Shown here piece after piece: positions 1-64,000 of a DNA stretch of 64,000 nucleotides. The translations under genes and the position numbers were made by a program. The DNA comes from Calditerrivibrio nitroreducens DSM 19672 (GTDB lineage: Bacteria; Chrysiogenota; Deferribacteres; Deferribacterales; Calditerrivibrionaceae): NCBI RefSeq assembly GCF_000183405.1, contig NC_014758.1, forward strand, positions 1,240,001 to 1,304,000, written 5' to 3'. Position 1 is the stretch's first letter; the number at the start of each line of letters is the position of its first letter. The notes below the pieces were generated by a model. It ran no database searches. It saw only the letters and a list, made by a program, of their open reading frames with translations, and was not told where the DNA came from.

Positions 1-919
1 CAGGGATTATTCCATATGTTAAATATTCGATAGCTTTAGTGGGACAGGCTACATTATTCAAAACATGTTTATCCCTTAATAAAAATCCATAATGCGACAG
101 CTTGTAGTAAGAAGAAAGTTCTTCTGGTAAAACAGATTCGAGAAAGATATTTTCATTGGATTTTAAGCCATAACTCTCTAATAGATTTTTGAATTTTTCA
201 TACTCTCCCGTTAAAATAATAAACTTGTATCTATCATTGGTGGCAATTAATTTGATCGTTTCCAACATTAAATGGATATTTTGCCATTTTTGAGCATTAC
301 CGGAGTATATAAATACTACATCATCATCTTTTATTCTAAACTTTTCTTTAACGCTATTGACTTTATTCTCATCAATCTCAATATTGATCAAGTTATCAGG
401 AAAAACAGGAACGATGAAATCATTAGCCGAAAAACGATATTTTCTTCTCATATAATCTCTCATTGATTGAGTTACATAAATGATATTAATATTCTTCTTA
501 ATCCTAAAAAAAAGTTTCTGTACAAGACCTAAAACAAAAGACTTATAATACCTACCACTAAACAATTCTTCCTCTGGAACTATTCCATGCATATCAAAAA
601 ATATCTCAGCTTTAGTGAATAAAATCCAGGGCATAGCTTTGTAAATATTGAGAAGTGAATGTATATAGATCTTTTTGGAACTAAAAATAACTTTATAAGT
701 CTTTAATCTATTCAACTGCACAAAATAAAGGTTATCGTCTAATCTTACAGGTTCATCATCCTGAAAAAACTTTTTTTTCATGGAAATATCAGCATACAAC
801 CTTCTTTTTTCTTTCATAATTTTATCAATCGCAGCAATGCGCTGTTTCATTCCATCTTTAATATTACTTTCATTTGGATATGGCCCTAAAACTATTATAT
901 CATATTCATATTTACTCAT
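1..919 (-). CDS. glycosyltransferase (GT-B, GT4-like), C-terminus beyond window
   Basis: An open frame of 306 codons starts at ATG 917-919, 8 bases after a GGGAG, and runs off the left edge, so the stop lies outside. It opens with MSKYEYDIIVLGPYPNES and holds a Rossmann-like second half with segments such as VVFIYSGNAQKWQNIHLMLE and FIILTGEYEKF, typical of the donor-binding domain of family-4 glycosyltransferases. It probably transfers a sugar to a growing surface polysaccharide in the cytoplasm. It lies 55 bases downstream of rfbB in the same direction, consistent with use of dTDP-rhamnose. Donor and acceptor cannot be told; the missing C-terminus normally carries the E-x7-E motif. Confidence 0.8.
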   Translation of the reverse strand, partial: MSKYEYDIIVLGPYPNESNIKDGMKQRIAAIDKIMKEKRRLYADISMKKKFFQDDEPVRLDDNLYFVQLNRLKTYKVIFSSKKIYIHSLLNIYKAMPWILFTKAEIFFDMHGIVPEEELFSGRYYKSFVLGLVQKLFFRIKKNINIIYVTQSMRDYMRRKYRFSANDFIVPVFPDNLINIEIDENKVNSVKEKFRIKDDDVVFIYSGNAQKWQNIHLMLETIKLIATNDRYKFIILTGEYEKFKNLLESYGLKSNENIFLESVLPEELSSYYKLSHYGFLLRDKHVLNNVACPTKAIEYLTYGIIP

Positions 920-974
920 TTTTGAATCTCCCAAAAAATTACAATAAAAATCTTCGTAAATGTTTTATTTTATA

Positions 975-2090
975 TTAACAAACCCTCCCACCACGTTCAC
1001 CGTAATTCTTCTCAATCCATTTAAGATACTCTCCAGACCTGATATGATCCACCCATTTTCTATTATCCAGATACCACTTTACAGTCTTACGGAGACCTTC
1101 TTCGAATGAGACTGATTGCTTCCAGCCAAGTTCATGTTTTATCTTTGTGCAATCTATAGCATATCTCCTATCATGACCGGGTCGATCTTTTACAAATGTA
1201 ATAAGCTCTTTTAGCTTTTCCTGTGGTTTACCTGTTTCCTCCGATACTATCTGAATCAGGTACTCAAGTAGTCTTATATTCTCCCACTCATTTTCCCCAC
1301 CGATATTATACTTTTCGCCCACTTTACCATATCTAATCACCTGCCACACCGCAACGTTGTGATCCTCTACATAAAGCCAATCTCTGATATTTTTACCATC
1401 ACCGTACACAGGCAATGGTTTATCTTCTATCATATTTAAGATCATAAGGGGGATAAACTTTTCCGGAAATTGGTATGGGCCGTAATTATTTGAACAATTC
1501 GTCAAAGTCACAGGTAAACCATAGGTATGATGGTATGCCATTACAAGATGGTCGCTACCTGCTTTGCTGGCTGAATATGGGGATCTCGGATCGTAGGGGG
1601 TATTTTCTGTAAAGTACCCTGTATCCCCAAGGCTACCGTAAACCTCATCTGTGGAAATATGATGGAATAAGACCGGAGCATCAGACAATGTGCCATAAAT
1701 CTCCTGCCAATATTTCCTTGCCACATCAAGCAGGGTATAAGTACCAAGAACATTGGTGGTAATAAACGCCTCCGGTCCAAGAATTGATCTATCCACATGA
1801 CTTTCCGCAGCAAAATGGATCACACAGTCCACGTTATAATTTTTAAAAATATTTTCTATAGCAGATCTATCTCTGATATCAGCTTTCACAAATTTATATC
1901 TGGGATTTGAACCTCCACCAAAGCTTTTTTCTACATCTATTAAGCTTTCCAGATTACCTGCATACGTTAATAAATCTACATTTATTACAACACCTTTGAA
2001 ACCTGATTCTTCGGACAAAAGGTATCTAATCATATTGGATCCTATAAAACCAGCTCCACCGGTAATAAGAATTGTATTGAAATTTCTCAT
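975..2090 (-). CDS. rfbB: dTDP-glucose 4,6-dehydratase RfbB/RmlB
   Basis: Second step of dTDP-L-rhamnose synthesis, converting dTDP-glucose to dTDP-4-keto-6-deoxyglucose in the cytoplasm with bound NAD. The 371-residue protein is an extended short-chain dehydrogenase: GGAGFIG dinucleotide motif at residues 11-17, catalytic STDEVYG around 146-152, and YSASK (Tyr172, Lys176). I start at ATG 2088-2090 (MRNFNTILITGG) rather than a longer frame beginning at 2123. That start has a GGGG 8 bases upstream, leaves a 4-base gap to rfbD and aligns with the family N-terminus. It is the last rml gene of the rfbA-C-D-B cluster. Confidence 0.95.
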   Translation of the reverse strand: MRNFNTILITGGAGFIGSNMIRYLLSEESGFKGVVINVDLLTYAGNLESLIDVEKSFGGGSNPRYKFVKADIRDRSAIENIFKNYNVDCVIHFAAESHVDRSILGPEAFITTNVLGTYTLLDVARKYWQEIYGTLSDAPVLFHHISTDEVYGSLGDTGYFTENTPYDPRSPYSASKAGSDHLVMAYHHTYGLPVTLTNCSNNYGPYQFPEKFIPLMILNMIEDKPLPVYGDGKNIRDWLYVEDHNVAVWQVIRYGKVGEKYNIGGENEWENIRLLEYLIQIVSEETGKPQEKLKELITFVKDRPGHDRRYAIDCTKIKHELGWKQSVSFEEGLRKTVKWYLDNRKWVDHIRSGEYLKWIEKNYGERGGRVC

Positions 2091-2094
2091 AACT

Positions 2095-2991
2095 TTAACC
2101 CCTGTATTTATGTGATATACCACTGATAAAACTTCTCAAACTATCTTTCCAAAAAGGGACTTCAACTCCCAACCTTTTGATTTTCTCCTTAGATAAAACT
2201 GAATATTTAGGACGCATGGCCTTTGTGGGGTAATCTTCAGTTTTGATGGGCTTTATATTGCAATCCTCTTTTAAAATCTCATACTCTCTACCAAGTCTGT
2301 AAATCTCAACAGCAAAATCATACCAGGAGATCTCCCCTTCATTCGAATAGTGGTAAATACCAAAAGACAGTTTATTTTTTGATAAATTTATCATTTGTAA
2401 AATAGCTCTTGCAAGATCGTACGTCCACGTGGGGCTTCCATACTGGTCTGAAACTACCGCTATCTCTTTTTTCTCCCTCATAAGTCTAAACATAGTATAT
2501 ACAAAATTATTACCATGCTCCCCATAAAGCCATGAAGTCCGTATGATAATGCTCTCTGGAACTATTGATAAAAGACGCTTTTCCCCCTCAAGCTTACTCT
2601 TACCATAAATCGAAGTGGGAGAAGTAGGATCATCTTCCAGATAAGGACGGGGTTTCCCATTTTCTATTATAGATTCTCCCGAAAAAACATAGTCGGTGGA
2701 TATATGGATGACAGTGGCACCAATCTGCTTTGCCACCTTTGCAATATTTTCCACTCCATCTGCATTTATAGTAGTACATAAATCCACTTCATCCTCTGCT
2801 TTGTCCACAGCTGTGTAGGCAGCACAGTTTACAATGAATTTGATAGATCTATCTCTTACAAATTGACCCAAAGATTCATAGTCAGTAATAGAAATCTCTT
2901 TATCAGTAGCGATAAAAGGTACCGAATTTGATTTAAGGATTTCCGAAAGCTCTGTGCCAAGCATCCCCCTGGCTCCGATAATCCATATCAC
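2095..2991 (-). CDS. rfbD: dTDP-4-dehydrorhamnose reductase RfbD/RmlD
   Basis: Final step of dTDP-L-rhamnose synthesis, the NAD(P)H-dependent reduction of dTDP-4-dehydrorhamnose. The 298-residue product has the nucleotide motif GARGMLG at residues 6-12, the family motif STDYVFSG and the YGKSK catalytic pair. Length is normal for the family. It overlaps rfbC by 4 bases (2988-2991) and ends 4 bases before rfbB, so translation is probably coupled. Confidence 0.95.
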   Translation of the reverse strand: MIWIIGARGMLGTELSEILKSNSVPFIATDKEISITDYESLGQFVRDRSIKFIVNCAAYTAVDKAEDEVDLCTTINADGVENIAKVAKQIGATVIHISTDYVFSGESIIENGKPRPYLEDDPTSPTSIYGKSKLEGEKRLLSIVPESIIIRTSWLYGEHGNNFVYTMFRLMREKKEIAVVSDQYGSPTWTYDLARAILQMINLSKNKLSFGIYHYSNEGEISWYDFAVEIYRLGREYEILKEDCNIKPIKTEDYPTKAMRPKYSVLSKEKIKRLGVEVPFWKDSLRSFISGISHKYRG

Positions 2992-3545
2992 AGTATATCC
3001 CCTTCAATATCTTTTAAATATGGTAATTGCATATCCTTTTGGGATATTATGTATGGAATACCAAGTTCAGGCCATTTTACACCAATAATCGGATCATTCC
3101 ATCGTATCCCACCATCTGATGGGGCATGATATTCTGCCGTGCATTTATATAAAAGCTCAGTGTCATCCTCAAGGGCAAGAAAACCGTGGGCAAAACCTGC
3201 CGGAATCCATAACATGAGATTATTTTCGCCAGACAATTCCAATGCATACCATTTACCAAAGGTGGGTGATCCTTTCCGGATATCTACGGCGACATCCCAA
3301 GCAGCTCCACGAGTAACCCTCACAAGCTTCCCCTGAGCATGAGGCTGTTTTTGAAAATGCAGTCCCCTTATCGTCCCTTTTTTTGATTTTGAATGGTTAT
3401 CCTGAACAAATCGATCTGATATACCCAGAGACTTAAAATCGCTCTCTTTATAAGTTTCCATAAAAAAGCCCCTATCATCCCTAAACATCTGGGGCTTAAT
3501 AACTAAAAGACCATCAATTGGCGAATCAATTACTGTAAAAGGCAT
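2988..3545 (-). CDS. rfbC: dTDP-4-dehydrorhamnose 3,5-epimerase RfbC/RmlC
   Basis: Third step of dTDP-rhamnose synthesis, double epimerisation of dTDP-4-keto-6-deoxyglucose. The 185-residue cupin shows the hallmark GTIRGLHFQ (Arg60, catalytic His63) and IPAGFAHGFL around 114-123. Full length for the family. It sits one base after rfbA and overlaps rfbD by 4 bases, in the conserved order A-C-D-B. Confidence 0.95.
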   Translation of the reverse strand: MPFTVIDSPIDGLLVIKPQMFRDDRGFFMETYKESDFKSLGISDRFVQDNHSKSKKGTIRGLHFQKQPHAQGKLVRVTRGAAWDVAVDIRKGSPTFGKWYALELSGENNLMLWIPAGFAHGFLALEDDTELLYKCTAEYHAPSDGGIRWNDPIIGVKWPELGIPYIISQKDMQLPYLKDIEGDIL

Positions 3546-3546
3546 C

Positions 3547-4413
3547 TTATTCCCCCTCAGCTATAAAACGAAGGTATACACCATAATCTGTTTTAATACC
3601 ATTTGCAAGTTCAAGCAATTGAGATTTATCTATCCATCCATTTCTATAAGCTATCTCTTCGATGCAGGCCACATATAACCCCTGCCTTTTTTGAATCGCC
3701 TCCACAAAATTGGCTGCATCAAGTAGTCCATCGTATGTACCGGTATCAAACCATGCCATCCCTCTACCTAAAACCTCCACGTTTAGTGCACCCATCTTTA
3801 AATACTCATTGTTTACAGCAGTTATCTCAAGCTCACCTCTGGCGGAAGGTTTTATATTTTTTGCTATATCCACAACCCTGTTGTCGTAAAAATAAAGCCC
3901 CGGTACAGCGTAGTGGGATTTTGGATTTTGTGGTTTTTCTTCAATAGAAATGGCTTTGCCGTTAGCATCAAACTCAACAACACCGTAAGACTTTGGATCT
4001 TTTACCCAGTATCCAAAAATAGTGGCTGAAGAGCTACTCGATACAGCTTTTTGCAATATTTCTGTAAAATGCTGACCATAAAAGATATTATCACCCAATA
4101 CCATTGCCACCCTATCCTTACCTATAAAATCTTCCCCCACAATAAACGCATCCGCAAGACCTCTGGGTTTTTCCTGAATGGCATACTCAAACCTCATCCC
4201 CAGCCAATTACCATCCCCAAATAAATCTTTGAATACGCTTATATCTCTTGGTGTGGAGATAATAAGCACATCCCTGATCCCTGCAAGCATCAAAACGGAT
4301 AATGGGTAATAGATCATCGGTTTATCATAAACCGGAAGAATCTGCTTGGATATCGCTCTGGTGATTGGATAAAGTCTGGTGCCTGATCCACCCGCCAAAA
4401 TTATACCTTTCAT
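3547..4413 (-). CDS. rfbA: glucose-1-phosphate thymidylyltransferase RfbA/RmlA
   Basis: First and controlled step of dTDP-rhamnose synthesis: dTTP plus glucose 1-phosphate gives dTDP-glucose. The 288-residue protein starts [16 protein letters not shown], the nucleotidyltransferase signature, followed by [15 protein letters not shown] and VLGDNIFYG metal/nucleotide motifs. A clear GGAGG precedes ATG 4411-4413. It is the first gene of the rfb operon, and its leader contains an ops-like element and a tandem repeat array, described separately. Confidence 0.96.
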
Positions 4414-4428
4414 ATAACCTCCGAAAAA

Positions 4429-4566
4429 GTTGAAACGTTTAAACGTTTGAACGTTTGAACGTTGGAACGTTAGAACGTTGAAACGTTAGAAAGTTGGAAC
4501 GTTGGAACGTTAAAACGTTAAACATTGAACCTTGTACTTTGAACTTTGAACTTTGAACGTTGAACA
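4429..4566. repeat. degenerate 8-bp tandem array (GAACGTTN), shifting to a 7-bp register
   Basis: About ten consecutive 8-base units of the form RAACGTTN, each holding the palindrome AACGTT or a one-base variant, are followed by about four 7-base units of CTTTGAA type. The array starts only 8 bases before the rfbA Shine-Dalgarno and lies inside the presumed rfb leader transcript. No open frame crosses it convincingly. The function is unknown. Confidence 0.9.
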
Positions 4567-4571
4567 TTTTC

Positions 4572-4584
4572 CCACGCTACCGCC
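4572..4584 (-). promoter_or_regulatory. ops-like element (RfaH/NusG-paralogue recruitment site) in the rfb leader
   Basis: On the minus strand the sequence reads GGCGGTAGCGTGG. It contains the 8-base ops core GGCGGTAG exactly and matches the extended enterobacterial form GGCGGTAGCGTG. In E. coli this site pauses RNA polymerase and loads RfaH for antitermination of long polysaccharide operons. Here it falls about 75-90 bases after the predicted transcription start and upstream of rfbA, as expected for such a leader. No rfaH-like gene is in the window, so the recruiting factor is inferred. Confidence 0.7.
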
Positions 4585-4667
4585 GAAGGAACTCAATCCC
4601 CAAATTATAAAATCTCAAACATTCTAAATTCATTAAAACAAAAAAACGTACCTTCACTCAATTATCT

Positions 4668-4696
4668 TTTATAAACTATAACAAAATTACTTTCAA
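4668..4696 (-). promoter_or_regulatory. sigma-70-type promoter for the rfb operon
   Basis: On the minus strand: TTGAAA, a 17-base spacer, TATAAA. It lies about 255 bases before rfbA and leaves a long leader containing the ops-like element and the tandem array. The assignment rests on consensus match and position only. Confidence 0.5.
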
Positions 4697-4737
4697 TCTA
4701 TTTTTAAATATGCTCTACAATTAAATGAACCCAATCC

Positions 4738-6165
4738 TTAATTCCCCCTATAAAAATCATCTTCTATACGCACTATATCATCTTCACCTGTATATTCACC
4801 CACCTGAGCTTCGATAAGCACCACAGGTATTTTTCCGGGATTTCCGAGTCTATGTACCTCCCCCATTTTTATATATGTACTCTCATTGGGTCTCACTAAG
4901 TACACTTTCTCCCCCACCTGAACCTCAGCGGTACCACTCACCACTATCCAGTGTTCATTTCTGTGGAAATGCTTTTGAAGAGAAAGCCTTTTACCTGGTT
5001 TGACCACTATTCTTTTTATTTTATAATTTTTTTCATCGATAAGCACTTCGTAAGTACCCCATGGTCTATGAACAACCGTATGTGCATCAAGTATCGAAAT
5101 CTCTGTTTTCTTTAGTTTATTTACCAGATCTTTTACCTTCTGTGTCTCCCCTTTTTTAGCAATCAATAGTGCATCCTTTGTATCCACCACAACGAAATCT
5201 TTCAAACCTATGGTGGATATAACTTTTTTATTATTGTCAGAATACAGAAAGTTTTCCTCCCCATCAATCTCCACAATCTTTTCCCTGTTTGTCTCAACCT
5301 CTTTTATCAAACTATCGAAACTTCCCACATCATTCCACTCAAACTCAGATAGTATTACTTTGATATTTTTACTTTTTTCCATTACAGCATAATCTACACT
5401 TATATCAGGTATCTTCTCCATGAAGGTATCTAATATTCTTTTTTGATTTCCGTTGATTTTTTTTGAATTTTCATACGCTTTTTTGGATGATTCGTATACT
5501 TCAGGGGCATGAGTTTTCAATTCCTCCAGATAGATCCCTGCTTTAAACATAAACATACCGCTATTCCACAAAAATAACGTTGGATGCTGAGTGGTGAATT
5601 TTGAGTTTTGATCTAAGTAGCTTATTGCTGTGTCCAAATCTGGTTTTTCATGAAATAATTCAACATTTAAAATTCCTGATTTTTCATTTATTTCAGACTT
5701 TGCCTGAATATATCCGTACCCTGTATTTGGACTATCGGGGGTAATGCCGAATGTCACAAGGTAACCTTCCTCTGCCAGATCCCTTCCTTTCTTTATAGCC
5801 TCTATATATTTATTTTCATTTTTTATCAAATGGTCACTTGGCGTAACAAAAAGGATCTCATTCTCGTCACTATCAAATGCACCAAATGCTATTGCTCCTG
5901 CTGTATTTCTCCCGAAAGGCTCGAGAATAAATGACACATTTTTCTGGTTTAATGAAAGATTTTCTTCCATCTGATCATTGGCCAAAAAATATTGGTCCTC
6001 ATTTGAAATAATGAGAAAGCTCCTGCAGAATTTAAAATTTCTCTCAATAGTCATCTGAAAAAGAGACTTACCATTAAACAACTTCAAATATTGTTTTGGT
6101 AATAATCTTCTACTGAGGGGCCACAATCTTGTACCACTACCACCACTTAAAATCAGATTCTTCAT
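4738..6165 (-). CDS. manC: mannose-1-phosphate guanylyltransferase / mannose-6-phosphate isomerase
   Basis: Makes GDP-mannose from GTP and mannose 1-phosphate; the C-terminal cupin is the type II phosphomannose isomerase domain. The 475-residue product begins with the nucleotidyltransferase signature GGSGTRLWPLSRRLLPKQY, has WNSGMFMF mid-protein, and ends with a PMI cupin (PWGTYEVL, then KPGKRLSLQKHFHRNEHW and GTAEV). ATG 6163-6165 follows a GGGAG. It stands alone between two repeat-bearing gaps, in the same direction as the rfb genes, and presumably supplies the same polysaccharide. Also known as cpsB or algA-type; the isomerase activity is inferred from the domain. Confidence 0.93.
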   Translation of the reverse strand: MKNLILSGGSGTRLWPLSRRLLPKQYLKLFNGKSLFQMTIERNFKFCRSFLIISNEDQYFLANDQMEENLSLNQKNVSFILEPFGRNTAGAIAFGAFDSDENEILFVTPSDHLIKNENKYIEAIKKGRDLAEEGYLVTFGITPDSPNTGYGYIQAKSEINEKSGILNVELFHEKPDLDTAISYLDQNSKFTTQHPTLFLWNSGMFMFKAGIYLEELKTHAPEVYESSKKAYENSKKINGNQKRILDTFMEKIPDISVDYAVMEKSKNIKVILSEFEWNDVGSFDSLIKEVETNREKIVEIDGEENFLYSDNNKKVISTIGLKDFVVVDTKDALLIAKKGETQKVKDLVNKLKKTEISILDAHTVVHRPWGTYEVLIDEKNYKIKRIVVKPGKRLSLQKHFHRNEHWIVVSGTAEVQVGEKVYLVRPNESTYIKMGEVHRLGNPGKIPVVLIEAQVGEYTGEDDIVRIEDDFYRGN

Positions 6166-6201
6166 AAAATCTCCCTTTTAAAATCTATAAACAATAAAAA
6201 A

Positions 6202-6229
6202 AGAATATTATATATTTTGAAAATGTCAA
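6202..6229 (-). promoter_or_regulatory. sigma-70-type promoter for manC
   Basis: On the minus strand: TTGACA, 16-base spacer, TATTCT, about 40 bases before the manC start. The -35 is a perfect consensus. The 7-bp tandem array lies immediately upstream of it. Confidence 0.55.
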
Positions 6230-6231
6230 TA

Positions 6232-6309
6232 AATTTTGAATTTTGAATGCTGAATTTTGAATGCTGAATGTTGAATGCTGAATGTTGAATGTTGAATTAT
6301 GAATTGTAA
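6232..6309. repeat. degenerate 7-bp tandem array (AATGYTG)
   Basis: Roughly eleven 7-base units of the form AATNNTG (AATTTTG, AATGCTG, AATGTTG) run head to tail. The array ends 2 bases from the manC -35 box. It resembles the 7-bp tail of the array in front of rfbA in style but not in exact sequence. Between it and the tRNA nothing else is recognisable apart from a weak tRNA promoter. Confidence 0.88.
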
Positions 6310-6384
6310 AGCTGTTATAGAAAATTAACATATTGATAATAAAGAAATATATAAAGAAGTATCCCTTTTAAAACTAAAAAATTC

Positions 6385-6413
6385 TTTACTTTAAACAATT
6401 AATATGCTATAAG
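6385..6413 (+). promoter_or_regulatory. possible promoter of tRNA-Arg(CCU)
   Basis: TTTACT, a 17-base spacer and TATAAG end 11 bases before the tRNA. The -35 is imperfect, so this is tentative. Confidence 0.4.
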
Positions 6414-6423
6414 TAATTTCTAT

Positions 6424-6497
6424 GTCCCCGTAGCTCAGCAGGATAGAGCAACAGATTCCTAATCTGTAGGTCGCACGTTCGAATCGTGTCGGGGACG
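6424..6497 (+). tRNA. tRNA-Arg(CCU)
   Basis: A 74-base cloverleaf: acceptor arms GTCCCCG/CGGGGAC pair perfectly, D arm GCTC...GAGC, anticodon stem ACAGA/TCTGT with loop TTCCTAA giving anticodon CCU, and a T arm with TTCGAAT. It reads AGG codons. CCA is not encoded. It is alone on the plus strand, with a T-rich run just after it that may end transcription. Confidence 0.96.
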
Positions 6498-6517
6498 CTT
6501 TTTTATTTCATATAAAC

Positions 6518-7297
6518 TTAAAAATAAAAATTCAGCGGTGGAACCTCTTTTAAAATACCCAGCTCTTTTGCATACCTGTAATAAAGTAGCAGCCCCTTTA
6601 TATGCTTATCTGTAAGATTATAATCGATTGTCTCCCAATAATCAATTATCTGATACGAAGTCAACCCTTCAAGCATATATCTGTCAATCAAAATAGAAAG
6701 ATTATCCTTAGACCTGCACTTCACATCTATCAATACCTTAACAAACTCTTCAGCTTCGAGAACTTTCCCCCTATTCAAAAGCCAGAGGGCATACACAAAG
6801 GGGTAGCCAGTATTTTCATACCAGATCTTGCCAAGATCGAAAATATGAGAAAATTTACCGTTGTAATAGTTGAATAAAGCCCTATCACCAATATAGAGAA
6901 ACGCATCTGCCCCATCCTCTTCATTTATAAACTCAGCTTCAACACCCCAGAATTTTTTCAATATGATCTTGAGTAAAATAACACTTGTGCCAGATTCGTC
7001 GGTGAGATAGATTTTAGAGCCATTTAATCCATCTTTAGGAAGATGAGAAAACAGCACTACACTCTTTACATAATTGATGGAGCTTATCGATATCTCAGGA
7101 ATTATCAGAAACCTATCCGGATATTTCGCATAGATGATACTACTCAAAGCAGAGGTATCTATCACCCCTTCGATCATCATCCTATTAAGATAAGAAGGGA
7201 CACCCCGTATGAAGTTGAACTCCGGCAGATTTAACTGCTTTAGATGATAAAAAATGGGATAAACATTTGCATACTGGATTTCACCTATATTTAACAT
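6518..7297 (-). CDS. mqnA: chorismate dehydratase MqnA (futalosine menaquinone pathway)
   Basis: Dehydrates chorismate to 3-enolpyruvylbenzoate, the entry step of the futalosine route to menaquinone. The 259-residue soluble protein has a periplasmic-binding-protein fold but no signal peptide. Recognisable segments are IGEIQYANVYPIF at the start, GVIDTSALSSIIYA, and LTDESGTSVILLKI, the conserved TxxSxTS-type segment. It directly abuts mntP as the last gene of a long minus-strand run. No other mqn gene is in the window. Menaquinone fits an anaerobically respiring organism. Confidence 0.88.
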   Translation of the reverse strand: MLNIGEIQYANVYPIFYHLKQLNLPEFNFIRGVPSYLNRMMIEGVIDTSALSSIIYAKYPDRFLIIPEISISSINYVKSVVLFSHLPKDGLNGSKIYLTDESGTSVILLKIILKKFWGVEAEFINEEDGADAFLYIGDRALFNYYNGKFSHIFDLGKIWYENTGYPFVYALWLLNRGKVLEAEEFVKVLIDVKCRSKDNLSILIDRYMLEGLTSYQIIDYWETIDYNLTDKHIKGLLLYYRYAKELGILKEVPPLNFYF

Positions 7298-7843
7298 TTA
7301 CACCACCAAGAATTTAATCCCTATAACCACAAGCACCGTAGCCCCGAAAAGCTCAGCGTATTTACCTGTAAAATGTCTACTAATTTTCCCAAAATATACC
7401 CCCATCAATGTCCCGATGGCACACACAAAACCTATAATCAATGATGGAAAGATAATACTACCTTTGTAAAGGGCAAGTGAAACCCCCACCCCCAATGCAT
7501 CCATACTTGTGGCAACGGAAAGCACCACGAGAGACCAGCCTCTGGTGGGATCGTTTAGCGAACACTTCTGTTCATCATCCTTGAATGACTCCTTTACCAT
7601 TCGATAAGCTATATAAAAAAGTATGAGAGCAGCAATAATATTAATATTTCCAACCCACGTTAAAAGTATTCTACCCAAAAAAGACCCCAAAATAGGCATA
7701 ATAAACTGAAAAAGTCCAAAATGCCAGCTAAGTCTGAAATAATGTCTTGGGGTATTGTAGCTACAACCTATCCCAAAGGCAACACTAAAAGCATCAACGC
7801 TCATCGCAACAGCAATAAGAAAAATCTCAATTATCGTAAGCAT
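7298..7843 (-). CDS. mntP: manganese efflux pump MntP
   Basis: Six-helix inner-membrane exporter of Mn(II). The 181-residue protein carries the two family repeats: AVAMSVDAFSVAFGIG near the N-terminus and VATSMDALGVGVSLA near residue 110, each with the conserved Asp in a helix. Its start overlaps the stop of the upstream carrier gene by one base, so it is translated from the polycistron. The same run contains a DtxR/MntR-type regulator, which suggests metal-dependent control of the operon, though no operator is proven. Confidence 0.9.
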   Translation of the reverse strand: MLTIIEIFLIAVAMSVDAFSVAFGIGCSYNTPRHYFRLSWHFGLFQFIMPILGSFLGRILLTWVGNINIIAALILFYIAYRMVKESFKDDEQKCSLNDPTRGWSLVVLSVATSMDALGVGVSLALYKGSIIFPSLIIGFVCAIGTLMGVYFGKISRHFTGKYAELFGATVLVVIGIKFLVV

Positions 7844-9411
7844 TAAAGAAGCACTCCAACAATCTGAGCCAGCAACATAGTAATGATAAGGGCAAAAGGG
7901 TAAGTGGAGGCATAGCTTATGGAAGGGTAATCAGATTTTGTAATTTCATTTGCCATCGTAAGTGTGGGTGTGGATGTCATCGCTCCGGCAAAAATACCAA
8001 AAACATCTATAATATTCAACTTAAAAAAATATCTCATCATAAACACAAAAATAATAAGAGTAAAAAGTATAGCGCCAACACATACATATATCGATAAAAG
8101 GCCGTGCTTTTGAATAGATTCCACCACAAACTTCCCGGAATTTGCCCCTATTACAGCCATAAAAATGAGTTGGCCAAGGGTCTTAAGAAGGGAAGTGGAA
8201 TGGGGTGAAAGCTGCCAGACCAGCTTACCAGTTCTCCCCAAACGTCCCAGTATGACTGCAGTGATGAATACTCCACCCACAAAGCTTAAAGTAAAATCAC
8301 CTAAAACAGGCAAGTTTATCGGTATCTTACCAATAAAGATACCCAGCACTATACCGATGGATATCGGCAGGAAATCCCCAGCAGGGTAAGCTAAAAGATT
8401 ATTACCGATGTATTCAGTCACCGCATCTGCATTATTTTCTGGAACAGTAATATAAAGCTTATCCCCCAGCATCAGTGTCAATCCAGGATTTGGCTTGATA
8501 TCGATCCCAGATCTCCTGATTTTCGTAATCACACCACCTAAGGCCTTTAATCTCTTTAGTTCACCAATCTTTTTACCAACCACCTGCTTTGAAGTGACAA
8601 GTAGCCGCAACACCTTCATATTATCGTGAAACTCCACAAACTCCTTTATCTCCTGTCCAAGCATCAATTGGGCGGTCTTTAACTCCTGATCAGTCCCCAC
8701 GACCCTCAGTATATCACCTAATTCTATTATATTCCTATCCTGGGAGTTTTGTGATTTTTCTATCCTCTCTATAAAACAACCGGTCATAACTTCAAATTGC
8801 TCTTTTGTTATCTTTTCTCTGCTAAAATTCTCATTTGTCACTAAAAAATTTTTACCGCCCAACTTCTCATAGGATGATACGAGCTGATTTTCATAGAGAG
8901 AGACCTCATTTTGAATATTTATGCGAAAAATTGTCGGAATCAGTCTTACAAAAACAACACTGGATATGATCCCAAAAGGGTAAGTCAAACCGAAAAATAC
9001 CGATGCCTGGCTGACATAATTATGCTCCAGAACAGCCGCAAGGGAAGGAGCGCTGGACATACTTCCGGTAAAAACACCAATCAAGGCACCTTTTGAAAAA
9101 CCCAATAGTTTTCCTGATATAAATATCATTAAAAAGATAGAGCATATTATCCCTGTTGCCAGTATATTAAAAAATATCCCATTTTTCTTAAACGTTTCAA
9201 AGAAGAGTGGCCCCGTTTGTAGCCCCACCGCATACATGAAAAGAGCCAGACCAAAGTATTTAAAATCCTCAGGGAGTGTAACACCATAATACCCAGCAAT
9301 TAGAGCCACCACTAAAATGGCTGATATATCAAGTGAAAACCCTCTAAATTTTACATTTCCCAAAAGATATCCAAGAGTAACAATTATAAAAAGGTGAAGT
9401 ACAGTATCCAA
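7843..9411 (-). CDS. AspT/YidE/YbjL-type transporter with two RCK_C domains
   Basis: A 522-residue membrane protein made of two AspT-YidE-YbjL duplication halves, each with about five to six helices, around a cytosolic region. The N-terminal half contains GVFTGSMSSAPSLAAVLE and the C-terminal half GIFAGAMTSTPTLTMA, the repeated signature. The middle (about residues 185-335) holds two TrkA-C/RCK_C-like modules, the second reading VLRLLVTSKQVVGKKIGELK. The family includes the aspartate:alanine exchanger AspT, but the substrate here is unknown. It follows proC with a 23-base gap and overlaps mntP by one base. Confidence 0.85.
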   Translation of the reverse strand: MDTVLHLFIIVTLGYLLGNVKFRGFSLDISAILVVALIAGYYGVTLPEDFKYFGLALFMYAVGLQTGPLFFETFKKNGIFFNILATGIICSIFLMIFISGKLLGFSKGALIGVFTGSMSSAPSLAAVLEHNYVSQASVFFGLTYPFGIISSVVFVRLIPTIFRINIQNEVSLYENQLVSSYEKLGGKNFLVTNENFSREKITKEQFEVMTGCFIERIEKSQNSQDRNIIELGDILRVVGTDQELKTAQLMLGQEIKEFVEFHDNMKVLRLLVTSKQVVGKKIGELKRLKALGGVITKIRRSGIDIKPNPGLTLMLGDKLYITVPENNADAVTEYIGNNLLAYPAGDFLPISIGIVLGIFIGKIPINLPVLGDFTLSFVGGVFITAVILGRLGRTGKLVWQLSPHSTSLLKTLGQLIFMAVIGANSGKFVVESIQKHGLLSIYVCVGAILFTLIIFVFMMRYFFKLNIIDVFGIFAGAMTSTPTLTMANEITKSDYPSISYASTYPFALIITMLLAQIVGVLL

Positions 9412-9434
9412 ATTAAATCTCTCCTACTCTGGGA

Positions 9435-10256
9435 CTACTTCTTCTTACCAAGTTCTATAGATCTTCTGGTGGCGGTTTCAACTGCATTAATGAGGGTTGT
9501 TCTAAGTCCCCCCTGCTCCAGTGTATGTATCCCTGCTATCGCTGTGCCACCCGGCGATGTGACCATATCCTTTAGCGTACCTGGATGTAATCTCGTCTCG
9601 ATCTGCAGTTTTGCAGCTCCAAGCACAGTCTGGGCAGCCAGCTTCATAGAGATATCCCTCGAAAGCCCCACCTTTACCCCAGCATCACTCAAAGCTTCTA
9701 TTATCATAAAAATATAAGCAGGCCCGCTACCGGAAAGCCCAGTAACCGCATCCATCTGATATTCTTCAACAATTACAGATATACCCACTGCAGAAAATAT
9801 CTCCTGTGCTACTTTCACATCCTCCTCGGTGGCATGTTCCCCGGGTGCTATCCCCGTCGCACCAGATAGAACCAGTGCCGGAGTATTTGGCATAGTACGG
9901 ATAAAACGTACCTTTTTCCCCAATGTCTCCTCCACAAACTGAGAGGATATCCCGGCGGCAATCGAAATAAGCAATTTATTATCATTTACCCTTTCACTTA
10001 TATCCCTGAGTACCTTTTCCATTATCTGAGGCTTCACAGATAAAACCACCACATCCACATCATCAACAAGTTTTTTATTGTCTTTGAATATGATATTAAT
10101 TCCAAATTCATTGCTCAACTGCTCCAATTTATCCATATCCACATCGCTGGCGTATACACTCTCTGCCGGAATCTTCTCTGACTTTAAAAGCCCCTTAATG
10201 AGGGCTGTAGCCATATTTCCGGAACCGATGAATCCGATTTTTTTATTTTTCAACAT
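9435..10256 (-). CDS. proC: pyrroline-5-carboxylate reductase ProC
   Basis: Last step of proline synthesis, NAD(P)H reduction of pyrroline-5-carboxylate. The 273-residue protein has the GFIGSGNMA Rossmann motif near the N-terminus, the VLSVKPQ segment, and the P5CR signature region (TGLSGSGPAYIF, then LGAAKL and MVTSPGGTTIAG-like MVTSPGGTAIAGIHTLE). Two ATG codons are adjacent; the second (10254-10256) has the better 6-base spacing from GGAGG. Its start overlaps the end of the upstream hydrolase by 14 bases. No proA or proB is present. Confidence 0.93.
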   Translation of the reverse strand: MLKNKKIGFIGSGNMATALIKGLLKSEKIPAESVYASDVDMDKLEQLSNEFGINIIFKDNKKLVDDVDVVVLSVKPQIMEKVLRDISERVNDNKLLISIAAGISSQFVEETLGKKVRFIRTMPNTPALVLSGATGIAPGEHATEEDVKVAQEIFSAVGISVIVEEYQMDAVTGLSGSGPAYIFMIIEALSDAGVKVGLSRDISMKLAAQTVLGAAKLQIETRLHPGTLKDMVTSPGGTAIAGIHTLEQGGLRTTLINAVETATRRSIELGKKK

Positions 10257-11178
10257 CATTAGCCTCCAACCAATCTAATATCTTTTTATATATCTCTTCC
10301 TTCCTGGGGTTTAAACTACTCGATAAAATATGTTTTACTTTTGGATCGTCAATTAAAACAAGCTCTTTTGGAACTGAAACTTCATTATAAAATTTTACAC
10401 TGCCACGGTAATTCACCACGTCATCAAACTTAGAATGAAAAAGAAGTATCGGTTTTTTTAGTAGATCCTTATGTTCCCATGTATACTCTATGAGATACTT
10501 CAGGTGTACCATCCCCTTAACAGACCTCTCCCCATAGTAATACTCTTTGAGGTTGGATGTGTCGGAATATTCCTTTTCTATACTATTTACAAAATACTGT
10601 GCTATTGGAACAAAGTCGAATCTTGAATCCAGAATATCAAGGGCTGGGGATAGAAGAACAACACCATCCAGATCATTGTAATACGCCACGTTTAGTGCCA
10701 GTAATCCACCCATCGACTGCCCTATTACAAAAAGCTTTTTACAGCTATTTTTCAGAGTAAAATATCCATATTTTAAAGAATCATACCAATCTCTGTAGGT
10801 TAACTTATCGAGATAAACCGATTTTGAACCATGCCCCACTACCCTTGAATTGTAAATGGTAAAACCTTTGCTATTTAGATACTCCCCAAGCTCCGACATC
10901 TCAAAAGGGGAGGCGGTGAAACCATGGATTAATAGAATCCCAACGTTGCGTTCACCCTTCTTAAATTCGGGCATATTTCTGCTATTCGATACCCCTTCAG
11001 ATAAAGCCCTTTTCTTATCAATCGATACCAGCTCAGCTATATCAACATTTTTCAAATCAGGATATCTATCCAATCGGTAAGGTGGCTTTTTATTCATAAG
11101 CAACACCATTCCAAAAATAATTGCAAATAGTACCCACGGTAATATAAACCATCTCAGGATAACCTTTTTATTAGCCAT
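10243..11178 (-). CDS. membrane-anchored alpha/beta hydrolase (carboxylesterase/monoacylglycerol lipase type)
   Basis: The 311-residue product starts with a positively charged segment and one hydrophobic helix (about residues 7-27), so it is probably anchored in the inner membrane with the domain outside. The core shows GILLIHGFTASPFEM (oxyanion region), nucleophile elbow GQSMGG, an acid in FHSKFDDVVNY and a His in KVKHILSSS, which together form a Ser-Asp-His triad. Closest in style to Est30/BioH-like carboxylesterases. Substrate unknown. ATG directly follows the regulator stop codon, and no clear Shine-Dalgarno is seen, suggesting translational coupling. Confidence 0.82.
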   Translation of the reverse strand: MANKKVILRWFILPWVLFAIIFGMVLLMNKKPPYRLDRYPDLKNVDIAELVSIDKKRALSEGVSNSRNMPEFKKGERNVGILLIHGFTASPFEMSELGEYLNSKGFTIYNSRVVGHGSKSVYLDKLTYRDWYDSLKYGYFTLKNSCKKLFVIGQSMGGLLALNVAYYNDLDGVVLLSPALDILDSRFDFVPIAQYFVNSIEKEYSDTSNLKEYYYGERSVKGMVHLKYLIEYTWEHKDLLKKPILLFHSKFDDVVNYRGSVKFYNEVSVPKELVLIDDPKVKHILSSSLNPRKEEIYKKILDWLEANDVEK

Positions 11179-11607
11179 TTAATTTTTACATTCTTTTTTA
11201 AATTTTTCTATATCTATACAATTCTTATCAGACTCAAGAACAAACTTTAAAAATGATTCCAAACGACTGAAAGTCCCCTCACTTATCACATGCTCCACTT
11301 TACAGGCATCATCCTCAGCCACCGAATATTCAACATCAAGGACATCTGTGAAAAATCTCGTGATTATTTTGTGTTTGTCGAGGAGGTTTTCCGCCAATTC
11401 TCTACCTTCACTGGTAAACTTTACCTCTCTGTATGGGGAATATTCCACAAGCCCCTTTTCGGATAAGATTTTTAAAGCATTTGTCACAGCTGGTTTTTTT
11501 ACATTCAGTCTTTTGGCTATATCTGTCACCCTTGCGGAACCATGTTCCTTTTGGAGCATCAGAATCATCTCCAGATAGTCCTCAAGGCTTTTCGTCAGCT
11601 CTTCCAT
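11179..11607 (-). CDS. DtxR/MntR-family metal-dependent transcriptional regulator
   Basis: A 142-residue repressor of the iron/manganese-sensing DtxR family. The winged helix covers about residues 10-65 (ARVTDIAKRLNVKKPAVTNALKIL), then the dimerisation/metal domain. Ligand candidates are Asp10, Glu13, His79, Cys102, Glu105 and His106. Asp10 and Glu13 resemble MntR, whereas Cys102 matches iron-type DtxR/IdeR. There is no C-terminal SH3-like domain, so the length is MntR-like. It is in one run with mntP, an obvious potential target. A dyad AATGT-N6-ACATT lies just before its Shine-Dalgarno. Confidence 0.88.
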   Translation of the reverse strand: MEELTKSLEDYLEMILMLQKEHGSARVTDIAKRLNVKKPAVTNALKILSEKGLVEYSPYREVKFTSEGRELAENLLDKHKIITRFFTDVLDVEYSVAEDDACKVEHVISEGTFSRLESFLKFVLESDKNCIDIEKFKKECKN

Positions 11608-11647
11608 AATATCTCCAATGTTACATTACATTATTAATGAAAATTTA

Positions 11648-12619
11648 TCAAATAATTTTTTCTGACATTCCATCGTAAAGCTCATCCATAAAATGATCCC
11701 TATTATGCTCATATTTTGGTGCAAAATGGAAAAATTTAACAAATTTTGATCCGGATCTGAAGAAAATCTCCTTTGCTATTGGTATTGTTAGATGGGCTTT
11801 TTCAATAGCATGAACAATATCAAACTTACTAAACATAGCTTCAATAAGAAGAATATAACTGTTTTTTGCAAAATCCACGGCTTTTCTGAAATTCTCATAA
11901 GTAGGCGCTATGTCGGTGATAAAAGTTATGTCCTGAGGTTCAGAATATATTACAAGCTCCTTTTCAAGATCCGCCACGTTGTACAACTTCCCATCCACTT
12001 CGATATCACCTGTATTTTTACCACTGATCAACCTATCTTTCAGCGCTGTAAGCCACGGACCAGCTTTAAGATTTAACTTTTCAAGCACATTCTTTTTTAT
12101 ATTTATATGCACAGGCTCTTTAATACGATAACCAATAGAGATAGTCTTGTGATCAAAAAAGCAATAGTCAAACTGGAAACGATCCCCCAGAAGTTCCTCC
12201 TTCGGAACCTCCTTTTCATACTCAGGTACAAATCCGTTTAATGCAGAAAAAACCGCTTTTTTGATATTTTTTACTCCCAACTCATAAACCTCGATTGTAA
12301 GTGGATAGCTTTTGATAAGATTCCATGTATAGCCGTCAAGCTTACCTTTTACATTATTGATAAAATTGGGAGGGCCATAAAATCTTATCGGCTTTTCCGA
12401 CCTCAAACACCCCCTCAATATCCTATCAAAACCGTAAAAGTGATCCATATGGGTATGAGAAACAAATACATCCCTCACATCAAGCAGTTCACTATTTGTA
12501 ATATCCCCCAGCCTGCCGCAATCAAACAGAAATGCATCTTTTTTGTATATATTCCTCACAAAAAATGCAGTATCATCAAACGGAGAATTCACCCTCTTTA
12601 TAAGATAATTATTTCTCAT
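11648..12619 (-). CDS. metallo-beta-lactamase fold hydrolase, RNase Z-like
   Basis: A 323-residue protein with the metal motif HTHMDH (His55, His57, Asp59, His60) in VFVSHTHMDHFYGFDRILRG. The general layout (RFYGPPNFI segment, later ITDIAPTYEN and FHFAPKYEH) is like the RNase Z/ElaC branch. The exosite and second His motifs are diverged, so tRNA 3' processing is not assured; another phosphodiesterase activity is equally possible. It overlaps the upstream kinase-fusion gene by 11 bases with an AAGGA Shine-Dalgarno inside that gene. Confidence 0.75.
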   Translation of the reverse strand: MRNNYLIKRVNSPFDDTAFFVRNIYKKDAFLFDCGRLGDITNSELLDVRDVFVSHTHMDHFYGFDRILRGCLRSEKPIRFYGPPNFINNVKGKLDGYTWNLIKSYPLTIEVYELGVKNIKKAVFSALNGFVPEYEKEVPKEELLGDRFQFDYCFFDHKTISIGYRIKEPVHINIKKNVLEKLNLKAGPWLTALKDRLISGKNTGDIEVDGKLYNVADLEKELVIYSEPQDITFITDIAPTYENFRKAVDFAKNSYILLIEAMFSKFDIVHAIEKAHLTIPIAKEIFFRSGSKFVKFFHFAPKYEHNRDHFMDELYDGMSEKII

Positions 12620-14156
12620 AACATCCTTTCAATTGGGATATTATATCAAAGGCATTTTGATCAGGTTCACCAGTGGTAACAATGGTAAGGTCAGCCCCTA
12701 TATCTTCAAATTCTTTTTTCTGTTTTTCATAGATCTCAGGCCTACCATCCGAAACTGAATCCTTCTCAAACCTCTTATCCAATCTCTGGTAGATAATTTC
12801 ATCCGGTGCAGTAAATTTTACTTTTAGAGGTTCACCTTTAAAAATACTCAAAAATTCTTTCAGGAAACGTTTCTTCGAAAAGCTCGCATCCACCACCACC
12901 ATTCTGCAATTGTTCAACGATTTATTGGCAAGATCCGCCAGCGTACGATAAACCCTCTCCGTCATCTGATCTGAATACAATCCTTCATTATAGCCATCAA
13001 AGACCCTATCTGTGGGCTTTACCCCAGCAAGTTCTTTTCTTACCACATCACTGTTTAGATATTTTGCCGCATATCTCTTCGAAAAAAACTTACCATTTTT
13101 ACTTTTTCCAGAAGCTATCATTCCGTAGAATATCATCGACTTTGTATCAAACATATTCACCGCATAAGACAATGCAAGATCAGCCATCCTTTTGACTTCA
13201 GTAAGTTTATCCTGGTAAAGTTCCCAGCTTTCATCTTTTCCATCAAGCATAAAACAACCCACTTTAAAACGAACAAAAGCTCTGTAACATTTATAAAAAT
13301 TTATCAAACGCTTACTATCATCATCGTCATAGATCGACATAAAACCAGAAAGGAGGCTATCTGATATATCAACGTACCCCATATAATCTGTCTCCATACA
13401 CAAAAATACAAAATCTGACACAACATCGTTGTATCTAAATCTCTTGTTAAACTCGATACAATCTATCAAACCGATATCGTCCCCATCAAAATAAACATGC
13501 TCCGCCCTCAGATCCCCATGACCATCTATGACGTACCCTTTTTCAAGCCTTCGTTCGAATAGTTGTTTATTTTCGTCTAAAAACTTCATGGTGGTCTTCT
13601 TGATGAACTGGTAATCTGATTCCGGAATAAACATATTCACATACTTAGAGGTCTGATCGAAATTCTCCTCACAATTTTTCCTCACAATCTCATATGAACC
13701 GTTCTCTTTCGCTGTGGCATAATCTGTTTTTATATTTTTAAAGAGAATGGCAATCTGTCTACCGATATTAAAACCTTTTTCCTCTGTGATCTCACCATTT
13801 TTCAGTTTCGTGGAGAAAAAGTCTTTATCATCAAGTCGCCTCATCTTTACGAGATATTCCACAGTAGGCAATGTATTTTCTATAGAAACAATGTCAAAAC
13901 CCTTATTTTTTCTAACTACTTTCAGCAAATCAAGATAAACCCCTTTTGAAAACCTCTCATTGAGCTCTTTTTCAAGATAACAGTAGCTTCTTCTGTACTG
14001 GGACAGTGTAAAATCAAGAAAGCCATAGTTAACGGCCTTTTTCATCTTATAAACATCGTCACCCTTTATAAATACGTATGAAATATGGGTTTCAATTATC
14101 TTATCAGGTCTTATTAGATCTTTTACTATAATAGCATTTGGACTCAGATCTTTCAT
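12609..14156 (-). CDS. aminoglycoside-phosphotransferase-like / P-loop kinase fusion
   Basis: A 515-residue two-domain protein. Residues 1 to about 330 form an APH-type kinase fold with the catalytic-loop motif HGDLRAEHV (213-221) and IDCIEFNKRFRYNDVVSD. Residues about 340-515 form a gluconate-kinase-like P-loop domain with Walker A GMIASGKS (345-352). This architecture is widespread in proteobacteria and known only as a putative kinase pair; physiological substrates are not established. It is the first gene of the 14.2-6.5 kb minus-strand run and precedes the RNase Z-like gene. The 156 bases upstream hold no gene. Confidence 0.8.
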   Translation of the reverse strand: MKDLSPNAIIVKDLIRPDKIIETHISYVFIKGDDVYKMKKAVNYGFLDFTLSQYRRSYCYLEKELNERFSKGVYLDLLKVVRKNKGFDIVSIENTLPTVEYLVKMRRLDDKDFFSTKLKNGEITEEKGFNIGRQIAILFKNIKTDYATAKENGSYEIVRKNCEENFDQTSKYVNMFIPESDYQFIKKTTMKFLDENKQLFERRLEKGYVIDGHGDLRAEHVYFDGDDIGLIDCIEFNKRFRYNDVVSDFVFLCMETDYMGYVDISDSLLSGFMSIYDDDDSKRLINFYKCYRAFVRFKVGCFMLDGKDESWELYQDKLTEVKRMADLALSYAVNMFDTKSMIFYGMIASGKSKNGKFFSKRYAAKYLNSDVVRKELAGVKPTDRVFDGYNEGLYSDQMTERVYRTLADLANKSLNNCRMVVVDASFSKKRFLKEFLSIFKGEPLKVKFTAPDEIIYQRLDKRFEKDSVSDGRPEIYEKQKKEFEDIGADLTIVTTGEPDQNAFDIISQLKGCYEK

Positions 14157-14312
14157 AAACGCTCCTATCTGTCTTAATTAAATAGTTTTAACTTTTTTTT
14201 TAAAATATTTCAACAACCAGAAAAGTGGAATATCTAAATTTTACATTCTAAAAATTAATTTCATCAGGAGGAATTTTTATAAATATCCCGTGATATAGAT
14301 CGGCAGGAAATT

Positions 14313-14639
14313 CTATATCTTTTTGTCAATTAAGCTTTCAATTTCCTTATGAGTATAATTAAATCTGTTACTTACAACAACTTTTCTATTGGTGGATTCT
14401 ATATCATCCCTTATCCTTTTTTTCATCTCGTTTAGATATATGTTCAGATTATTGTTAATTATATTAAGATTCGTAGCAATATCTTCATATGGTTCATCTT
14501 TTAATATCGAAATAAGCTGGTCTAAAAAATTAAAATATATGGTTAATAATTCTTCAACCTTTTCGTATTCTGAAGTGGATCTGATTTTGAACGCTAATTC
14601 ACTTATCTGATTTAATAATATTTCAGCTTCCTTTCTCAT
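14313..14639 (-). CDS. small helical protein at end of the fliD operon, unrecognised
   Basis: A 108-residue, almost entirely helical, charged protein of no family I recognise. It is the last gene of the fliD-fliS run, 18 bases after the YjfB-like gene, and has the size and helical character of flagellar chaperones such as FliT or FlgN. That role is a guess from context. No signal peptide or membrane segment. Coding potential is supported by position, direction and lack of overlap. Confidence 0.6.
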   Translation of the reverse strand: MRKEAEILLNQISELAFKIRSTSEYEKVEELLTIYFNFLDQLISILKDEPYEDIATNLNIINNNLNIYLNEMKKRIRDDIESTNRKVVVSNRFNYTHKEIESLIDKKI

Positions 14640-14657
14640 GCATCAGTAATACTTAAA

Positions 14658-14834
14658 TCAGGCGTAAAGGTCAATGATATTTTTTGAATCTGAAATCTTT
14701 GGGGCAGATTGTATGAGCTTCATCACCTCTGCACCCTGCTGTTTTTGCAGATCCAGGGCAGCTTTAGCCATCTTTACACCATAGGCATACTGATACTGTG
14801 AAAGTTTCATGTTGCTTGCTGCTTCAATGTTCAT
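14658..14834 (-). CDS. YjfB-like putative motility protein (58 residues)
   Basis: A 58-codon frame starts at ATG 14832-14834, 8 bases after GGAG, and ends with TGA at 14658. The product begins MNIEAASNMKLSQYQYAYG and continues with VKMAKAALDLQKQQGAEVM. This is the pattern of the YjfB_motility family: a short amphipathic helix pair with a Lys-Gln-Gln-Gly turn. The family is found near flagellar genes but its molecular role is not settled. Position between two other small genes in the fliD-fliS run supports a real gene. Confidence 0.8.
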   Translation of the reverse strand: MNIEAASNMKLSQYQYAYGVKMAKAALDLQKQQGAEVMKLIQSAPKISDSKNIIDLYA

Positions 14835-14848
14835 AATTTTTCTCCATA

Positions 14849-15184
14849 TTATTCAAAAGGATAGAACCTCAAAACCTTATTGGGATCAGCTTTTTTATGG
14901 GCATCAAGCACTTTTGGTAGATCTCCTTTAAACAGCCTTTTAAGCTCCTCAATATGCCTGTTTGCCTCTTCCTGATCCCGTATAAAACCACTTTTAGAAG
15001 CCAGAATATTCTCTTCCCTCACCTTTAGAAAGTTTATAAGCGTATTATCCGCCTTTTTCTGAAGAGATCCCTCCTGTTTGGATGAACCTTCAGTGGAAGA
15101 GCTTTTAGGTGGGGAGCTCTTTTTATCCAGCTTTAGCAGCCTATCCTTCAGACTAATTATGGAATTGCCGTCACCAATTACCAT
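14849..15184 (-). CDS. small protein of fliS operon, unrecognised
   Basis: A 111-residue soluble protein with a Ser/Lys/Gly-rich, probably disordered stretch (about residues 20-45) followed by a charged helical half (VREENILASKSGFIRDQEEA) and a C-terminal LRFYPFE. I recognise no family. It starts 3 bases after fliS ends, so it is almost certainly cotranscribed and flagella-linked. Confidence 0.65.
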   Translation of the reverse strand: MVIGDGNSIISLKDRLLKLDKKSSPPKSSSTEGSSKQEGSLQKKADNTLINFLKVREENILASKSGFIRDQEEANRHIEELKRLFKGDLPKVLDAHKKADPNKVLRFYPFE

Positions 15185-15187
15185 AAT

Positions 15188-15622
15188 TTAACCTGCCACG
15201 TTTAATTTTATATTATCCACCTTTTGTTGATTATTAACAGTTTGTTTCTCAAGCTCCTCCTGAGTCACCACCTCTTTCCAGGCATCTCTTAATGTTTTCA
15301 GAATCCCCAGAACTGGTGTCAGTTTCTCCGCATCTTTAGTCTTATTTGCCTCCACAAGCTGCCATATGGCAAAGTCGTAAAGTTTGAAGAGATTTTCAGC
15401 TATCTCCCCTGCTTCCATATTTAAAGTACTCAAAAGTTCATAAAGTATATTTTCAGCCTTTATGATATTTTCATGGGCAGCTACTATATTTTTCTCTTCA
15501 ATACCCTTCACTGCCATATTGATAAATTTTATTGCTCCATCATACAGGAGTAAAACCAGCTTCCCTTTCGTTGCCCCCTCTATCTCATTTTTAAGATAGG
15601 TTTTTTGAGCTTGCTGATACAT
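15188..15622 (-). CDS. fliS: flagellar export chaperone FliS
   Basis: Cytosolic chaperone that binds the C-terminus of flagellin and delivers it to the export gate. The 144-residue helical protein starts MYQQAQKTYLKNEIEGATKG and has KLVLLLYDGAIKFINMAV, the classic FliS core. Preceded by AAAGGAGG; it follows fliD by 12 bases. No flagellin gene is in the window. Confidence 0.93.
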   Translation of the reverse strand: MYQQAQKTYLKNEIEGATKGKLVLLLYDGAIKFINMAVKGIEEKNIVAAHENIIKAENILYELLSTLNMEAGEIAENLFKLYDFAIWQLVEANKTKDAEKLTPVLGILKTLRDAWKEVVTQEELEKQTVNNQQKVDNIKLNVAG

Positions 15623-15634
15623 AGTTGCCTCCTT

Positions 15635-18232
15635 TTACTTTGTGCCACCTGTGATAGATGAAATTATTCCCGCAAGAGCATTTCCCCTTGCCTGTAATTC
15701 TGCAATTCTCGATTCCATAGCACTAAACTGTTTCCATAACCTTTCATAATAAGCATCCACACTTCTCTGGGTTCTATCCATCGCTTCAGCTAAATTTAAG
15801 ATCTGTCTATCTATCGTTCCATAGGTTTTAATCTTATCATAGATAGATCCGCCCACTGAACTATAACTCTTTATAGTGGTTTCAATTCTTCTGGCCCACC
15901 CGGTGGCTGAGGTGGTATTTTCGGCAAAAAGGTTGAAAACATCATCGGGATAGTTAGTAATTGCATTGATGAATGTGCTGTTGTTTTGAAGTTCGGATTT
16001 AATGGCATCAAGATCTGTGGTATCTTTGACGAGATAACCTTTCTTAAGTATCTCCAGATCCCCATCACCTGCTATTTTAAGTCCAATCTGGGAAAGATTG
16101 CTATACTTGCCGGTTATTCCGGTCAAGTCAGAGAAAAGATTGCTTCTCAGGGAGTTTTTTAAATTTCTAAATTCTGCACTTTTTCTTATAATTTCGTAAC
16201 TGTTGAACGTTTTCCATTTCTCTTCGTAATCTTTCACCTCCGTCTCAGACATTTTATTTTTATCTTCTGTTGTTAATGCATTGAGGTATTTTTCATCCTC
16301 TTTATTTATTTTTGGTGGATTCAACTTCTCCACCAATTCATTATAATGCTTTATAAAATTAGCCATGTACTCAACTGCCTTTGTGGTATCAACGGTGATA
16401 TCTATGGTAACAGGTGTAGAAGAGGCAGATTTTAAGTTTAATGTAACACCTTCTATAATATCACTTACACTATTATTTTTTCTCACATAGTTTATACCAT
16501 CCACATTTACAATTGCATGCTGTCCAGCGTATCCAATCTCTTTTTGTACAGTGGTATTATCCGTTAGATTTAAAGCTTCAAGGAGATTGCTGGTATCACT
16601 TGAAGAACCAAATTTGATTTTATCTATACCATTCGTTGAAACGATATTCATCTTGTCTCTTGAGCTTTCATAACTAATATTAACCCCTGCACCTGAGTTG
16701 TTTATCTTTGATATTACACTATCCAATGTATCAACAGCAGGATCCACATAGATAGAAACTCCATTTATTGTAAATAAACCTTTTGTTACAGTTTCTGTCA
16801 GTCCAGACTGATTTAAAGTGGCTGTCGTATCTACTGTGCCAGAAGTTTTACCTGTTATCGTCTGGGCACCGGATAACACTGTAAGTTTCATAATAGATAG
16901 GATGTTGCTCGTATCCGAAAAATCCCCGAGGGAGATTGTTGATGGACCTAATGTGGTGGATTTTAATTCAAAGCTCTTGGTGTCTGTATTGTAGCTTGCC
17001 ACCACACCAGCCCCGGAAGAGTTTATCTGGGCAATGAGATCGTTTACCGAAATCTGGGTATAATCAGCGATGGTTATCTTTTTTCCATTTATAGTAAAGG
17101 TTCCATTTGTGGCTGAAGTGGGAGCTGTGGAAAATCCTGCATTCTGTAAACCGGTCACTGTTGTATTTAGGGTACCTGTTGTCACCTGTGCACCATAAAT
17201 AGTAGTATAGGTGGCTGCTGAAACGTTTAATGTTGCATCCTGAGGAACTTTCATTATACCAGATGTTAATGCTGTTGCATTAAAAGTGACACCAGGTATA
17301 AGCCCCCCTGTGGAATCGTTGATTTTTGCTAAAAGGCTTGAATATGAGTTACCCACATGGTATTTTTTCATATCAGACACTGTCGAGGTTGATGCGGTGG
17401 ATACCCCCAGATCAGATTGTAAACTACCACCGGTAATCGATAAGTCAAGTTGCTCTGAAGATGTGCTGTAAAAAGCTAATCTCCAGTTTCCACCATTATA
17501 ATCTGCTCTTACGGAAAAATACTGAATGTTTGATGTATTATACTGGGCATTGAGTTGATTGTTTAAGGAGGTTTCTATCTGATTTGTGATTCTATTTATA
17601 TCGTCACCGCTATTGATATTGAGATTTATTGTGTATGTATTTGATTCTACATTCAATTGAAGTGTACCGGAAGATGATGAGGTGAAATTACCATAGCTAT
17701 CCACGTTAGTTACGTTACCATCCCCAGTTACTTTTTTAAACTGCCCCAATTCATTAAACTTAAAACTATCCGTGGAAACAAAATATGTACCATCGTCTGA
17801 TATAGAAACATCGTGGACACCTTCGTTGAAATCTGCAGGTCTGCCTGCAATAGAAGTTATCCCTACGCTATTTAGCTGCAATTTTGCCCTTGTGTACTGG
17901 CTGAATGAATATGAGTTTTTTGCAGTTTGAATTACCTCCACACTGTGGCTACCAACCTTAGCGGAAGGTGTAACTGTGGCGGAAACAACAGAGCTATTTG
18001 AGGAGGTGGAATTTTTATTTTTAAAAGTGGACTCCAGTTTCAAATTGAAAAGATCTGTCCTCATTGTATTAAGTCTATCGGATATATCCTGATATACTGA
18101 CTTTTCTAAAGTCTTTAGATTATATTTTGCTTCAAGATTATCAAGCGGAATTCTGGCTTGAGAAACCAGCTTTTCCACAAGTGCGTTTGTATCCATCCCT
18201 GATATAACGCCACCAATCCTCAATGCATCCAT
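15635..18232 (-). CDS. fliD: flagellar filament cap protein FliD (HAP2), enlarged
   Basis: Forms the filament cap that inserts flagellin. The 865-residue product starts with the FliD_N signature (VISGMDTNALVEKLVSQARIP), has coiled-coil ends, and closes with FliD_C (DRTQRSVDAYYERLWKQFSAMESRI). It is longer than most FliD proteins. The extra mass is in the exposed middle, where two Flagellin_IN-type modules repeat: GTFTING...INSSGAGV (about 376-451) and GLFTING...INNSGAGV (about 485-557). GGGAGG precedes ATG 18232. A sigma-28-type promoter lies upstream, and fliS follows. Confidence 0.94.
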   Translation of the reverse strand: MDALRIGGVISGMDTNALVEKLVSQARIPLDNLEAKYNLKTLEKSVYQDISDRLNTMRTDLFNLKLESTFKNKNSTSSNSSVVSATVTPSAKVGSHSVEVIQTAKNSYSFSQYTRAKLQLNSVGITSIAGRPADFNEGVHDVSISDDGTYFVSTDSFKFNELGQFKKVTGDGNVTNVDSYGNFTSSSSGTLQLNVESNTYTINLNINSGDDINRITNQIETSLNNQLNAQYNTSNIQYFSVRADYNGGNWRLAFYSTSSEQLDLSITGGSLQSDLGVSTASTSTVSDMKKYHVGNSYSSLLAKINDSTGGLIPGVTFNATALTSGIMKVPQDATLNVSAATYTTIYGAQVTTGTLNTTVTGLQNAGFSTAPTSATNGTFTINGKKITIADYTQISVNDLIAQINSSGAGVVASYNTDTKSFELKSTTLGPSTISLGDFSDTSNILSIMKLTVLSGAQTITGKTSGTVDTTATLNQSGLTETVTKGLFTINGVSIYVDPAVDTLDSVISKINNSGAGVNISYESSRDKMNIVSTNGIDKIKFGSSSDTSNLLEALNLTDNTTVQKEIGYAGQHAIVNVDGINYVRKNNSVSDIIEGVTLNLKSASSTPVTIDITVDTTKAVEYMANFIKHYNELVEKLNPPKINKEDEKYLNALTTEDKNKMSETEVKDYEEKWKTFNSYEIIRKSAEFRNLKNSLRSNLFSDLTGITGKYSNLSQIGLKIAGDGDLEILKKGYLVKDTTDLDAIKSELQNNSTFINAITNYPDDVFNLFAENTTSATGWARRIETTIKSYSSVGGSIYDKIKTYGTIDRQILNLAEAMDRTQRSVDAYYERLWKQFSAMESRIAELQARGNALAGIISSITGGTK

Positions 18233-18258
18233 ACTAACCTCCCTGTTAGCTAATTACC

Positions 18259-18285
18259 TAATCGACACTATGAATGAAAACTTTA
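18259..18285 (-). promoter_or_regulatory. sigma-28 (FliA)-type promoter of fliD
   Basis: On the minus strand: TAAAGTTT, 11-base spacer, GTCGATTA. The -35 matches the enterobacterial FliA consensus (TAAAGTTT-N11-GCCGATAA) exactly and the -10 differs at two positions. It ends 26 bases before fliD, a natural place for a late flagellar promoter. Confidence 0.75.
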
Positions 18286-18321
18286 GAAAAAACTTGCTAT
18301 TTAGAAAAAATTGTTTAAATT

Positions 18322-18945
18322 ATGAAAATGGTGAAAAAACTTGTTATATACGATTGTGATGGTGTTCTCTTCGATAGTTTCGATGCAGTGATGGCATATT
18401 ACGACTTCATATGTGAAGAGTTTGGTCTCAAAAAGATCGATCGATCGGATAAAAAGATGGTGGAATCGGCAATGATTAAAACAAATGAAGAGATAATAAA
18501 TCTTCTCACCGATGATAAAAAAAAGGTCTCCGATATCCTCGAATTTGCAAAAAAACAGAATTTTACAAAATTTTTAAATCTGATGAAACCCACGAAAAAT
18601 ATAAAAGAGGCTTTATACCTTTTAAAATCAAAAGGTTTAAACATAGCAGTTTTCACCAATAGGGGCTCATCCCTCGGCTATCTTTTGAAACATTTTGATA
18701 TGGATAGATATTTTGACTTCACCGTGAACTCTTTTGACGTAACAAATCCAAAGCCCCACCCGGAAGGGCTTATTAAGATATTAAACCATTTTAACCTAAC
18801 AAATAGGGATGCCATATTTGTGGGTGACTCCATAAATGATTATTTACCAGCCAGAAGCACAGACACAGATTTTGTAGCCTTTGGAAATAAGATAGAAAAT
18901 GCACCTGTAATTTATGATCACCTTGAGATAGAGGGTTTCATATGA
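18322..18945 (+). CDS. HAD-superfamily phosphatase (phosphoglycolate-phosphatase-like)
   Basis: A 207-residue HAD hydrolase with motif I YDCDGVLFDSFD (nucleophile and acid Asp at about 10 and 12), motif II FTNRG, a Lys in NPKPHPEG, and motif III GDSINDYLPA. The small helical cap between motifs I and II is the Gph/PGMB type. The substrate is unknown; phosphoglycolate or a nucleotide monophosphate are plausible. It is divergent from fliD and overlaps the thioesterase by 4 bases. No strong Shine-Dalgarno is seen before the ATG. Confidence 0.82.
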   Translation: MKMVKKLVIYDCDGVLFDSFDAVMAYYDFICEEFGLKKIDRSDKKMVESAMIKTNEEIINLLTDDKKKVSDILEFAKKQNFTKFLNLMKPTKNIKEALYLLKSKGLNIAVFTNRGSSLGYLLKHFDMDRYFDFTVNSFDVTNPKPHPEGLIKILNHFNLTNRDAIFVGDSINDYLPARSTDTDFVAFGNKIENAPVIYDHLEIEGFI

Positions 18946-19664
18946 TATACGAGTTTAAATATTCAGTAAATTATAGGGATGTAGACCAACATAGATTTTT
19001 AAGAAGCGATTCTCTGGTGTCTCTTCTGCAGGAGGCAGCCATTCTACATTCCGAACTTGTGGGGTTTGATGCCGACTATATGTTTAAACACAACGTCGCA
19101 TGGATGTTAAACAGATTTGCTCTGGTGATTCACGATTACCCATTTCTGAGAGACGAGATAACGATAAAAACCTGGTCGAGGGGATTAAAATCCTTTAAGG
19201 CTTTTAGAGACTTTGAAGTTTTTAACAAAGATAAACTGATCGCCAATGCCACATCCTACTGGTTTTTTATAGATACCAGAAGAAAAAGGGTAACAAAGGT
19301 GCCAGAAGAGGTTCAGAAGATGTATGGCTACCACGATATTTCAACAGATATATCCATCGACGACTCAGAGCCACCTCATTTAGAAGACTTCTTTATGGAT
19401 AAACAACAGGTCATCCGATATAGCGACATCGACAGTAACGGTCATCTAAACAACGTAATCTATTTAAATATGCTTGAAGATACCCTAAAAGGGCACGGGA
19501 TAATGAAAAAAATCAAAGAATACTACATTTCGTTTAAAAAAGAGATCACTTACGATCTTGTATCCATAAATGTATCTATAATGCAGGCGGATCAAAATAG
19601 ATACTTTTTCCATTTCAACAAAGAGGAAGAGATATACGCCGAAGGGGTGGTAAATCTATTTTAG
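18942..19664 (+). CDS. acyl-ACP thioesterase (FatA/B-like)
   Basis: A 240-residue double-hotdog protein that should hydrolyse acyl-ACP to free fatty acid in the cytoplasm. The first domain has YRDVDQHRFLRSDSLVSLLQ and WMLNRFALVI; the second has YSDIDSNGHLNNVIYLNMLED, where Asp, Asn and His of the DxNxHxNN-type motif are catalytic in plant and bacterial enzymes. The start overlaps the HAD gene by 4 bases. Its 3' end overlaps murI, on the other strand, by 9 bases. Confidence 0.85.
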   Translation: MIYEFKYSVNYRDVDQHRFLRSDSLVSLLQEAAILHSELVGFDADYMFKHNVAWMLNRFALVIHDYPFLRDEITIKTWSRGLKSFKAFRDFEVFNKDKLIANATSYWFFIDTRRKRVTKVPEEVQKMYGYHDISTDISIDDSEPPHLEDFFMDKQQVIRYSDIDSNGHLNNVIYLNMLEDTLKGHGIMKKIKEYYISFKKEITYDLVSINVSIMQADQNRYFFHFNKEEEIYAEGVVNLF

Positions 19665-20441
19665 TTCTATGCTATCAAGATTCACTTTAAACGTGGGGAT
19701 GTCACCTATAATGAGCTTTTTCAGGTTTTCAAAGGAAACAGATTCGTCTGTCACAAATAAGTTTCTAAGCCCTTTTTCATTTAAATCCAGATTTAATTTA
19801 TGTATATAATCTATTATAGCCACAGATGAATCCACAAGATTTAATTCAGGATAAATGCTATTTATAACATCCTTCAAAACCGGATAATGGGTACAACCCA
19901 AAATCAGAGTATCTATCCCTTCCGAGACGATACCATCTAAATATTCTTTTAAAATGATTTTGGTAACAGGATGCTCTATCTTCCCCTCTTCCACCAATGG
20001 AACGAGAAGTGGACACCCTTTTTGATAGACTCTCACACCACCCCCTGTAAGGGCACTCAACGTATTTGCATATGAATTACTATTTATCGTAGCCTGTGTA
20101 CCTATAACCCCTATTTTTCCATTTTTTGTGGCATTTATAGCGGCTATGCAGCCGGGCTCCACCACTCCTATTATGGGGATGTTGTATCTATTTTTTAAAA
20201 AATCAAGCGCATAGGATGATGCAGTATTGCAGGCCACAACCACCAGATCCACAGCAAAGCTTTTTACGAGGAACTCCGTAAGCTCTAAGCTGTACTTTAC
20301 AATGGTATCTCTTGACTTATTACCGTATGGAACTCTTGCAGTATCGCCAACATAATAAATATCAACAGTTTTAAATCTATCGGCTATCGATTTAAATACT
20401 GTCAAACCACCAACACCTGAGTCAAATACTCCAATAGACAT
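19656..20441 (-). CDS. murI: glutamate racemase MurI
   Basis: Makes D-glutamate for peptidoglycan. The 261-residue enzyme has the N-terminal IGVFDSGVGGLTVF, first catalytic Cys71 in VVVACNTASS and second Cys in LGCTHYPVL. It has its own upstream promoter and a separate position from the histidine kinase gene 76 bases upstream. Confidence 0.95.
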   Translation of the reverse strand: MSIGVFDSGVGGLTVFKSIADRFKTVDIYYVGDTARVPYGNKSRDTIVKYSLELTEFLVKSFAVDLVVVACNTASSYALDFLKNRYNIPIIGVVEPGCIAAINATKNGKIGVIGTQATINSNSYANTLSALTGGGVRVYQKGCPLLVPLVEEGKIEHPVTKIILKEYLDGIVSEGIDTLILGCTHYPVLKDVINSIYPELNLVDSSVAIIDYIHKLNLDLNEKGLRNLFVTDESVSFENLKKLIIGDIPTFKVNLDSIELK

Positions 20442-20473
20442 ATATTCTCCAGTATAAATTTACAAAACATTAT

Positions 20474-20502
20474 CTAATAATAAAAATAGTTATCAGTGTC
20501 AA
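20474..20502 (-). promoter_or_regulatory. sigma-70-type promoter of murI
   Basis: On the minus strand: TTGACA (perfect -35), 17-base spacer, TATTAG, about 33 bases before the murI start, in the 76-base gap after the histidine kinase gene. Confidence 0.55.
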
Positions 20503-20517
20503 TTCAAATATAAATCC

Positions 20518-21477
20518 TTAAAATGTTATCAATACGATAAAACAACGGTTCTTTTTCCACCTCATGCTAAAACCGTTTTTACGGCAGAGTATCTCCCCAA
20601 GGGATAACCCTACCCCAAGTCCACCTGTCTTTTTGTCAGCGATATCATTTAAAAATACAAGATACTTCCTTTGATTATAAATTCCACATCTTATATAGAC
20701 AAAACTCTTAGCATATTTATTAATATTATCAATAAGTAGAAATAGTAAAAATTCGAGATCATAACGATTCCCCCTCACCACCAAATCAGGGGTTTTTAGT
20801 TTAATTTTAAGAACTTCATTTGAAATTAACTTATCTCCCAGTAAATTCTTTAGATTAATCCCTTCAATCCTGTCAGAGGCGATATTTATATCCCTTACGT
20901 AATTTTCCATTGCAGTTATGTCCGTATTCAAACTATTATAGCTTTCTTCTATCCTCTTTACTGCAGAGTGGTTTATCCCTTTAAGCAATTCGAGGTTTAT
21001 TTTCTGTGTGGAGAGATAATTTCTCAACTTATGGGAGAATATTAACAAAATTGCCTCAAAACTACTTCTAATCCTTTTTTCTTTCAAAATCATACGGTGA
21101 ACTGTAAAATAGTAAAGTAGTGAGATAACCACCAGGATTATAAAATCCCAATATACCATCAGATATATCTTATTTTTTATCCGCTCATTAAAATAGCTAT
21201 TTTTCACGTAAAAAAAATTCGGTTTATCAATCTCAAAAAGGGTATATCTTTTACCATCCATCTCATTTTTTGAAATCTTTAAATATTCCGGATAATCAAA
21301 AGGGATGTTATGTTTTAAGAGAATCTGGTAGTTTTTTATCTCCTGTCTTAAGTTGTCTTCTATTTCCCCATTTATAGTCATGATAAATATCAGATTTATC
21401 ATGGTAAGACCCATCATCAACACAAAAAGCATTAGAAGAAATACTCTGGACTCAAAAGATAAAGATATCTTTTTCAT
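20518..21477 (-). CDS. sensor histidine kinase, inner membrane
   Basis: A 319-residue two-helix membrane kinase: TM1 about 12-34, a short extracytoplasmic loop of about 65 residues, TM2 about 105-126. The phosphoacceptor is probably His149 in FSHKLRNYLS. The ATPase domain is compact: N-box LIDNINKYA (Asn251), a G1-like NDIAD and glycine-rich GGLGVGLSL (286-294). No PAS or HAMP domain is evident. Overlaps its response regulator by 4 bases. The signal is unknown. Confidence 0.85.
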   Translation of the reverse strand: MKKISLSFESRVFLLMLFVLMMGLTMINLIFIMTINGEIEDNLRQEIKNYQILLKHNIPFDYPEYLKISKNEMDGKRYTLFEIDKPNFFYVKNSYFNERIKNKIYLMVYWDFIILVVISLLYYFTVHRMILKEKRIRSSFEAILLIFSHKLRNYLSTQKINLELLKGINHSAVKRIEESYNSLNTDITAMENYVRDINIASDRIEGINLKNLLGDKLISNEVLKIKLKTPDLVVRGNRYDLEFLLFLLIDNINKYAKSFVYIRCGIYNQRKYLVFLNDIADKKTGGLGVGLSLGEILCRKNGFSMRWKKNRCFIVLITF

Positions 21478-22109
21478 TTTAATTTATACCCTCTACCCTT
21501 ATAGGTAACTATAAAGTCATCCGGTAGAGCTTTTCTGAGATTTTTTATATAAGTACGGATAGATTCTGTACCCACCACCTTATCCCCCCAGATATAGCTT
21601 AAAATCTTATCCATCGTCACAAGCTTGCCCCTATTCTGGGCAAGTAAACACAACAACTCCCACTCGATCCTTGAAAGATGAACCTCCATATCATCCACGT
21701 ATAACTTCTTCCCGGAAAAATCTATTAAGACGTTATCAATTCTAAGATTTTCACAACAATAGACCCTTTTGGTTAGGGCTTTTATCCTCAACAGCAATTC
21801 TTTTGGATCAAATGGTTTGACGATATAATCATCCGCACCGTATTCAAAGCATATCTCTTTACTATCCATATCACTTTTGGCAGTAATAACAATTATCGGC
21901 AAATCCAACCCTTTTTTTCTAATCTCTCTTAAAATGTATTCCCCTTTTTTATCCTTCAGCATCAAATCGAGAAGGATTATGTCAAAATGTTCGACTAAAT
22001 AGATCTCCTCCGGGTAAGACAATACTTCAGCTTCAAAATTATTTACGTTAAGATACTCTTTAAGCGACTCCGCAAGTAATATATCATCTTCGATTATCAA
22101 AACCCTCAA
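21474..22109 (-). CDS. OmpR-family response regulator
   Basis: A 211-residue two-domain regulator: receiver with acidic pocket EDD (residues 7-9), phosphoacceptor Asp48 in DIILLDLML and Lys98 in VKPF, followed by a winged-helix DNA-binding domain ending in TYKGRGYKL. It pairs with the adjacent kinase (4-base overlap). Targets unknown; its position in a run with cell-envelope genes (murJ, murI) hints at envelope control, which is only inference. Confidence 0.9.
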   Translation of the reverse strand: MRVLIIEDDILLAESLKEYLNVNNFEAEVLSYPEEIYLVEHFDIILLDLMLKDKKGEYILREIRKKGLDLPIIVITAKSDMDSKEICFEYGADDYIVKPFDPKELLLRIKALTKRVYCCENLRIDNVLIDFSGKKLYVDDMEVHLSRIEWELLCLLAQNRGKLVTMDKILSYIWGDKVVGTESIRTYIKNLRKALPDDFIVTYKGRGYKLK

Positions 22110-22732
22110 ACTGCCCTCACAAAAGGATTATTCCGTTTTTCATCACCTATGGTTGTAAACTCACCATGACCGGGGATCACCACTGTCCTATCATTCAATC
22201 GATACAACTTAAATATCGATTCTTTCAACTCATTGAAATCACTATATGGGAAATCTGTCCTACCTACAGAGCCAGCGAAAAGGGTATCCCCCGTAATCAC
22301 AAGATTTAGTTCTTTTAAATAAAAAGAGATCCCTCCCGGTGTATGTCCGGGGGTTTCAATAATTTCAACATTACAAACGGTATTTTCAATTCGAACATCT
22401 TGGGATAGATCAAAATCCAGATCGGGAGAAACAACTGGTGGTAGACCAAACATCGATGCATGCAAAGAAGCCTGTCTAAGCAAAAACTCATCCTTTTTGC
22501 TCATGTAGAAAGGGATTTTAAATCTATTTTTTAGCTCAAACACACCCCCAATATGATCAAAATGTCCATGCGTATTAATTACAACCTCAGGAACAACCCC
22601 TTTGTCATCCAAAAAACCAATGATCTTTTCAATAGATCCACCTGGGTCAACTATAATGCAGTTTTTATCATTATAAATGATTATACAATTAACCATCAAA
22701 GGTCCTGTCGGTATAACGGTAAAACTTAACAT
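22106..22732 (-). CDS. MBL-fold hydrolase, GloB/hydroxyacylglutathione-hydrolase-like
   Basis: A 208-residue compact metallo-beta-lactamase protein with the metal motif THGHFDHIGG (about 55-64), ETPGHTPGG (His ligand), VITGDTLFAGSVGRTDF and the terminal VIPGHGEFT. This layout is the YcbL/GloB type, thought to act on thioesters such as S-lactoylglutathione or related thiols; the actual substrate is not predictable. It overlaps the response regulator by 4 bases and follows dtd by 10 bases. Confidence 0.85.
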   Translation of the reverse strand: MLSFTVIPTGPLMVNCIIIYNDKNCIIVDPGGSIEKIIGFLDDKGVVPEVVINTHGHFDHIGGVFELKNRFKIPFYMSKKDEFLLRQASLHASMFGLPPVVSPDLDFDLSQDVRIENTVCNVEIIETPGHTPGGISFYLKELNLVITGDTLFAGSVGRTDFPYSDFNELKESIFKLYRLNDRTVVIPGHGEFTTIGDEKRNNPFVRAV

Positions 22733-22742
22733 AAAAAACCTC

Positions 22743-23186
22743 TTAAAGTTTAATTATTATCGTCACAGGCCCATCATTTAAAATAGAGACCTTCATATCG
22801 GCTGCAAAAATGCCACTCTTTACCTTATCGTCACCTATGATTTTTTTGCATTCACAGATAAATTTTTCATAGTATTCTTTTGCAAGATCAGGATGCATTG
22901 CGTTTGTGAAATCTGGTCTTCTACCCTTTGATACATCCCCGGCTAAGGTAAACTGACTGACAATAAGCATTTCACCATCAATATCGATGATAGAGTTTGA
23001 CATCTTGCCATTTTCATCTTCAAAAATCCTGAGTTCAGAACATTTCTTCGCCATCCTGGTAATATTCTCAACAGTATCCCCCTTTTCGAAACCGATGAGA
23101 ATATTAACACCCTTTTCTATCTGAGAGTATAAACTGCCATTTATCACAACAGAGCTTTGCAAAACCCTCTGGACAACCGCTATCAC
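22743..23186 (-). CDS. dtd: D-aminoacyl-tRNA deacylase Dtd
   Basis: Proofreads D-aminoacyl-tRNA and glycyl-tRNA(Ala), an RNA-based catalyst of the DTD fold. The 147-residue protein starts MIAVVQRVLQSSVVING, has the SQFTLAGDVSKGRRPDF signature and ends with the Gly-cisPro motif in NDGPVTI. Full length. Overlaps murJ by 4 bases. Confidence 0.95.
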   Translation of the reverse strand: MIAVVQRVLQSSVVINGSLYSQIEKGVNILIGFEKGDTVENITRMAKKCSELRIFEDENGKMSNSIIDIDGEMLIVSQFTLAGDVSKGRRPDFTNAMHPDLAKEYYEKFICECKKIIGDDKVKSGIFAADMKVSILNDGPVTIIIKL

Positions 23187-24667
23187 CTCAAAACCTCCCT
23201 TATCCTGACCCCCATAAGTCTACATGTAGTAAAATACAACAAAGCTGATAATACGATATTTATAAGTACATTAATATTAAAATATTTACCTAATATAATA
23301 AAACAAGACATAATTATGGAAGATAAAACGATTTTTAACATCAGTCCACCATTTTCATAAATGGAAAAACGGTAATCGCCGATTTTCTTGTAAAGTATTA
23401 TTGTATTTATCATCGCCACAACAGATGAAGATAACGCAATACCCGCATGTCCGAATCTAAACATAAATATATAGTTTAATAAAGCATTTAAAATAGACAT
23501 AAAAAATGCTATTCTGACGGGGGTTATTGTATCCTTTCTGGTATAAAATACCCTCGTAAATAGCCCCACAAGAGAATAGAATAAAAGCCCTATCGAGTAC
23601 ATTTTAAGAGCTTCGGATGTGAGCTGTGCCTCAGTGATTCCAAATGATTTCCTTTTGTATATGAGAGCGGTAATATCGTATGATAATAAAAATAGCCCCA
23701 TAGTGGCAGGGATAACTATGAAACATAGCGAAATAATCGATTTATCGATTATCTTATAAGCTCTAACCTTGTCATCGCTAGCTAAAGCTTTGCTCATTTC
23801 GGTTAGAGAAACTGAATTAAGGGCTACGGAAAATACCCCAAGGGGGAATTGAAAAAGCCTATTTGCATAGTAAAGAAAGGAGATACTGCCAGCAGATAAA
23901 AATGAAGCAAAAACTCTATCCACGACAAAATTTATCTGACTTATTCCAAGCCCTGCAATGGAAGGAATTATCAGTAGGAAAGTTTTTTTGAGATCCGGGT
24001 CTCTTTCCCCATAAGAGACAACTTTAAACCCTTTTTTCAAAGAATAAAAAAACACGTAAAGTAGTTGAGCCACTCCACCCCAGAAAACACCCCAGGCAAG
24101 GTAAATGATATTTCCACCATAGTGATATCCCACTAAAGCTCCTAACATCATAAAGATATTAAGCATAGCAGTGGATGAGTAAGGAACATAATAGCTACCC
24201 ATAAGATTTAAGTAACCTGTAAGCATTGCAACAACCGTTACAAACCAGAGATAAGGCATCACGATTATCAACATCCTTGATGCTGCTCCAATGACCTCCA
24301 GATCATCTCTACTTCCCGGCATAAATAGGGTAATTATGTAATCGGGAAAGATGTATACCAGAAGAGTTATAAAAAGGATAAACCCGGATACTTCAATTAT
24401 AAGCTGATTTAAGTATTTTATGGCATTATCTTTACCCTTAGCATACTTTTCAGCAAGTATTGGAACATAGGCTGAGCTTAATGCCCCTTCCGCAAAAAGT
24501 GCCCGAAATAGATTGGGGATGGCAAAAGCCACAAAAAAGGCATCCGTAAATCTATTTGCCCCAAATACTGCAGCTACGGTTAAATCCCTCACAAGCCCCA
24601 ACACTCTACTCGTCATTATCCCTGAACTTGACTTTAAAAAATAATGGAGAAAGCCTCTGTTTTTCAT
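23183..24667 (-). CDS. murJ: lipid II flippase MurJ
   Basis: Moves lipid II across the inner membrane for peptidoglycan synthesis. The 494-residue protein is a MOP-fold carrier with about 14 hydrophobic segments. Typical signatures are SSGIMTSRVLGLVRDLTVAAVFGANRFTDAFFVAF near the N-terminus (given here as a region, residues about 14-48), FRALFAEGALSSAYVPI and the LFQFPLGVFSVAL loop. Overlaps the NFACT gene and dtd by 4 bases each. Confidence 0.93.
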   Translation of the reverse strand: MKNRGFLHYFLKSSSGIMTSRVLGLVRDLTVAAVFGANRFTDAFFVAFAIPNLFRALFAEGALSSAYVPILAEKYAKGKDNAIKYLNQLIIEVSGFILFITLLVYIFPDYIITLFMPGSRDDLEVIGAASRMLIIVMPYLWFVTVVAMLTGYLNLMGSYYVPYSSTAMLNIFMMLGALVGYHYGGNIIYLAWGVFWGGVAQLLYVFFYSLKKGFKVVSYGERDPDLKKTFLLIIPSIAGLGISQINFVVDRVFASFLSAGSISFLYYANRLFQFPLGVFSVALNSVSLTEMSKALASDDKVRAYKIIDKSIISLCFIVIPATMGLFLLSYDITALIYKRKSFGITEAQLTSEALKMYSIGLLFYSLVGLFTRVFYTRKDTITPVRIAFFMSILNALLNYIFMFRFGHAGIALSSSVVAMINTIILYKKIGDYRFSIYENGGLMLKIVLSSIIMSCFIILGKYFNINVLINIVLSALLYFTTCRLMGVRIREVLR

Positions 24668-26211
24668 TTTTCCTCCAGAATAAATCCAACCTCTTCCGGT
24701 GAAGCAGGTTGAACCATGATAGTTTTGAATCTATCGTAAATTACAAACCCCTTCGCAGCACCTTTCACCTTACGAACATACTTTCTTGGTGTCCAATCCA
24801 CCGCCACTTTTTGTTCATTTTTCAACATACTATAATATGCTGTAACCCTTGCAATATCAGTCAAAAGATCATATGTAGGTAACCCTAAATTAGATTTTAA
24901 AATTACATGGGAGGATGGATACCCATGAACATGAAACCAGATATCCTCTTTATCCGCCAGACTCAAAATCTCGTCATTACCAAAACTATTTCTACCTATC
25001 AATAAGATAAAATCATCCTTCCTGTATTTATAATATCTTTTTACCTTTTTAGTCCTTCCCTTTTTCACTCTATGATCAGGTTTTAAAAGATCTCCTATTT
25101 CGTCATAGTCTATATCTCCATTATCCAGAAAAAAAGATAACTCTTCGTAGAAATCAATCTCCATCTTTATATCCGAGATCCTTTTCCTTATCAAAGGGAT
25201 AGACCTTTCAAGCTTTTTCCCTTTATTAAAAAGGGATTCGATATAGACATCTATATCCCTCACATCTTTTAATTCAATTGAAACAATCTTCTCCCCATTC
25301 GGAGTAAATTCTAAAAACTCTCCACTTTTCATAGCTTCATCAATTCTAAAAAGATTATTCTTCAATATCTCAGCTTTATGAACTAATTCCGGATAATTTT
25401 CTGCTATGGACAGCTCCCCTTCCAGCTTTTTCAAAAGATCTTTTTTGTCAGAAATCCTTTTTTTTAGCTGTCTCTTGATACCTTCAAAAGAGAAAACTTT
25501 TTTTTCTTTGCTAAATTTACATTTATAATCTTTAATATTGATCTCGTTTAAATCCTCCGAAATCTTAAAAGGGTAGACTCTGCCATCACTGTCAATGTAG
25601 ATCTTCTCATCTGATAACTGTTCTTTTATATAATTTACCACCTCACCCACATCACCTTTTATCCCAATTAATCTATTTGCAAAATCGGCAGTTTTTTTAT
25701 AAAATCCTTCTAAAAGATTGAAATCGGAAATGGAATCATAATTATCAAGAGAAAACTGTTTATTGGATCTAAAGACCTGATAATTACGCCCTACGGAGAT
25801 ATCTCTATCCTGGTCGATATTTTTGTCTGAAAATCTGTACAATATTGTATGTTCATTATCTAAGATAAAAAAATTAGAGTTACCCCCCACCAGTTCAAAA
25901 ACAAGCTTGAAATATTCAGATACCCCAGAAGCTTTTCTCTTTTTCACCTGAATATAAAATGCCCTGTCATACCCCCTCTGCTTAAGGCTGACAATCTGGG
26001 AACTGTTTAATTTTGAAAAAACCTCTTTTCCGGAAAATGAGTCTGGAAAGTATATACTACCATCCTTCATATCAAAAACGATGTTGTATCTCTCATTACC
26101 AGAATATACGCTCAGGCATATGTCATTACCATCGGTTAATATATTATTCACGCTGGAATCGATGAAACGATTTAGATATTTCAAAAACTTAAATAATAAA
26201 AGCCCATCCAT
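24664..26211 (-). CDS. NFACT-family ribosome quality-control protein (Rqc2/RqcH-like)
   Basis: A 515-residue NFACT protein. In characterised bacteria RqcH binds stalled 50S-peptidyl-tRNA complexes and adds C-terminal alanine tails; older annotation calls it fibronectin-binding. Visible parts are an N-terminal NFACT-N region (NILTDGNDICLSVYSG), a central coiled coil (about 240-360, rich in Lys/Glu/Leu) and the C-terminal DUF814/NFACT-R domain with DIWFHVHGYPSSHVIL (about 415-430). ATG directly follows the pilT stop. It is somewhat shorter than Firmicute RqcH, so exact activity is inferred. Confidence 0.82.
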   Translation of the reverse strand: MDGLLLFKFLKYLNRFIDSSVNNILTDGNDICLSVYSGNERYNIVFDMKDGSIYFPDSFSGKEVFSKLNSSQIVSLKQRGYDRAFYIQVKKRKASGVSEYFKLVFELVGGNSNFFILDNEHTILYRFSDKNIDQDRDISVGRNYQVFRSNKQFSLDNYDSISDFNLLEGFYKKTADFANRLIGIKGDVGEVVNYIKEQLSDEKIYIDSDGRVYPFKISEDLNEINIKDYKCKFSKEKKVFSFEGIKRQLKKRISDKKDLLKKLEGELSIAENYPELVHKAEILKNNLFRIDEAMKSGEFLEFTPNGEKIVSIELKDVRDIDVYIESLFNKGKKLERSIPLIRKRISDIKMEIDFYEELSFFLDNGDIDYDEIGDLLKPDHRVKKGRTKKVKRYYKYRKDDFILLIGRNSFGNDEILSLADKEDIWFHVHGYPSSHVILKSNLGLPTYDLLTDIARVTAYYSMLKNEQKVAVDWTPRKYVRKVKGAAKGFVIYDRFKTIMVQPASPEEVGFILEEK

Positions 26212-27276
26212 CTACTGCTTCTGCTGTAGAAACTTTTCAAACATCTTCTTATCATTCGCCTTGAGATAAGCCTCTTCGGGAGAAATGACTTTATTCATTA
26301 AAAAGTCCAGAATCACCTGATCCATCATCTGCATACCATCAGCCTTACCGGTTTGCATTATGGATGGGATCTGAAATATCTTCCCTTCCCTTATTAGATT
26401 TGCAATTGCACTATTTACCACCATTATCTCAAGAGCAGCCACCCTACCAGGCTTATCAGACCTTTTTAAAAGCTGCTGGGAAATAACACCTTTTAAAGAC
26501 TCTGAAAGCATCGTTCTAATTTGAGCCTGTTGTCCTGCGGGGAAAGCATCTATAATCCTGTCAACAGTTTTGGGGGCAGAATTGGTATGGAGAGTTCCAA
26601 AAACAAGATGACCAGTCTCCGCCGCTGTGATGGCAAGCTCTATCGTCTCCAGATCCCTCATCTCACCCACAAGAATAACATCCGGATCCTCTCTTAGGGC
26701 AGCCCTCAACGCAGCGCTAAACGATTGTGTCATCGACCCAACCTCCCTGTGGTTTACAAGACAACCTTTGCTTTCATGAACAAACTCTACCGGATCTTCA
26801 ATCGTAAGAATGTGGTCTTTCCTATTTCTGTTTATATAATCTATAATTGCCGCAAGTGTGGTGGATTTTCCACTCCCTGTTGGACCTGTGACCAGGACAA
26901 GCCCCCTCGAAAGATTGGCAAACTTTAGCACCTGCGGAGGTAAACCCAATTCTTCCGCTGTTAGAATCTTAGATGGGATAATCCTGAAAACAGCCGCGAT
27001 CCCCCTTTTCTGATAAAAATAGTTTGCCCTGAATCTCGCCATCCCGGGTATTTCATAGGCAAAATCCAGATCCTTTTTCTTCAGAAAAAAGTCCCTTTGT
27101 TCATCAGTTATAATCTCAAAAAGGAGCTTTTCGAGGATCTCATTGGTCAGCTCCTGATACTTTATCTCCTCCAATTCACCATGTTTCCTCACCATAGGTT
27201 TACACCCGCTGCTCAGATGCAGATCACTACAATTATTTTCCATCATATACTTGAAAAAAGCATCTATCTTAGCCAT
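26212..27276 (-). CDS. pilT: type IV pilus retraction ATPase PilT
   Basis: Hexameric ATPase that powers pilus retraction and twitching motility. The 354-residue protein has Walker A GPTGSGKST (131-139), Walker B VILVGEMRD (about 200-208), the His box GHLVFGTLHTNSA, and the PilT-specific IANLIREGKIFQI near the C-terminus, which separates it from assembly ATPase PilB. It follows the MshEN-domain gene by 10 bases. No pilB, pilC or pilin gene is in the window. Confidence 0.94.
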   Translation of the reverse strand: MAKIDAFFKYMMENNCSDLHLSSGCKPMVRKHGELEEIKYQELTNEILEKLLFEIITDEQRDFFLKKKDLDFAYEIPGMARFRANYFYQKRGIAAVFRIIPSKILTAEELGLPPQVLKFANLSRGLVLVTGPTGSGKSTTLAAIIDYINRNRKDHILTIEDPVEFVHESKGCLVNHREVGSMTQSFSAALRAALREDPDVILVGEMRDLETIELAITAAETGHLVFGTLHTNSAPKTVDRIIDAFPAGQQAQIRTMLSESLKGVISQQLLKRSDKPGRVAALEIMVVNSAIANLIREGKIFQIPSIMQTGKADGMQMMDQVILDFLMNKVISPEEAYLKANDKKMFEKFLQQKQ

Positions 27277-27286
27277 TTACCACCAC

Positions 27287-28096
27287 CTAAGATATTAGTA
27301 TGAGATCTTTATAATCTATTTTAATATTACTGACAAAAGGATACCCATCCACTGGTGTTACCCTTTTAAAAACATTCTTTTTACCGATGTAATCCATATT
27401 TGAGAAATAGATCCCATCCTCCAGTTCGACCGGATAAAGCTGCATATACACACCATTACACCCAATAATCTCTTCGTAAAAAAAGCTGTAACGTTCTTTT
27501 AAATATTCACGAACCTCTTTCATTCCAAGATAGAAAGGTTCGTCAAAAACTTTATCTTTACAATTATTGAAGAAACTATACACCATCAATCGATCAGATA
27601 TGATAAAAAAATCATACCTTATACCTTTTTCGAGTATTAAATCTTTTAGTCTGTCAAATTCGCTGTCAGCTTTACCTTCAACCATATTTAAAATATCTAA
27701 GATATTATCCTCACTGGCGACAGATAAAAGAACTTTTTTGTTGGAAACCTTCTCAAAATACTCCACCACTCTGGTATCAAATGGATCATCTGTGATTACA
27801 GAGATGTTATGTTCATCCGCATAGATGGGCAAGGCTCTATGACGCTTCATAAATTCTATTGAAAAACGGTTCAACAATTCGAAATCAACCTGTTCTTTAC
27901 CCACGATGACAAATGGCAGATCGATCTGTTTGCTTATGACATAATCAAGCTGGGCTTTGCTTATCTTTCCAAGCTTCACAAGTGCTTCACCAAGTCTTAT
28001 TTTTTCTTTCTTCTGTAACTGTAACCCTTCTTCTATATCTTTATCGTTGATCATCCCCAGATCTTTCAATATCAACCCAAGATTTCTATTACTCAT
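27287..28096 (-). CDS. MshEN/GspE_N-domain protein, putative c-di-GMP receptor
   Basis: A 269-residue soluble protein whose first 57 residues hold two consecutive 24-residue MshEN-type motifs: NLGLILKDLGMINDKDI... (5-28) and RLGEALVKLGKISKAQL... (34-57), separated by 5 residues. Such motifs bind c-di-GMP in MshE-type ATPases. About residues 58-150 continue the GspE_N fold (PFVIVGKEQVDFELLNRF). The C-terminal 120 residues match nothing I know, and there is no ATPase domain. ATG 28094-28096 is preferred over an upstream TTG because GGAG lies 7 bases before it. The start overlaps the upstream gene by 8 bases. Confidence 0.78.
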   Translation of the reverse strand: MSNRNLGLILKDLGMINDKDIEEGLQLQKKEKIRLGEALVKLGKISKAQLDYVISKQIDLPFVIVGKEQVDFELLNRFSIEFMKRHRALPIYADEHNISVITDDPFDTRVVEYFEKVSNKKVLLSVASEDNILDILNMVEGKADSEFDRLKDLILEKGIRYDFFIISDRLMVYSFFNNCKDKVFDEPFYLGMKEVREYLKERYSFFYEEIIGCNGVYMQLYPVELEDGIYFSNMDYIGKKNVFKRVTPVDGYPFVSNIKIDYKDLILIS

Positions 28097-29081
28097 AATC
28101 AAACTCCTCTCCAAAGCTATTTTTTATAACATCATCCACCCGATCCATAAACTTATCGAAGAAATTGATAGATTCCAATTGGGCAATATGTTTCTTAACA
28201 TTCTGCAATTTCACACCATAAAACCTCTCAATTATGACGGATACCTCCCACTCCTGTAAAATCGCCTCAAGTATAAAACAGTCACATATCGCAGCCAGCA
28301 TCTTATCAGAGGCAGAATACTTTATCCGATTCAATTCTATCAGCATATCCACCATGAGCTGTATCTCCACCTCAGCATAGTTTCGTATGGATAAAACCTC
28401 CACAAGATAACGAAGGGCTTTTGAATAAACGCTTGTTTTAAATGAAAATCTTTCAATATTATTAAAGTAAAATAGTTTGATGTTGTTTTTATAATACCCC
28501 TCTATATCCACAATATATTCATATTCATCCTGTAGAGAAATGTTTCCCTGGTATATGGAAAGAGCATTGAGTATAACATCCTTTGACTGGGAAAACCGTT
28601 TTTTTATCAGAAAATAGTATGCAATCTTTATGTAATCATTCACCCCCAAAAGGTGAGATTGATGAAGATCCTTATATATCGAAATCGCATTTTCATAATC
28701 AGATACGAGGATCTTATAAAATAGGTAAAGCACCCTACCTCTGGTGATATACTTTTCATCTTCCATAAGCTTCATTATATAACCCAGGGCGATTTCACCC
28801 CTTCCTAAGTCTATCAATACCTCCGCCATAAAAGATATCGATTCTATATCATCAGAAACATCCTTTTCGTATTGCTTGAAATACTCCAGAGACTTTAGCC
28901 TATCCCCTTTAACGTAGTGGTATTTACCTAAGATACGATAAATTTTTTTCAAAAATTCCGGATCTTCGCCATATTTCATGAAAATTTTCGTTATCCCTTC
29001 ATCGGCTTTATCAAGCTCCCCTGCATCTATTAAATTCTCTATATCTTTACACAATATGTCAATGAAGTTTATCTTTTTCAC
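28089..29081 (-). CDS. helical-repeat (TPR-like) protein, unrecognised
   Basis: A 330-residue soluble, mainly helical protein. Spaced helical pairs such as KYHYVKGDRLKSLEYFKQYEK and AEVLIDLGRGEIALGYIMKL (each a short fragment of a longer repeat) look like tetratricopeptide units over residues about 15-180. No catalytic motif, signal or membrane segment. It lies directly between the exonuclease and the MshEN-domain gene in the pilT run and may be a scaffold; function unknown. Confidence 0.65.
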   Translation of the reverse strand: MKKINFIDILCKDIENLIDAGELDKADEGITKIFMKYGEDPEFLKKIYRILGKYHYVKGDRLKSLEYFKQYEKDVSDDIESISFMAEVLIDLGRGEIALGYIMKLMEDEKYITRGRVLYLFYKILVSDYENAISIYKDLHQSHLLGVNDYIKIAYYFLIKKRFSQSKDVILNALSIYQGNISLQDEYEYIVDIEGYYKNNIKLFYFNNIERFSFKTSVYSKALRYLVEVLSIRNYAEVEIQLMVDMLIELNRIKYSASDKMLAAICDCFILEAILQEWEVSVIIERFYGVKLQNVKKHIAQLESINFFDKFMDRVDDVIKNSFGEEFDYE

Positions 29082-29762
29082 CTATGTTTGCTCCCTATGT
29101 AATTCATAAAGATCCCGTACTGTTTTAAATCTATCAGAAATCTGCATAACCATCTTGTTGAATACCTCCGCTGTAGCCATTGCATCCCCAAGAGCGGTGT
29201 GTCTGCCATTACATCTCACTTTATAAAGATCGAGCAAGAAATCAAGCCCCACATGGTCATTTTTCTTAGCAATTCCTCTGGTATATATAAACATCGTATC
29301 AAGGCATTTCTGTTTTAGCGAACAACCAAAAGTTTCCATAAGCTCTTTTGATATCATATCCACATCAAACTTTATATGATGCCCCACAATAACTGATTTC
29401 CGTATGAATTTTACAAATTCCGGCATCACCTCCACCACAAAAGGTTTATCTTTCACCATTTCATCAGTTATTCCATGCCATTTTATCGATTCTGGATCTA
29501 TACTTTTACCTGGATTAATAAATACATTGTAATAGTCTATTATCTTAAACCCTTTTATCTTCACCGCAGCAAGATTGATAATTTTAGCCGTATTAATATC
29601 AAGACCTGTGGTTTCGGTATCCACCACACAAAACTCCACATCAAATATAGTTCTACTAAGAAAATCTGTTTTATTATATGTTTCACAAATTTTCACAACG
29701 TAATTACGGATAGGGTCATTATAAAAATCTGTTTTACCTTTTTTGAATAATTTTCCAAACAT
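29082..29762 (-). CDS. DnaQ-like 3'-5' exonuclease (DEDDh)
   Basis: A 226-residue exonuclease of the DNA polymerase III epsilon superfamily. Exo I FCVVDTETTGLD (metal-binding Asp, Glu), Exo II VGHHIKFDVDM, and Exo III with His in NGRHTALGDAMAT give a DEDDh active site. Family members serve as proofreading subunits or as stand-alone repair nucleases; the 45-residue N-terminal extension and lack of a polymerase-binding tail leave this open. First gene of the run leading to the two-component system; a GGGG precedes its ATG. Confidence 0.85.
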   Translation of the reverse strand: MFGKLFKKGKTDFYNDPIRNYVVKICETYNKTDFLSRTIFDVEFCVVDTETTGLDINTAKIINLAAVKIKGFKIIDYYNVFINPGKSIDPESIKWHGITDEMVKDKPFVVEVMPEFVKFIRKSVIVGHHIKFDVDMISKELMETFGCSLKQKCLDTMFIYTRGIAKKNDHVGLDFLLDLYKVRCNGRHTALGDAMATAEVFNKMVMQISDRFKTVRDLYELHREQT

Positions 29763-29894
29763 AGCTACCCCCGAAAATAGATAAATTAAATCACTATTTT
29801 AATCAAGCGTTATTTATAAATATATAATATTTCGCCTTAATTACTCTAACTCCATAGAAAATATCAAAACACAGTCAACTATTTGATGGAAAAA

Positions 29895-30740
29895 TTATTT
29901 CACATTCACCTTCAAACTTTTCTCAAAAAACTCTTCACTTGGCTGTGTGTTGTCGGTTTTGGGTTTTAAGCTGATACCCCTTGTGGATAGAGATAGGTCA
30001 TCCTTGTTTGTCATTTTCACTTTGTAAACAGCTCCGACACTTTCTGTGTCTACGTTTCCAAGCTCAGTGGTGCTTGCATACAGAATAATCTCATCCTCCC
30101 CAAAAGGTGGCTCTATTTTTAATTCAAAACGGTCTTTGGCTGAGGGAACCTCATAAATCACCCCACCATCAAAATGGTAATCCGATCTATAAGGATTTGG
30201 CAAAATCTGCAATATCTGACCTGTGGAATCTTTGTAAAAGATCTTTGCATAAAAAGGCTTATTACCCTGAAGGTATATCTTTACCGTATCATTAACCTTG
30301 TAAACCTTTTTATTGGTGAAAATATTTACCACAAGTGGTGCCGATGGATCGTTGATCAGAAGAGTTTCAATCGATTTATCTTTATCAAACGTAGGAATAA
30401 CCTCCGCTTTAATCCTCACTTTATAACAATCACCTATTGCTGGTGGCTCTTTGTCCCACTTTCCTTCCTGCTCTATAACCTTTACATTCGAAGAAGCAAA
30501 CGATTCAACGATATCATTTTTTAATTTCAGATCCTCCACCAACGTTTGGGATTTTATTTTTGTGGATACCTTTTCAGCTGCATTCCTTTTTGCATCATTT
30601 ATAGCCATCTCTTCCGCCTGTCGTTTTGTTCTATCCTCCGAAAGACATGCATAGCCGTAAGATTCTGTAATCACCGATGTGGAAGCAAATACAGATTTGA
30701 TAAACAGAGTAAGCACAAAGAGAAAAATAATTTTTTTCAT
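29895..30740 (-). CDS. secreted DUF4384-domain protein with LPP20/FlgT-like N-terminus
   Basis: A 281-residue exported protein. I start at ATG 30738-30740 (MKKIIFLFVLTLFIKSVFA, a signal peptide with cleavage likely after Ala19) since GGGGG lies 7 bases before it and the longer frame would run through the tRNA. Residues about 25-115 show spaced alanines in ERTKRQAEE-like helices (TKRQAEEMAINDAKRNAAEK), seen in LPP20/FlgT N-domains. Residues about 140-235 form a DUF4384 domain (VNIFTNKKVYKVNDTVKIYL). Function unknown; probably periplasmic or outer-membrane associated. Confidence 0.75.
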   Translation of the reverse strand: MKKIIFLFVLTLFIKSVFASTSVITESYGYACLSEDRTKRQAEEMAINDAKRNAAEKVSTKIKSQTLVEDLKLKNDIVESFASSNVKVIEQEGKWDKEPPAIGDCYKVRIKAEVIPTFDKDKSIETLLINDPSAPLVVNIFTNKKVYKVNDTVKIYLQGNKPFYAKIFYKDSTGQILQILPNPYRSDYHFDGGVIYEVPSAKDRFELKIEPPFGEDEIILYASTTELGNVDTESVGAVYKVKMTNKDDLSLSTRGISLKPKTDNTQPSEEFFEKSLKVNVK

Positions 30741-30763
30741 AAAATCCCCCAGGTATAAAAAAA

Positions 30764-30837
30764 CGCGCCCTGCAGGAGTCGAACCCACAACCTTCTGATC
30801 CGTAGTCAGATGCTCTATCCAGTTGAGCTAAGGGCGC
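30764..30837 (-). tRNA. tRNA-Arg(ACG)
   Basis: Read on the minus strand: acceptor GCGCCCT/AGGGCGC, D arm GCTC...GAGC, anticodon stem TCTGA/TCAGA with loop CTACGGA giving anticodon ACG (A34 is normally deaminated to inosine by TadA, reading CGU/CGC/CGA), T arm with GTTCGACTC. CCA is not encoded. It lies 23 bases upstream of the DUF4384 gene in the same direction and may share its transcript. Confidence 0.96.
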
Positions 30838-30857
30838 AAGATTTTTCTAATAATTGT

Positions 30858-30886
30858 TTAATATCACACATAATAAAATAAGTCAA
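30858..30886 (-). promoter_or_regulatory. promoter of tRNA-Arg(ACG)
   Basis: On the minus strand: TTGACT, 17-base spacer, TATTAA, ending about 20 bases before the mature tRNA. Good match and position; it could also serve the DUF4384 gene. Confidence 0.6.
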
Positions 30887-30947
30887 GTATTGGCGAATCT
30901 ATCTGTATGCCCCCATAATCTTTGTGACAGACCTATTTGTCTACCCC

Positions 30948-33233
30948 CTATAATAATTCCACTATAGTAATTGCATCCCCACCCTCTTTTATGTCTGCAA
31001 TCCGAAAGTTTTTTACCCTCTGATCCGATTTTAAAATATTATGAAGCCCTTTTCTCAAAGCACCAGAACCCCTACCATGTATGACGAATACTCTATTCCA
31101 TCCGGATAATATAGCTTTGTCCAGAAATTTATCCAGTTCATCCCAGGCTTCATCCACAGTCTTCCCCACAAGCACTATTTCATACCTTGGACTTCTCTCT
31201 ACTACCGCACTGACGGATATCTCCTTATCCACTTTTTTCTGGTTTACAGACAATTTTTCTCCTCTAATCTTATCGAGTTCGATGGTAAATTTCATCCCCT
31301 CCATATCCACATATGCTTTGTTTTTTGATATTTCAAGGATTTTGGCAACTTTACCATATTTTGAAAGTTTTACCATATCCCCCACTTTGACGTCTGGTAT
31401 ATGATCACCGATATCCAACGACTCCATCCTCTTAACTATATTACTTTTTATTTCGTCAACTTCTTTGTTGTTATTTGATCTTACTTTCAGAGATTTCACT
31501 TTATTCAAAATAGAAAGGGCATCAGATAATATCTGCTCCTCTTTTGCATTCAGCTTCTTTTTCAACTCATTCTCTTTTACTAATAATTCCGACTCCTTTA
31601 TCTCAAGCGATCTCTTTAGCTCCTCTAGGGTGTATCTCTCCTTTTCAATATCCAATTTCAGTCTATTAAGCTCATCAGCGGAAAGGATCTCAAGGGAGCT
31701 ATATTCTTCCAGTATCTTTTTGGCTCTTGAAATTATAGATTCATTGAAATGTAATTTGCCAGCTATAATAAGTGGATCTGAGCGACCCGCCAACCCTTTT
31801 ATCAATCTAAATTTAGGTTCAAAGTTTTCATAATCGAAATCGACACCATAAAGCACCACACCTTTATATCTATATGCCATATTTCTGACACCGCTAAAAT
31901 GTGTGGTAACTATTACTCTTGAGCCCCTATCCATCAAATATTCTATAATTGAAATGGCAAGAGCTTCCCCCTCTTTCGGCTCTGTACCTGTACCCAATTC
32001 ATCCAGTAAAACCAGAGAGCCACCATCAGAATTATCCACAATATGCTTGATATTTACCATATGCGAAGTAAAAGTACTTAAATCCATCACCAGAGACTGC
32101 TGATCCCCTATATCGGTAAAAATCTTATCAAAATTTATCAATTCGGCGCACCTTGCAAACAAAGGTAATCCACACCTACCTAAAACCGTATTGATACCTA
32201 TCGATTTTAGGGCTGCCGTCTTTCCCCCTGCGTTTGGACCTGTAATTATTGCCACGTTTACATCTTCTGTCATTTCAAAATCTATTGGAACTGATTTTTC
32301 TTTTTTTAAATCATAAATCAATGGATGATGGAGTTTTTCAACGTAAATTTTGTTTGAAAAATTGGGAAAAACATAATCCCTCTCCCCAACATAACTAAAA
32401 ATTGCATGAAAATAGTAGAGTTTTTTCATCGAATTTACCGTTTCGGTGATTTCGTAAGACTTAGACTTTATACAATCCAGTAACTTTTGTAAAATTCTAT
32501 TTACCTCTATCTCTTCCAGAGAGATAAGCTCCTGATAACGATTATTCATCTCCACAACATTTGACGGCTCCACATATAGTGTCATACCTGTTCCAGATAT
32601 AGAATGAACGATACCATTTATAAACTGCCTGAAATTAGGCCGCAGGAGTAGCATAAGTCTATTGCTATACTCTTTTATTACCCTTTCCTGCACAAACTTC
32701 TCTGAATCTTTACCGTTTATCAAACTATTTAATGTTTCATAAATCTTCTCTTTAACATTCTTTTTCTCTTTTCTTATCTCCCTAAGCCTATCAGATGCAT
32801 CATCCTTTACGTGCCCATCATTTGTTATCTTTGAAAAGATATCATCCACGATATCCGGCAATACATATATATTTGAAAATAAAGTTTTAAGATGATTTAC
32901 ATCAAAATCACCAAATACTGATTTTTTAAATTCACCAAGCTTTTTATGAAATTCTGCAAAAACAATAAAGTCCACCACCAGCCAGGATGAATATGGATCT
33001 AAAAGTTTTTTATAGAATTGATAATAATTTCTTGAATCCGGCAGTTCTCCCCCAAAATCCCCGAATAGATCCAATGCCTCTCTGATCTGATTCTGCTCTT
33101 CTATTATTTTAGAAGTAGAATTAAAAGGGGTTAACTCATCTATAAAATCTGATGAAAATTGTGAAATGGAATGTTTTTTTAAGTGTTCTTTAAATTGTAA
33201 AAAATCTATCTGCTGAAAGGATGAATCGATCAC
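30948..33233 (-). CDS. mutS2: MutS2 endonuclease/ATPase with Smr domain
   Basis: A 761-residue MutS2 protein: no mismatch-recognition domain at the N-terminus, a clamp/lever helical part, the ATPase with Walker A GPNAGGKTAALKS (332-344) and LLDELGTGTEPKEGEAL, a long coiled coil, a KOW-like stretch (VGDMVKLSKYGKVAKILE) and a C-terminal Smr nuclease domain with VIHGRGSGALRKGLH. Known roles are suppression of recombination and, in some bacteria, splitting collided ribosomes. It overlaps cvpA by 4 bases and is the last gene of the trkA-mutS2 run. Confidence 0.94.
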   Translation of the reverse strand: MIDSSFQQIDFLQFKEHLKKHSISQFSSDFIDELTPFNSTSKIIEEQNQIREALDLFGDFGGELPDSRNYYQFYKKLLDPYSSWLVVDFIVFAEFHKKLGEFKKSVFGDFDVNHLKTLFSNIYVLPDIVDDIFSKITNDGHVKDDASDRLREIRKEKKNVKEKIYETLNSLINGKDSEKFVQERVIKEYSNRLMLLLRPNFRQFINGIVHSISGTGMTLYVEPSNVVEMNNRYQELISLEEIEVNRILQKLLDCIKSKSYEITETVNSMKKLYYFHAIFSYVGERDYVFPNFSNKIYVEKLHHPLIYDLKKEKSVPIDFEMTEDVNVAIITGPNAGGKTAALKSIGINTVLGRCGLPLFARCAELINFDKIFTDIGDQQSLVMDLSTFTSHMVNIKHIVDNSDGGSLVLLDELGTGTEPKEGEALAISIIEYLMDRGSRVIVTTHFSGVRNMAYRYKGVVLYGVDFDYENFEPKFRLIKGLAGRSDPLIIAGKLHFNESIISRAKKILEEYSSLEILSADELNRLKLDIEKERYTLEELKRSLEIKESELLVKENELKKKLNAKEEQILSDALSILNKVKSLKVRSNNNKEVDEIKSNIVKRMESLDIGDHIPDVKVGDMVKLSKYGKVAKILEISKNKAYVDMEGMKFTIELDKIRGEKLSVNQKKVDKEISVSAVVERSPRYEIVLVGKTVDEAWDELDKFLDKAILSGWNRVFVIHGRGSGALRKGLHNILKSDQRVKNFRIADIKEGGDAITIVELL

Positions 33234-33760
33234 AGAATATTCTTATCCTTTTTCAAAAAAGGGTTGGAGAAGCTTTTACCTGTAATCTTATTAAGCATCT
33301 CATAGATATACGGATTCATCGCTATTATCCGGGAAGAAACAGGAGATTTTAAAAGCTGCCTGGTGAAGGATGATGAAGGGGAGATTGAAACCACAAAACT
33401 CAACAAAACGCTCATTATAATGGCTGATTTCAACAATCCAAATAATGCACCCCCAGCTTTATCAACCCAACCAAGCTTTATTGCTCTAAAAAATTTCTTC
33501 GTCAGGTATGATGCGGTAATTACCAGAACAAAAATGATAAGAAACGTCAGTACAAACCCAAAAAGCTTTGCCATAGGGGGGCTAAATCCAAAAAACTCCA
33601 ATATTTTCATCGAAAAAGGGTTTATCTGGAAGGAAAAAAGGTATGAAAGAATGATACCTAAAATTCTAAAGATCTCCCAGATCAACCCTCTTAAAAAACC
33701 TTTGATTGTAAAAACAAGTAGAATTATTAGAAAAAAAGTATCCCACCCAGAAAAATTCAT
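33230..33760 (-). CDS. cvpA: CvpA-family membrane protein
   Basis: A 176-residue inner-membrane protein with four hydrophobic helices and the family pattern FSGWDTFFLIILLVFTIKGFLRG at the start (residues 3-25) and KLGWVDKAGGALFGLLKS in the middle. CvpA is linked to colicin V production and envelope stress tolerance in E. coli, with unknown biochemical action. Its coupling to mutS2 (4-base overlap) is a common arrangement. Confidence 0.88.
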   Translation of the reverse strand: MNFSGWDTFFLIILLVFTIKGFLRGLIWEIFRILGIILSYLFSFQINPFSMKILEFFGFSPPMAKLFGFVLTFLIIFVLVITASYLTKKFFRAIKLGWVDKAGGALFGLLKSAIIMSVLLSFVVSISPSSSFTRQLLKSPVSSRIIAMNPYIYEMLNKITGKSFSNPFLKKDKNIL

Positions 33761-33775
33761 ATAAGAACCATAAAA

Positions 33776-34228
33776 CTAAATTTTACCACATATTACATCA
33801 TTTACCAGTGTGTTTACCTCTTTACCATCATATCTACCCTGAATACGTCCCATCACACTTCTCATAACCACACCGAAATTCTTTTTGTCAGTTATATCAA
33901 CCTTAGCAACCTCTTCCTTTATAATGGAAATGACTTCATCTTTGGTCAAACCTTTCGGTAGATACTTTTCAAGATATTTAAGCTCTTCCTCCTCTTTTTC
34001 CACAAGGTCATTTCTGCCAGCATTTTTAAACTGCTCTATGGAATCCTTTCTTTTCTTTATGGAAGATTGTATTACCTTTACCACCTCATCATCTGATAAT
34101 TCCCCTATCTTGGCTATTTCAGCATTTTTTATCTCTGCTTTAATCATCCTTACAGCATTAAGCGCCAGTTGATTTTTCTCCTTCATATACTGCTTCATAT
34201 CTTCATTGATCATCTCTTTTAAACCCAT
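33776..34228 (-). CDS. yqeY: GatB/YqeY-domain protein
   Basis: A 150-residue helical protein matching the YqeY family, related to the tRNA-binding tail of GatB (amidotransferase subunit). Signatures are LNAVRMIKAEIKNAEI, SIKKRKDSIEQFKNAGR, EEEELKYLEKYLPK and the terminal KNFGVVMRSVMGRIQGRYDG. Function is not established; tRNA or aminoacyl-tRNA related by homology. ATG 34226-34228 follows AGGAGG with 8-base spacing inside the preceding gene (26-base overlap). Confidence 0.9.
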   Translation of the reverse strand: MGLKEMINEDMKQYMKEKNQLALNAVRMIKAEIKNAEIAKIGELSDDEVVKVIQSSIKKRKDSIEQFKNAGRNDLVEKEEEELKYLEKYLPKGLTKDEVISIIKEEVAKVDITDKKNFGVVMRSVMGRIQGRYDGKEVNTLVNDVICGKI

Positions 34229-34739
34229 GTATCTTTCCTCCTTTTCTCTTTCCTATAACCCTTGCCATCATAAACAAAAGATCGGAAAGCCTATTTATAA
34301 ATCTTAAAACAATTTTGTCAACATTTTCGTGTACAGAAAGCTCCACCACCCTTCTTTCAAACCTCCGGCATATAGTTCTACAGATATCTGCAATAGAGGC
34401 TTCATAACACTCGGATGGTACCACAAAACCTTTCAATTCCCCCACTTCATTTTCAAAACTATTCAAAAGCTCTTCAATCTTAGACAAATCCTTTTCCTCA
34501 ATTAAGAATCTCTCATTCTCTCTTGTTGTGGCAAGATATGAATTTATCCTGTAAAGTGTATTCTGGATCAACTCAATTTCATCATAAAAATCTGAATAGC
34601 TGTTCTTTAACAAACCAAGAAAGCTTATCAACTCATCACAGGTACCGTAGGCTTCCACCCTGAGATCATACTTTTTTACCCTTTCACCGGAATAAAGGGA
34701 TGTCTCACCACCATCCCCCTTCTTTGTGGCGATACTCAT
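34203..34739 (-). CDS. PduO-type cob(I)alamin adenosyltransferase
   Basis: Transfers adenosyl from ATP to cob(I)alamin to make coenzyme B12. The 178-residue protein has the N-terminal KKGDGGETSLYSGERVKK ATP-binding strand, EAYGTCDELISFLGL, and CRTICRRFERRVVEL near residue 130. The usual PGG loop is replaced by VVPSECYEAS, a mild divergence. No other cobalamin gene is nearby, so it probably serves salvage. It ends inside yqeY and begins 3 bases after pfkA ends on the map. Confidence 0.87.
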   Translation of the reverse strand: MSIATKKGDGGETSLYSGERVKKYDLRVEAYGTCDELISFLGLLKNSYSDFYDEIELIQNTLYRINSYLATTRENERFLIEEKDLSKIEELLNSFENEVGELKGFVVPSECYEASIADICRTICRRFERRVVELSVHENVDKIVLRFINRLSDLLFMMARVIGKRKGGKIHGFKRDDQ

Positions 34740-34742
34740 CTA

Positions 34743-35705
34743 TTATCTACTCAGTACTTCAGCAATCTCAATCAGCTTATGATCTAAAGGTTTTTTAAGC
34801 CCTATGATATCTTTAAAGGGCACAAGCTCAATTTTGGTCTTCTGTAGAGCCGTCATAGATGCCGTAACACCATCAAGGAGAGCCTCCACTGCAGCCGTAC
34901 CCATTCTGGTGGCTAAAATTCGATCAAAAACAGTTGGGCTACCACCACGCTGCAGATGTCCAAGCACCGTCACCCTCGTATCAAAGCCACCTATCATACC
35001 GAAAACCTTCCCAAAATCCATTGCAGATCCAACCCCTTCTGCTATAATTATGATACTTCTACTCTTACCCTCTTCGTAACGTTTTTTTATTTTGGCAATT
35101 ATCTTTTCTATATCGTATTGAACTTCAGGGATTAAAACAGCTTCCGCACCGGTGGCAATTGCTGAAACAAGTGCGAGATAACCACAATTTCTACCCATCA
35201 CCTCTATCAAAAACGTCCTGTCATGTGAACTGGCGGTATCATTTATTGAGTCCACCGCTCTAACTATAGTATTTAAAGCGGTATCAACACCTATCGACAT
35301 ATCAGTGCAACAAAGGTCATTGTCTATCGATCCAGGAATACCTATTGTTTTAATCCCATACCTCTCCGAAAGTATCTTTGCTCCTGTGAGAGATCCATCA
35401 CCACCTATTATGATAAGTCCTTCTATACCTAATTCTGCAAGATTATTTACCGCTTTCCTCTGCCCCTCATCGGTTTTAAATTCCATGGACCGGGCACTTT
35501 TTAAAATCGTACCACCCCGCTGAATGATATTTGCAACAGATTTATTACTCATTGGAATAATCTTCCCCTCAATTAACCCTTTATATCCCTGCTCAATCCC
35601 GAAAGGTTCGAGATTATGAGCAATAGCGGTTCTAACAACGCTTCTTATGGCCGCATTCATACCAGGACAATCCCCACCACTTGTCATAACCGCAATTCTT
35701 TTCAT
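34743..35705 (-). CDS. pfkA: ATP-dependent 6-phosphofructokinase PfkA
   Basis: Phosphorylates fructose 6-phosphate in glycolysis. The 320-residue enzyme shows TSGGDCPGMNAA (8-19), ATP-site GGDGS (101-105) and the catalytic PGSIDND (124-130). Gly at position 104 and the absence of Lys in the PGSIDND motif point to ATP rather than pyrophosphate as donor. I chose ATG 35703-35705 since GGGGG lies 5 bases before it and the start then aligns with E. coli PfkA. It follows queC by 10 bases. Confidence 0.95.
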   Translation of the reverse strand: MKRIAVMTSGGDCPGMNAAIRSVVRTAIAHNLEPFGIEQGYKGLIEGKIIPMSNKSVANIIQRGGTILKSARSMEFKTDEGQRKAVNNLAELGIEGLIIIGGDGSLTGAKILSERYGIKTIGIPGSIDNDLCCTDMSIGVDTALNTIVRAVDSINDTASSHDRTFLIEVMGRNCGYLALVSAIATGAEAVLIPEVQYDIEKIIAKIKKRYEEGKSRSIIIIAEGVGSAMDFGKVFGMIGGFDTRVTVLGHLQRGGSPTVFDRILATRMGTAAVEALLDGVTASMTALQKTKIELVPFKDIIGLKKPLDHKLIEIAEVLSR

Positions 35706-35715
35706 AATTCCCCCT

Positions 35716-36381
35716 TTATTTTTTATATGGGATAGGATCAACCATCCCAGCCTCTTTGAAACCTTTTAATCTAAGTAAACAACTATCACAAACACCACAT
35801 GCAACTTCATTTTCGCCATAACATGACCAGGTCAATTCAAAAGGTGCCCCCAATTTCGCACCTATACGGACAATCTCCCCCTTGGTCTTGTCAATCAAAG
35901 GTGTTTCTATCAAAAGGTCAGTATAGGCAAGCCCAACTTTTAAAATCTGATTGAATGCATCGTAAAACTGTTTTCTACAATCGGGATAACCGCTACTATC
36001 CTCCTCCACAACACCGATGAAGATCCTATCAGCCCTGATGACCTCAGCCCAGCTAACAGCAATGGATAGAATATTTCCGTTTCTAAAAGGCACATAGGTA
36101 TTTGGAATATCTTTTCTAAAAGGGTCACCTCTTTCGATTTCTATTGAATCCACAGTCAGAGAGGATCCGCCTATCACTTTTAAATAGCTGATATCAACAA
36201 TCAGTTTCCCCACCACTTTAAAAAAATCTGCCAATTTATTGAAGGACTCAAGCTCTTTTTTTTCAGTTTTCTGACCATAATTTATATGAAGAAAATAAAG
36301 AGAGTACCCCATATTTTTAGCAATTGCAGCGGTCACACAGCTGTCCAATCCCCCACTCACGAGCACAATCCCTTTTTTCAT
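35716..36381 (-). CDS. queC: 7-cyano-7-deazaguanine synthase QueC
   Basis: Makes preQ0 from 7-carboxy-7-deazaguanine for queuosine synthesis. The 221-residue enzyme has the PP-loop SGGLDSCVT (9-17), EEDSSGYPDCR, and a C-terminal zinc site built from four Cys in CYGENEVACGVCDSCLLR. Downstream pathway genes queA and tgt are 18 kb away in this window. Lies in the trk-pfk run, with 9 bases to trkH. Confidence 0.95.
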   Translation of the reverse strand: MKKGIVLVSGGLDSCVTAAIAKNMGYSLYFLHINYGQKTEKKELESFNKLADFFKVVGKLIVDISYLKVIGGSSLTVDSIEIERGDPFRKDIPNTYVPFRNGNILSIAVSWAEVIRADRIFIGVVEEDSSGYPDCRKQFYDAFNQILKVGLAYTDLLIETPLIDKTKGEIVRIGAKLGAPFELTWSCYGENEVACGVCDSCLLRLKGFKEAGMVDPIPYKK

Positions 36382-36390
36382 AAGGTTCTC

Positions 36391-37842
36391 CTATTTTTTC
36401 CAGTAGTATGGTGTTATTATAATAAGAAATGTATAAATTTCAAGTCTTCCCAACAGCATACCAAAACTTAAAGTCCATTTTGTAAAATCAGAAAAAGAAC
36501 TATAATTATCCATAGGTCCCACTGCACCAAAGCCGGGGCCGATATTTCCAACACACGCCAGAGAAGCAGTAACTGCCGTAGTAAGATCAACTCCGGAGAT
36601 GCTTATTATGATAATTATAAAAAGGTTTGTGAGCATATACAAAAAGAAGAAACCTGAAATTGCATAAACTGTGTTTTTTCTGACAGACTCACCATTTATC
36701 TTCAAGACAAATACCCCTCTTGGGTGTACGAGGTATTTCATTTCATTGATGGCCTGTTTTAAAAGGGTTAGCACCCTTATCACCTTTATCCCACCACCGG
36801 TGGATCCGGAGCAACCACCCACAAACATCAAAGCAAAAAGTAGTACCTGAGAAAAAGCCGACCACTTTTCGTAGTCAGCTGAAGCAAAGCCTGTGGTTGT
36901 AATGATGGTGGCCACCTGAAAAAAAGCTGATCTAATACTATCGTGGAATGATAAACCAAGTGAATTATAAAGGTCCACTCCGATAATAAAAGTATACAAC
37001 CCTATCAAAGCCACATAAAATTTCCACTCTGAATCTTTCTTTAGTATCTCAAATCGCCCCAGAAAAAGTTTATAATGAAGAGTAAAATTCATCCCGGCAA
37101 GTATCATAAATATTGCCACCACCCATTCGTAGTATGGGTTTTTATATGATAAAAAACTCTCATTTTTCACAGAAAAACCACCTGTGGCAAGGGTGGCAAA
37201 GGAATGGTTTAACGCATCGAAAAAATTCATCCCTCCAACCATTAAAAGCAACACTTCAGCCAGTGTCAGAGCAATATATATAAACCATAGATACTTGGCG
37301 GTGGTGGTTATCCTTGGAGATATCTTATCAACGGAAGGTCCAGGGGCTTCTGCTTTGATAAGCTGCATCCCTCCTATCCCTAAAAGGGGTAAAATTGCTA
37401 CAGTAAGCACAACTATCCCCATTCCACCCAACCAGTGAGTGAGTGATCTCCAAAACAGAATCGATTTTGGAAGGTGCTCCACCGCAGTAAAGATAGTTGC
37501 TCCGGTGGTGGTATAACCCGATATACTTTCAAAAAAGGCATCTGTAAATGAATTTACAACACCGGAGAGGGTATAAGGCAGGGCACTCACCAGTGATATG
37601 ACAATCCATCCAATAGATACTAAAAACATACCGTCAGCTGATGACAGATAATTCTTTTTTACCTTTCTAAAAAGAAATATTAATATAAAACTTACGCATA
37701 AATTGAAAATCATTGTGAAGAAAAAAACCTTTGCAACAAAAACTTCTTTGTAAATATATGCTACGATTATTGGAAATATCATAAAAAGAGACACAATCAA
37801 AACTAAATATCCAAAAACTTTAAATATAAATTTAAATCTCAT
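36391..37842 (-). CDS. trkH: potassium uptake protein TrkH
   Basis: Membrane subunit of the Trk potassium channel/transporter. The 483-residue protein has four pore-helix repeats with filter-like segments SGYTTTGATIF, HSFATLATGGFSV, ATIITTTGFAS and LACVGNIGPGFG, as in the SKT superfamily. It follows trkA by 2 bases and works with it. Confidence 0.94.
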   Translation of the reverse strand: MRFKFIFKVFGYLVLIVSLFMIFPIIVAYIYKEVFVAKVFFFTMIFNLCVSFILIFLFRKVKKNYLSSADGMFLVSIGWIVISLVSALPYTLSGVVNSFTDAFFESISGYTTTGATIFTAVEHLPKSILFWRSLTHWLGGMGIVVLTVAILPLLGIGGMQLIKAEAPGPSVDKISPRITTTAKYLWFIYIALTLAEVLLLMVGGMNFFDALNHSFATLATGGFSVKNESFLSYKNPYYEWVVAIFMILAGMNFTLHYKLFLGRFEILKKDSEWKFYVALIGLYTFIIGVDLYNSLGLSFHDSIRSAFFQVATIITTTGFASADYEKWSAFSQVLLFALMFVGGCSGSTGGGIKVIRVLTLLKQAINEMKYLVHPRGVFVLKINGESVRKNTVYAISGFFFLYMLTNLFIIIIISISGVDLTTAVTASLACVGNIGPGFGAVGPMDNYSSFSDFTKWTLSFGMLLGRLEIYTFLIIITPYYWKK

Positions 37843-37844
37843 CT

Positions 37845-39188
37845 CTACTCTACAAAAAGCTCCTCAATATCTTTAATAGCATCTTTAAGTGCAAACGTTA
37901 TGACAATATCTCCACTTTTGAAAACGAAATTACCGTCGGGTATATAGCTTTTGCCATCTCTATTTACAGCCACAATAACGGAATCCTTAGGTATCGGACA
38001 CTCTTTTATCCTAAGCCCTTCAAGATCTGTTCCCGGTTTCAATAAAAACTCAATTGCCTCCGCTTTACCATTAAAAATAGAGTAAACATTTAGAATATTA
38101 CCCCGCTTTATATACTTCAAAATAGCATTAACTGCACTCAATTTAGGACTTATACATATATCTATTCCAAGACCACTGGCCATGTGAAGGTAATTATTTT
38201 TATCGATAAGAGCGATAGCCCTTTTTACCCCGATAGATTTGTAGTAGCTTGCTGATAAGATATTTATTTCATCGTTGTCGGTGGCAGTAATTATTAGATC
38301 TTTACTGTTTAAATCTTCTTCTTCAAGCAACGACTCATCGGAGATATCACTATTTAACACAAGAACATCCGGAAACATTTCCGCAAGTTTTTTCGACTTT
38401 TCATAATCTTTTTCAATTACGATAATCTCTCTTCCTTTACTGATCAAACCATCAATAACAAGCCGCTGAATTTTGCCACCACCAGCTATCAGAACAGATT
38501 TTATCTTTCTTCTTTTTAAGCCTATGTGAGAAAAAAGATGATCAAGATCTCCCCTTGATCCCACCACAAAAAGATGGTCACCCCTTTTTACCTCATATTT
38601 ACCAGCAGGTATTAAAAAATTATTTTCATTGAAAATCCCCGCAACCACAAAGGGTATATTGCTCTTTTTCCTTATTGTTTCGAGTGTTTTACCGGCTATA
38701 TTGACGTCATCATCCACAAAAACTTCCCGCAACTGAATGTCGGTATCATCAAACACAAAAATATCACTTACAGCACCATATTCAACAGCTCTTATAATAG
38801 ATTTAGCCGCCTCCACCTCTGGATTTATAAGATAGTCAAAACCAGCAATCTTTTTATCAAAAAGGTTGATCTTGTGATAATCAATATTTCTTACTCTTGC
38901 TATTTTTGTATCCACAGAAAAGTTTGAATTTACAATAAGGCACGATATCATATTTACTTCATCAGAATCTGTCACGGCGATAAAAAAACTTGCATCATCG
39001 ACATTTATACTTTTTAGCAGTTCATAGTTTGTTACTTCCCCTTCCACCACAAAGCAATCAAGATGCTCATTTACGTATTTAATTCTATCTTTGTCCTTAT
39101 CAATGAGTGTAACATCATAACCGTTCTCCACAAGATGCCTGGCTAGATTAAACCCCACTTCACCTGCACCTGCAATTACAATTTTCAA
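37845..39188 (-). CDS. trkA: Trk potassium channel regulatory protein TrkA (TTG start)
   Basis: Peripheral nucleotide-binding gating subunit of Trk. Two RCK modules: the first Rossmann motif IAGAGEVG lies at residues 5-12 and the second IAGGGKIQ lies near residue 230, each followed by a TrkA-C domain. A GTG lies 12 bases further upstream, but TTG 39186-39188 is favoured because GGGG sits 7 bases before it and the product then begins MKIVIAGAGEVG, as family members do (447 residues). First gene of the trkA-to-mutS2 run. Confidence 0.92.
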   Translation of the reverse strand: MKIVIAGAGEVGFNLARHLVENGYDVTLIDKDKDRIKYVNEHLDCFVVEGEVTNYELLKSINVDDASFFIAVTDSDEVNMISCLIVNSNFSVDTKIARVRNIDYHKINLFDKKIAGFDYLINPEVEAAKSIIRAVEYGAVSDIFVFDDTDIQLREVFVDDDVNIAGKTLETIRKKSNIPFVVAGIFNENNFLIPAGKYEVKRGDHLFVVGSRGDLDHLFSHIGLKRRKIKSVLIAGGGKIQRLVIDGLISKGREIIVIEKDYEKSKKLAEMFPDVLVLNSDISDESLLEEEDLNSKDLIITATDNDEINILSASYYKSIGVKRAIALIDKNNYLHMASGLGIDICISPKLSAVNAILKYIKRGNILNVYSIFNGKAEAIEFLLKPGTDLEGLRIKECPIPKDSVIVAVNRDGKSYIPDGNFVFKSGDIVITFALKDAIKDIEELFVE

Positions 39189-39214
39189 AATACACCCCAC
39201 ATAATTTTTAATAG

Positions 39215-39243
39215 TTTATATCATTTATTTTTATAAAAATCAA
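39215..39243 (-). promoter_or_regulatory. sigma-70-type promoter of the trkA run
   Basis: On the minus strand: TTGATT, 17-base spacer, TATAAA, about 27 bases before the trkA start, in the divergent gap with yceD. Confidence 0.55.
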
Positions 39244-39309
39244 AGGGGAAATATCAAATCGGAACTTATTGTAAATTTTATGTTTTAGTAATACCAATAA
39301 TTTTAAAAG

Positions 39310-39338
39310 TTGACAACACAAATACTTTAACATATAAG
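39310..39338 (+). promoter_or_regulatory. sigma-70-type promoter of the yceD-fab run
   Basis: TTGACA (perfect), 17-base spacer, TATAAG, 28 bases before yceD. Together with the divergent trkA promoter it fills the 178-base gap; no operator-like dyad is obvious between them. Confidence 0.7.
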
Positions 39339-39366
39339 AATAGTTCAAATTTTTAACGGTGAGATT

Positions 39367-39879
39367 ATGAAGATTTTTTTTGAACAGATAAAACAGGATG
39401 GAAATGTTGTTAAAACAAATTTCGATTTTGAGGTTGAGGATGTAGTTTTTTCTGTTAGAGATTTTGAGGGTAAATTATATCCGATTAAAAAAGGATATAT
39501 TCTTGATGGAGATATAAAGCTTGTTATTTCAGATAAATGTGACAGATGCTTGAAAAATTTCGATGAAACGTTTAACGAGCACATAACAGTTGAGATAGTA
39601 AGGGAAATATCCACTGATGAGGATGAAGAAAAAGAGTTAGAAGATGATGACATGGGATTCTATCATGTTAAGGAAGACTTTATAAATATTCATGAGATAC
39701 TTTTTCAGGAGGCTGTGTTAATCAGACCGATGAAGAGATTGTGCAATGAGCATTGCAAAGGGATATGCCCCGTATGTGGTAAAGATCTAAATGAAGATAA
39801 ATGTAGCTGTACAAATGAACTGGATGATAGGTGGAAAGCTTTAACAAAGCTATTACAAAACAATAAAATAGAGGTGTAA
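39367..39879 (+). CDS. yceD: YceD/DUF177 protein
   Basis: A 170-residue protein of the DUF177 (YceD) family, nearly always encoded just before rpmF and linked to large-ribosomal-subunit RNA accumulation. It has a CDRCLKNF segment near residue 60 and a C-terminal CNEHCKGICPVCGKDLNEDKC cluster (about 123-143), suggesting bound zinc. GGTGAG precedes the ATG. First gene of the fatty-acid run. Confidence 0.88.
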   Translation: MKIFFEQIKQDGNVVKTNFDFEVEDVVFSVRDFEGKLYPIKKGYILDGDIKLVISDKCDRCLKNFDETFNEHITVEIVREISTDEDEEKELEDDDMGFYHVKEDFINIHEILFQEAVLIRPMKRLCNEHCKGICPVCGKDLNEDKCSCTNELDDRWKALTKLLQNNKIEV

Positions 39880-39881
39880 AG

Positions 39882-40064
39882 ATGCCAAACCCAAAAGGTA
39901 AATCAAGCAGATCAAAGATCGGAGCAAGAAGAAGTCATCACAGGGCAGTTCCACGTGGTTATTCCAAATGCGATAACTGCGGTGAGTTAAAGCTCAGTCA
40001 TGCAGTTTGCCCAAATTGTGGATACTATGCAAAAAAGAAGGTAGTTGAAGTAGAAGAGATCTAA
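39882..40064 (+). CDS. rpmF: 50S ribosomal protein L32
   Basis: A 60-residue ribosomal protein: MPNPKGKSSRSKIGARRSHH basic head, then a four-cysteine zinc ribbon CDNCGEL...CPNCGYY, i.e. the C+ form of L32. It sits between yceD and plsX in the conserved order. Confidence 0.97.
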   Translation: MPNPKGKSSRSKIGARRSHHRAVPRGYSKCDNCGELKLSHAVCPNCGYYAKKKVVEVEEI

Positions 40065-41147
40065 ATGATCAGAGTTGCTGTTGATGCTATGGGGGGGGAT
40101 TTTGCCCCCCAGGAAGTCATAAAAGGTGTTTTGCTTGCCAATAAAGAATACCCGATTGATATAATTTTGGTGGGTGACGAAAGGATAATCAAACAGGAAT
40201 TGGAAAAGCAGGCCAAAACCTCTTCCATAGAAAGGATATTCATCGTGCATGCTGAAGAAGAGATAAAGATGGATGATATCCCATCCATAGCGGCTCGTAG
40301 AAAAAGAAACTCATCTATGCACGTGGGTATGAAGCTGGTCAGGAATGGGGAAGCTAACGCTTTCTTCAGTGCAGGCAACACCGGTGCAATGATGGCGGTA
40401 TCGAAACTCATCCTTAGAACCATAGAAGGGGTTGATAGACCAGCAATAGGAGCAGTATTTCCTAATATAAAATCGAGTACGATCATTCTGGACGTCGGTG
40501 CCAATGTAGATTGTAAGCCTATACATTTTTTACAATTTGCAATTATGGGGAAGGCATACGCCAGATATATATTAAAACTGGAAAACCCAAGGATAGGCTT
40601 ATTAAGCATCGGTGAAGAGGATGTAAAAGGGAATGAACTTACTAAATCTGTATTCACACTACTAAAAAACTCAAATAATTTTAACTTTATCGGGAATGTT
40701 GAAGCAAAAGAGATCTTCAAAGGTGTTGCGGACGTTATAGTTTGTGATGGTTTTACCGGAAACATAGCGTTAAAATCCAGTGAAGCTGCTGCAGGCTATA
40801 TAGGCACACTCCTGAAAGAGGAGCTCAAAAGAACATTTATATCAAAAATAGGAGCGCTACTTGCAAAGGGTGCATTTGATAGAGTCAAAAAAAGAACCGA
40901 TTATACTGAATATGGCGGAGCCCCGTTGCTTGGTGTGGATGGTATAGTCATAATAGGTCACGGCAGTTCAAATGCGAATGCTGTAAAAAATGGGATAAGA
41001 GTCTCTTATGAACTTGCTTTAAATAAAGTCAACACACATATTGCAGAGGATATATTAAATTCTCTGGAAAATCACAAGCAGAATATTTCGCTTTGGGAAA
41101 GCATAAAAGACAAAGTGAAAAACATGGCTTCACAAATCCAGAAGTGA
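40065..41147 (+). CDS. plsX: phosphate acyltransferase PlsX
   Basis: Converts acyl-ACP to acyl-phosphate for the PlsY step of phospholipid synthesis. The 360-residue protein starts IRVAVDAMGGDFAPQEV and has FFSAGNTGAMMA and ILDVGANVDCKP. Its ATG immediately follows the rpmF stop. A large antisense frame inside it is a shadow. Confidence 0.96.
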   Translation: MIRVAVDAMGGDFAPQEVIKGVLLANKEYPIDIILVGDERIIKQELEKQAKTSSIERIFIVHAEEEIKMDDIPSIAARRKRNSSMHVGMKLVRNGEANAFFSAGNTGAMMAVSKLILRTIEGVDRPAIGAVFPNIKSSTIILDVGANVDCKPIHFLQFAIMGKAYARYILKLENPRIGLLSIGEEDVKGNELTKSVFTLLKNSNNFNFIGNVEAKEIFKGVADVIVCDGFTGNIALKSSEAAAGYIGTLLKEELKRTFISKIGALLAKGAFDRVKKRTDYTEYGGAPLLGVDGIVIIGHGSSNANAVKNGIRVSYELALNKVNTHIAEDILNSLENHKQNISLWESIKDKVKNMASQIQK

Positions 41148-41154
41148 GGTTATT

Positions 41155-42132
41155 ATGATATATACAAAAATCTTAGGAACAGGATCTTATTTTCCTGAAA
41201 AAATTCTAACCAACAAAGACCTTGAAAAGATGGTTGATACTACAGATGAGTGGATAACCACACGAACCGGCATAAAAGAAAGAAGGATCTCAATAGATGA
41301 ACCAACTTCTGTATTAGGTATGAAAGCCGCAGAAAAAGCAATCGAAATGGCTCAAATAGATAAAAATGAAATAAGTGGTATAATTGTAGCCACATTTACA
41401 CCTGATACCGTAATGCCTTCCACAGCTTGTGTGATTCAAAATCTACTTGGTATCCAGAACAATTCTTTCGCATTCGACTTAGCTGCAGCCTGTACAGGGT
41501 TTATATATGCTTTATCAGTGGCTGATTCGATGATAAAATCAGGCCTTGTGGATAATATTTTGGTAATTGGTGCAGAAAGAATCTCCCCAAACGTTGACTG
41601 GACAGATAGAAATACTTGTGTTTTATTTGGTGATGGGGCAGGAGCAGTAGTTTTAGGTAAAAGTGAAGAGCCAGGATTTAGATCCTTTCATATACATGCA
41701 GATGGTTCAGCCAATAGACTATTAACACTCGATGTTCTTGGTAGCAACTTTATGGCAAATAGAAAAAACATGAATATCGAAGAAAATCTTTTAAAAATGA
41801 AAGGGAATGAGGTTTTTAAAATAGCTGTAAGGGCTATGGCAGAAGCCACCGCAAAGGCTGTTGAATCCAGCGGTTTAAAATATGAAGAGGTTGACTTTTT
41901 CATCCCACACCAGGCAAATTTGAGGATAATAGATGCCGCAGCCAAAAGAATAAATCTCACTTATGACAAAGTCATTGTTACACTTGACAAGTTTGGCAAT
42001 ACCTCTTCCGCCACAATACCCACCGCACTGGATATTGCTGTAAGGGATGGCAGGATAAAAAGGGGAGCAAATATTGTGTCTGCCGCTTTTGGTGGTGGTT
42101 TGACATGGGGCTCAATGTTGTTTACATTTTAA
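41155..42132 (+). CDS. fabH: beta-ketoacyl-ACP synthase III FabH
   Basis: Starts fatty-acid synthesis by condensing acetyl-CoA with malonyl-ACP. The 325-residue thiolase-fold enzyme has catalytic Cys113 in LAAACTGFIYAL, His in FIPHQANLRI and Asn in FGNTSSATIP. Follows plsX by 7 bases. Confidence 0.96.
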   Translation: MIYTKILGTGSYFPEKILTNKDLEKMVDTTDEWITTRTGIKERRISIDEPTSVLGMKAAEKAIEMAQIDKNEISGIIVATFTPDTVMPSTACVIQNLLGIQNNSFAFDLAAACTGFIYALSVADSMIKSGLVDNILVIGAERISPNVDWTDRNTCVLFGDGAGAVVLGKSEEPGFRSFHIHADGSANRLLTLDVLGSNFMANRKNMNIEENLLKMKGNEVFKIAVRAMAEATAKAVESSGLKYEEVDFFIPHQANLRIIDAAAKRINLTYDKVIVTLDKFGNTSSATIPTALDIAVRDGRIKRGANIVSAAFGGGLTWGSMLFTF

Positions 42133-42146
42133 TATAAGGAGATATG

Positions 42147-43079
42147 ATGGGTAAAATTGCTGTTGTATTCCCCGGTCAGGGCTCACAATACGTGGGAATG
42201 GGTAAAGATTTCTATGAAACTTATTCTGAATCTAAAAAATTTTTCGAAACAGCAGACTCAGTTTTAAATTACAAGCTTACAGATATAATGTTTAATGGGC
42301 CCGAGGATGAACTTAAAATAACTTACAATACACAACCTGCATTACTAACAGTGAGTATAGCCATCTGGGAATTAATAAAAGATAAAGTTGATGTAAGCTA
42401 TTTTGCCGGTCACTCACTGGGTGAATATTCAGCAATTGTTGCGGCAGGTGGCATGAGCTTTAAGGATGCTGTTCTGGCCGTCCACAATAGAGGTAAATTC
42501 ATGCAGGAAGCTGTTCCGGTGGGCACTGGTGCAATGGCGGCGGTTTTATCAATGGATGAATCGATAATACTTGAAACCTGTAAGGAAATTTCAAAAGATG
42601 GTTTTATAGTGGAACCTGCAAACTTTAATTCGGAGGCCCAGATAGTTGTGGCTGGCCATGCCGAAGCAGTTGATAAATTTATAGAGAAAATCAAAGAAAA
42701 AGGTGGTAGAAAAGTGGTAAAGCTTCCGGTTAGTGCCCCATTCCACTGCTCCCTTATGAAACCAGCAGAATTGAAGATGGCAGAGTATTTGAAAAATGTT
42801 CAGATAAAAGATTTATCAAAACCGGTTTTCAATAATGTAACTGCTTCTATGGAAACCACCTCTTTAGAAGTCAGGGAAAATCTTGTAAAACAGGTCTCAT
42901 CACCGGTAAGATGGACAGAGCTAATAAAAAATATGGTAAGTGAAGGTGTGGATACCTTTTTTGAAGTGGGTGCAGGAAATGTATTAACTGGTCTCATAAA
43001 AAAGATTGATAAAAATGTTAAATGTTTTAACATATCTAAGATAGATGACTTACAAACTCTTGGGGGGTTTAATGTTTAA
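42147..43079 (+). CDS. fabD: malonyl-CoA:ACP transacylase FabD
   Basis: Loads malonyl onto ACP. The 310-residue enzyme has FPGQGSQYVGMG at the N-terminus, catalytic Ser in AGHSLGEYSA and His in PVSAPFHCSLM. Two ATG codons are adjacent; the second (42147) has the better spacing from AAGGAG. The end overlaps fabG by 8 bases. Confidence 0.95.
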   Translation: MGKIAVVFPGQGSQYVGMGKDFYETYSESKKFFETADSVLNYKLTDIMFNGPEDELKITYNTQPALLTVSIAIWELIKDKVDVSYFAGHSLGEYSAIVAAGGMSFKDAVLAVHNRGKFMQEAVPVGTGAMAAVLSMDESIILETCKEISKDGFIVEPANFNSEAQIVVAGHAEAVDKFIEKIKEKGGRKVVKLPVSAPFHCSLMKPAELKMAEYLKNVQIKDLSKPVFNNVTASMETTSLEVRENLVKQVSSPVRWTELIKNMVSEGVDTFFEVGAGNVLTGLIKKIDKNVKCFNISKIDDLQTLGGFNV

Positions 43080-43815
43080 CGATAAGGTTGTACTTGTAAC
43101 TGGTGCTTCAAGAGGAATCGGAAGAGCAATAGCAAAAGATTTTGCTGAATCTGGAGCAAAGGTATGTATAAATTATAGCTCAAGCAAAGAAAAAGCAGTT
43201 GAACTAAAGGAAGAGATTATTTCAAAAGGTTTTACTGCAGAAATCTTTCAAAGTAATATTGCTGATGAATCTTCCGTAAAAGCTATGTTTGATGAAATAG
43301 AAAAAACTTTTGGGGTAGTTGATATCCTTGTAAACAATGCCGGAATTACAAAAGATAATATTATCCTTAGAATGAAATCCGAAGAATGGGATGATGTGAT
43401 AAATACAAATTTAAAAGGTGCTTTTAACTGCATTAAAATTGCTTCCAAAGGGATGATGAAAAAAAGATACGGTAAGATAATAAATATAACAAGTGTGGTT
43501 GCATTTACAGGTAATGTAGGTCAGGCAAACTATATTTCAAGTAAAAGTGGTATAGTGGGGCTTACAAAATCTGCGGCAATAGAATTAGCAGGCAGAGGAA
43601 TAAGGGTAAATGCCATAGCTCCAGGTTTTATCGAAACAGAGATGACAAAAGATCTACCAGAAGATGTAAAAAATGGAATGCTTTCAAGGATACTGCTTGG
43701 ATATTTTGGCAAACCTGAAGATGTCTCAAAAGCCTGCCTATTCTTAGCATCACCCGATTCAGATTACATTACCGGTTCGGTTTTACATGTAAATGGTGGA
43801 ATGTTTTTAAGCTAA
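43072..43815 (+). CDS. fabG: 3-oxoacyl-ACP reductase FabG
   Basis: NADPH-dependent reduction of 3-oxoacyl-ACP. The 247-residue short-chain dehydrogenase has TGASRGIG (9-16), NNAG, and the triad Ser141, Tyr154, Lys158. I start at ATG 43072 (MFNDKVVLVTGAS), six bases after a G6 run, not at 43045; it overlaps the fabD stop by 8 bases. Confidence 0.95.
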   Translation: MFNDKVVLVTGASRGIGRAIAKDFAESGAKVCINYSSSKEKAVELKEEIISKGFTAEIFQSNIADESSVKAMFDEIEKTFGVVDILVNNAGITKDNIILRMKSEEWDDVINTNLKGAFNCIKIASKGMMKKRYGKIINITSVVAFTGNVGQANYISSKSGIVGLTKSAAIELAGRGIRVNAIAPGFIETEMTKDLPEDVKNGMLSRILLGYFGKPEDVSKACLFLASPDSDYITGSVLHVNGGMFLS

Positions 43816-43848
43816 TAAATAAATTACTATAAAAAAGGAGGCTCAATT

Positions 43849-44085
43849 ATGGCTGATGTAGCAGAAAGAGTGAAAAAAATCATTGCCGAGCAACTCAATA
43901 TCGATGAAGCTCAGGTAAAACCGGAAGCATCTTTTATAGATGATCTTGGTGCTGACTCCCTCGACACAGTTGAGTTGATCATGGCTCTTGAAGAGGAATT
44001 TGATATCGAAATTCCTGATGATGTTGCGGAAAAGATCAAGACCGTTGGAGATGCCATTGATCAAATTTCAAAGATGGTTGCCTAA
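43849..44085 (+). CDS. acpP: acyl carrier protein AcpP
   Basis: A 78-residue acidic carrier; phosphopantetheine attaches to Ser37 in [14 protein letters not shown] strong AAGGAGG precedes it. Its high-output place between fabG and fabF, followed by a hairpin region, is the usual arrangement. Confidence 0.97.
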
Positions 44086-44102
44086 TTTTATATTACTAAA
44101 AC

Positions 44103-44156
44103 ATAACCCCCGCAAGGGGGTTATGGGGTAATCAATATCTTTTATTGTTTTACCCC
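44103..44156 (+). terminator. tandem hairpins between acpP and fabF (attenuator or mRNA stabiliser)
   Basis: First hairpin: perfect 9-bp stem ATAACCCCC/GGGGGTTAT with a GCAA tetraloop (44103-44124). Second: GGGGTAA...TTACCCC (44125-44156) with an 18-base loop. Neither is followed by a proper U run, so partial termination or 3'-end protection of acpP mRNA is more likely than a full stop. Confidence 0.6.
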
Positions 44157-44177
44157 TTTAATATCTTTGGAGGAAAT

Positions 44178-45419
44178 ATGAAGAGAAGAGTAGTTATCAC
44201 AGGTATAGGCCTCCTTTCTCCTATAGGAAATGGGACAGAAGAAACTTTTAAAAGCCTGATAGAAGGTAAAAGTGGTGTTGGTTATGTTACATATTTTGAC
44301 ACGTCAGATTTCCCGGTAAAAATAGCAGCAGAGGTAAAAAACCTCAATCTCGAAGATCATGTAGATAAAAAAGATATAAAAATATTTGATAGATTTGTGC
44401 TTTTTGGCCTTGTGGCCGCTGAATTTGCCAGAAGAGATGCAAACCTTGATACAACAAAAATTGATGGTGAAAGAGCCGGCGTAATAATCGGCTCTGGTAT
44501 TGGTGGATTCTCAACAATAGAGGAAACCCATAAAACTTACCTTGAAAAAGGTATGAGGAGGATCTCTCCTTTCTTCATCCCTTCATCTATAATAAATATG
44601 GCAAGTGGGGCAGTATCCATTAGATATGGTCTAAAGGGACCAAATACCAGCGTCGTTACTGCTTGTGCCACCGGAGCTCATTCAGTGGGGGATGCTTTTA
44701 AAATCATACAACGTGGTGATGCTGACCTTATGTTTGCAGGTGGCTGTGAAAGTGCCATTACTCCTACGGCTTTGGGTGGTTTTGCAAACATGAAAGCATT
44801 ATCCAGAAGAAACGATGAACCGGAAAAGGCAAGTAGACCTTTCGATAAAGATAGAGACGGCTTTATCATGGGTGAAGGGGCTGGTATCCTTATCCTGGAA
44901 GAGCTGGATCATGCTCTGAAAAGAGGGGCAAAAATCTATGCCGAAGTTGTGGGGTATGGTTTGACCGGAGATGCGTATCACATAACTGCTCCCGATGAGA
45001 CCGGCGATGGTGCCAGAAGATGTATGCTTATGGCATTAAAAGATGCTGGAGTTTCTCCGGATGTTGTGGATTATATAAATGCCCATGGTACATCAACACC
45101 TTACAACGATGTAATAGAGACAAAAGCTATAAAAGCCGTTTTTGGTGAACATGCTTACAAATTAAAAATCAGTTCCACCAAATCGATGACCGGTCATATG
45201 CTGGGAGCTGCCGGCAGTGTCGAAATAGGTGTATGTGCATTGAGCATCTACAATGAAATTTTACATCCAACTATAAATCTTGAAAATCAAGATCCTGAAT
45301 GCGATCTTTACTATATACCAAATAAACCAGAAAAAGCTAAGATAAACTACGCCCTCTCAAACTCACTTGGCTTCGGCGGTACTAATGCATCTATTCTTCT
45401 GAAACGGTATGAATCTTGA
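44178..45419 (+). CDS. fabF: beta-ketoacyl-ACP synthase II FabF
   Basis: Elongating condensing enzyme. The 413-residue protein has catalytic Cys163 in VVTACATGAHS, His in NAHGTSTPYND and His in KSMTGHMLGAAG, ending NSLGFGGTNAS. ATG 44178 follows GGAGG; an earlier in-frame codon at 44145 lies inside the second hairpin and is rejected. Overlaps rnc by 11 bases. Confidence 0.96.
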   Translation: MKRRVVITGIGLLSPIGNGTEETFKSLIEGKSGVGYVTYFDTSDFPVKIAAEVKNLNLEDHVDKKDIKIFDRFVLFGLVAAEFARRDANLDTTKIDGERAGVIIGSGIGGFSTIEETHKTYLEKGMRRISPFFIPSSIINMASGAVSIRYGLKGPNTSVVTACATGAHSVGDAFKIIQRGDADLMFAGGCESAITPTALGGFANMKALSRRNDEPEKASRPFDKDRDGFIMGEGAGILILEELDHALKRGAKIYAEVVGYGLTGDAYHITAPDETGDGARRCMLMALKDAGVSPDVVDYINAHGTSTPYNDVIETKAIKAVFGEHAYKLKISSTKSMTGHMLGAAGSVEIGVCALSIYNEILHPTINLENQDPECDLYYIPNKPEKAKINYALSNSLGFGGTNASILLKRYES

Positions 45420-46098
45420 AAAACTAAATGAGATATTAAACTACAATTTTGAAAATAAAGAGCTTCTTATAGAAGCTCTTACCCACTCATCCTACTCATA
45501 CGAAAACAAACTTTGTAGGAATTACGAAAGATTGGAATTTTTAGGGGATGCAGTACTTCAACTGATCGTTTCGGAATACCTCATATTCAAATATAAAGAT
45601 TTCGATGAAGGGATGCTTTCCAGATACAGGGCATACTTTGTCAGTGAAGAGTTTATAAGTGAACTTGCCAAACAGATAGATTTAGGAAATTTCATAAGAT
45701 TAGGTAAAGGTGAATTGAATTCCGGGGGTAAAGATAGGCCTTCCATTTTGTGTGATATATTTGAATCTATCGTTGCGGCGATGTATCTCGATGGCGGATA
45801 CAATGAAGCCAGAAGATTTATAATCACCATCGCCTCTGATAAAATAGACGAAGTAATACAACAAAATATATTTACAGATTACAAAAGTGAATTACAGAAA
45901 CTGACCCAAAAAATCTTTGAATCGCTACCAGATTATAAAGTAAAAGATGAAACCGGCCCAGAGCACGATAAAACCTTTATCGTTGATCTTTACATTAATG
46001 ACAGATACTATTGTAGCGGCAGTGGAAAGAGTAAAAAGAAAGCAGAGCAGGATGCCGCTAAAAAAGCTTTTCTAATGTTGAGTGAACATATAGTATAA
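45409..46098 (+). CDS. rnc: ribonuclease III
   Basis: Double-strand RNA endonuclease for rRNA and mRNA processing. The 229-residue protein has the signature ERLEFLGDAVLQL, the second acidic site DIFESIVAAMYLDGG, and a C-terminal dsRNA-binding domain (YKSELQKLTQK to GSGKSKKKAEQDAAKKAF). Starts within the end of fabF. Confidence 0.95.
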   Translation: MNLEKLNEILNYNFENKELLIEALTHSSYSYENKLCRNYERLEFLGDAVLQLIVSEYLIFKYKDFDEGMLSRYRAYFVSEEFISELAKQIDLGNFIRLGKGELNSGGKDRPSILCDIFESIVAAMYLDGGYNEARRFIITIASDKIDEVIQQNIFTDYKSELQKLTQKIFESLPDYKVKDETGPEHDKTFIVDLYINDRYYCSGSGKSKKKAEQDAAKKAFLMLSEHIV

Positions 46099-46101
46099 CA
46101 G

Positions 46102-47103
46102 ATGCCTAAAACCGAAAAAATAAAGATTTTACCTGTTTTCATACCATTTTTAGGTTGTCCTAATAGATGTCTTTTTTGTAATCAAAACGCCATAACCGGC
46201 ATAGATAAAAACTACGAGGAAACGGTAATCTCCCAGATAGAAGATTACCTCAAAATAAATGAAAAATGGGATGAGATTGCTTTTTTTGGAGGAAGCTTCA
46301 CCTGTTTGAATAGAGATTCAAGAGAGTTTTTTTATGATACCGCCCGTAGATATAAATTCAATAATATAAGGATATCCACCCGTCCTGAATGTTTTTCTGA
46401 AGAGGTTGTGGAAGAGCTTCTTCAAAATAATGTCAAAACTGTTGAAATTGGTGTACAATCCACCTCAAGCAAAGTACTAAAATTTAACCTTAGAAATTAT
46501 GACAAAAAAGTGATTTTTAGTACAATAGCACTTTTAAAAGGGAATTTCAAAATCTGTACCCAACTTATGACGGGAATGTACAAAGAAGATCTGCAGGATA
46601 TATTTGAAATGATAACTGATATCTTATACCTATCTCCAGACTATGCCAGGATATACCCAACGGTCGTTTTAAAAAACTCCCCTCTTGAAGATCTGTATTT
46701 AAATGGATCTTTCATACCAGACCCCACTGCCATTATTATTGCTAAAACTTCCATTATCTATTCTTACCTTTTATGTAACGATATCAGGGTTATAAGGGTG
46801 GGACTTCCGGAGTCTATAAATCTAAACAGAGAAATCTCAGGTGGATTTTACCATCCAGCAATAGGTGATATTGTAAAAACAACCACTAAGATGGCCTACA
46901 TATTGAAGTTCAACAAAATACCAGAAGATATGATCTCGTTTAAAGGTCTGATAAATAAACTTTATAGCAACCTGAAAATTGTCTCTGATAAGTATTGGAT
47001 AAAAAATCTCTGTGGAGGAGATGTTGAGGATAACTGGCGGTTTTTTGAAAGGGCGGCAGATATCGTTTCTAAAGAACTCCAACATCAGGCCAACCACCGA
47101 TAA
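46102..47103 (+). CDS. radical SAM protein (Elp3/HemN-like superfamily)
   Basis: A 333-residue radical SAM enzyme with the cluster motif CPNRCLFC (residues about 19-26) and FFGGSFTCLN, RISTRPECFSEE and VEIGVQSTSSKVL, which are segments shared with the Elp3/COG1243 group. No acetyltransferase domain follows, so it is not a full Elp3; the reaction is unknown. It lies 3 bases after rnc, a frequent neighbour in related genomes. Its last 80 bases overlap rsmD, unusually long for this genome. Confidence 0.8.
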   Translation: MPKTEKIKILPVFIPFLGCPNRCLFCNQNAITGIDKNYEETVISQIEDYLKINEKWDEIAFFGGSFTCLNRDSREFFYDTARRYKFNNIRISTRPECFSEEVVEELLQNNVKTVEIGVQSTSSKVLKFNLRNYDKKVIFSTIALLKGNFKICTQLMTGMYKEDLQDIFEMITDILYLSPDYARIYPTVVLKNSPLEDLYLNGSFIPDPTAIIIAKTSIIYSYLLCNDIRVIRVGLPESINLNREISGGFYHPAIGDIVKTTTKMAYILKFNKIPEDMISFKGLINKLYSNLKIVSDKYWIKNLCGGDVEDNWRFFERAADIVSKELQHQANHR

Positions 47104-47551
47104 AAATAGAAGCGCCATATTTTCTATTTTATCAGATAAGGTGGTTGATGCCGATGTACTTGATGTATGCTGCGGTACAGGGGCTTTTGGAATTGAAGCC
47201 ATAAGTCGGGGAGCAAAGTCTGCAACATTTATAGATAGAGATACTTCTAATCTATTAAAAAATCTCCAATTAATAGATGGTTATAATTACACTGTAATTA
47301 AAGGTGATTTTCTGAAAAAAATGGTAACACTAACAGAAAAGAGTTTTGATATTATCTTCATTGACCCACCATACTTAAAGTATAGTTTAAAAGATATTCT
47401 GGAGATCTCTTCAAACTCTTTGAGGGATGATGGTATTTTAATTGTTGAAGATTCCTCTAAGGTTCTCCCTTATGAAAATGAAACCTTCAAAATAATAGAC
47501 CAACGAATCTACGGCGATTCCACAGTGATATTTTTTAACAAAAAACTCTGA
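47024..47551 (+). CDS. rsmD: 16S rRNA (guanine-966-N2) methyltransferase RsmD (TTG start)
   Basis: A 175-residue SAM-dependent methyltransferase with DVCCGTGAFGIEAISRG (SAM site) and catalytic IFIDPPYLKY. GGAGG at 47015-47019 precedes three candidate starts: GTG 47012 (too early), ATG 47021 (spacing too small) and TTG 47024 (5-base spacing). TTG gives MRITGGFLKGRQI, matching the family start. It overlaps the radical SAM gene by 80 bases. Confidence 0.88.
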   Translation: MRITGGFLKGRQISFLKNSNIRPTTDKNRSAIFSILSDKVVDADVLDVCCGTGAFGIEAISRGAKSATFIDRDTSNLLKNLQLIDGYNYTVIKGDFLKKMVTLTEKSFDIIFIDPPYLKYSLKDILEISSNSLRDDGILIVEDSSKVLPYENETFKIIDQRIYGDSTVIFFNKKL

Positions 47552-47572
47552 TAAATAGATGATGATTAAATG

Positions 47573-48835
47573 CTACAATATGATACTGAAAAACAGGGAT
47601 ATATTAAGTATCGTTACTATCCCGGCTATCAAATAAAGTAACATTTTAGTAAATCTTGAATTTTTGTATTTACCCATAACCTTCTCAGAAGATGTCAGAT
47701 AAACCTGCACAAAGATTGTAATAGGAAGTTGTATACTTAAACACATCTGGGATACAATGAGCCCTTTAAATGGATTGGAGATAAAAAATATAATAAATAA
47801 TGCAAAAATTAGTGAAATCAAAACCCCCAGCTTCGAATGGCTATCCTTTATATCATAGGGCTCTTTAAAGATACCGGCAAAAATAGTACCAGCCGCCATA
47901 CCGGATGTGGTGGTGGAAGCTATACCCGATAGTAAGAGGGCAACGGCAAATACCACCGCAGCATTATTCCCCAAAAGCGGGGCAAGTAGTACACTTGCCT
48001 GTTCCAATTCTGTAACCTGTTGTTTCGTCACATAAAATGTAGTTGCCGCCAGCAGTATCATCGCACTATTTATAGCCCAACCCACCAGCATGGAAAAAAA
48101 GGTATCCAGAAACTCATATTTCAGCTGTTTCTTGATGATATTCTCATCCTTCATATTCCACTGTCTACTCTGGACAATCTCCGAATGGAGAAATAGATTG
48201 TGGGGCATAACCACAGCACCCAAAACACTCATCACGACAACCATAGATCCTTCGGGGAATGAAGGGGTGACCCAACCTTTGACCGCCATATCCCATTCAA
48301 TATTAACGAGGGAAAGCTCATATAAAAAGGATAACCCTATTACAGAAACAAACATAATGATCCATCTTTCTAATACCTTGTAAGAATTTGTATAAAGCAT
48401 AATTATGACAAAAATGGTAACCAACACCGCCCCTGTTTTTAAAGGTAAATCAAACAACATCTTAAGAGCTATGGCCCCACCCAAAATTTCAGCCAGTGAT
48501 GTGGATATGGAGGCCAGCATGGCAGAAGAGAGTATCAATTTTGAATAAATAGGTCTGAGATACACTGTGGTTGCTTCGGACAAACAAAGCCCTGTAACAA
48601 TCCCCAGATGGGCTACATTGTGCTGCAATATTATCAACATTATGGTGGATAATGTAACCATCCATAAAAGAGAATATCCGTAATCGCCACCAGCTGCAAG
48701 ATTAGAAGCCCAATTACCAGGATCGATAAAACCTACCGTGACCAGAAGGCCTGGGCCAATATACTTAAAGATCTCCAGCCCTTCAAAAGTTGGGCTATGC
48801 CTATTTTTGTCGAATATTTTAAGAAAATTACGCAT
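47573..48835 (-). CDS. mntH: NRAMP-family Mn2+/Fe2+ transporter MntH
   Basis: Proton-coupled divalent metal importer. The 420-residue membrane protein has 11 or so helices, metal-site DPGNWASN in TM1 (Asp, Asn) and VVMPHNLFLHSEIV in TM6 (Met, His). It is the last gene of yebC-ruvC-ruvA-mntH, starting 4 bases after ruvA ends, an unusual partner for recombination genes, and meets rsmD convergently with a 21-base gap. Confidence 0.92.
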   Translation of the reverse strand: MRNFLKIFDKNRHSPTFEGLEIFKYIGPGLLVTVGFIDPGNWASNLAAGGDYGYSLLWMVTLSTIMLIILQHNVAHLGIVTGLCLSEATTVYLRPIYSKLILSSAMLASISTSLAEILGGAIALKMLFDLPLKTGAVLVTIFVIIMLYTNSYKVLERWIIMFVSVIGLSFLYELSLVNIEWDMAVKGWVTPSFPEGSMVVVMSVLGAVVMPHNLFLHSEIVQSRQWNMKDENIIKKQLKYEFLDTFFSMLVGWAINSAMILLAATTFYVTKQQVTELEQASVLLAPLLGNNAAVVFAVALLLSGIASTTTSGMAAGTIFAGIFKEPYDIKDSHSKLGVLISLIFALFIIFFISNPFKGLIVSQMCLSIQLPITIFVQVYLTSSEKVMGKYKNSRFTKMLLYLIAGIVTILNISLFFSIIL

Positions 48836-48839
48836 ATGT

Positions 48840-49418
48840 CTAAAGTTTATTCAGCAATTTCAAAGCTTCCCTGAGCCTTTCTTCAAAGGTTTTATATCTG
48901 TCATCCAATCTTTTTAACGCTGATAGTGCGTCCACCTTTTTGTAACCAAGATTCACAAGCGCACTTATAATATCATCATCTAAGCCACCAGTATCTGCAT
49001 CCATGACAACTTCAAACTCTTCTATCTTATCCCTCAGTTCCAGAATGATCCTTTCGGCGGTTTTTTTTCCCACTCCGGGTGCTGTTGCTATTAGATTTAT
49101 ATCTCTGTTTTTTATTGCAGACTTTAATTTTACTATCTCACAGGTGGAAAGGATGGAGAGGGCAAGTTTGGGTCCAACTTTTGAAACAGAGTTTAGCAAA
49201 AGAAACAAACGTTTCTCATCATCGTTTAAAAATCCGTAAATACTTATCCCATCCTCCCTCACAATAGTATAGGTGGAGATAATTAGCTCAGAATTCAAAT
49301 CAGGGAGTGATGTAAAGCAGTTTAATGAAATCGATATCTCAAAAAAGATCCCATTTACATCAAGAATGATATAATTAGGTTTTTTTTCGTGGAGTTTACC
49401 TCTTAGTTTTGCAATCAT
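48840..49418 (-). CDS. ruvA: Holliday junction helicase subunit RuvA
   Basis: Tetrameric junction-binding subunit. The 192-residue protein has the OB-like N-domain (MIAKLRGKLHEK), two helix-hairpin-helix motifs (LNSVSKVGPKLALSIL and APGVGKKTAERIILEL) and a C-terminal RuvB-binding domain (ALVNLGYKKVDA). ruvB is not in the window. Confidence 0.95.
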   Translation of the reverse strand: MIAKLRGKLHEKKPNYIILDVNGIFFEISISLNCFTSLPDLNSELIISTYTIVREDGISIYGFLNDDEKRLFLLLNSVSKVGPKLALSILSTCEIVKLKSAIKNRDINLIATAPGVGKKTAERIILELRDKIEEFEVVMDADTGGLDDDIISALVNLGYKKVDALSALKRLDDRYKTFEERLREALKLLNKL

Positions 49419-49421
49419 AGG

Positions 49422-49916
49422 CTACCTCAAATTTCCAAAGGTGTAATTGGTCAGATTTAGTCCAAGACATATTGCACAGGCAAGGGCATCGCTGGCATCA
49501 TTTAAAGTATTTCTCAGTTCTATCTTAAGAAGCATCTCCACCATCTTTTTCACCTGCTCTTTATCAGCTTTACCATAACCCACCACAGATTTTTTTATCT
49601 GTAAAGCAGTATACTCCATCACCTCCACACCTGAGGCAACAAGTGTTGAAATGATACAACCTCTTGTTTGCCCCAGAAGGATGGCACTCTTAATATTGAC
49701 GGAATAAAAGATATCTTCAACCGCAGCATAGGATGGCTGAAATTCTTTTATTATATCAGATAGACCAGTAGTAATCTCCTTTAAACGCAGTACAAGAGAT
49801 TCTTTTGGATCTGTTTTTATAACAAAATGGTGCAGGTAACCTAAGTTTTTATTATCAACCTTTAAAACACCCACACCTGTCTTGTTTAAACCTGGATCTA
49901 TACCTAAAATTATCAA
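49422..49916 (-). CDS. ruvC: Holliday junction resolvase RuvC (TTG start)
   Basis: A 164-residue resolvase with the acidic set Asp7 (ILGIDPGLNKTGVG), Glu67 (AAVEDIFYSVN) and the C-terminal LNDASDALA pair. The start codon is TTG at 49914-49916, the only one giving the family N-terminus; it lies 4 bases after yebC stops. Confidence 0.94.
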   Translation of the reverse strand: MIILGIDPGLNKTGVGVLKVDNKNLGYLHHFVIKTDPKESLVLRLKEITTGLSDIIKEFQPSYAAVEDIFYSVNIKSAILLGQTRGCIISTLVASGVEVMEYTALQIKKSVVGYGKADKEQVKKMVEMLLKIELRNTLNDASDALACAICLGLNLTNYTFGNLR

Positions 49917-49920
49917 ATTA

Positions 49921-50649
49921 CTATTCTACCATATCGAAATTCGAATAGACTTCCTGTACATCATCAAGATCTTCAAGAGCTTCCAGCAATGCCATAGTTT
50001 TCTCGGCTTCTTCCCCCGATAGCTCAATAGTGTTTTTAGGTCTCATGGTTATTTCGGCATATTCAATCTTTATGTTACTCGATTCTATAGCCTTCTTTAC
50101 CGTTTCATAGTTTGCTGGGTCTGTGATTACTTCATATCCATCATCATTTGTGACAACATCCTCAGCACCTGAATCTATTGCAATCATCATCAACGTATCC
50201 TCATCCACAGCATCTTTCGGAATATTGATAACACCTTTTTTGTCAAACATCCATGATACACAACCAGCTTCCCCCATACTACCACCACGTTTTGTAAGGG
50301 TGGATCGTACCTCAGCCACAGTCCTATTTTTGTTATCTGTCAGCGCCTGTATCAGTATCGCTACACCACCTGGACCATACCCCTCATAAATCACATCTTC
50401 GTAGTTTGATCCATCACCTTCACCAAGACCTTTTTTAATTGCCCTTTCCACATTATCTTTCGGCATATTTGCAGCTTTTGCCTTATCAAGGGCAAGTCTC
50501 AACCTTGGATTAAACTCCGGGTCTCCACTCTGACCTAATTTTGCAGCAACTGTTAATTCTTTTGCAATCTTTGTGAAAATTTTCCCTTTTTTAGCATCCT
50601 GAGCCGCTTTTCTATGTTTTATGTTAGCCCACTTACTATGACCTGCCAT
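49921..50649 (-). CDS. yebC: YebC/PmpR-family protein
   Basis: A 242-residue member of the YebC family ([22 protein letters not shown] start; [21 protein letters not shown]). The family was described as DNA-binding regulators, and more recent work assigns some members to translation of difficult proline motifs, so the role is open. GGAGG precedes the ATG. First gene before ruvC, the standard order. Confidence 0.94.
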
Positions 50650-50680
50650 ACTATACCTCCAATCTTATTTTAAGCTTTTG

Positions 50681-50708
50681 ATTATACTCAATAATCGATT
50701 TTTTTCAA
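50681..50708 (-). promoter_or_regulatory. sigma-70-type promoter of yebC-ruvCA-mntH
   Basis: On the minus strand: TTGAAA, 16-base spacer, TATAAT (perfect -10), about 32 bases before yebC. It is back-to-back with the yajQ promoter. Confidence 0.65.
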
Positions 50709-50716
50709 GATTTTTC

Positions 50717-50744
50717 TTGATTTTGTATCTACTTTATGTAATAT
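50717..50744 (+). promoter_or_regulatory. sigma-70-type promoter of yajQ
   Basis: TTGATT, 16-base spacer, TAATAT, 39 bases before yajQ. The dyad TCAAGA-N4-TCTTGA at 50705-50720 overlaps the -35 boxes of both divergent promoters. Confidence 0.5.
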
Positions 50745-50783
50745 TTACATTTTGTGGTTTTATAAAAATTCATGGAGGACCAG

Positions 50784-51281
50784 ATGGCTGATGAGCATTC
50801 TTTCGATATAGGTTGTGATGTCGATTTTCAAGAGGTACTTAATGCTGTCAACCAGGCGAATAAAGAGATTGAGCAGAGATTCGACTTTAAGGGTTCCGTA
50901 AGCAAAATTGATTTCAACAAAGGTGAAAAGGAGATTACAATCGTATCCGATAATGAGGGTAAGTTAAAAAGTGTCCATGAAATACTATTATCAAAACTTG
51001 TCAAAAGAAATGTCTCCACCAAAGCCCTCATCTTTGGCAACATTGAAAAGAGTTCCGGCAACACCGTCCGCCAGAAAATAACCTTTCAGCAGGGGATACC
51101 CCAGGATAAAGCCAAAGAGATCGTAAAATTGATAAAAGATTCCAAAATAAAAGTTACAGCCTCAATAAATGAAGATAAAGTAAGGGTAAAAGGTAAAAAA
51201 ATAGATGACCTGCAAGAGGTGATTAAACTTGTAAAGTCTAAAGATTTTGGGATAGAGATACAGTTTTCCAATTATAGATAG
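50784..51281 (+). CDS. yajQ: YajQ-family nucleotide-binding protein
   Basis: A 165-residue protein of the YajQ family with SFDIGCDVDFQEVLNAVNQA at the N-terminus and IQFSNYR at the end, in a double ferredoxin-like fold. Some members bind c-di-GMP, others RNA; the ligand here is not known. ATG 50784 has GGAGG 5 bases before it; the upstream ATG at 50772 would bury that site in the coding region. Confidence 0.92.
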   Translation: MADEHSFDIGCDVDFQEVLNAVNQANKEIEQRFDFKGSVSKIDFNKGEKEITIVSDNEGKLKSVHEILLSKLVKRNVSTKALIFGNIEKSSGNTVRQKITFQQGIPQDKAKEIVKLIKDSKIKVTASINEDKVRVKGKKIDDLQEVIKLVKSKDFGIEIQFSNYR

Positions 51282-51290
51282 GAGGCTTGA

Positions 51291-51653
51291 ATGATAATTA
51301 GAGGGAATGAAATAGCTGAAAAAATTGTGGAAAAACCGAGGGAAGGAAGAGGAACACTTGTAAATCTGGCATATGAAAAAGCTTGTGGCATACAGGGAAC
51401 AATAAAGATGTTTTCAGTGGTAACGCTTAATTCAGATTCTATGGTGGGTTATCATCAGCATATTGATGATATGGAGATATACCTTATGCTTGACGGTACC
51501 GCCGTGGTTAATGACAATGGTACAATAGACATTTTAAAAGCTGGAGATATGTTGGTTACAAATTTTGGGGAGTGGCACTCCATCGAAAATAAATCCGCCG
51601 ATCCGATCACATTCATGGCAATTATAATTGATAAAATAAAACAGGAGGAATAA
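51291..51653 (+). CDS. single-domain cupin protein
   Basis: A 120-residue cupin with the metal-ligand motifs GYHQHIDDMEIYLMLDG (two His, Glu) and GEWHSIENKS (His). Possibly a small-molecule binding or isomerase protein; no specific function can be assigned. AGGAGG precedes it; ndk follows directly. Confidence 0.8.
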   Translation: MIIRGNEIAEKIVEKPREGRGTLVNLAYEKACGIQGTIKMFSVVTLNSDSMVGYHQHIDDMEIYLMLDGTAVVNDNGTIDILKAGDMLVTNFGEWHSIENKSADPITFMAIIIDKIKQEE

Positions 51654-52067
51654 ATGGAAAAAACATTCGCAATAATCAAACCTGATGCTGTGGCTGCAGG
51701 CTATTCAGGAAAAATAATCGACAGAATCGAAAAAGAGGGATTCAAGATTGTGGCCATGAAAAAGATATGGATGACCAAAAAGATGGCCGAAGGGTTCTAT
51801 GCCGTTCACAAAGATAAGCCTTTTTTCAACGATCTGACCACCTTCATGAGCAGTGGCCCATCCATAGTGATGATTTTAGAAAAGGAAAATGCCATAGCAG
51901 ACTGGAGAAAATTGATGGGCGCCACAAACCCTGCCAATGCTGAAGAAGGAACGCTAAGAAAAGAGTTTGGCAAAAACATTGACAACAATGCTGTACACGG
52001 ATCAGATGCCCCAGAAACAGCAGCACAGGAAACAAGATATTTCTTTGCTGATATCGAAATGGTATAA
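51654..52067 (+). CDS. ndk: nucleoside diphosphate kinase
   Basis: Equilibrates nucleoside triphosphates. The 137-residue enzyme begins [13 protein letters not shown] and carries the phosphohistidine His115 in [13 protein letters not shown]. Shine-Dalgarno AGGAGG overlaps the end of the cupin gene. A terminator follows. Confidence 0.97.
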
Positions 52068-52073
52068 TAATCC

Positions 52074-52094
52074 GGGGGATCTTTCCCCCTTTTT
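52074..52094 (+). terminator. intrinsic terminator after ndk
   Basis: Stem GGGGGA/TCCCCC with loop TCTT, followed by five T. It lies 7 bases after the ndk stop. Confidence 0.8.
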
Positions 52095-52124
52095 CTCACA
52101 AAATCTTAAAATGGAGAAACAACA

Positions 52125-53519
52125 ATGAAATACAAAAGTACAAGAGGTAAAGTAAATCAGTTATCCTTTAGCGAAACAGTCCTCATGGGACTTGCAGATG
52201 ATGGTGGTTTGATAATACCGGAAAAGATACCACAAATTGGAAAAGAAGATATATTAAGGTTAAGAGATCTCCCCTATAAAGAGCTTGCATTAAATATTAT
52301 GGGATATTTTATCGACGATATCCCCCAGAGTGATCTAAAAAAAATTATCGATGATAGCTATTCCACTTTTGATACCGAAGAGGTTATACCTGTGGTCTCT
52401 TTCGGAGGTAATCTTTTTATAGGTGAGATCTTCCACGGACCTACCCACGCATTTAAAGATATCGCTTTACAATTTTTGGGCAACCTTTTCTCTTTTATAC
52501 TAAATCAAAAAGGGCAGAAAATGAATATCCTTGGGGCCACAAGTGGTGATACCGGAAGTGCTGCCATATACGGCTTTAAAGGGAAAAAAGATATCAATAT
52601 ATTTATATTACACCCCCATGGAAAGGTAAGCCCGGTCCAGGAGCTTCAGATGACTACGGTGGACGACAAAAATGTCTTCAACATAGCCATCGAAGGGACA
52701 TTTGACGATTGCCAGTTTATCGTAAAATCGATATTCAATGACCTTGAATTTAAAAAAAGATATTCTTTGGGGGCGATAAACTCTATAAACTGGTCAAGGG
52801 TACTGGCACAGATCGTATACTATTTCTACACATATTTTAAATCCACAAAAGACAACAATGAGTTGCCCGAAGTTTATTTTGCAGTACCTACGGGAAATTT
52901 TGGAAATATATTTGCCGGTTTCGTAGCCAGAAAAATGGGGCTACCGATTAAAAAACTGATTTTGGCCACAAATGAAAATAATATTTTGACGAGGTTTATC
53001 AATAATGGGGATTATAGCCTATCAAAGGTAGTTGAAACCTATAGCCCCTCAATGGATATCCAGATCGCCAGTAACCTTGAACGATATCTCTATTTTCTTT
53101 ACAACGAAGACTCTGGGATACTTTCTGAAAAAATGAAAGAATTTGAAAAAAACAGATCTCTTTCATTCCAGGGTAATGAACTCAAAAAAATCCAGTCTGA
53201 CTTCATATCTGTATCCACAAGCAATGATCAAACACTAAAAATGATAAAAGATTTTTACGAAAAATATTCATATATTTTAGATCCCCATACCGCATGTGCG
53301 ATCAACGCAGTGGAAAATGTTTACAATAGCGATGACATATTCATAGCTCTTGCCACAGCTCATCCTGCTAAATTTGAAGATGCAATAGTAAAAGCTATAG
53401 GGATAAAACCTGAAGAACCCTCAAGGATAAAGCAGATCAAAGGTAAACCAAAAAAATTTACAATACTAAAAAACTCAATAGAAGATGTAAAAAGATTCAT
53501 ACAGGAAACCTTAAGTTAG
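52125..53519 (+). CDS. thrC: threonine synthase
   Basis: PLP enzyme converting phosphohomoserine to threonine. The 464-residue protein is the class-I long form: N-terminal KYKSTRGKVNQLSF, PLP-Lys111 in GPTHAFKDIALQF, GATSGDTGSAA phosphate loop and PTGNFGNIFAG. A GGAG precedes the ATG. TAG of thrC abuts the queA ATG. Confidence 0.95.
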   Translation: MKYKSTRGKVNQLSFSETVLMGLADDGGLIIPEKIPQIGKEDILRLRDLPYKELALNIMGYFIDDIPQSDLKKIIDDSYSTFDTEEVIPVVSFGGNLFIGEIFHGPTHAFKDIALQFLGNLFSFILNQKGQKMNILGATSGDTGSAAIYGFKGKKDINIFILHPHGKVSPVQELQMTTVDDKNVFNIAIEGTFDDCQFIVKSIFNDLEFKKRYSLGAINSINWSRVLAQIVYYFYTYFKSTKDNNELPEVYFAVPTGNFGNIFAGFVARKMGLPIKKLILATNENNILTRFINNGDYSLSKVVETYSPSMDIQIASNLERYLYFLYNEDSGILSEKMKEFEKNRSLSFQGNELKKIQSDFISVSTSNDQTLKMIKDFYEKYSYILDPHTACAINAVENVYNSDDIFIALATAHPAKFEDAIVKAIGIKPEEPSRIKQIKGKPKKFTILKNSIEDVKRFIQETLS

Positions 53520-54539
53520 ATGTCACATCTACTAAAAGATTACGATTTTGAACTACCTGAAGAATTGATAGCCCAATACCCTGCTGAAAAAAGGGAAGAA
53601 TCGAACCTTATGGTTGTGGATAGATCAAAAAACGATTTTTTTATCACAAAATTCAAAAATATAGTGGATTACCTGCCGGAAAAAAGTTTTTTAGTTGTCA
53701 ATAATACAAAAGTTTTAAAAAGTCGCATCTATGCACAAAAAATATCAGGCGGTAGAGTTGAGGTTTTCTTTATCGAAAAGATAGATGATCACATCTTCAA
53801 GGCTATGACAAGAGGTAGATTAAAAGATGGTGATATACTAAAGATTAATGATTCGATTACACTAAAGATACTGGGAAGTTGCGAAGATAATTTAAGAATA
53901 GTAGAGTTATCAGGCATTGATATCTATAATTTATTGGATAAATTTGGTCATATCCCTCTACCCCCATATATAAAAAGGGAAGATGATAGCCACGATGAAA
54001 CAAGATACCAAACAGTTTACGCCCAAAAACCAGGATCGGTGGCGGCCCCCACCGCAGGGCTACATTTTACAGAAGAGCTAATAGAACGGATAAGACAAAA
54101 ACATGAGATTCTGGAGATAACTCTCAACGTCGGAATAGGTACCTTCAGACCTGTTAAAACTGAAAATATTCAAGAACATCAAATGCATTCAGAGAAATTT
54201 TTCATCCCGGAAGAATCATTCAAAAGAATAAACTTACTGAAATCCAATGGTCATAAACTTATTTCAGTCGGCACAACCACCACCAGATGTCTTGAAGCTG
54301 TGGCAAAGGATGGCCTACTTCAGTCTTATGGTGAATCGGAAACAGATATCTTCATAAAGTCTGGATATAAATTTCAGATAATTGACCATTTAGTCACCAA
54401 TTTTCATCTGCCAAAGTCAACTCTTTTCATACTTGTGTCAACATTTGCAGGCTTAGATCTAATGAAAAAGGCATATGCCTATGCCATAGAAAAGAGGATG
54501 AGATTTTTTAGCTATGGTGATGCTATGTTAATAATATAG
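53520..54539 (+). CDS. queA: S-adenosylmethionine:tRNA ribosyltransferase-isomerase QueA
   Basis: Adds the epoxycyclopentane ring to preQ1 in tRNA, giving epoxyqueuosine. The 339-residue enzyme has DYDFELPEELIAQYPAE, NNTKVLKSRI, VAAPTAGLHFTEEL and the terminal RFFSYGDAMLI. Directly follows thrC and is 12 bases before tgt. Confidence 0.96.
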   Translation: MSHLLKDYDFELPEELIAQYPAEKREESNLMVVDRSKNDFFITKFKNIVDYLPEKSFLVVNNTKVLKSRIYAQKISGGRVEVFFIEKIDDHIFKAMTRGRLKDGDILKINDSITLKILGSCEDNLRIVELSGIDIYNLLDKFGHIPLPPYIKREDDSHDETRYQTVYAQKPGSVAAPTAGLHFTEELIERIRQKHEILEITLNVGIGTFRPVKTENIQEHQMHSEKFFIPEESFKRINLLKSNGHKLISVGTTTTRCLEAVAKDGLLQSYGESETDIFIKSGYKFQIIDHLVTNFHLPKSTLFILVSTFAGLDLMKKAYAYAIEKRMRFFSYGDAMLII

Positions 54540-55992
<1,453 letters not shown>

Positions 55993-56008
55993 ATAGGAGC
56001 GCTTGATA

Positions 56009-57562
56009 ATGCAGCTAAAGCTTAGATGGATTACTATATTGATTGTATTTGTAGTATCCCTATTTTTTATGTTCCCATTGGATAAGAGGATCAACCTGGG
56101 GCTTGATTTAAAAGGTGGTATGCATGTAATCCTTGGAGTGGAGACAGAAAAAGCTGTCCAGGCCAAAATCGACACATTAACGGGTCAGATCAGAAAAGAA
56201 CTGAGGAACTCAAAGATAAACTTCGCCTTTGTTCAAAAAAACGAATCAGGAAAGATATCAATAGGTCTTTCCGATCCTGCCGAAAGGAACAAAGTAAAGG
56301 ATCTCATATCAAAAAACTATCCTATACTTAAAGAAAGTGGCTTAAATAGTGACGAGAAAGTTATAGAGTTAAGTCTGGATACGGATGAAGTAAAACGGAT
56401 AAAAGATTATGCGGTGGAACAGGCTGTTCAAGTTATTCGCAACAGAGTAGACCAATTTGGGGTAAATGAACCTGTAATACAAAGACAGGGTAAAGAACAC
56501 ATTCTTGTGCAGCTTGCAGGGATAACAGATCCAGAAAGGGCTGTTAAACTCATTGGAAAAACTGCGCAGCTAAAGTTTTACCTCCTGGATGAAAATGCAA
56601 ATAACGAAGAAACCATAAAATCTGGAAATATTCCACCAGATGATATAATACTGTATGGTAAAAAGATCGACAAGGTTACAGGCCAAATTGTCTCCACTAT
56701 CCCTTACGTATTGAAAAAGGATGCCGTTTTGACCGGTGATTATCTACTTGAGGCTGAAGTTCGTATCTCATCCCAATTTAATGAACCTTACGTCTCTATT
56801 AAATTTGATCCCGCAGGTAGTAAAATCTTTGAAGAGATCACAGCTGAAAATGTAAACAAGAGGATGGCAATAGTTCTTGATGATAATGTCTATTCAGCAC
56901 CAGTTATAAGAGAAAGAATAGCTGGTGGTGAGGCCCAGATATCAGGTAGTTTTACCCTTGAAGAGGCAAAAGACTTAGCCATAGTCCTACGAGCCGGAAG
57001 CTTACCTGCTCCTGTAAAGATTCTTGAAAATAGAACAATAGGTCCATCTTTAGGACAGGATTCAATAAAAAAGGGGATTTGGGCAGGTATTATTGGTGTA
57101 GCAGCGGTCATCATCTTCATGTTAATTTACTATAAATTTTCAGGGTTCATTGCAAGTATTGCACTGCTGTCGAATGCCATAATAATTCTTGGAGCAATGG
57201 GTATGTTTAAAGCAACCCTTACATTGCCCGGTATTGCCGGATTGATACTTACAATGGGTATGGCGATAGACGCAAACGTACTAATTTTTGAGAGGATCAG
57301 GGAGGAACTGCGATTGGGCAGAACTCCTATGAATGCCCTTGAGGCTGGTTTTGAGAAGGCAATGTCCACAATTATTGATTCAAACATTACAACTCTTATA
57401 GCAGGTTTGGTTCTCTTCCAATTCGGGACAGGCCCTGTAAAAGGTTTTGCTGTAACCTTGACAATAGGTATTCTTTCATCGATATTTACGGCAGTCACTC
57501 TATCTAAAACGATCTTTTTGACACTCTACGGCAACAAAGAGATCAAAAAACTCAGTGTATAA
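56009..57562 (+). CDS. secD: protein translocase subunit SecD
   Basis: Uses the proton gradient to help complete secretion. The 517-residue protein has TM1, the DLKGGMHVILGV motif, a large periplasmic P1 region (about 45-330), and five C-terminal helices with GLILTMGMAIDANVLIFERI. ATG 56009 is preferred to TTG 56003 because of spacing to GGAG. Confidence 0.95.
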   Translation: MQLKLRWITILIVFVVSLFFMFPLDKRINLGLDLKGGMHVILGVETEKAVQAKIDTLTGQIRKELRNSKINFAFVQKNESGKISIGLSDPAERNKVKDLISKNYPILKESGLNSDEKVIELSLDTDEVKRIKDYAVEQAVQVIRNRVDQFGVNEPVIQRQGKEHILVQLAGITDPERAVKLIGKTAQLKFYLLDENANNEETIKSGNIPPDDIILYGKKIDKVTGQIVSTIPYVLKKDAVLTGDYLLEAEVRISSQFNEPYVSIKFDPAGSKIFEEITAENVNKRMAIVLDDNVYSAPVIRERIAGGEAQISGSFTLEEAKDLAIVLRAGSLPAPVKILENRTIGPSLGQDSIKKGIWAGIIGVAAVIIFMLIYYKFSGFIASIALLSNAIIILGAMGMFKATLTLPGIAGLILTMGMAIDANVLIFERIREELRLGRTPMNALEAGFEKAMSTIIDSNITTLIAGLVLFQFGTGPVKGFAVTLTIGILSSIFTAVTLSKTIFLTLYGNKEIKKLSV

Positions 57563-57572
57563 GGAGATTGTA

Positions 57573-58487
57573 ATGGCTCAATTTTTAGAACTAATTAAAA
57601 ATGACTCCAATATAGATTTTTTAGGTAAGGCAAAGCTTTTTTTTATTATTTCAGGGGTGTTAATAGTAATATCTCTCTTTTTAATTTTTACAAAAGGCTT
57701 AAATCTTGGTATAGACTTTTCTGGTGGTACAGTAATACAGTTGAAGTATGAAAAACCAGCAGATCTTAATAAACTAAGACAGGGTATTGGTAATCTCAAA
57801 ATAGGAGATGTATCAATTCAGAATTTTGGTAACCCAGAAGAGGTCCTTATTAGATTAGGTAAAACAAGAGATATACCCTTGGAAGAGCTGTCTAAAACTA
57901 TTCGTGCAAAATTAGCTGAAATTGACCCAAATAACAAATTTATCGTGGAAAGGGTGGAGCAGGTGGGGCCTCAGGTAGGTTCAGAGCTACAATACAAAGC
58001 CATGATGGCTTTACTTTATGCCAATATAGGTGTTTTAATTTATGTTGCCATAAGATTTGAGCTTATTTTTGCTATTGGTGCAATATTGGCTCTTGTCCAC
58101 GATGTTATTATAACACTCGGATTCTTAAGCCTTACATCCAAAGAGTTTAACCTAACCGTTGTGGCAGCACTACTTGCCCTTATAGGTTACTCTTTGAATG
58201 ATACTATAGTTGTTTTTGATAGGATTAGGGAGAGGATTAAAGCTACAGCAAATGAAAAGATCAACATCAAAGATATTATGAATAAAAGTATTAATGAAAC
58301 CCTTAGTAGAACCATCATCACTTCTCTTTTGACATTTTTTACAGTCCTATCACTGATGATTTTTGGTGGTGAAGTAATCAACCCCTTTGCCTTTACGCTT
58401 GTAATAGGGATAATAGTAGGTACATACTCTTCAATTGGTATTGCAAGTGGTCTTGTTTACTTAATAAAAAGTCTCAGGAAAAGATAA
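57573..58487 (+). CDS. secF: protein translocase subunit SecF
   Basis: Partner of SecD. The 304-residue protein has TM1, LGIDFSGGTVIQLKYE, and the C-terminal helices with GYSLNDTIVVFDRIRE. ATG 57573 follows AAGGAG with proper spacing; the longer frame from 57555 starts before that site. A bidirectional terminator follows. Confidence 0.95.
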   Translation: MAQFLELIKNDSNIDFLGKAKLFFIISGVLIVISLFLIFTKGLNLGIDFSGGTVIQLKYEKPADLNKLRQGIGNLKIGDVSIQNFGNPEEVLIRLGKTRDIPLEELSKTIRAKLAEIDPNNKFIVERVEQVGPQVGSELQYKAMMALLYANIGVLIYVAIRFELIFAIGAILALVHDVIITLGFLSLTSKEFNLTVVAALLALIGYSLNDTIVVFDRIRERIKATANEKINIKDIMNKSINETLSRTIITSLLTFFTVLSLMIFGGEVINPFAFTLVIGIIVGTYSSIGIASGLVYLIKSLRKR

Positions 58488-58515
58488 AAGGATGGGCAAT
58501 ACCCATCCTTTTTTT
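58487..58515 (+). terminator. bidirectional terminator between secF and the flagellar gene
   Basis: Stem AAAGGATGGG/CCCATCCTTT with a 5-base loop, followed by a T run on the plus strand. On the minus strand the stem is followed by a shorter T-rich stretch, so it can serve both converging genes. Confidence 0.85.
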
Positions 58516-58518
58516 AAT

Positions 58519-59139
58519 TCATCCAACAATATTTACAATATTCCCAAGCATTTCATCTACGGTTTTGACAGTTTTGACGTTTGCCTGGATATATCTAAAG
58601 TTTGTTATACTCTCCACCATCTCCTTTGCTATATCAACATTAGAAGCCTCAAGAAATCCAGAAAGGATTTCATAATTGCTATCAGGTACTACGCCTCCAT
58701 TTTGATTATATATCTGTAATTTCCCTTTTACTTCACCATCAACATATACATTCCCTTTATTATCAATATGAACATTGTCAGGTGATGTCCCAACATTTAT
58801 ACCCACTCTTCTACCTGAAACATCCACCATTTCACCATTTTTATCTATGCTAAGTATACCCATCCGAGAATAAACCTCTTTGTTACCATCAGTAAACTTG
58901 AAATACCCATCTCCATTTATGGCAAGATCAAGTGGTCTGCCAGTATTTATAAAATAACCGATACCTTCATTGGAGGTAACAGAATATAATTCCACACCAC
59001 CCTTCGAAAACTCCTTTAGATGGGCAATCTTACCTTTAAATGCAGTGCTACTGATATTGGCGATATTATTTGCCGTAACACCATACTTTTTATTACCTGC
59101 AGATATTGCAGATAAGGCATAAAACAAGCCGGGTATCAT
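58519..59139 (-). CDS. flagellar basal-body rod/hook protein, FlgF/FlgG family (short)
   Basis: A 206-residue member of the axial family. N-terminal YALSAISAGNKKYGVTANNIANISSTAFKG is the rod-protein signature region (residues about 7-36), the middle has LDLAINGDGYF and the C-terminal helix SNVDIAKEMVESI. The length is less than typical FlgF (about 250) or FlgG (about 260), the centre being reduced. Which rod protein it is cannot be decided here; FlgF is my guess. It stands alone with its own promoter. Confidence 0.82.
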   Translation of the reverse strand: MIPGLFYALSAISAGNKKYGVTANNIANISSTAFKGKIAHLKEFSKGGVELYSVTSNEGIGYFINTGRPLDLAINGDGYFKFTDGNKEVYSRMGILSIDKNGEMVDVSGRRVGINVGTSPDNVHIDNKGNVYVDGEVKGKLQIYNQNGGVVPDSNYEILSGFLEASNVDIAKEMVESITNFRYIQANVKTVKTVDEMLGNIVNIVG

Positions 59140-59157
59140 ACCGTCACCTCTTAGGAT

Positions 59158-59185
59158 ATTATATCGACCAAAAATTAATTTTCAA
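59158..59185 (-). promoter_or_regulatory. sigma-70-type promoter of the flagellar rod gene
   Basis: On the minus strand: TTGAAA, 16-base spacer, TATAAT, 19 bases before the gene. No sigma-28 or sigma-54 site is seen, so it differs from fliD. Confidence 0.6.
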
Positions 59186-59219
59186 TTGTTTTTTTTTCAA
59201 AATAAGCTATATTTTTGTT

Positions 59220-59972
59220 ATGACAAAATTACTCTTACTCTTCTTTATATTGCCAATTTCTGTTTTTGCTGATGATTTGAGTTTATGCTATAACGTCAAA
59301 GCAATGTTTGTAACTGTAGGTAAAACATGTATACACTACAAAAAAGATAAAGATACACTCTACTTTAATAGTATTATAAGATCTTCAAAACTTGTAAGCT
59401 TTATGAAAAGAATTGAAGATAAAGGGAAAGGGATAGCTGACCTTAAAACCTTTAAACCAAAATACTTCCTTTTTGACCAGGAGGAAAGTAAATACAAAGC
59501 CACCAATGAATATATCTACAAGGAAGACAGAATTGTATCCAAAACTACCCATTACGATAAATCATGGAAACCTACTGAGGAAGAGATAAAAGAGTTTAGC
59601 AACATAGATTATTTTGAACCATTCATGTTATCAATGGTTTTCTACAGAAATATTCATCACAAAAAAGAAGAACCTTTGAAATTATTCTATAAAAATAAAA
59701 CATACAATATTCCATACAAAATATTAGGAGACGAGATTGAAGAAATAAATGGGAAGAAAATTGCGGTAAAAAAGATATCAGTAAAACCATTTGTAAAAGG
59801 GAAAGGTCTTTTGGTACCGGATGGAGAATGGTTTTTATACTTAGATAAAGCAAATCTGTACCCTATAAAAATAGAAGCAAAATTTGTATTCGTTTCAGCA
59901 GTGGCCTATATTGAAACTATTGAAGGAAAAACTACACTTATAAAAGAGATCATAGAGCAGTACAGCAACTAA
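59220..59972 (+). CDS. secreted DUF3108-like protein
   Basis: A 250-residue exported protein. From ATG 59220 it has a signal peptide (MTKLLLLFFILPISVFA, cleavage after Ala17). The rest is a beta-rich domain with the GKGLLVPDGEWFLYLDKANLYPIKIEAKF region seen in DUF3108 proteins, a fold related to lipoprotein-localisation proteins. Function unknown; no Shine-Dalgarno is obvious and a longer in-frame start at 59106 would bury the signal peptide and overlap the divergent gene. Confidence 0.7.
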   Translation: MTKLLLLFFILPISVFADDLSLCYNVKAMFVTVGKTCIHYKKDKDTLYFNSIIRSSKLVSFMKRIEDKGKGIADLKTFKPKYFLFDQEESKYKATNEYIYKEDRIVSKTTHYDKSWKPTEEEIKEFSNIDYFEPFMLSMVFYRNIHHKKEEPLKLFYKNKTYNIPYKILGDEIEEINGKKIAVKKISVKPFVKGKGLLVPDGEWFLYLDKANLYPIKIEAKFVFVSAVAYIETIEGKTTLIKEIIEQYSN

Positions 59973-60440
59973 TAAAGTAAATATCTATAAAATAGAAGCA
60001 ATACAATCCACTATCAAAAAACACAGTGTTCAATAATTTATCTAAAATCAAACCCTCTCTCAAGGATAAAGCTAAAAATTTTTAATTTAAAGTTATATTT
60101 TTTATTATAGATTAATATAACACTGGATTAAAAATGACCACTAAAAAATTATCTATTCATAAATCACTTATTACCATAAATGAAAAATATCGTATCAAAA
60201 TACCTCCCAATTAAGAGAAAAATAAGCCAAAATAAAATAAAAAAGTTTTATAAAAAAATTAAAATTATATTTTAGATGAAGCAGTATCAATATAAAGTAA
60301 AAAAATAAATCAATAATGCAATAAAGATACAATAAAAAATTAAATAAAACGTTAGTTTTAATAATTTTCAATAAAATATTTACTATTGATTAATAAAATT
60401 ATCTTTGATAAACAACACGGAAAAAGCAAGGAGGTTTTAA
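59973..60440. other. gene-free AT-rich stretch upstream of the acetate carrier
   Basis: 468 bases with no credible open frame and extreme A/T content, ending in the carrier's Shine-Dalgarno AAGGAGG. It contains several A-tracts and T-tracts and short imperfect dyads, but no tRNA, terminator, FNR-like dyad or sigma-54 site that I can support. The promoter of the carrier gene must be here, but no unique candidate stands out. Confidence 0.6.
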
Positions 60441-61091
60441 ATGTCAAAAGCAGCTGAAATTACATTAGAAAGTATTCAATCTAAATCATTAGTAGCAGAA
60501 ACGGTAATTAAAGATACTACAGCCAACCCTGCTCCTTTGGGCCTGATGGGTTTTGGACTCACCACAATCCTACTTAATCTTCATAACATAGGTTTATTCG
60601 GATTAAGCAGTATGATTCTCGCAATGGGGATCTTTTATGGGGGAATGGCTCAAATATTTGCTGGTATAATGGAATGGAAAAAGAAAAACACTTTTGGAAC
60701 AGTAGCTTTTACCTCTTATGGATTATTCTGGATTTCGCTTGTGGCATTGATAGTATTTCCAAAAATGGGGATTATATCTGCCCCTGAAAAAAATGAAATG
60801 GTAGTTTATCTTTTTTTATGGGGTATGTTTACGATGATCTTACTTGTTGGAACATTTAGAATGAATTTTGCAATTATGTTTGTGTTCCTTATGTTAACCG
60901 TTCTTTTTATGATGCTCGCAATAGCAGATGGGACAGGTAATCCTGCAATCAAACTTGCAGCAGGTTACATAGGAATATTAACAGGTGCTTCAGCAATATA
61001 CGTTGCAGCAGCCCAAATATTAAACGAAGTATACGGCAGCACATTACTGCCATTAGGTGAATTCAAAAAAAGACAACCAAGAGTCCTATAA
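60441..61091 (+). CDS. satP: acetate uptake transporter (SatP/YaaH, GPR1/FUN34 family)
   Basis: A 216-residue six-helix inner-membrane carrier for acetate and succinate-type acids. The family signature [21 protein letters not shown] is present (as [11 protein letters not shown] at residues about 28-38) together with [15 protein letters not shown]. Preceded by AAGGAGG and followed by a strong terminator, so it is monocistronic. Confidence 0.92.
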
Positions 61092-61111
61092 AACACCCAT
61101 TTCATAGATAT

Positions 61112-61134
61112 GGCGGGGTAACCCGCCTTTTTTT
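61112..61134 (+). terminator. intrinsic terminator after the acetate carrier
   Basis: Perfect stem GGCGGG/CCCGCC with GTAA loop followed by seven T, 20 bases after the stop codon. Confidence 0.92.
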
Positions 61135-61161
61135 ATACCCAAAAATCTCTTTTAAAATAAC

Positions 61162-61189
61162 TTGATTTTTTTTATTTTTACTATACAAT
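61162..61189 (+). promoter_or_regulatory. sigma-70-type promoter of leuB
   Basis: TTGATT, 16-base spacer, TACAAT, 25 bases before leuB. It lies just after the previous terminator, supporting separate transcription of leuB. Confidence 0.6.
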
Positions 61190-61214
61190 AGATAAAAAAG
61201 TTTGGGGTGAGATT

Positions 61215-62291
61215 ATGTTTAAAGTTGCGGTACTACCGGGTGATGGCATAGGTCCAGAAGTCATGGCACAAGCTATGAAAATACTAAAAAAAATTGAAAA
61301 AAAATATAGCGTGAAATTCGATTGTAAATTTTCTGATGTTGGCGGAATAGCAATTGATAATTATGGGGAACCACTTCCACAACATACTTTAAAACTCTGC
61401 GAAGAATCTGATGCCATTCTGTTTGGTTCTGTCGGTGGTCCAAAATGGGAAAATTTACCTCCGGAAAAACAGCCCGAAAGGGGTGCCCTTTTGCCTTTAA
61501 GAAAACATTTTAATCTTTTCGTAAACATTAGACCTGTAAAAGTTTACCCTGCCCTAAAAGAATCCTGCTCATTAAAAGATAAATTCATCCAGCAGGGGCT
61601 CGATATAGTTATATTGAGAGAACTTACTGGGGGGATCTACTTTGGACAACCTAAATATATATCAGAAGATAGAAATTATGCAGTTGATACAATGAAATAT
61701 ACCGTTGAAGAGATCAAAAGAATAGCTAAAGTTGCCTTTGAAACTGCAAGATTAAGAAAAAAAATAGTCACAAGTGTAGATAAAGCAAATGTACTTATGA
61801 CCTCTGTATTATGGAGAGAGATCGTCACAGAGTTGTGGGAAAAAGATTACCCTGACATAAAATTAAACCACATGTACGTGGACAATGCCGCAATGCAGCT
61901 GGTGAGAAACCCATCACAATTTGATGTTATACTTACTGAAAATATGTTTGGTGACATTTTAAGTGATGAAGCTGCAATGCTGACCGGTTCACTGGGGATG
62001 CTTCCTTCAGCATCTCTCAACGAGAGGGGGTTTGGATTGTATGAGCCAATAGGTGGTACAGCTCCTGATATCGCCGGACAGAATATTGCCAACCCAACTG
62101 CACAGATTCTATCCGCAGCACTAATGTTAAGATATAGCTTTAAGATGGATGATGCTGCAAGAGACATTGAAAATGCCCTTGAAAATCTTATTGCCAAAGG
62201 AGCAAGAACCTCTGATATATTCTATGGCGATCCCGGAACCTACAAAGTATCCACAGAAGAATTTGGGGATGAATTGGCAGAATTGATATAG
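61215..62291 (+). CDS. leuB: 3-isopropylmalate dehydrogenase
   Basis: Leucine synthesis: oxidative decarboxylation of 3-isopropylmalate with NAD. The 358-residue protein begins [15 protein letters not shown], has [14 protein letters not shown], the signature region [20 protein letters not shown] (about 238-257) and [17 protein letters not shown]. No leuA, leuC or leuD is adjacent. Confidence 0.96.
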
Positions 62292-62340
62292 GTAAAAATA
62301 ACATAAAACATCAATTCCAATCTAACAATTTAGAAAATTA

Positions 62341-62356
62341 GGGGGCATAAGCCCCC
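62341..62356. terminator. hairpin between converging leuB and cytochrome genes
   Basis: Stem GGGGGC/GCCCCC with ATAA loop. The downstream T content is weak on the plus strand, so this may be a leaky or bidirectional terminator. Confidence 0.6.
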
Positions 62357-62387
62357 AATATTTCTGTTCTTAATATTATAAGACAAG

Positions 62388-64000
62388 TTATTTTTTCTCC
62401 AATTTATTGATCATCTCTACAGCAATTTGTTGGTTGTGAGGTAAAATAGATTTAATTTTTTTAAGATTATCTAACATAGCCTTATCATTCTTGTATTGTA
62501 AAGTTAAATTATGTATTTTTGCATAAATCATGTTGTATTCGTTTAACCTGTTACTATACTCATTTTCATTAAATGGAATTGAAAAGTCTATCCCTTTGAC
62601 ATTCCATGCTTTACTGTTAAATACAAATGGTGCGAAATCATCTACATTCCTTCCATCAACTGGTTGAATTTCAGTATATTTAAAGTCACTAAATTCGATT
62701 CCATTCTTACCTGCTTTAATGATATAAGAACCATAGAAAGGTTTTTTTACGTTATTAGTTACTTTGTAAGTGAACCAGCTTGTTGCAATTTGATCATGGC
62801 TTGAGTGACAGCTATTGCAATCTCTGGCACTTTCCAGGGCATGTGACATTTTGTCCATTTGAATCCAGGCAAGCATGTTATCATTATTTTTTAGATTCTT
62901 ATATATACCAGTTATTATATACATATCATTTACATCACCTGGTTTTCTTTCAACTATAAACTTATCCGGTTCACCAATCTCTGTGTTCCCTTTCACCACA
63001 GTCTTTTTTATCTCCCTTAATTCAAGACCTGTATTTTTTACATCACCTTTGATATTCATGACTGCCATAGGATATGGCTTAACGGGTATCCATATTCCTG
63101 AAGTAGGATGCTTTACCAACGTAGGCAAACTTCTGGTACCGTAATACTCTTTATGTTTTGAAAAATAGTTAAATTGTCCCTCTGAAATACCAGGTCCCCA
63201 AAATGTGAATTGGTAAGCTCCTACTGCTTTTATGTGGCAGGATGAACAATCAACATTTTTATGATCTTTACTTAATTTAACAGCTTCGACAATCTCTTTG
63301 TGACAGTTGGAGCATGATTCTTTGGCATCTTTTGAAGCTAGATGTCCAAAACTATGATCCTTCATTTTGTGACAATCTGTGCATTTTACCCCATTTTTAG
63401 CATGAACATCTGTTGGTAATTCGCCATAAGGATACGCAAACTCTTCACGTAAATAACCTGCACCTCTTCTTCTATCCATAGGTCCAGAATGGCAGACTGT
63501 TCCTTTACCACTACCATAGCAGCTTAGATTTTCAACCTTTTTAGCAAATTGATGCCTTGCATTAGACTTTTCAAATCCCTTATAATGACAATCATTGCAG
63601 CTAGCATGACATTTATTGCAACCCCTGTTTAAACCTGCATTCATTTGTTCAGTAAAGTTTTTAGTGCTCTCTTTTTTAATCCTTTCACCATTATCCCCAA
63701 ACCAAGCACCACAATTCTGAGGTCCAGGAGGATTGACAGTCCAACTTGTAAAACCTCTCTGATATTTATTAAGCCCCATCCCAGATTTGCTATAATCAGA
63801 AAATTCTTTTTCATGACACTTGCCACAGGTATCTTTTGCTACTTTGGGTGAATAGGCCATAGTTTTATTATCATGGTCGTGGTAAAAAAGTTGAGTCAGC
63901 TGATTGATACCATACTTCTCAATGAATTCTTTGTTTGGCTTTCTGATCAACAATTTTGTTCTGTCATCTCCTTTTGGTTCAATAGGTGCAAAGCCAGTAG
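62388..64000 (-). CDS. multihaem c-type cytochrome, N-terminus beyond window
   Basis: The frame stays open to the right edge, so the true start and signal peptide are outside (537 codons visible). It contains seven CXXCH haem motifs (CGKCH, CNKCH, CNDCH, CTDCH, CSNCH, CSSCH, CNSCH) and one irregular CX8CH (CYGSGKGTVCH), so up to eight haems. A long stretch of about 170 residues after the last motif has no Cys. It should be periplasmic or surface-exposed and carry electrons in anaerobic respiration, as a terminal reductase or conduit. The substrate is unknown. No cytochrome maturation gene is in the window. Confidence 0.88.
   Translation of the reverse strand, partial: TGFAPIEPKGDDRTKLLIRKPNKEFIEKYGINQLTQLFYHDHDNKTMAYSPKVAKDTCGKCHEKEFSDYSKSGMGLNKYQRGFTSWTVNPPGPQNCGAWFGDNGERIKKESTKNFTEQMNAGLNRGCNKCHASCNDCHYKGFEKSNARHQFAKKVENLSCYGSGKGTVCHSGPMDRRRGAGYLREEFAYPYGELPTDVHAKNGVKCTDCHKMKDHSFGHLASKDAKESCSNCHKEIVEAVKLSKDHKNVDCSSCHIKAVGAYQFTFWGPGISEGQFNYFSKHKEYYGTRSLPTLVKHPTSGIWIPVKPYPMAVMNIKGDVKNTGLELREIKKTVVKGNTEIGEPDKFIVERKPGDVNDMYIITGIYKNLKNNDNMLAWIQMDKMSHALESARDCNSCHSSHDQIATSWFTYKVTNNVKKPFYGSYIIKAGKNGIEFSDFKYTEIQPVDGRNVDDFAPFVFNSKAWNVKGIDFSIPFNENEYSNRLNEYNMIYAKIHNLTLQYKNDKAMLDNLKKIKSILPHNQQIAVEMINKLEKK

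Follow-up and report, generated by a model that had tools for sequence, protein, structure and literature searches.

Specialised NusG paralogues that serve polysaccharide or antibiotic operons include UpxY in Bacteroides and LoaP in Bacillota. The UpxY and LoaP genes typically lie inside or beside their target operon, and we know of no use of ops by either. Escherichia coli RfaH is the product of an unlinked monocistronic gene and acts on several distant operons through a 12-nt ops core in O-antigen-type operon leaders. The xenogenes activated by RfaH are compositional outliers. An ops element is defined by its core and by a pause dinucleotide TG at positions 11-12, and RfaH reads the element through base-specific contacts by K10, H20, R23 and R73 (PMC5995543); the 3′ end of the paused RNA lies at U11 (PMC5995543, PMC11001881). 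A conserved stem-loop has been reported for the JUMPstart RNA (Weinberg et al., 2010, PMC2864571), which was described in gammaproteobacteria and is represented in Rfam as RF01707. According to Wang et al. (2020, PMC7593976), RfaH is mostly limited to Proteobacteria and ops recognition is thought to have arisen late.

The locus considered here lies in a stretch of 64,000 nucleotides (the window, at its full length) from Calditerrivibrio nitroreducens DSM 19672, which belongs to the Deferribacterota, a host phylum that the original prediction had considered. That prediction placed a perfect ops-type element on the minus strand at 4572-4584, before rfbA and 75-90 bases past a plausible promoter. 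An exact sequence search finds GGCGGTAGCGTGG without mismatch at precisely this position (4584-4572), and the surrounding features, all on the minus strand, are as follows.

975..2123 (-): rfbB, dTDP-glucose 4,6-dehydratase (PF16363, 6.5e-95)
2095..2991 (-): rfbD, dTDP-4-dehydrorhamnose reductase (PF04321, 8.3e-98)
2988..3545 (-): rfbC, dTDP-4-dehydrorhamnose 3,5-epimerase (PF00908, 1.1e-73)
3547..4413 (-): rfbA, glucose-1-phosphate thymidylyltransferase, first gene of the ops-led operon (PF00483, 2.5e-74)
4429..4569 (-): degenerate 7-8-nt AACGTTC-type tandem array, lying between ops and the rfbA ribosome-binding site (TRF)
4572..4584 (-): ops element GGCGGTAGCGTGG, the 12-nt ops plus one G (exact match)
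4585..4601 (-): upstream half GGGGATTGAGTTCCTTC, a short stem-loop with GGGGA/TCCTT arms, common to all five genomic sites
4668..4696 (-): likely sigma-70-type promoter TTGAAA-N17-TATAAA (found by eye; kept in the sister species)

By sequence and position this is an ops element. The core GGCGGTAGCGTG is identical at 12 of 12 positions (4584-4573), including the TG pause dinucleotide (positions 11-12), and it lies in correct orientation in a transcribed leader, with a promoter-like sequence upstream and a co-directional operon of ~14 kb downstream. From base composition, the expected number of copies of the 13-mer is 1e-4 for the window and 0.005 for the whole genome. The leader is a 324-nt intergenic gap between the manC stop (4738) and the rfbA start (4413), with 160 nt from ops to rfbA, and the rfb/O-antigen-type operon continues ~10 kb past the window through wzx, a wzy/EpsG-type polymerase, glycosyltransferases and a sugar transferase. 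From the end of the -10 hexamer to the first G of ops is 83 nt, within the predicted interval. A strict consensus promoter scan does not list this promoter (4696-4668) because the scanner's -10 pattern has to end in T; in a sister species (G006) the orthologous leader reads TTGAAA-N17-TATAAT. Promoter, stem-loop and ops are all retained in that leader, whose remainder has diverged.

Two other components of the leader were considered and dropped. The AACGTTC-type array is probably a dispensable spacer, since it is not conserved in the orthologous sister-species leader, and it was discarded as part of any mechanism for the same reason. Arrays of this AACGTTC/GTTCAA type, with 7-8-nt units, are found after or beside the ops leaders and glycan clusters of several Deferribacterota (window 4429-4569, minus strand; L009:3792-3999; L008:1269-1344; L109:8000-8110); none occurred in shuffled controls, and there was no conservation between sister species. 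A candidate promoter inside the element itself, TTGACTTCC...TAAATA as -35/-10, was rejected as its -10 is not kept among the sites.

The window site is one of five in the genome, two of them exact copies of GGCGGTAGCGTG and three of GGCGGTAGCCTG, all with GGGGANNGANTTCCNNCGGCGGTAGC[G/C]TG in common; the pattern GGCGGTAGC[GC]TG likewise occurs five times. From base composition, 0.15 occurrences of GGCGGTAGCNTG would be expected. The copies are alike over a 29-nt box, beyond which their flanks differ. Searched through the whole genome, the extended pattern GGGGANNGANTTCCNNCGGCGGTAGCNTG is found at these five places with 0 mismatches and at no others with 1-3 mismatches, the reversed control giving 0; about 1e-9 copies of the 29-nt element would be expected by chance. 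No site lies inside a long open frame. Four head surface-glycan operons and the fifth lies within a glycosylation locus:

C2:1244573 (window site): rfbACDB, wzx, EpsG-type polymerase, glycosyltransferases, sugar transferase; ~14 kb
C2:1229648: gmd/fcl
C2:1225042: rfbF/G and following genes
C2:2032050: AAA-ATPase-like gene, gmd, fcl, then glycan genes
C2:753863: flanked by a Maf-type flagellin-glycosylation gene on one side and an IS256-like element plus DUF354 on the other

A genome-wide search proposed with the original prediction thus returned GGCGGTAGCNTG far above chance and with a strong bias to glycan-operon leaders. The 9-nt GGCGGTAGC alone is unusable as a query, with many background-level matches and recurrence in coding DNA; usable queries are GGCGGTAGCNTG combined with non-coding position, or the extended box. 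At C2:753863 (L010:8864-10200) an opposite-strand IS256-like transposase stands before DUF354, the next gene of glycan type, and may leave this copy disconnected and idle.

As with the E. coli operons, the base composition of the ops-led clusters is foreign: the wzx/wzy stretches have 26-30% GC and the rfbF cluster has 50-58%, against a genome mean of 36%. Downstream of the third ops site, a block of glycan genes (L008:8001-18000, C2:1213000-1223000) has 45-58% GC, a strong sign of horizontal acquisition. In two families, small genes of the 23S rRNA-intervening-sequence/four-helix-bundle type are located between ops sites and gmd/fcl genes or directly after them (L009:415-846 and L009:2137-2514, both called from sequence only, and L049:1842-2111).

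A second nusG-like gene, which the original prediction had suggested looking for, is present. C. nitroreducens has two NusG-family genes, the housekeeping nusG within the ribosomal-protein cluster and a gene for a 164-aa paralogue around C2:462.4-462.9 kb on the minus strand, adjoining lolA and a two-component pair. Like that of E. coli RfaH, the paralogue's gene is unlinked and monocistronic, with several distant operons as its candidate targets; UpxY and LoaP are likewise specialised for such operons, but the Calditerrivibrio gene stands 0.3-1.6 Mb from the sites and its product scores higher with RfaH. Its best relative in the PDB is E. coli RfaH (2.6e-15) and its top NCBIfam model is TIGR01955 (RfaH), ahead of UpxY, NusG and LoaP. 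Neither outcome named beforehand as telling against the prediction, a genome without any such paralogue or a motif at chance frequency without positional bias, was found.

The proposal that this organism uses an RfaH-like paralogue for its polysaccharide operon is supported, with the refinement that the protein falls below the TIGR01955 equivalog cut-off (107.7 vs 144.5 bits) and that several contacts are changed. At the positions of K10, H20, R23 and R73 it has K, L, E and Q (H20L, R23E, R73Q), with K10 and T72 kept. Judged by its sequence, the factor should be called RfaH-like and not a strict RfaH, because tests against the curated cut-off and the ops-reading residues found its score too low and three of the residues replaced. 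With H20, R23 and R73 replaced, recognition of ops must differ in detail; the paralogues of G009, G011 and G012, from the same phylum, keep all four residues. In free RfaH the KOW domain forms an autoinhibitory alpha-hairpin. AlphaFold2 (AF2) models a NusG-like beta-barrel KOW domain for the 93%-identical G006 protein, although the Pseudoalteromonas RfaH relative used as a control was also modelled as beta; best structural matches to the model include RfaH on the ops elongation complex.

The distribution of the element follows that of the paralogue. Of the 51 Deferribacterota genomes compared, six (G000, G006, G009, G010, G011 and G012) have a second NusG that is RfaH-like, while G001 and G007 have other or partial NusG paralogues. 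Non-coding GGCGGTAGCNTG is found at 13 sites, exactly in the six paralogue-bearing genomes (6/6 vs 0/45 of the others; Fisher p = 6e-8 by genome, 9e-4 by genus), and all matches in other Deferribacterota lie inside open frames of at least 474 nt. The association extends over three families, with ops gone where the gene is absent: G008, a 99% complete genome of the same genus, has a single NusG and an rfbA gene with no ops at it. In G006, a full element (GGGGATTGATTTCCTTTGGCGGTAGCATG) is also present at L106:8704 on the minus strand, 95 nt upstream of a complete type I-B CRISPR-Cas operon of eight genes (L106:267-8609; cas8b/TM1802, cas7, cas5, cas3, cas6, cas1, cas2 and cas4, all except cas8b named from sequence and gene order).

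Outside the phylum, the proteins closest to the paralogue, with identities up to 45-50%, belong to Nitrospirota and to metagenome-assembled genomes (MAGs) titled Deltaproteobacteria, Syntrophorhabdus and Syntrophus. A scan of 21 such genomes gave 38 matches, most commonly GGCGGTAGCCTG; the reversed control gave 24, so some of the 38 are chance. Of the matches read, roughly two thirds are non-coding. Across all phyla, the first long downstream gene is glycan-type, by our own calls from Pfam and sequence, at 18/28 non-coding sites vs 1/23 coding matches (p = 6e-6); such genes include rfbA, manC, gmd, UDP-sugar dehydrogenase, asnB, epimerase, ABC-2 exporter and polysaccharide export genes. Since related pairs of paralogue and ops are present in Nitrospirota and 'Deltaproteobacteria' genomes, the system is not confined to Deferribacterota. 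Position 10 of ops is mostly C across all collected sites, unlike the G of E. coli, and the sister species' sites differ further from the E. coli set in including a cas operon.

Two arrangements were observed in a Nitrospirota MAG (G068). In L188, ops lies 54 nt before an RfaH-like open reading frame of the same clade (964-1458), which suggests that the gene is autoregulated or that an operon here begins with its own antiterminator. In L130:2998-3393 and L201, an RfaH-like gene breaks off after ...IKDGPFKD and continues directly as an ops element (MNGGSLSF*), with gmd next, as though recombination had brought an ops-led leader into the gene.

Upstream of ops, the RNA of the window site can fold as GGGGA-UUGAGU-UCCUU, a stem that is weak alone in Calditerrivibrio. 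It ends 3 nt upstream of ops, and its arms differ by lineage: GGGGA/UCCUU in Calditerrivibrio, CCAC/GUGG-type in G009 and G010, GCCA/UGGC in G011 and G012, and AGGUGCAUCG/CGAUGCACCU in one 'Deltaproteobacteria' MAG. With a 3-nt spacer, the 33 non-coding sites have a mean best-stem score of 8.2 vs 3.6 for dinucleotide shuffles (z = 6.3, 0/200 shuffles), as compared with 3.7 vs 3.3 (z = 0.5) for 26 coding matches. The 20 non-Deferribacterota sites taken alone (z = 3.9) are the cleaner test, since the spacer was first noticed in G009 and G010. The stem-loop is thus conserved by structure and spacing and not by sequence, and the conserved unit is longer than ops, with the stem-loop 3 nt upstream included. 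With the RNA 3′ end at U11, the base of the stem would sit 14 nt behind, at the mouth of the RNA exit channel.

The E. coli JUMPstart, confirmed in 5,395 of 5,426 genomes, also folds into a stem just before ops, and the JUMPstart RNA shares the order of a stem-loop and then GGCGGTAGCG in glycan-operon leaders. Its core arms are CUGG/CCAG, 2 nt from ops, whereas here they are unrelated and the spacing is 3 nt. The RF01707 model, which scores 61.1 bits on the E. coli control, matches none of 12 site-bearing loci even at E <= 10, and an Rfam scan for other known RNAs at the sites found nothing relevant.

Since the element extends beyond ops, with an upstream half conserved within the genus, the 29-nt box could be an RNA or DNA signal for something else, such as a pause or attenuator, a mobile-element repeat or the site of an RNA-binding antiterminator, the likeness of GGCGGTAGC to ops being convergent with the consensus pause. 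Ops-like sequences do fit the general consensus pause (PMC5995543), and five near-identical copies could be a repeat. These copies, however, are alike in the box and not in their flanks; from one family to another the upstream half changes wholly, yet GGCGGTAGC and the 3-nt spacing persist; and presence of the element follows the RfaH-like gene through three families. We consider this alternative unlikely.

Less probable still is that the locus, with JUMPstart and rfaH, was recently acquired from a gammaproteobacterium as an ordinary RfaH-ops pair. In its favour, the ops core is identical to that of E. coli, and glycan clusters, parts of which are GC outliers here, are subject to horizontal transfer. 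But the paralogue, only ~30% identical to E. coli RfaH, groups with the Nitrospirota and 'Deltaproteobacteria' proteins in one clade with the Deferribacterota (support 100/98), apart from E. coli RfaH; its top identities of 45-50% are to those same proteins; and the upstream arms are unlike JUMPstart, with RF01707 silent here. A chance match in a low-complexity leader, which could be argued from the mere 9 nt of GGCGGTAGC and its recurrence in coding DNA, is practically negligible given five exact 12-mers with identical extra upstream positions outside long open frames, where even the 12-mer is expected 0.15 times, and is refuted by the genome-wide search with the extended pattern.

We therefore regard it as highly probable that the window site is a working ops-type recruitment element for the RfaH-like paralogue, and the element very likely works with this factor as ops does with RfaH. 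On the model of E. coli RfaH biochemistry, from which pausing, binding, exclusion of NusG and antitermination at this leader are inferred, RNA polymerase would start ~80 nt upstream of ops, transcribe the short stem-loop and pause over GGCGGTAGCGTG. The exposed non-template strand would recruit the unlinked paralogue, which would displace NusG and suppress pausing and Rho-dependent polarity, allowing polymerase to complete the ~14-kb operon; the same paralogue would serve the four other leaders. Most speculatively, the stem-loop, freshly emerged at the pause, might limit backtracking or hold the pause for loading.

No report of ops outside Proteobacteria was found in the literature searched, and Deferribacterota may already be among the phyla with RfaH hits given in Figure 2B of Wang et al. 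(2020, PMC7593976). Only tentatively, and with some doubt, do we suggest a deep-branching RfaH-like clade of Deferribacterota, Nitrospirota and 'Deltaproteobacteria' that would use a two-part signal, a stem-loop at 3-nt spacing plus ops, in which Calditerrivibrio would read ops with different residues and the regulon of a sister species would include a CRISPR-Cas operon. Full transcription of long operons of the RfaH/ops type appears to reach well past the proteobacteria in which it was first worked out. That ops and the paralogue occur together in Deferribacterota, and that ops is again found with the paralogue's relatives in Nitrospirota and 'Deltaproteobacteria', makes the order of events in the proposed late origin testable. 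The clade supplies natural variants of the four ops-reading residues, and a heat-loving host offers structural studies a source of thermophilic proteins. Should the cas-operon site prove real, antitermination of the RfaH type would reach into defence as well.
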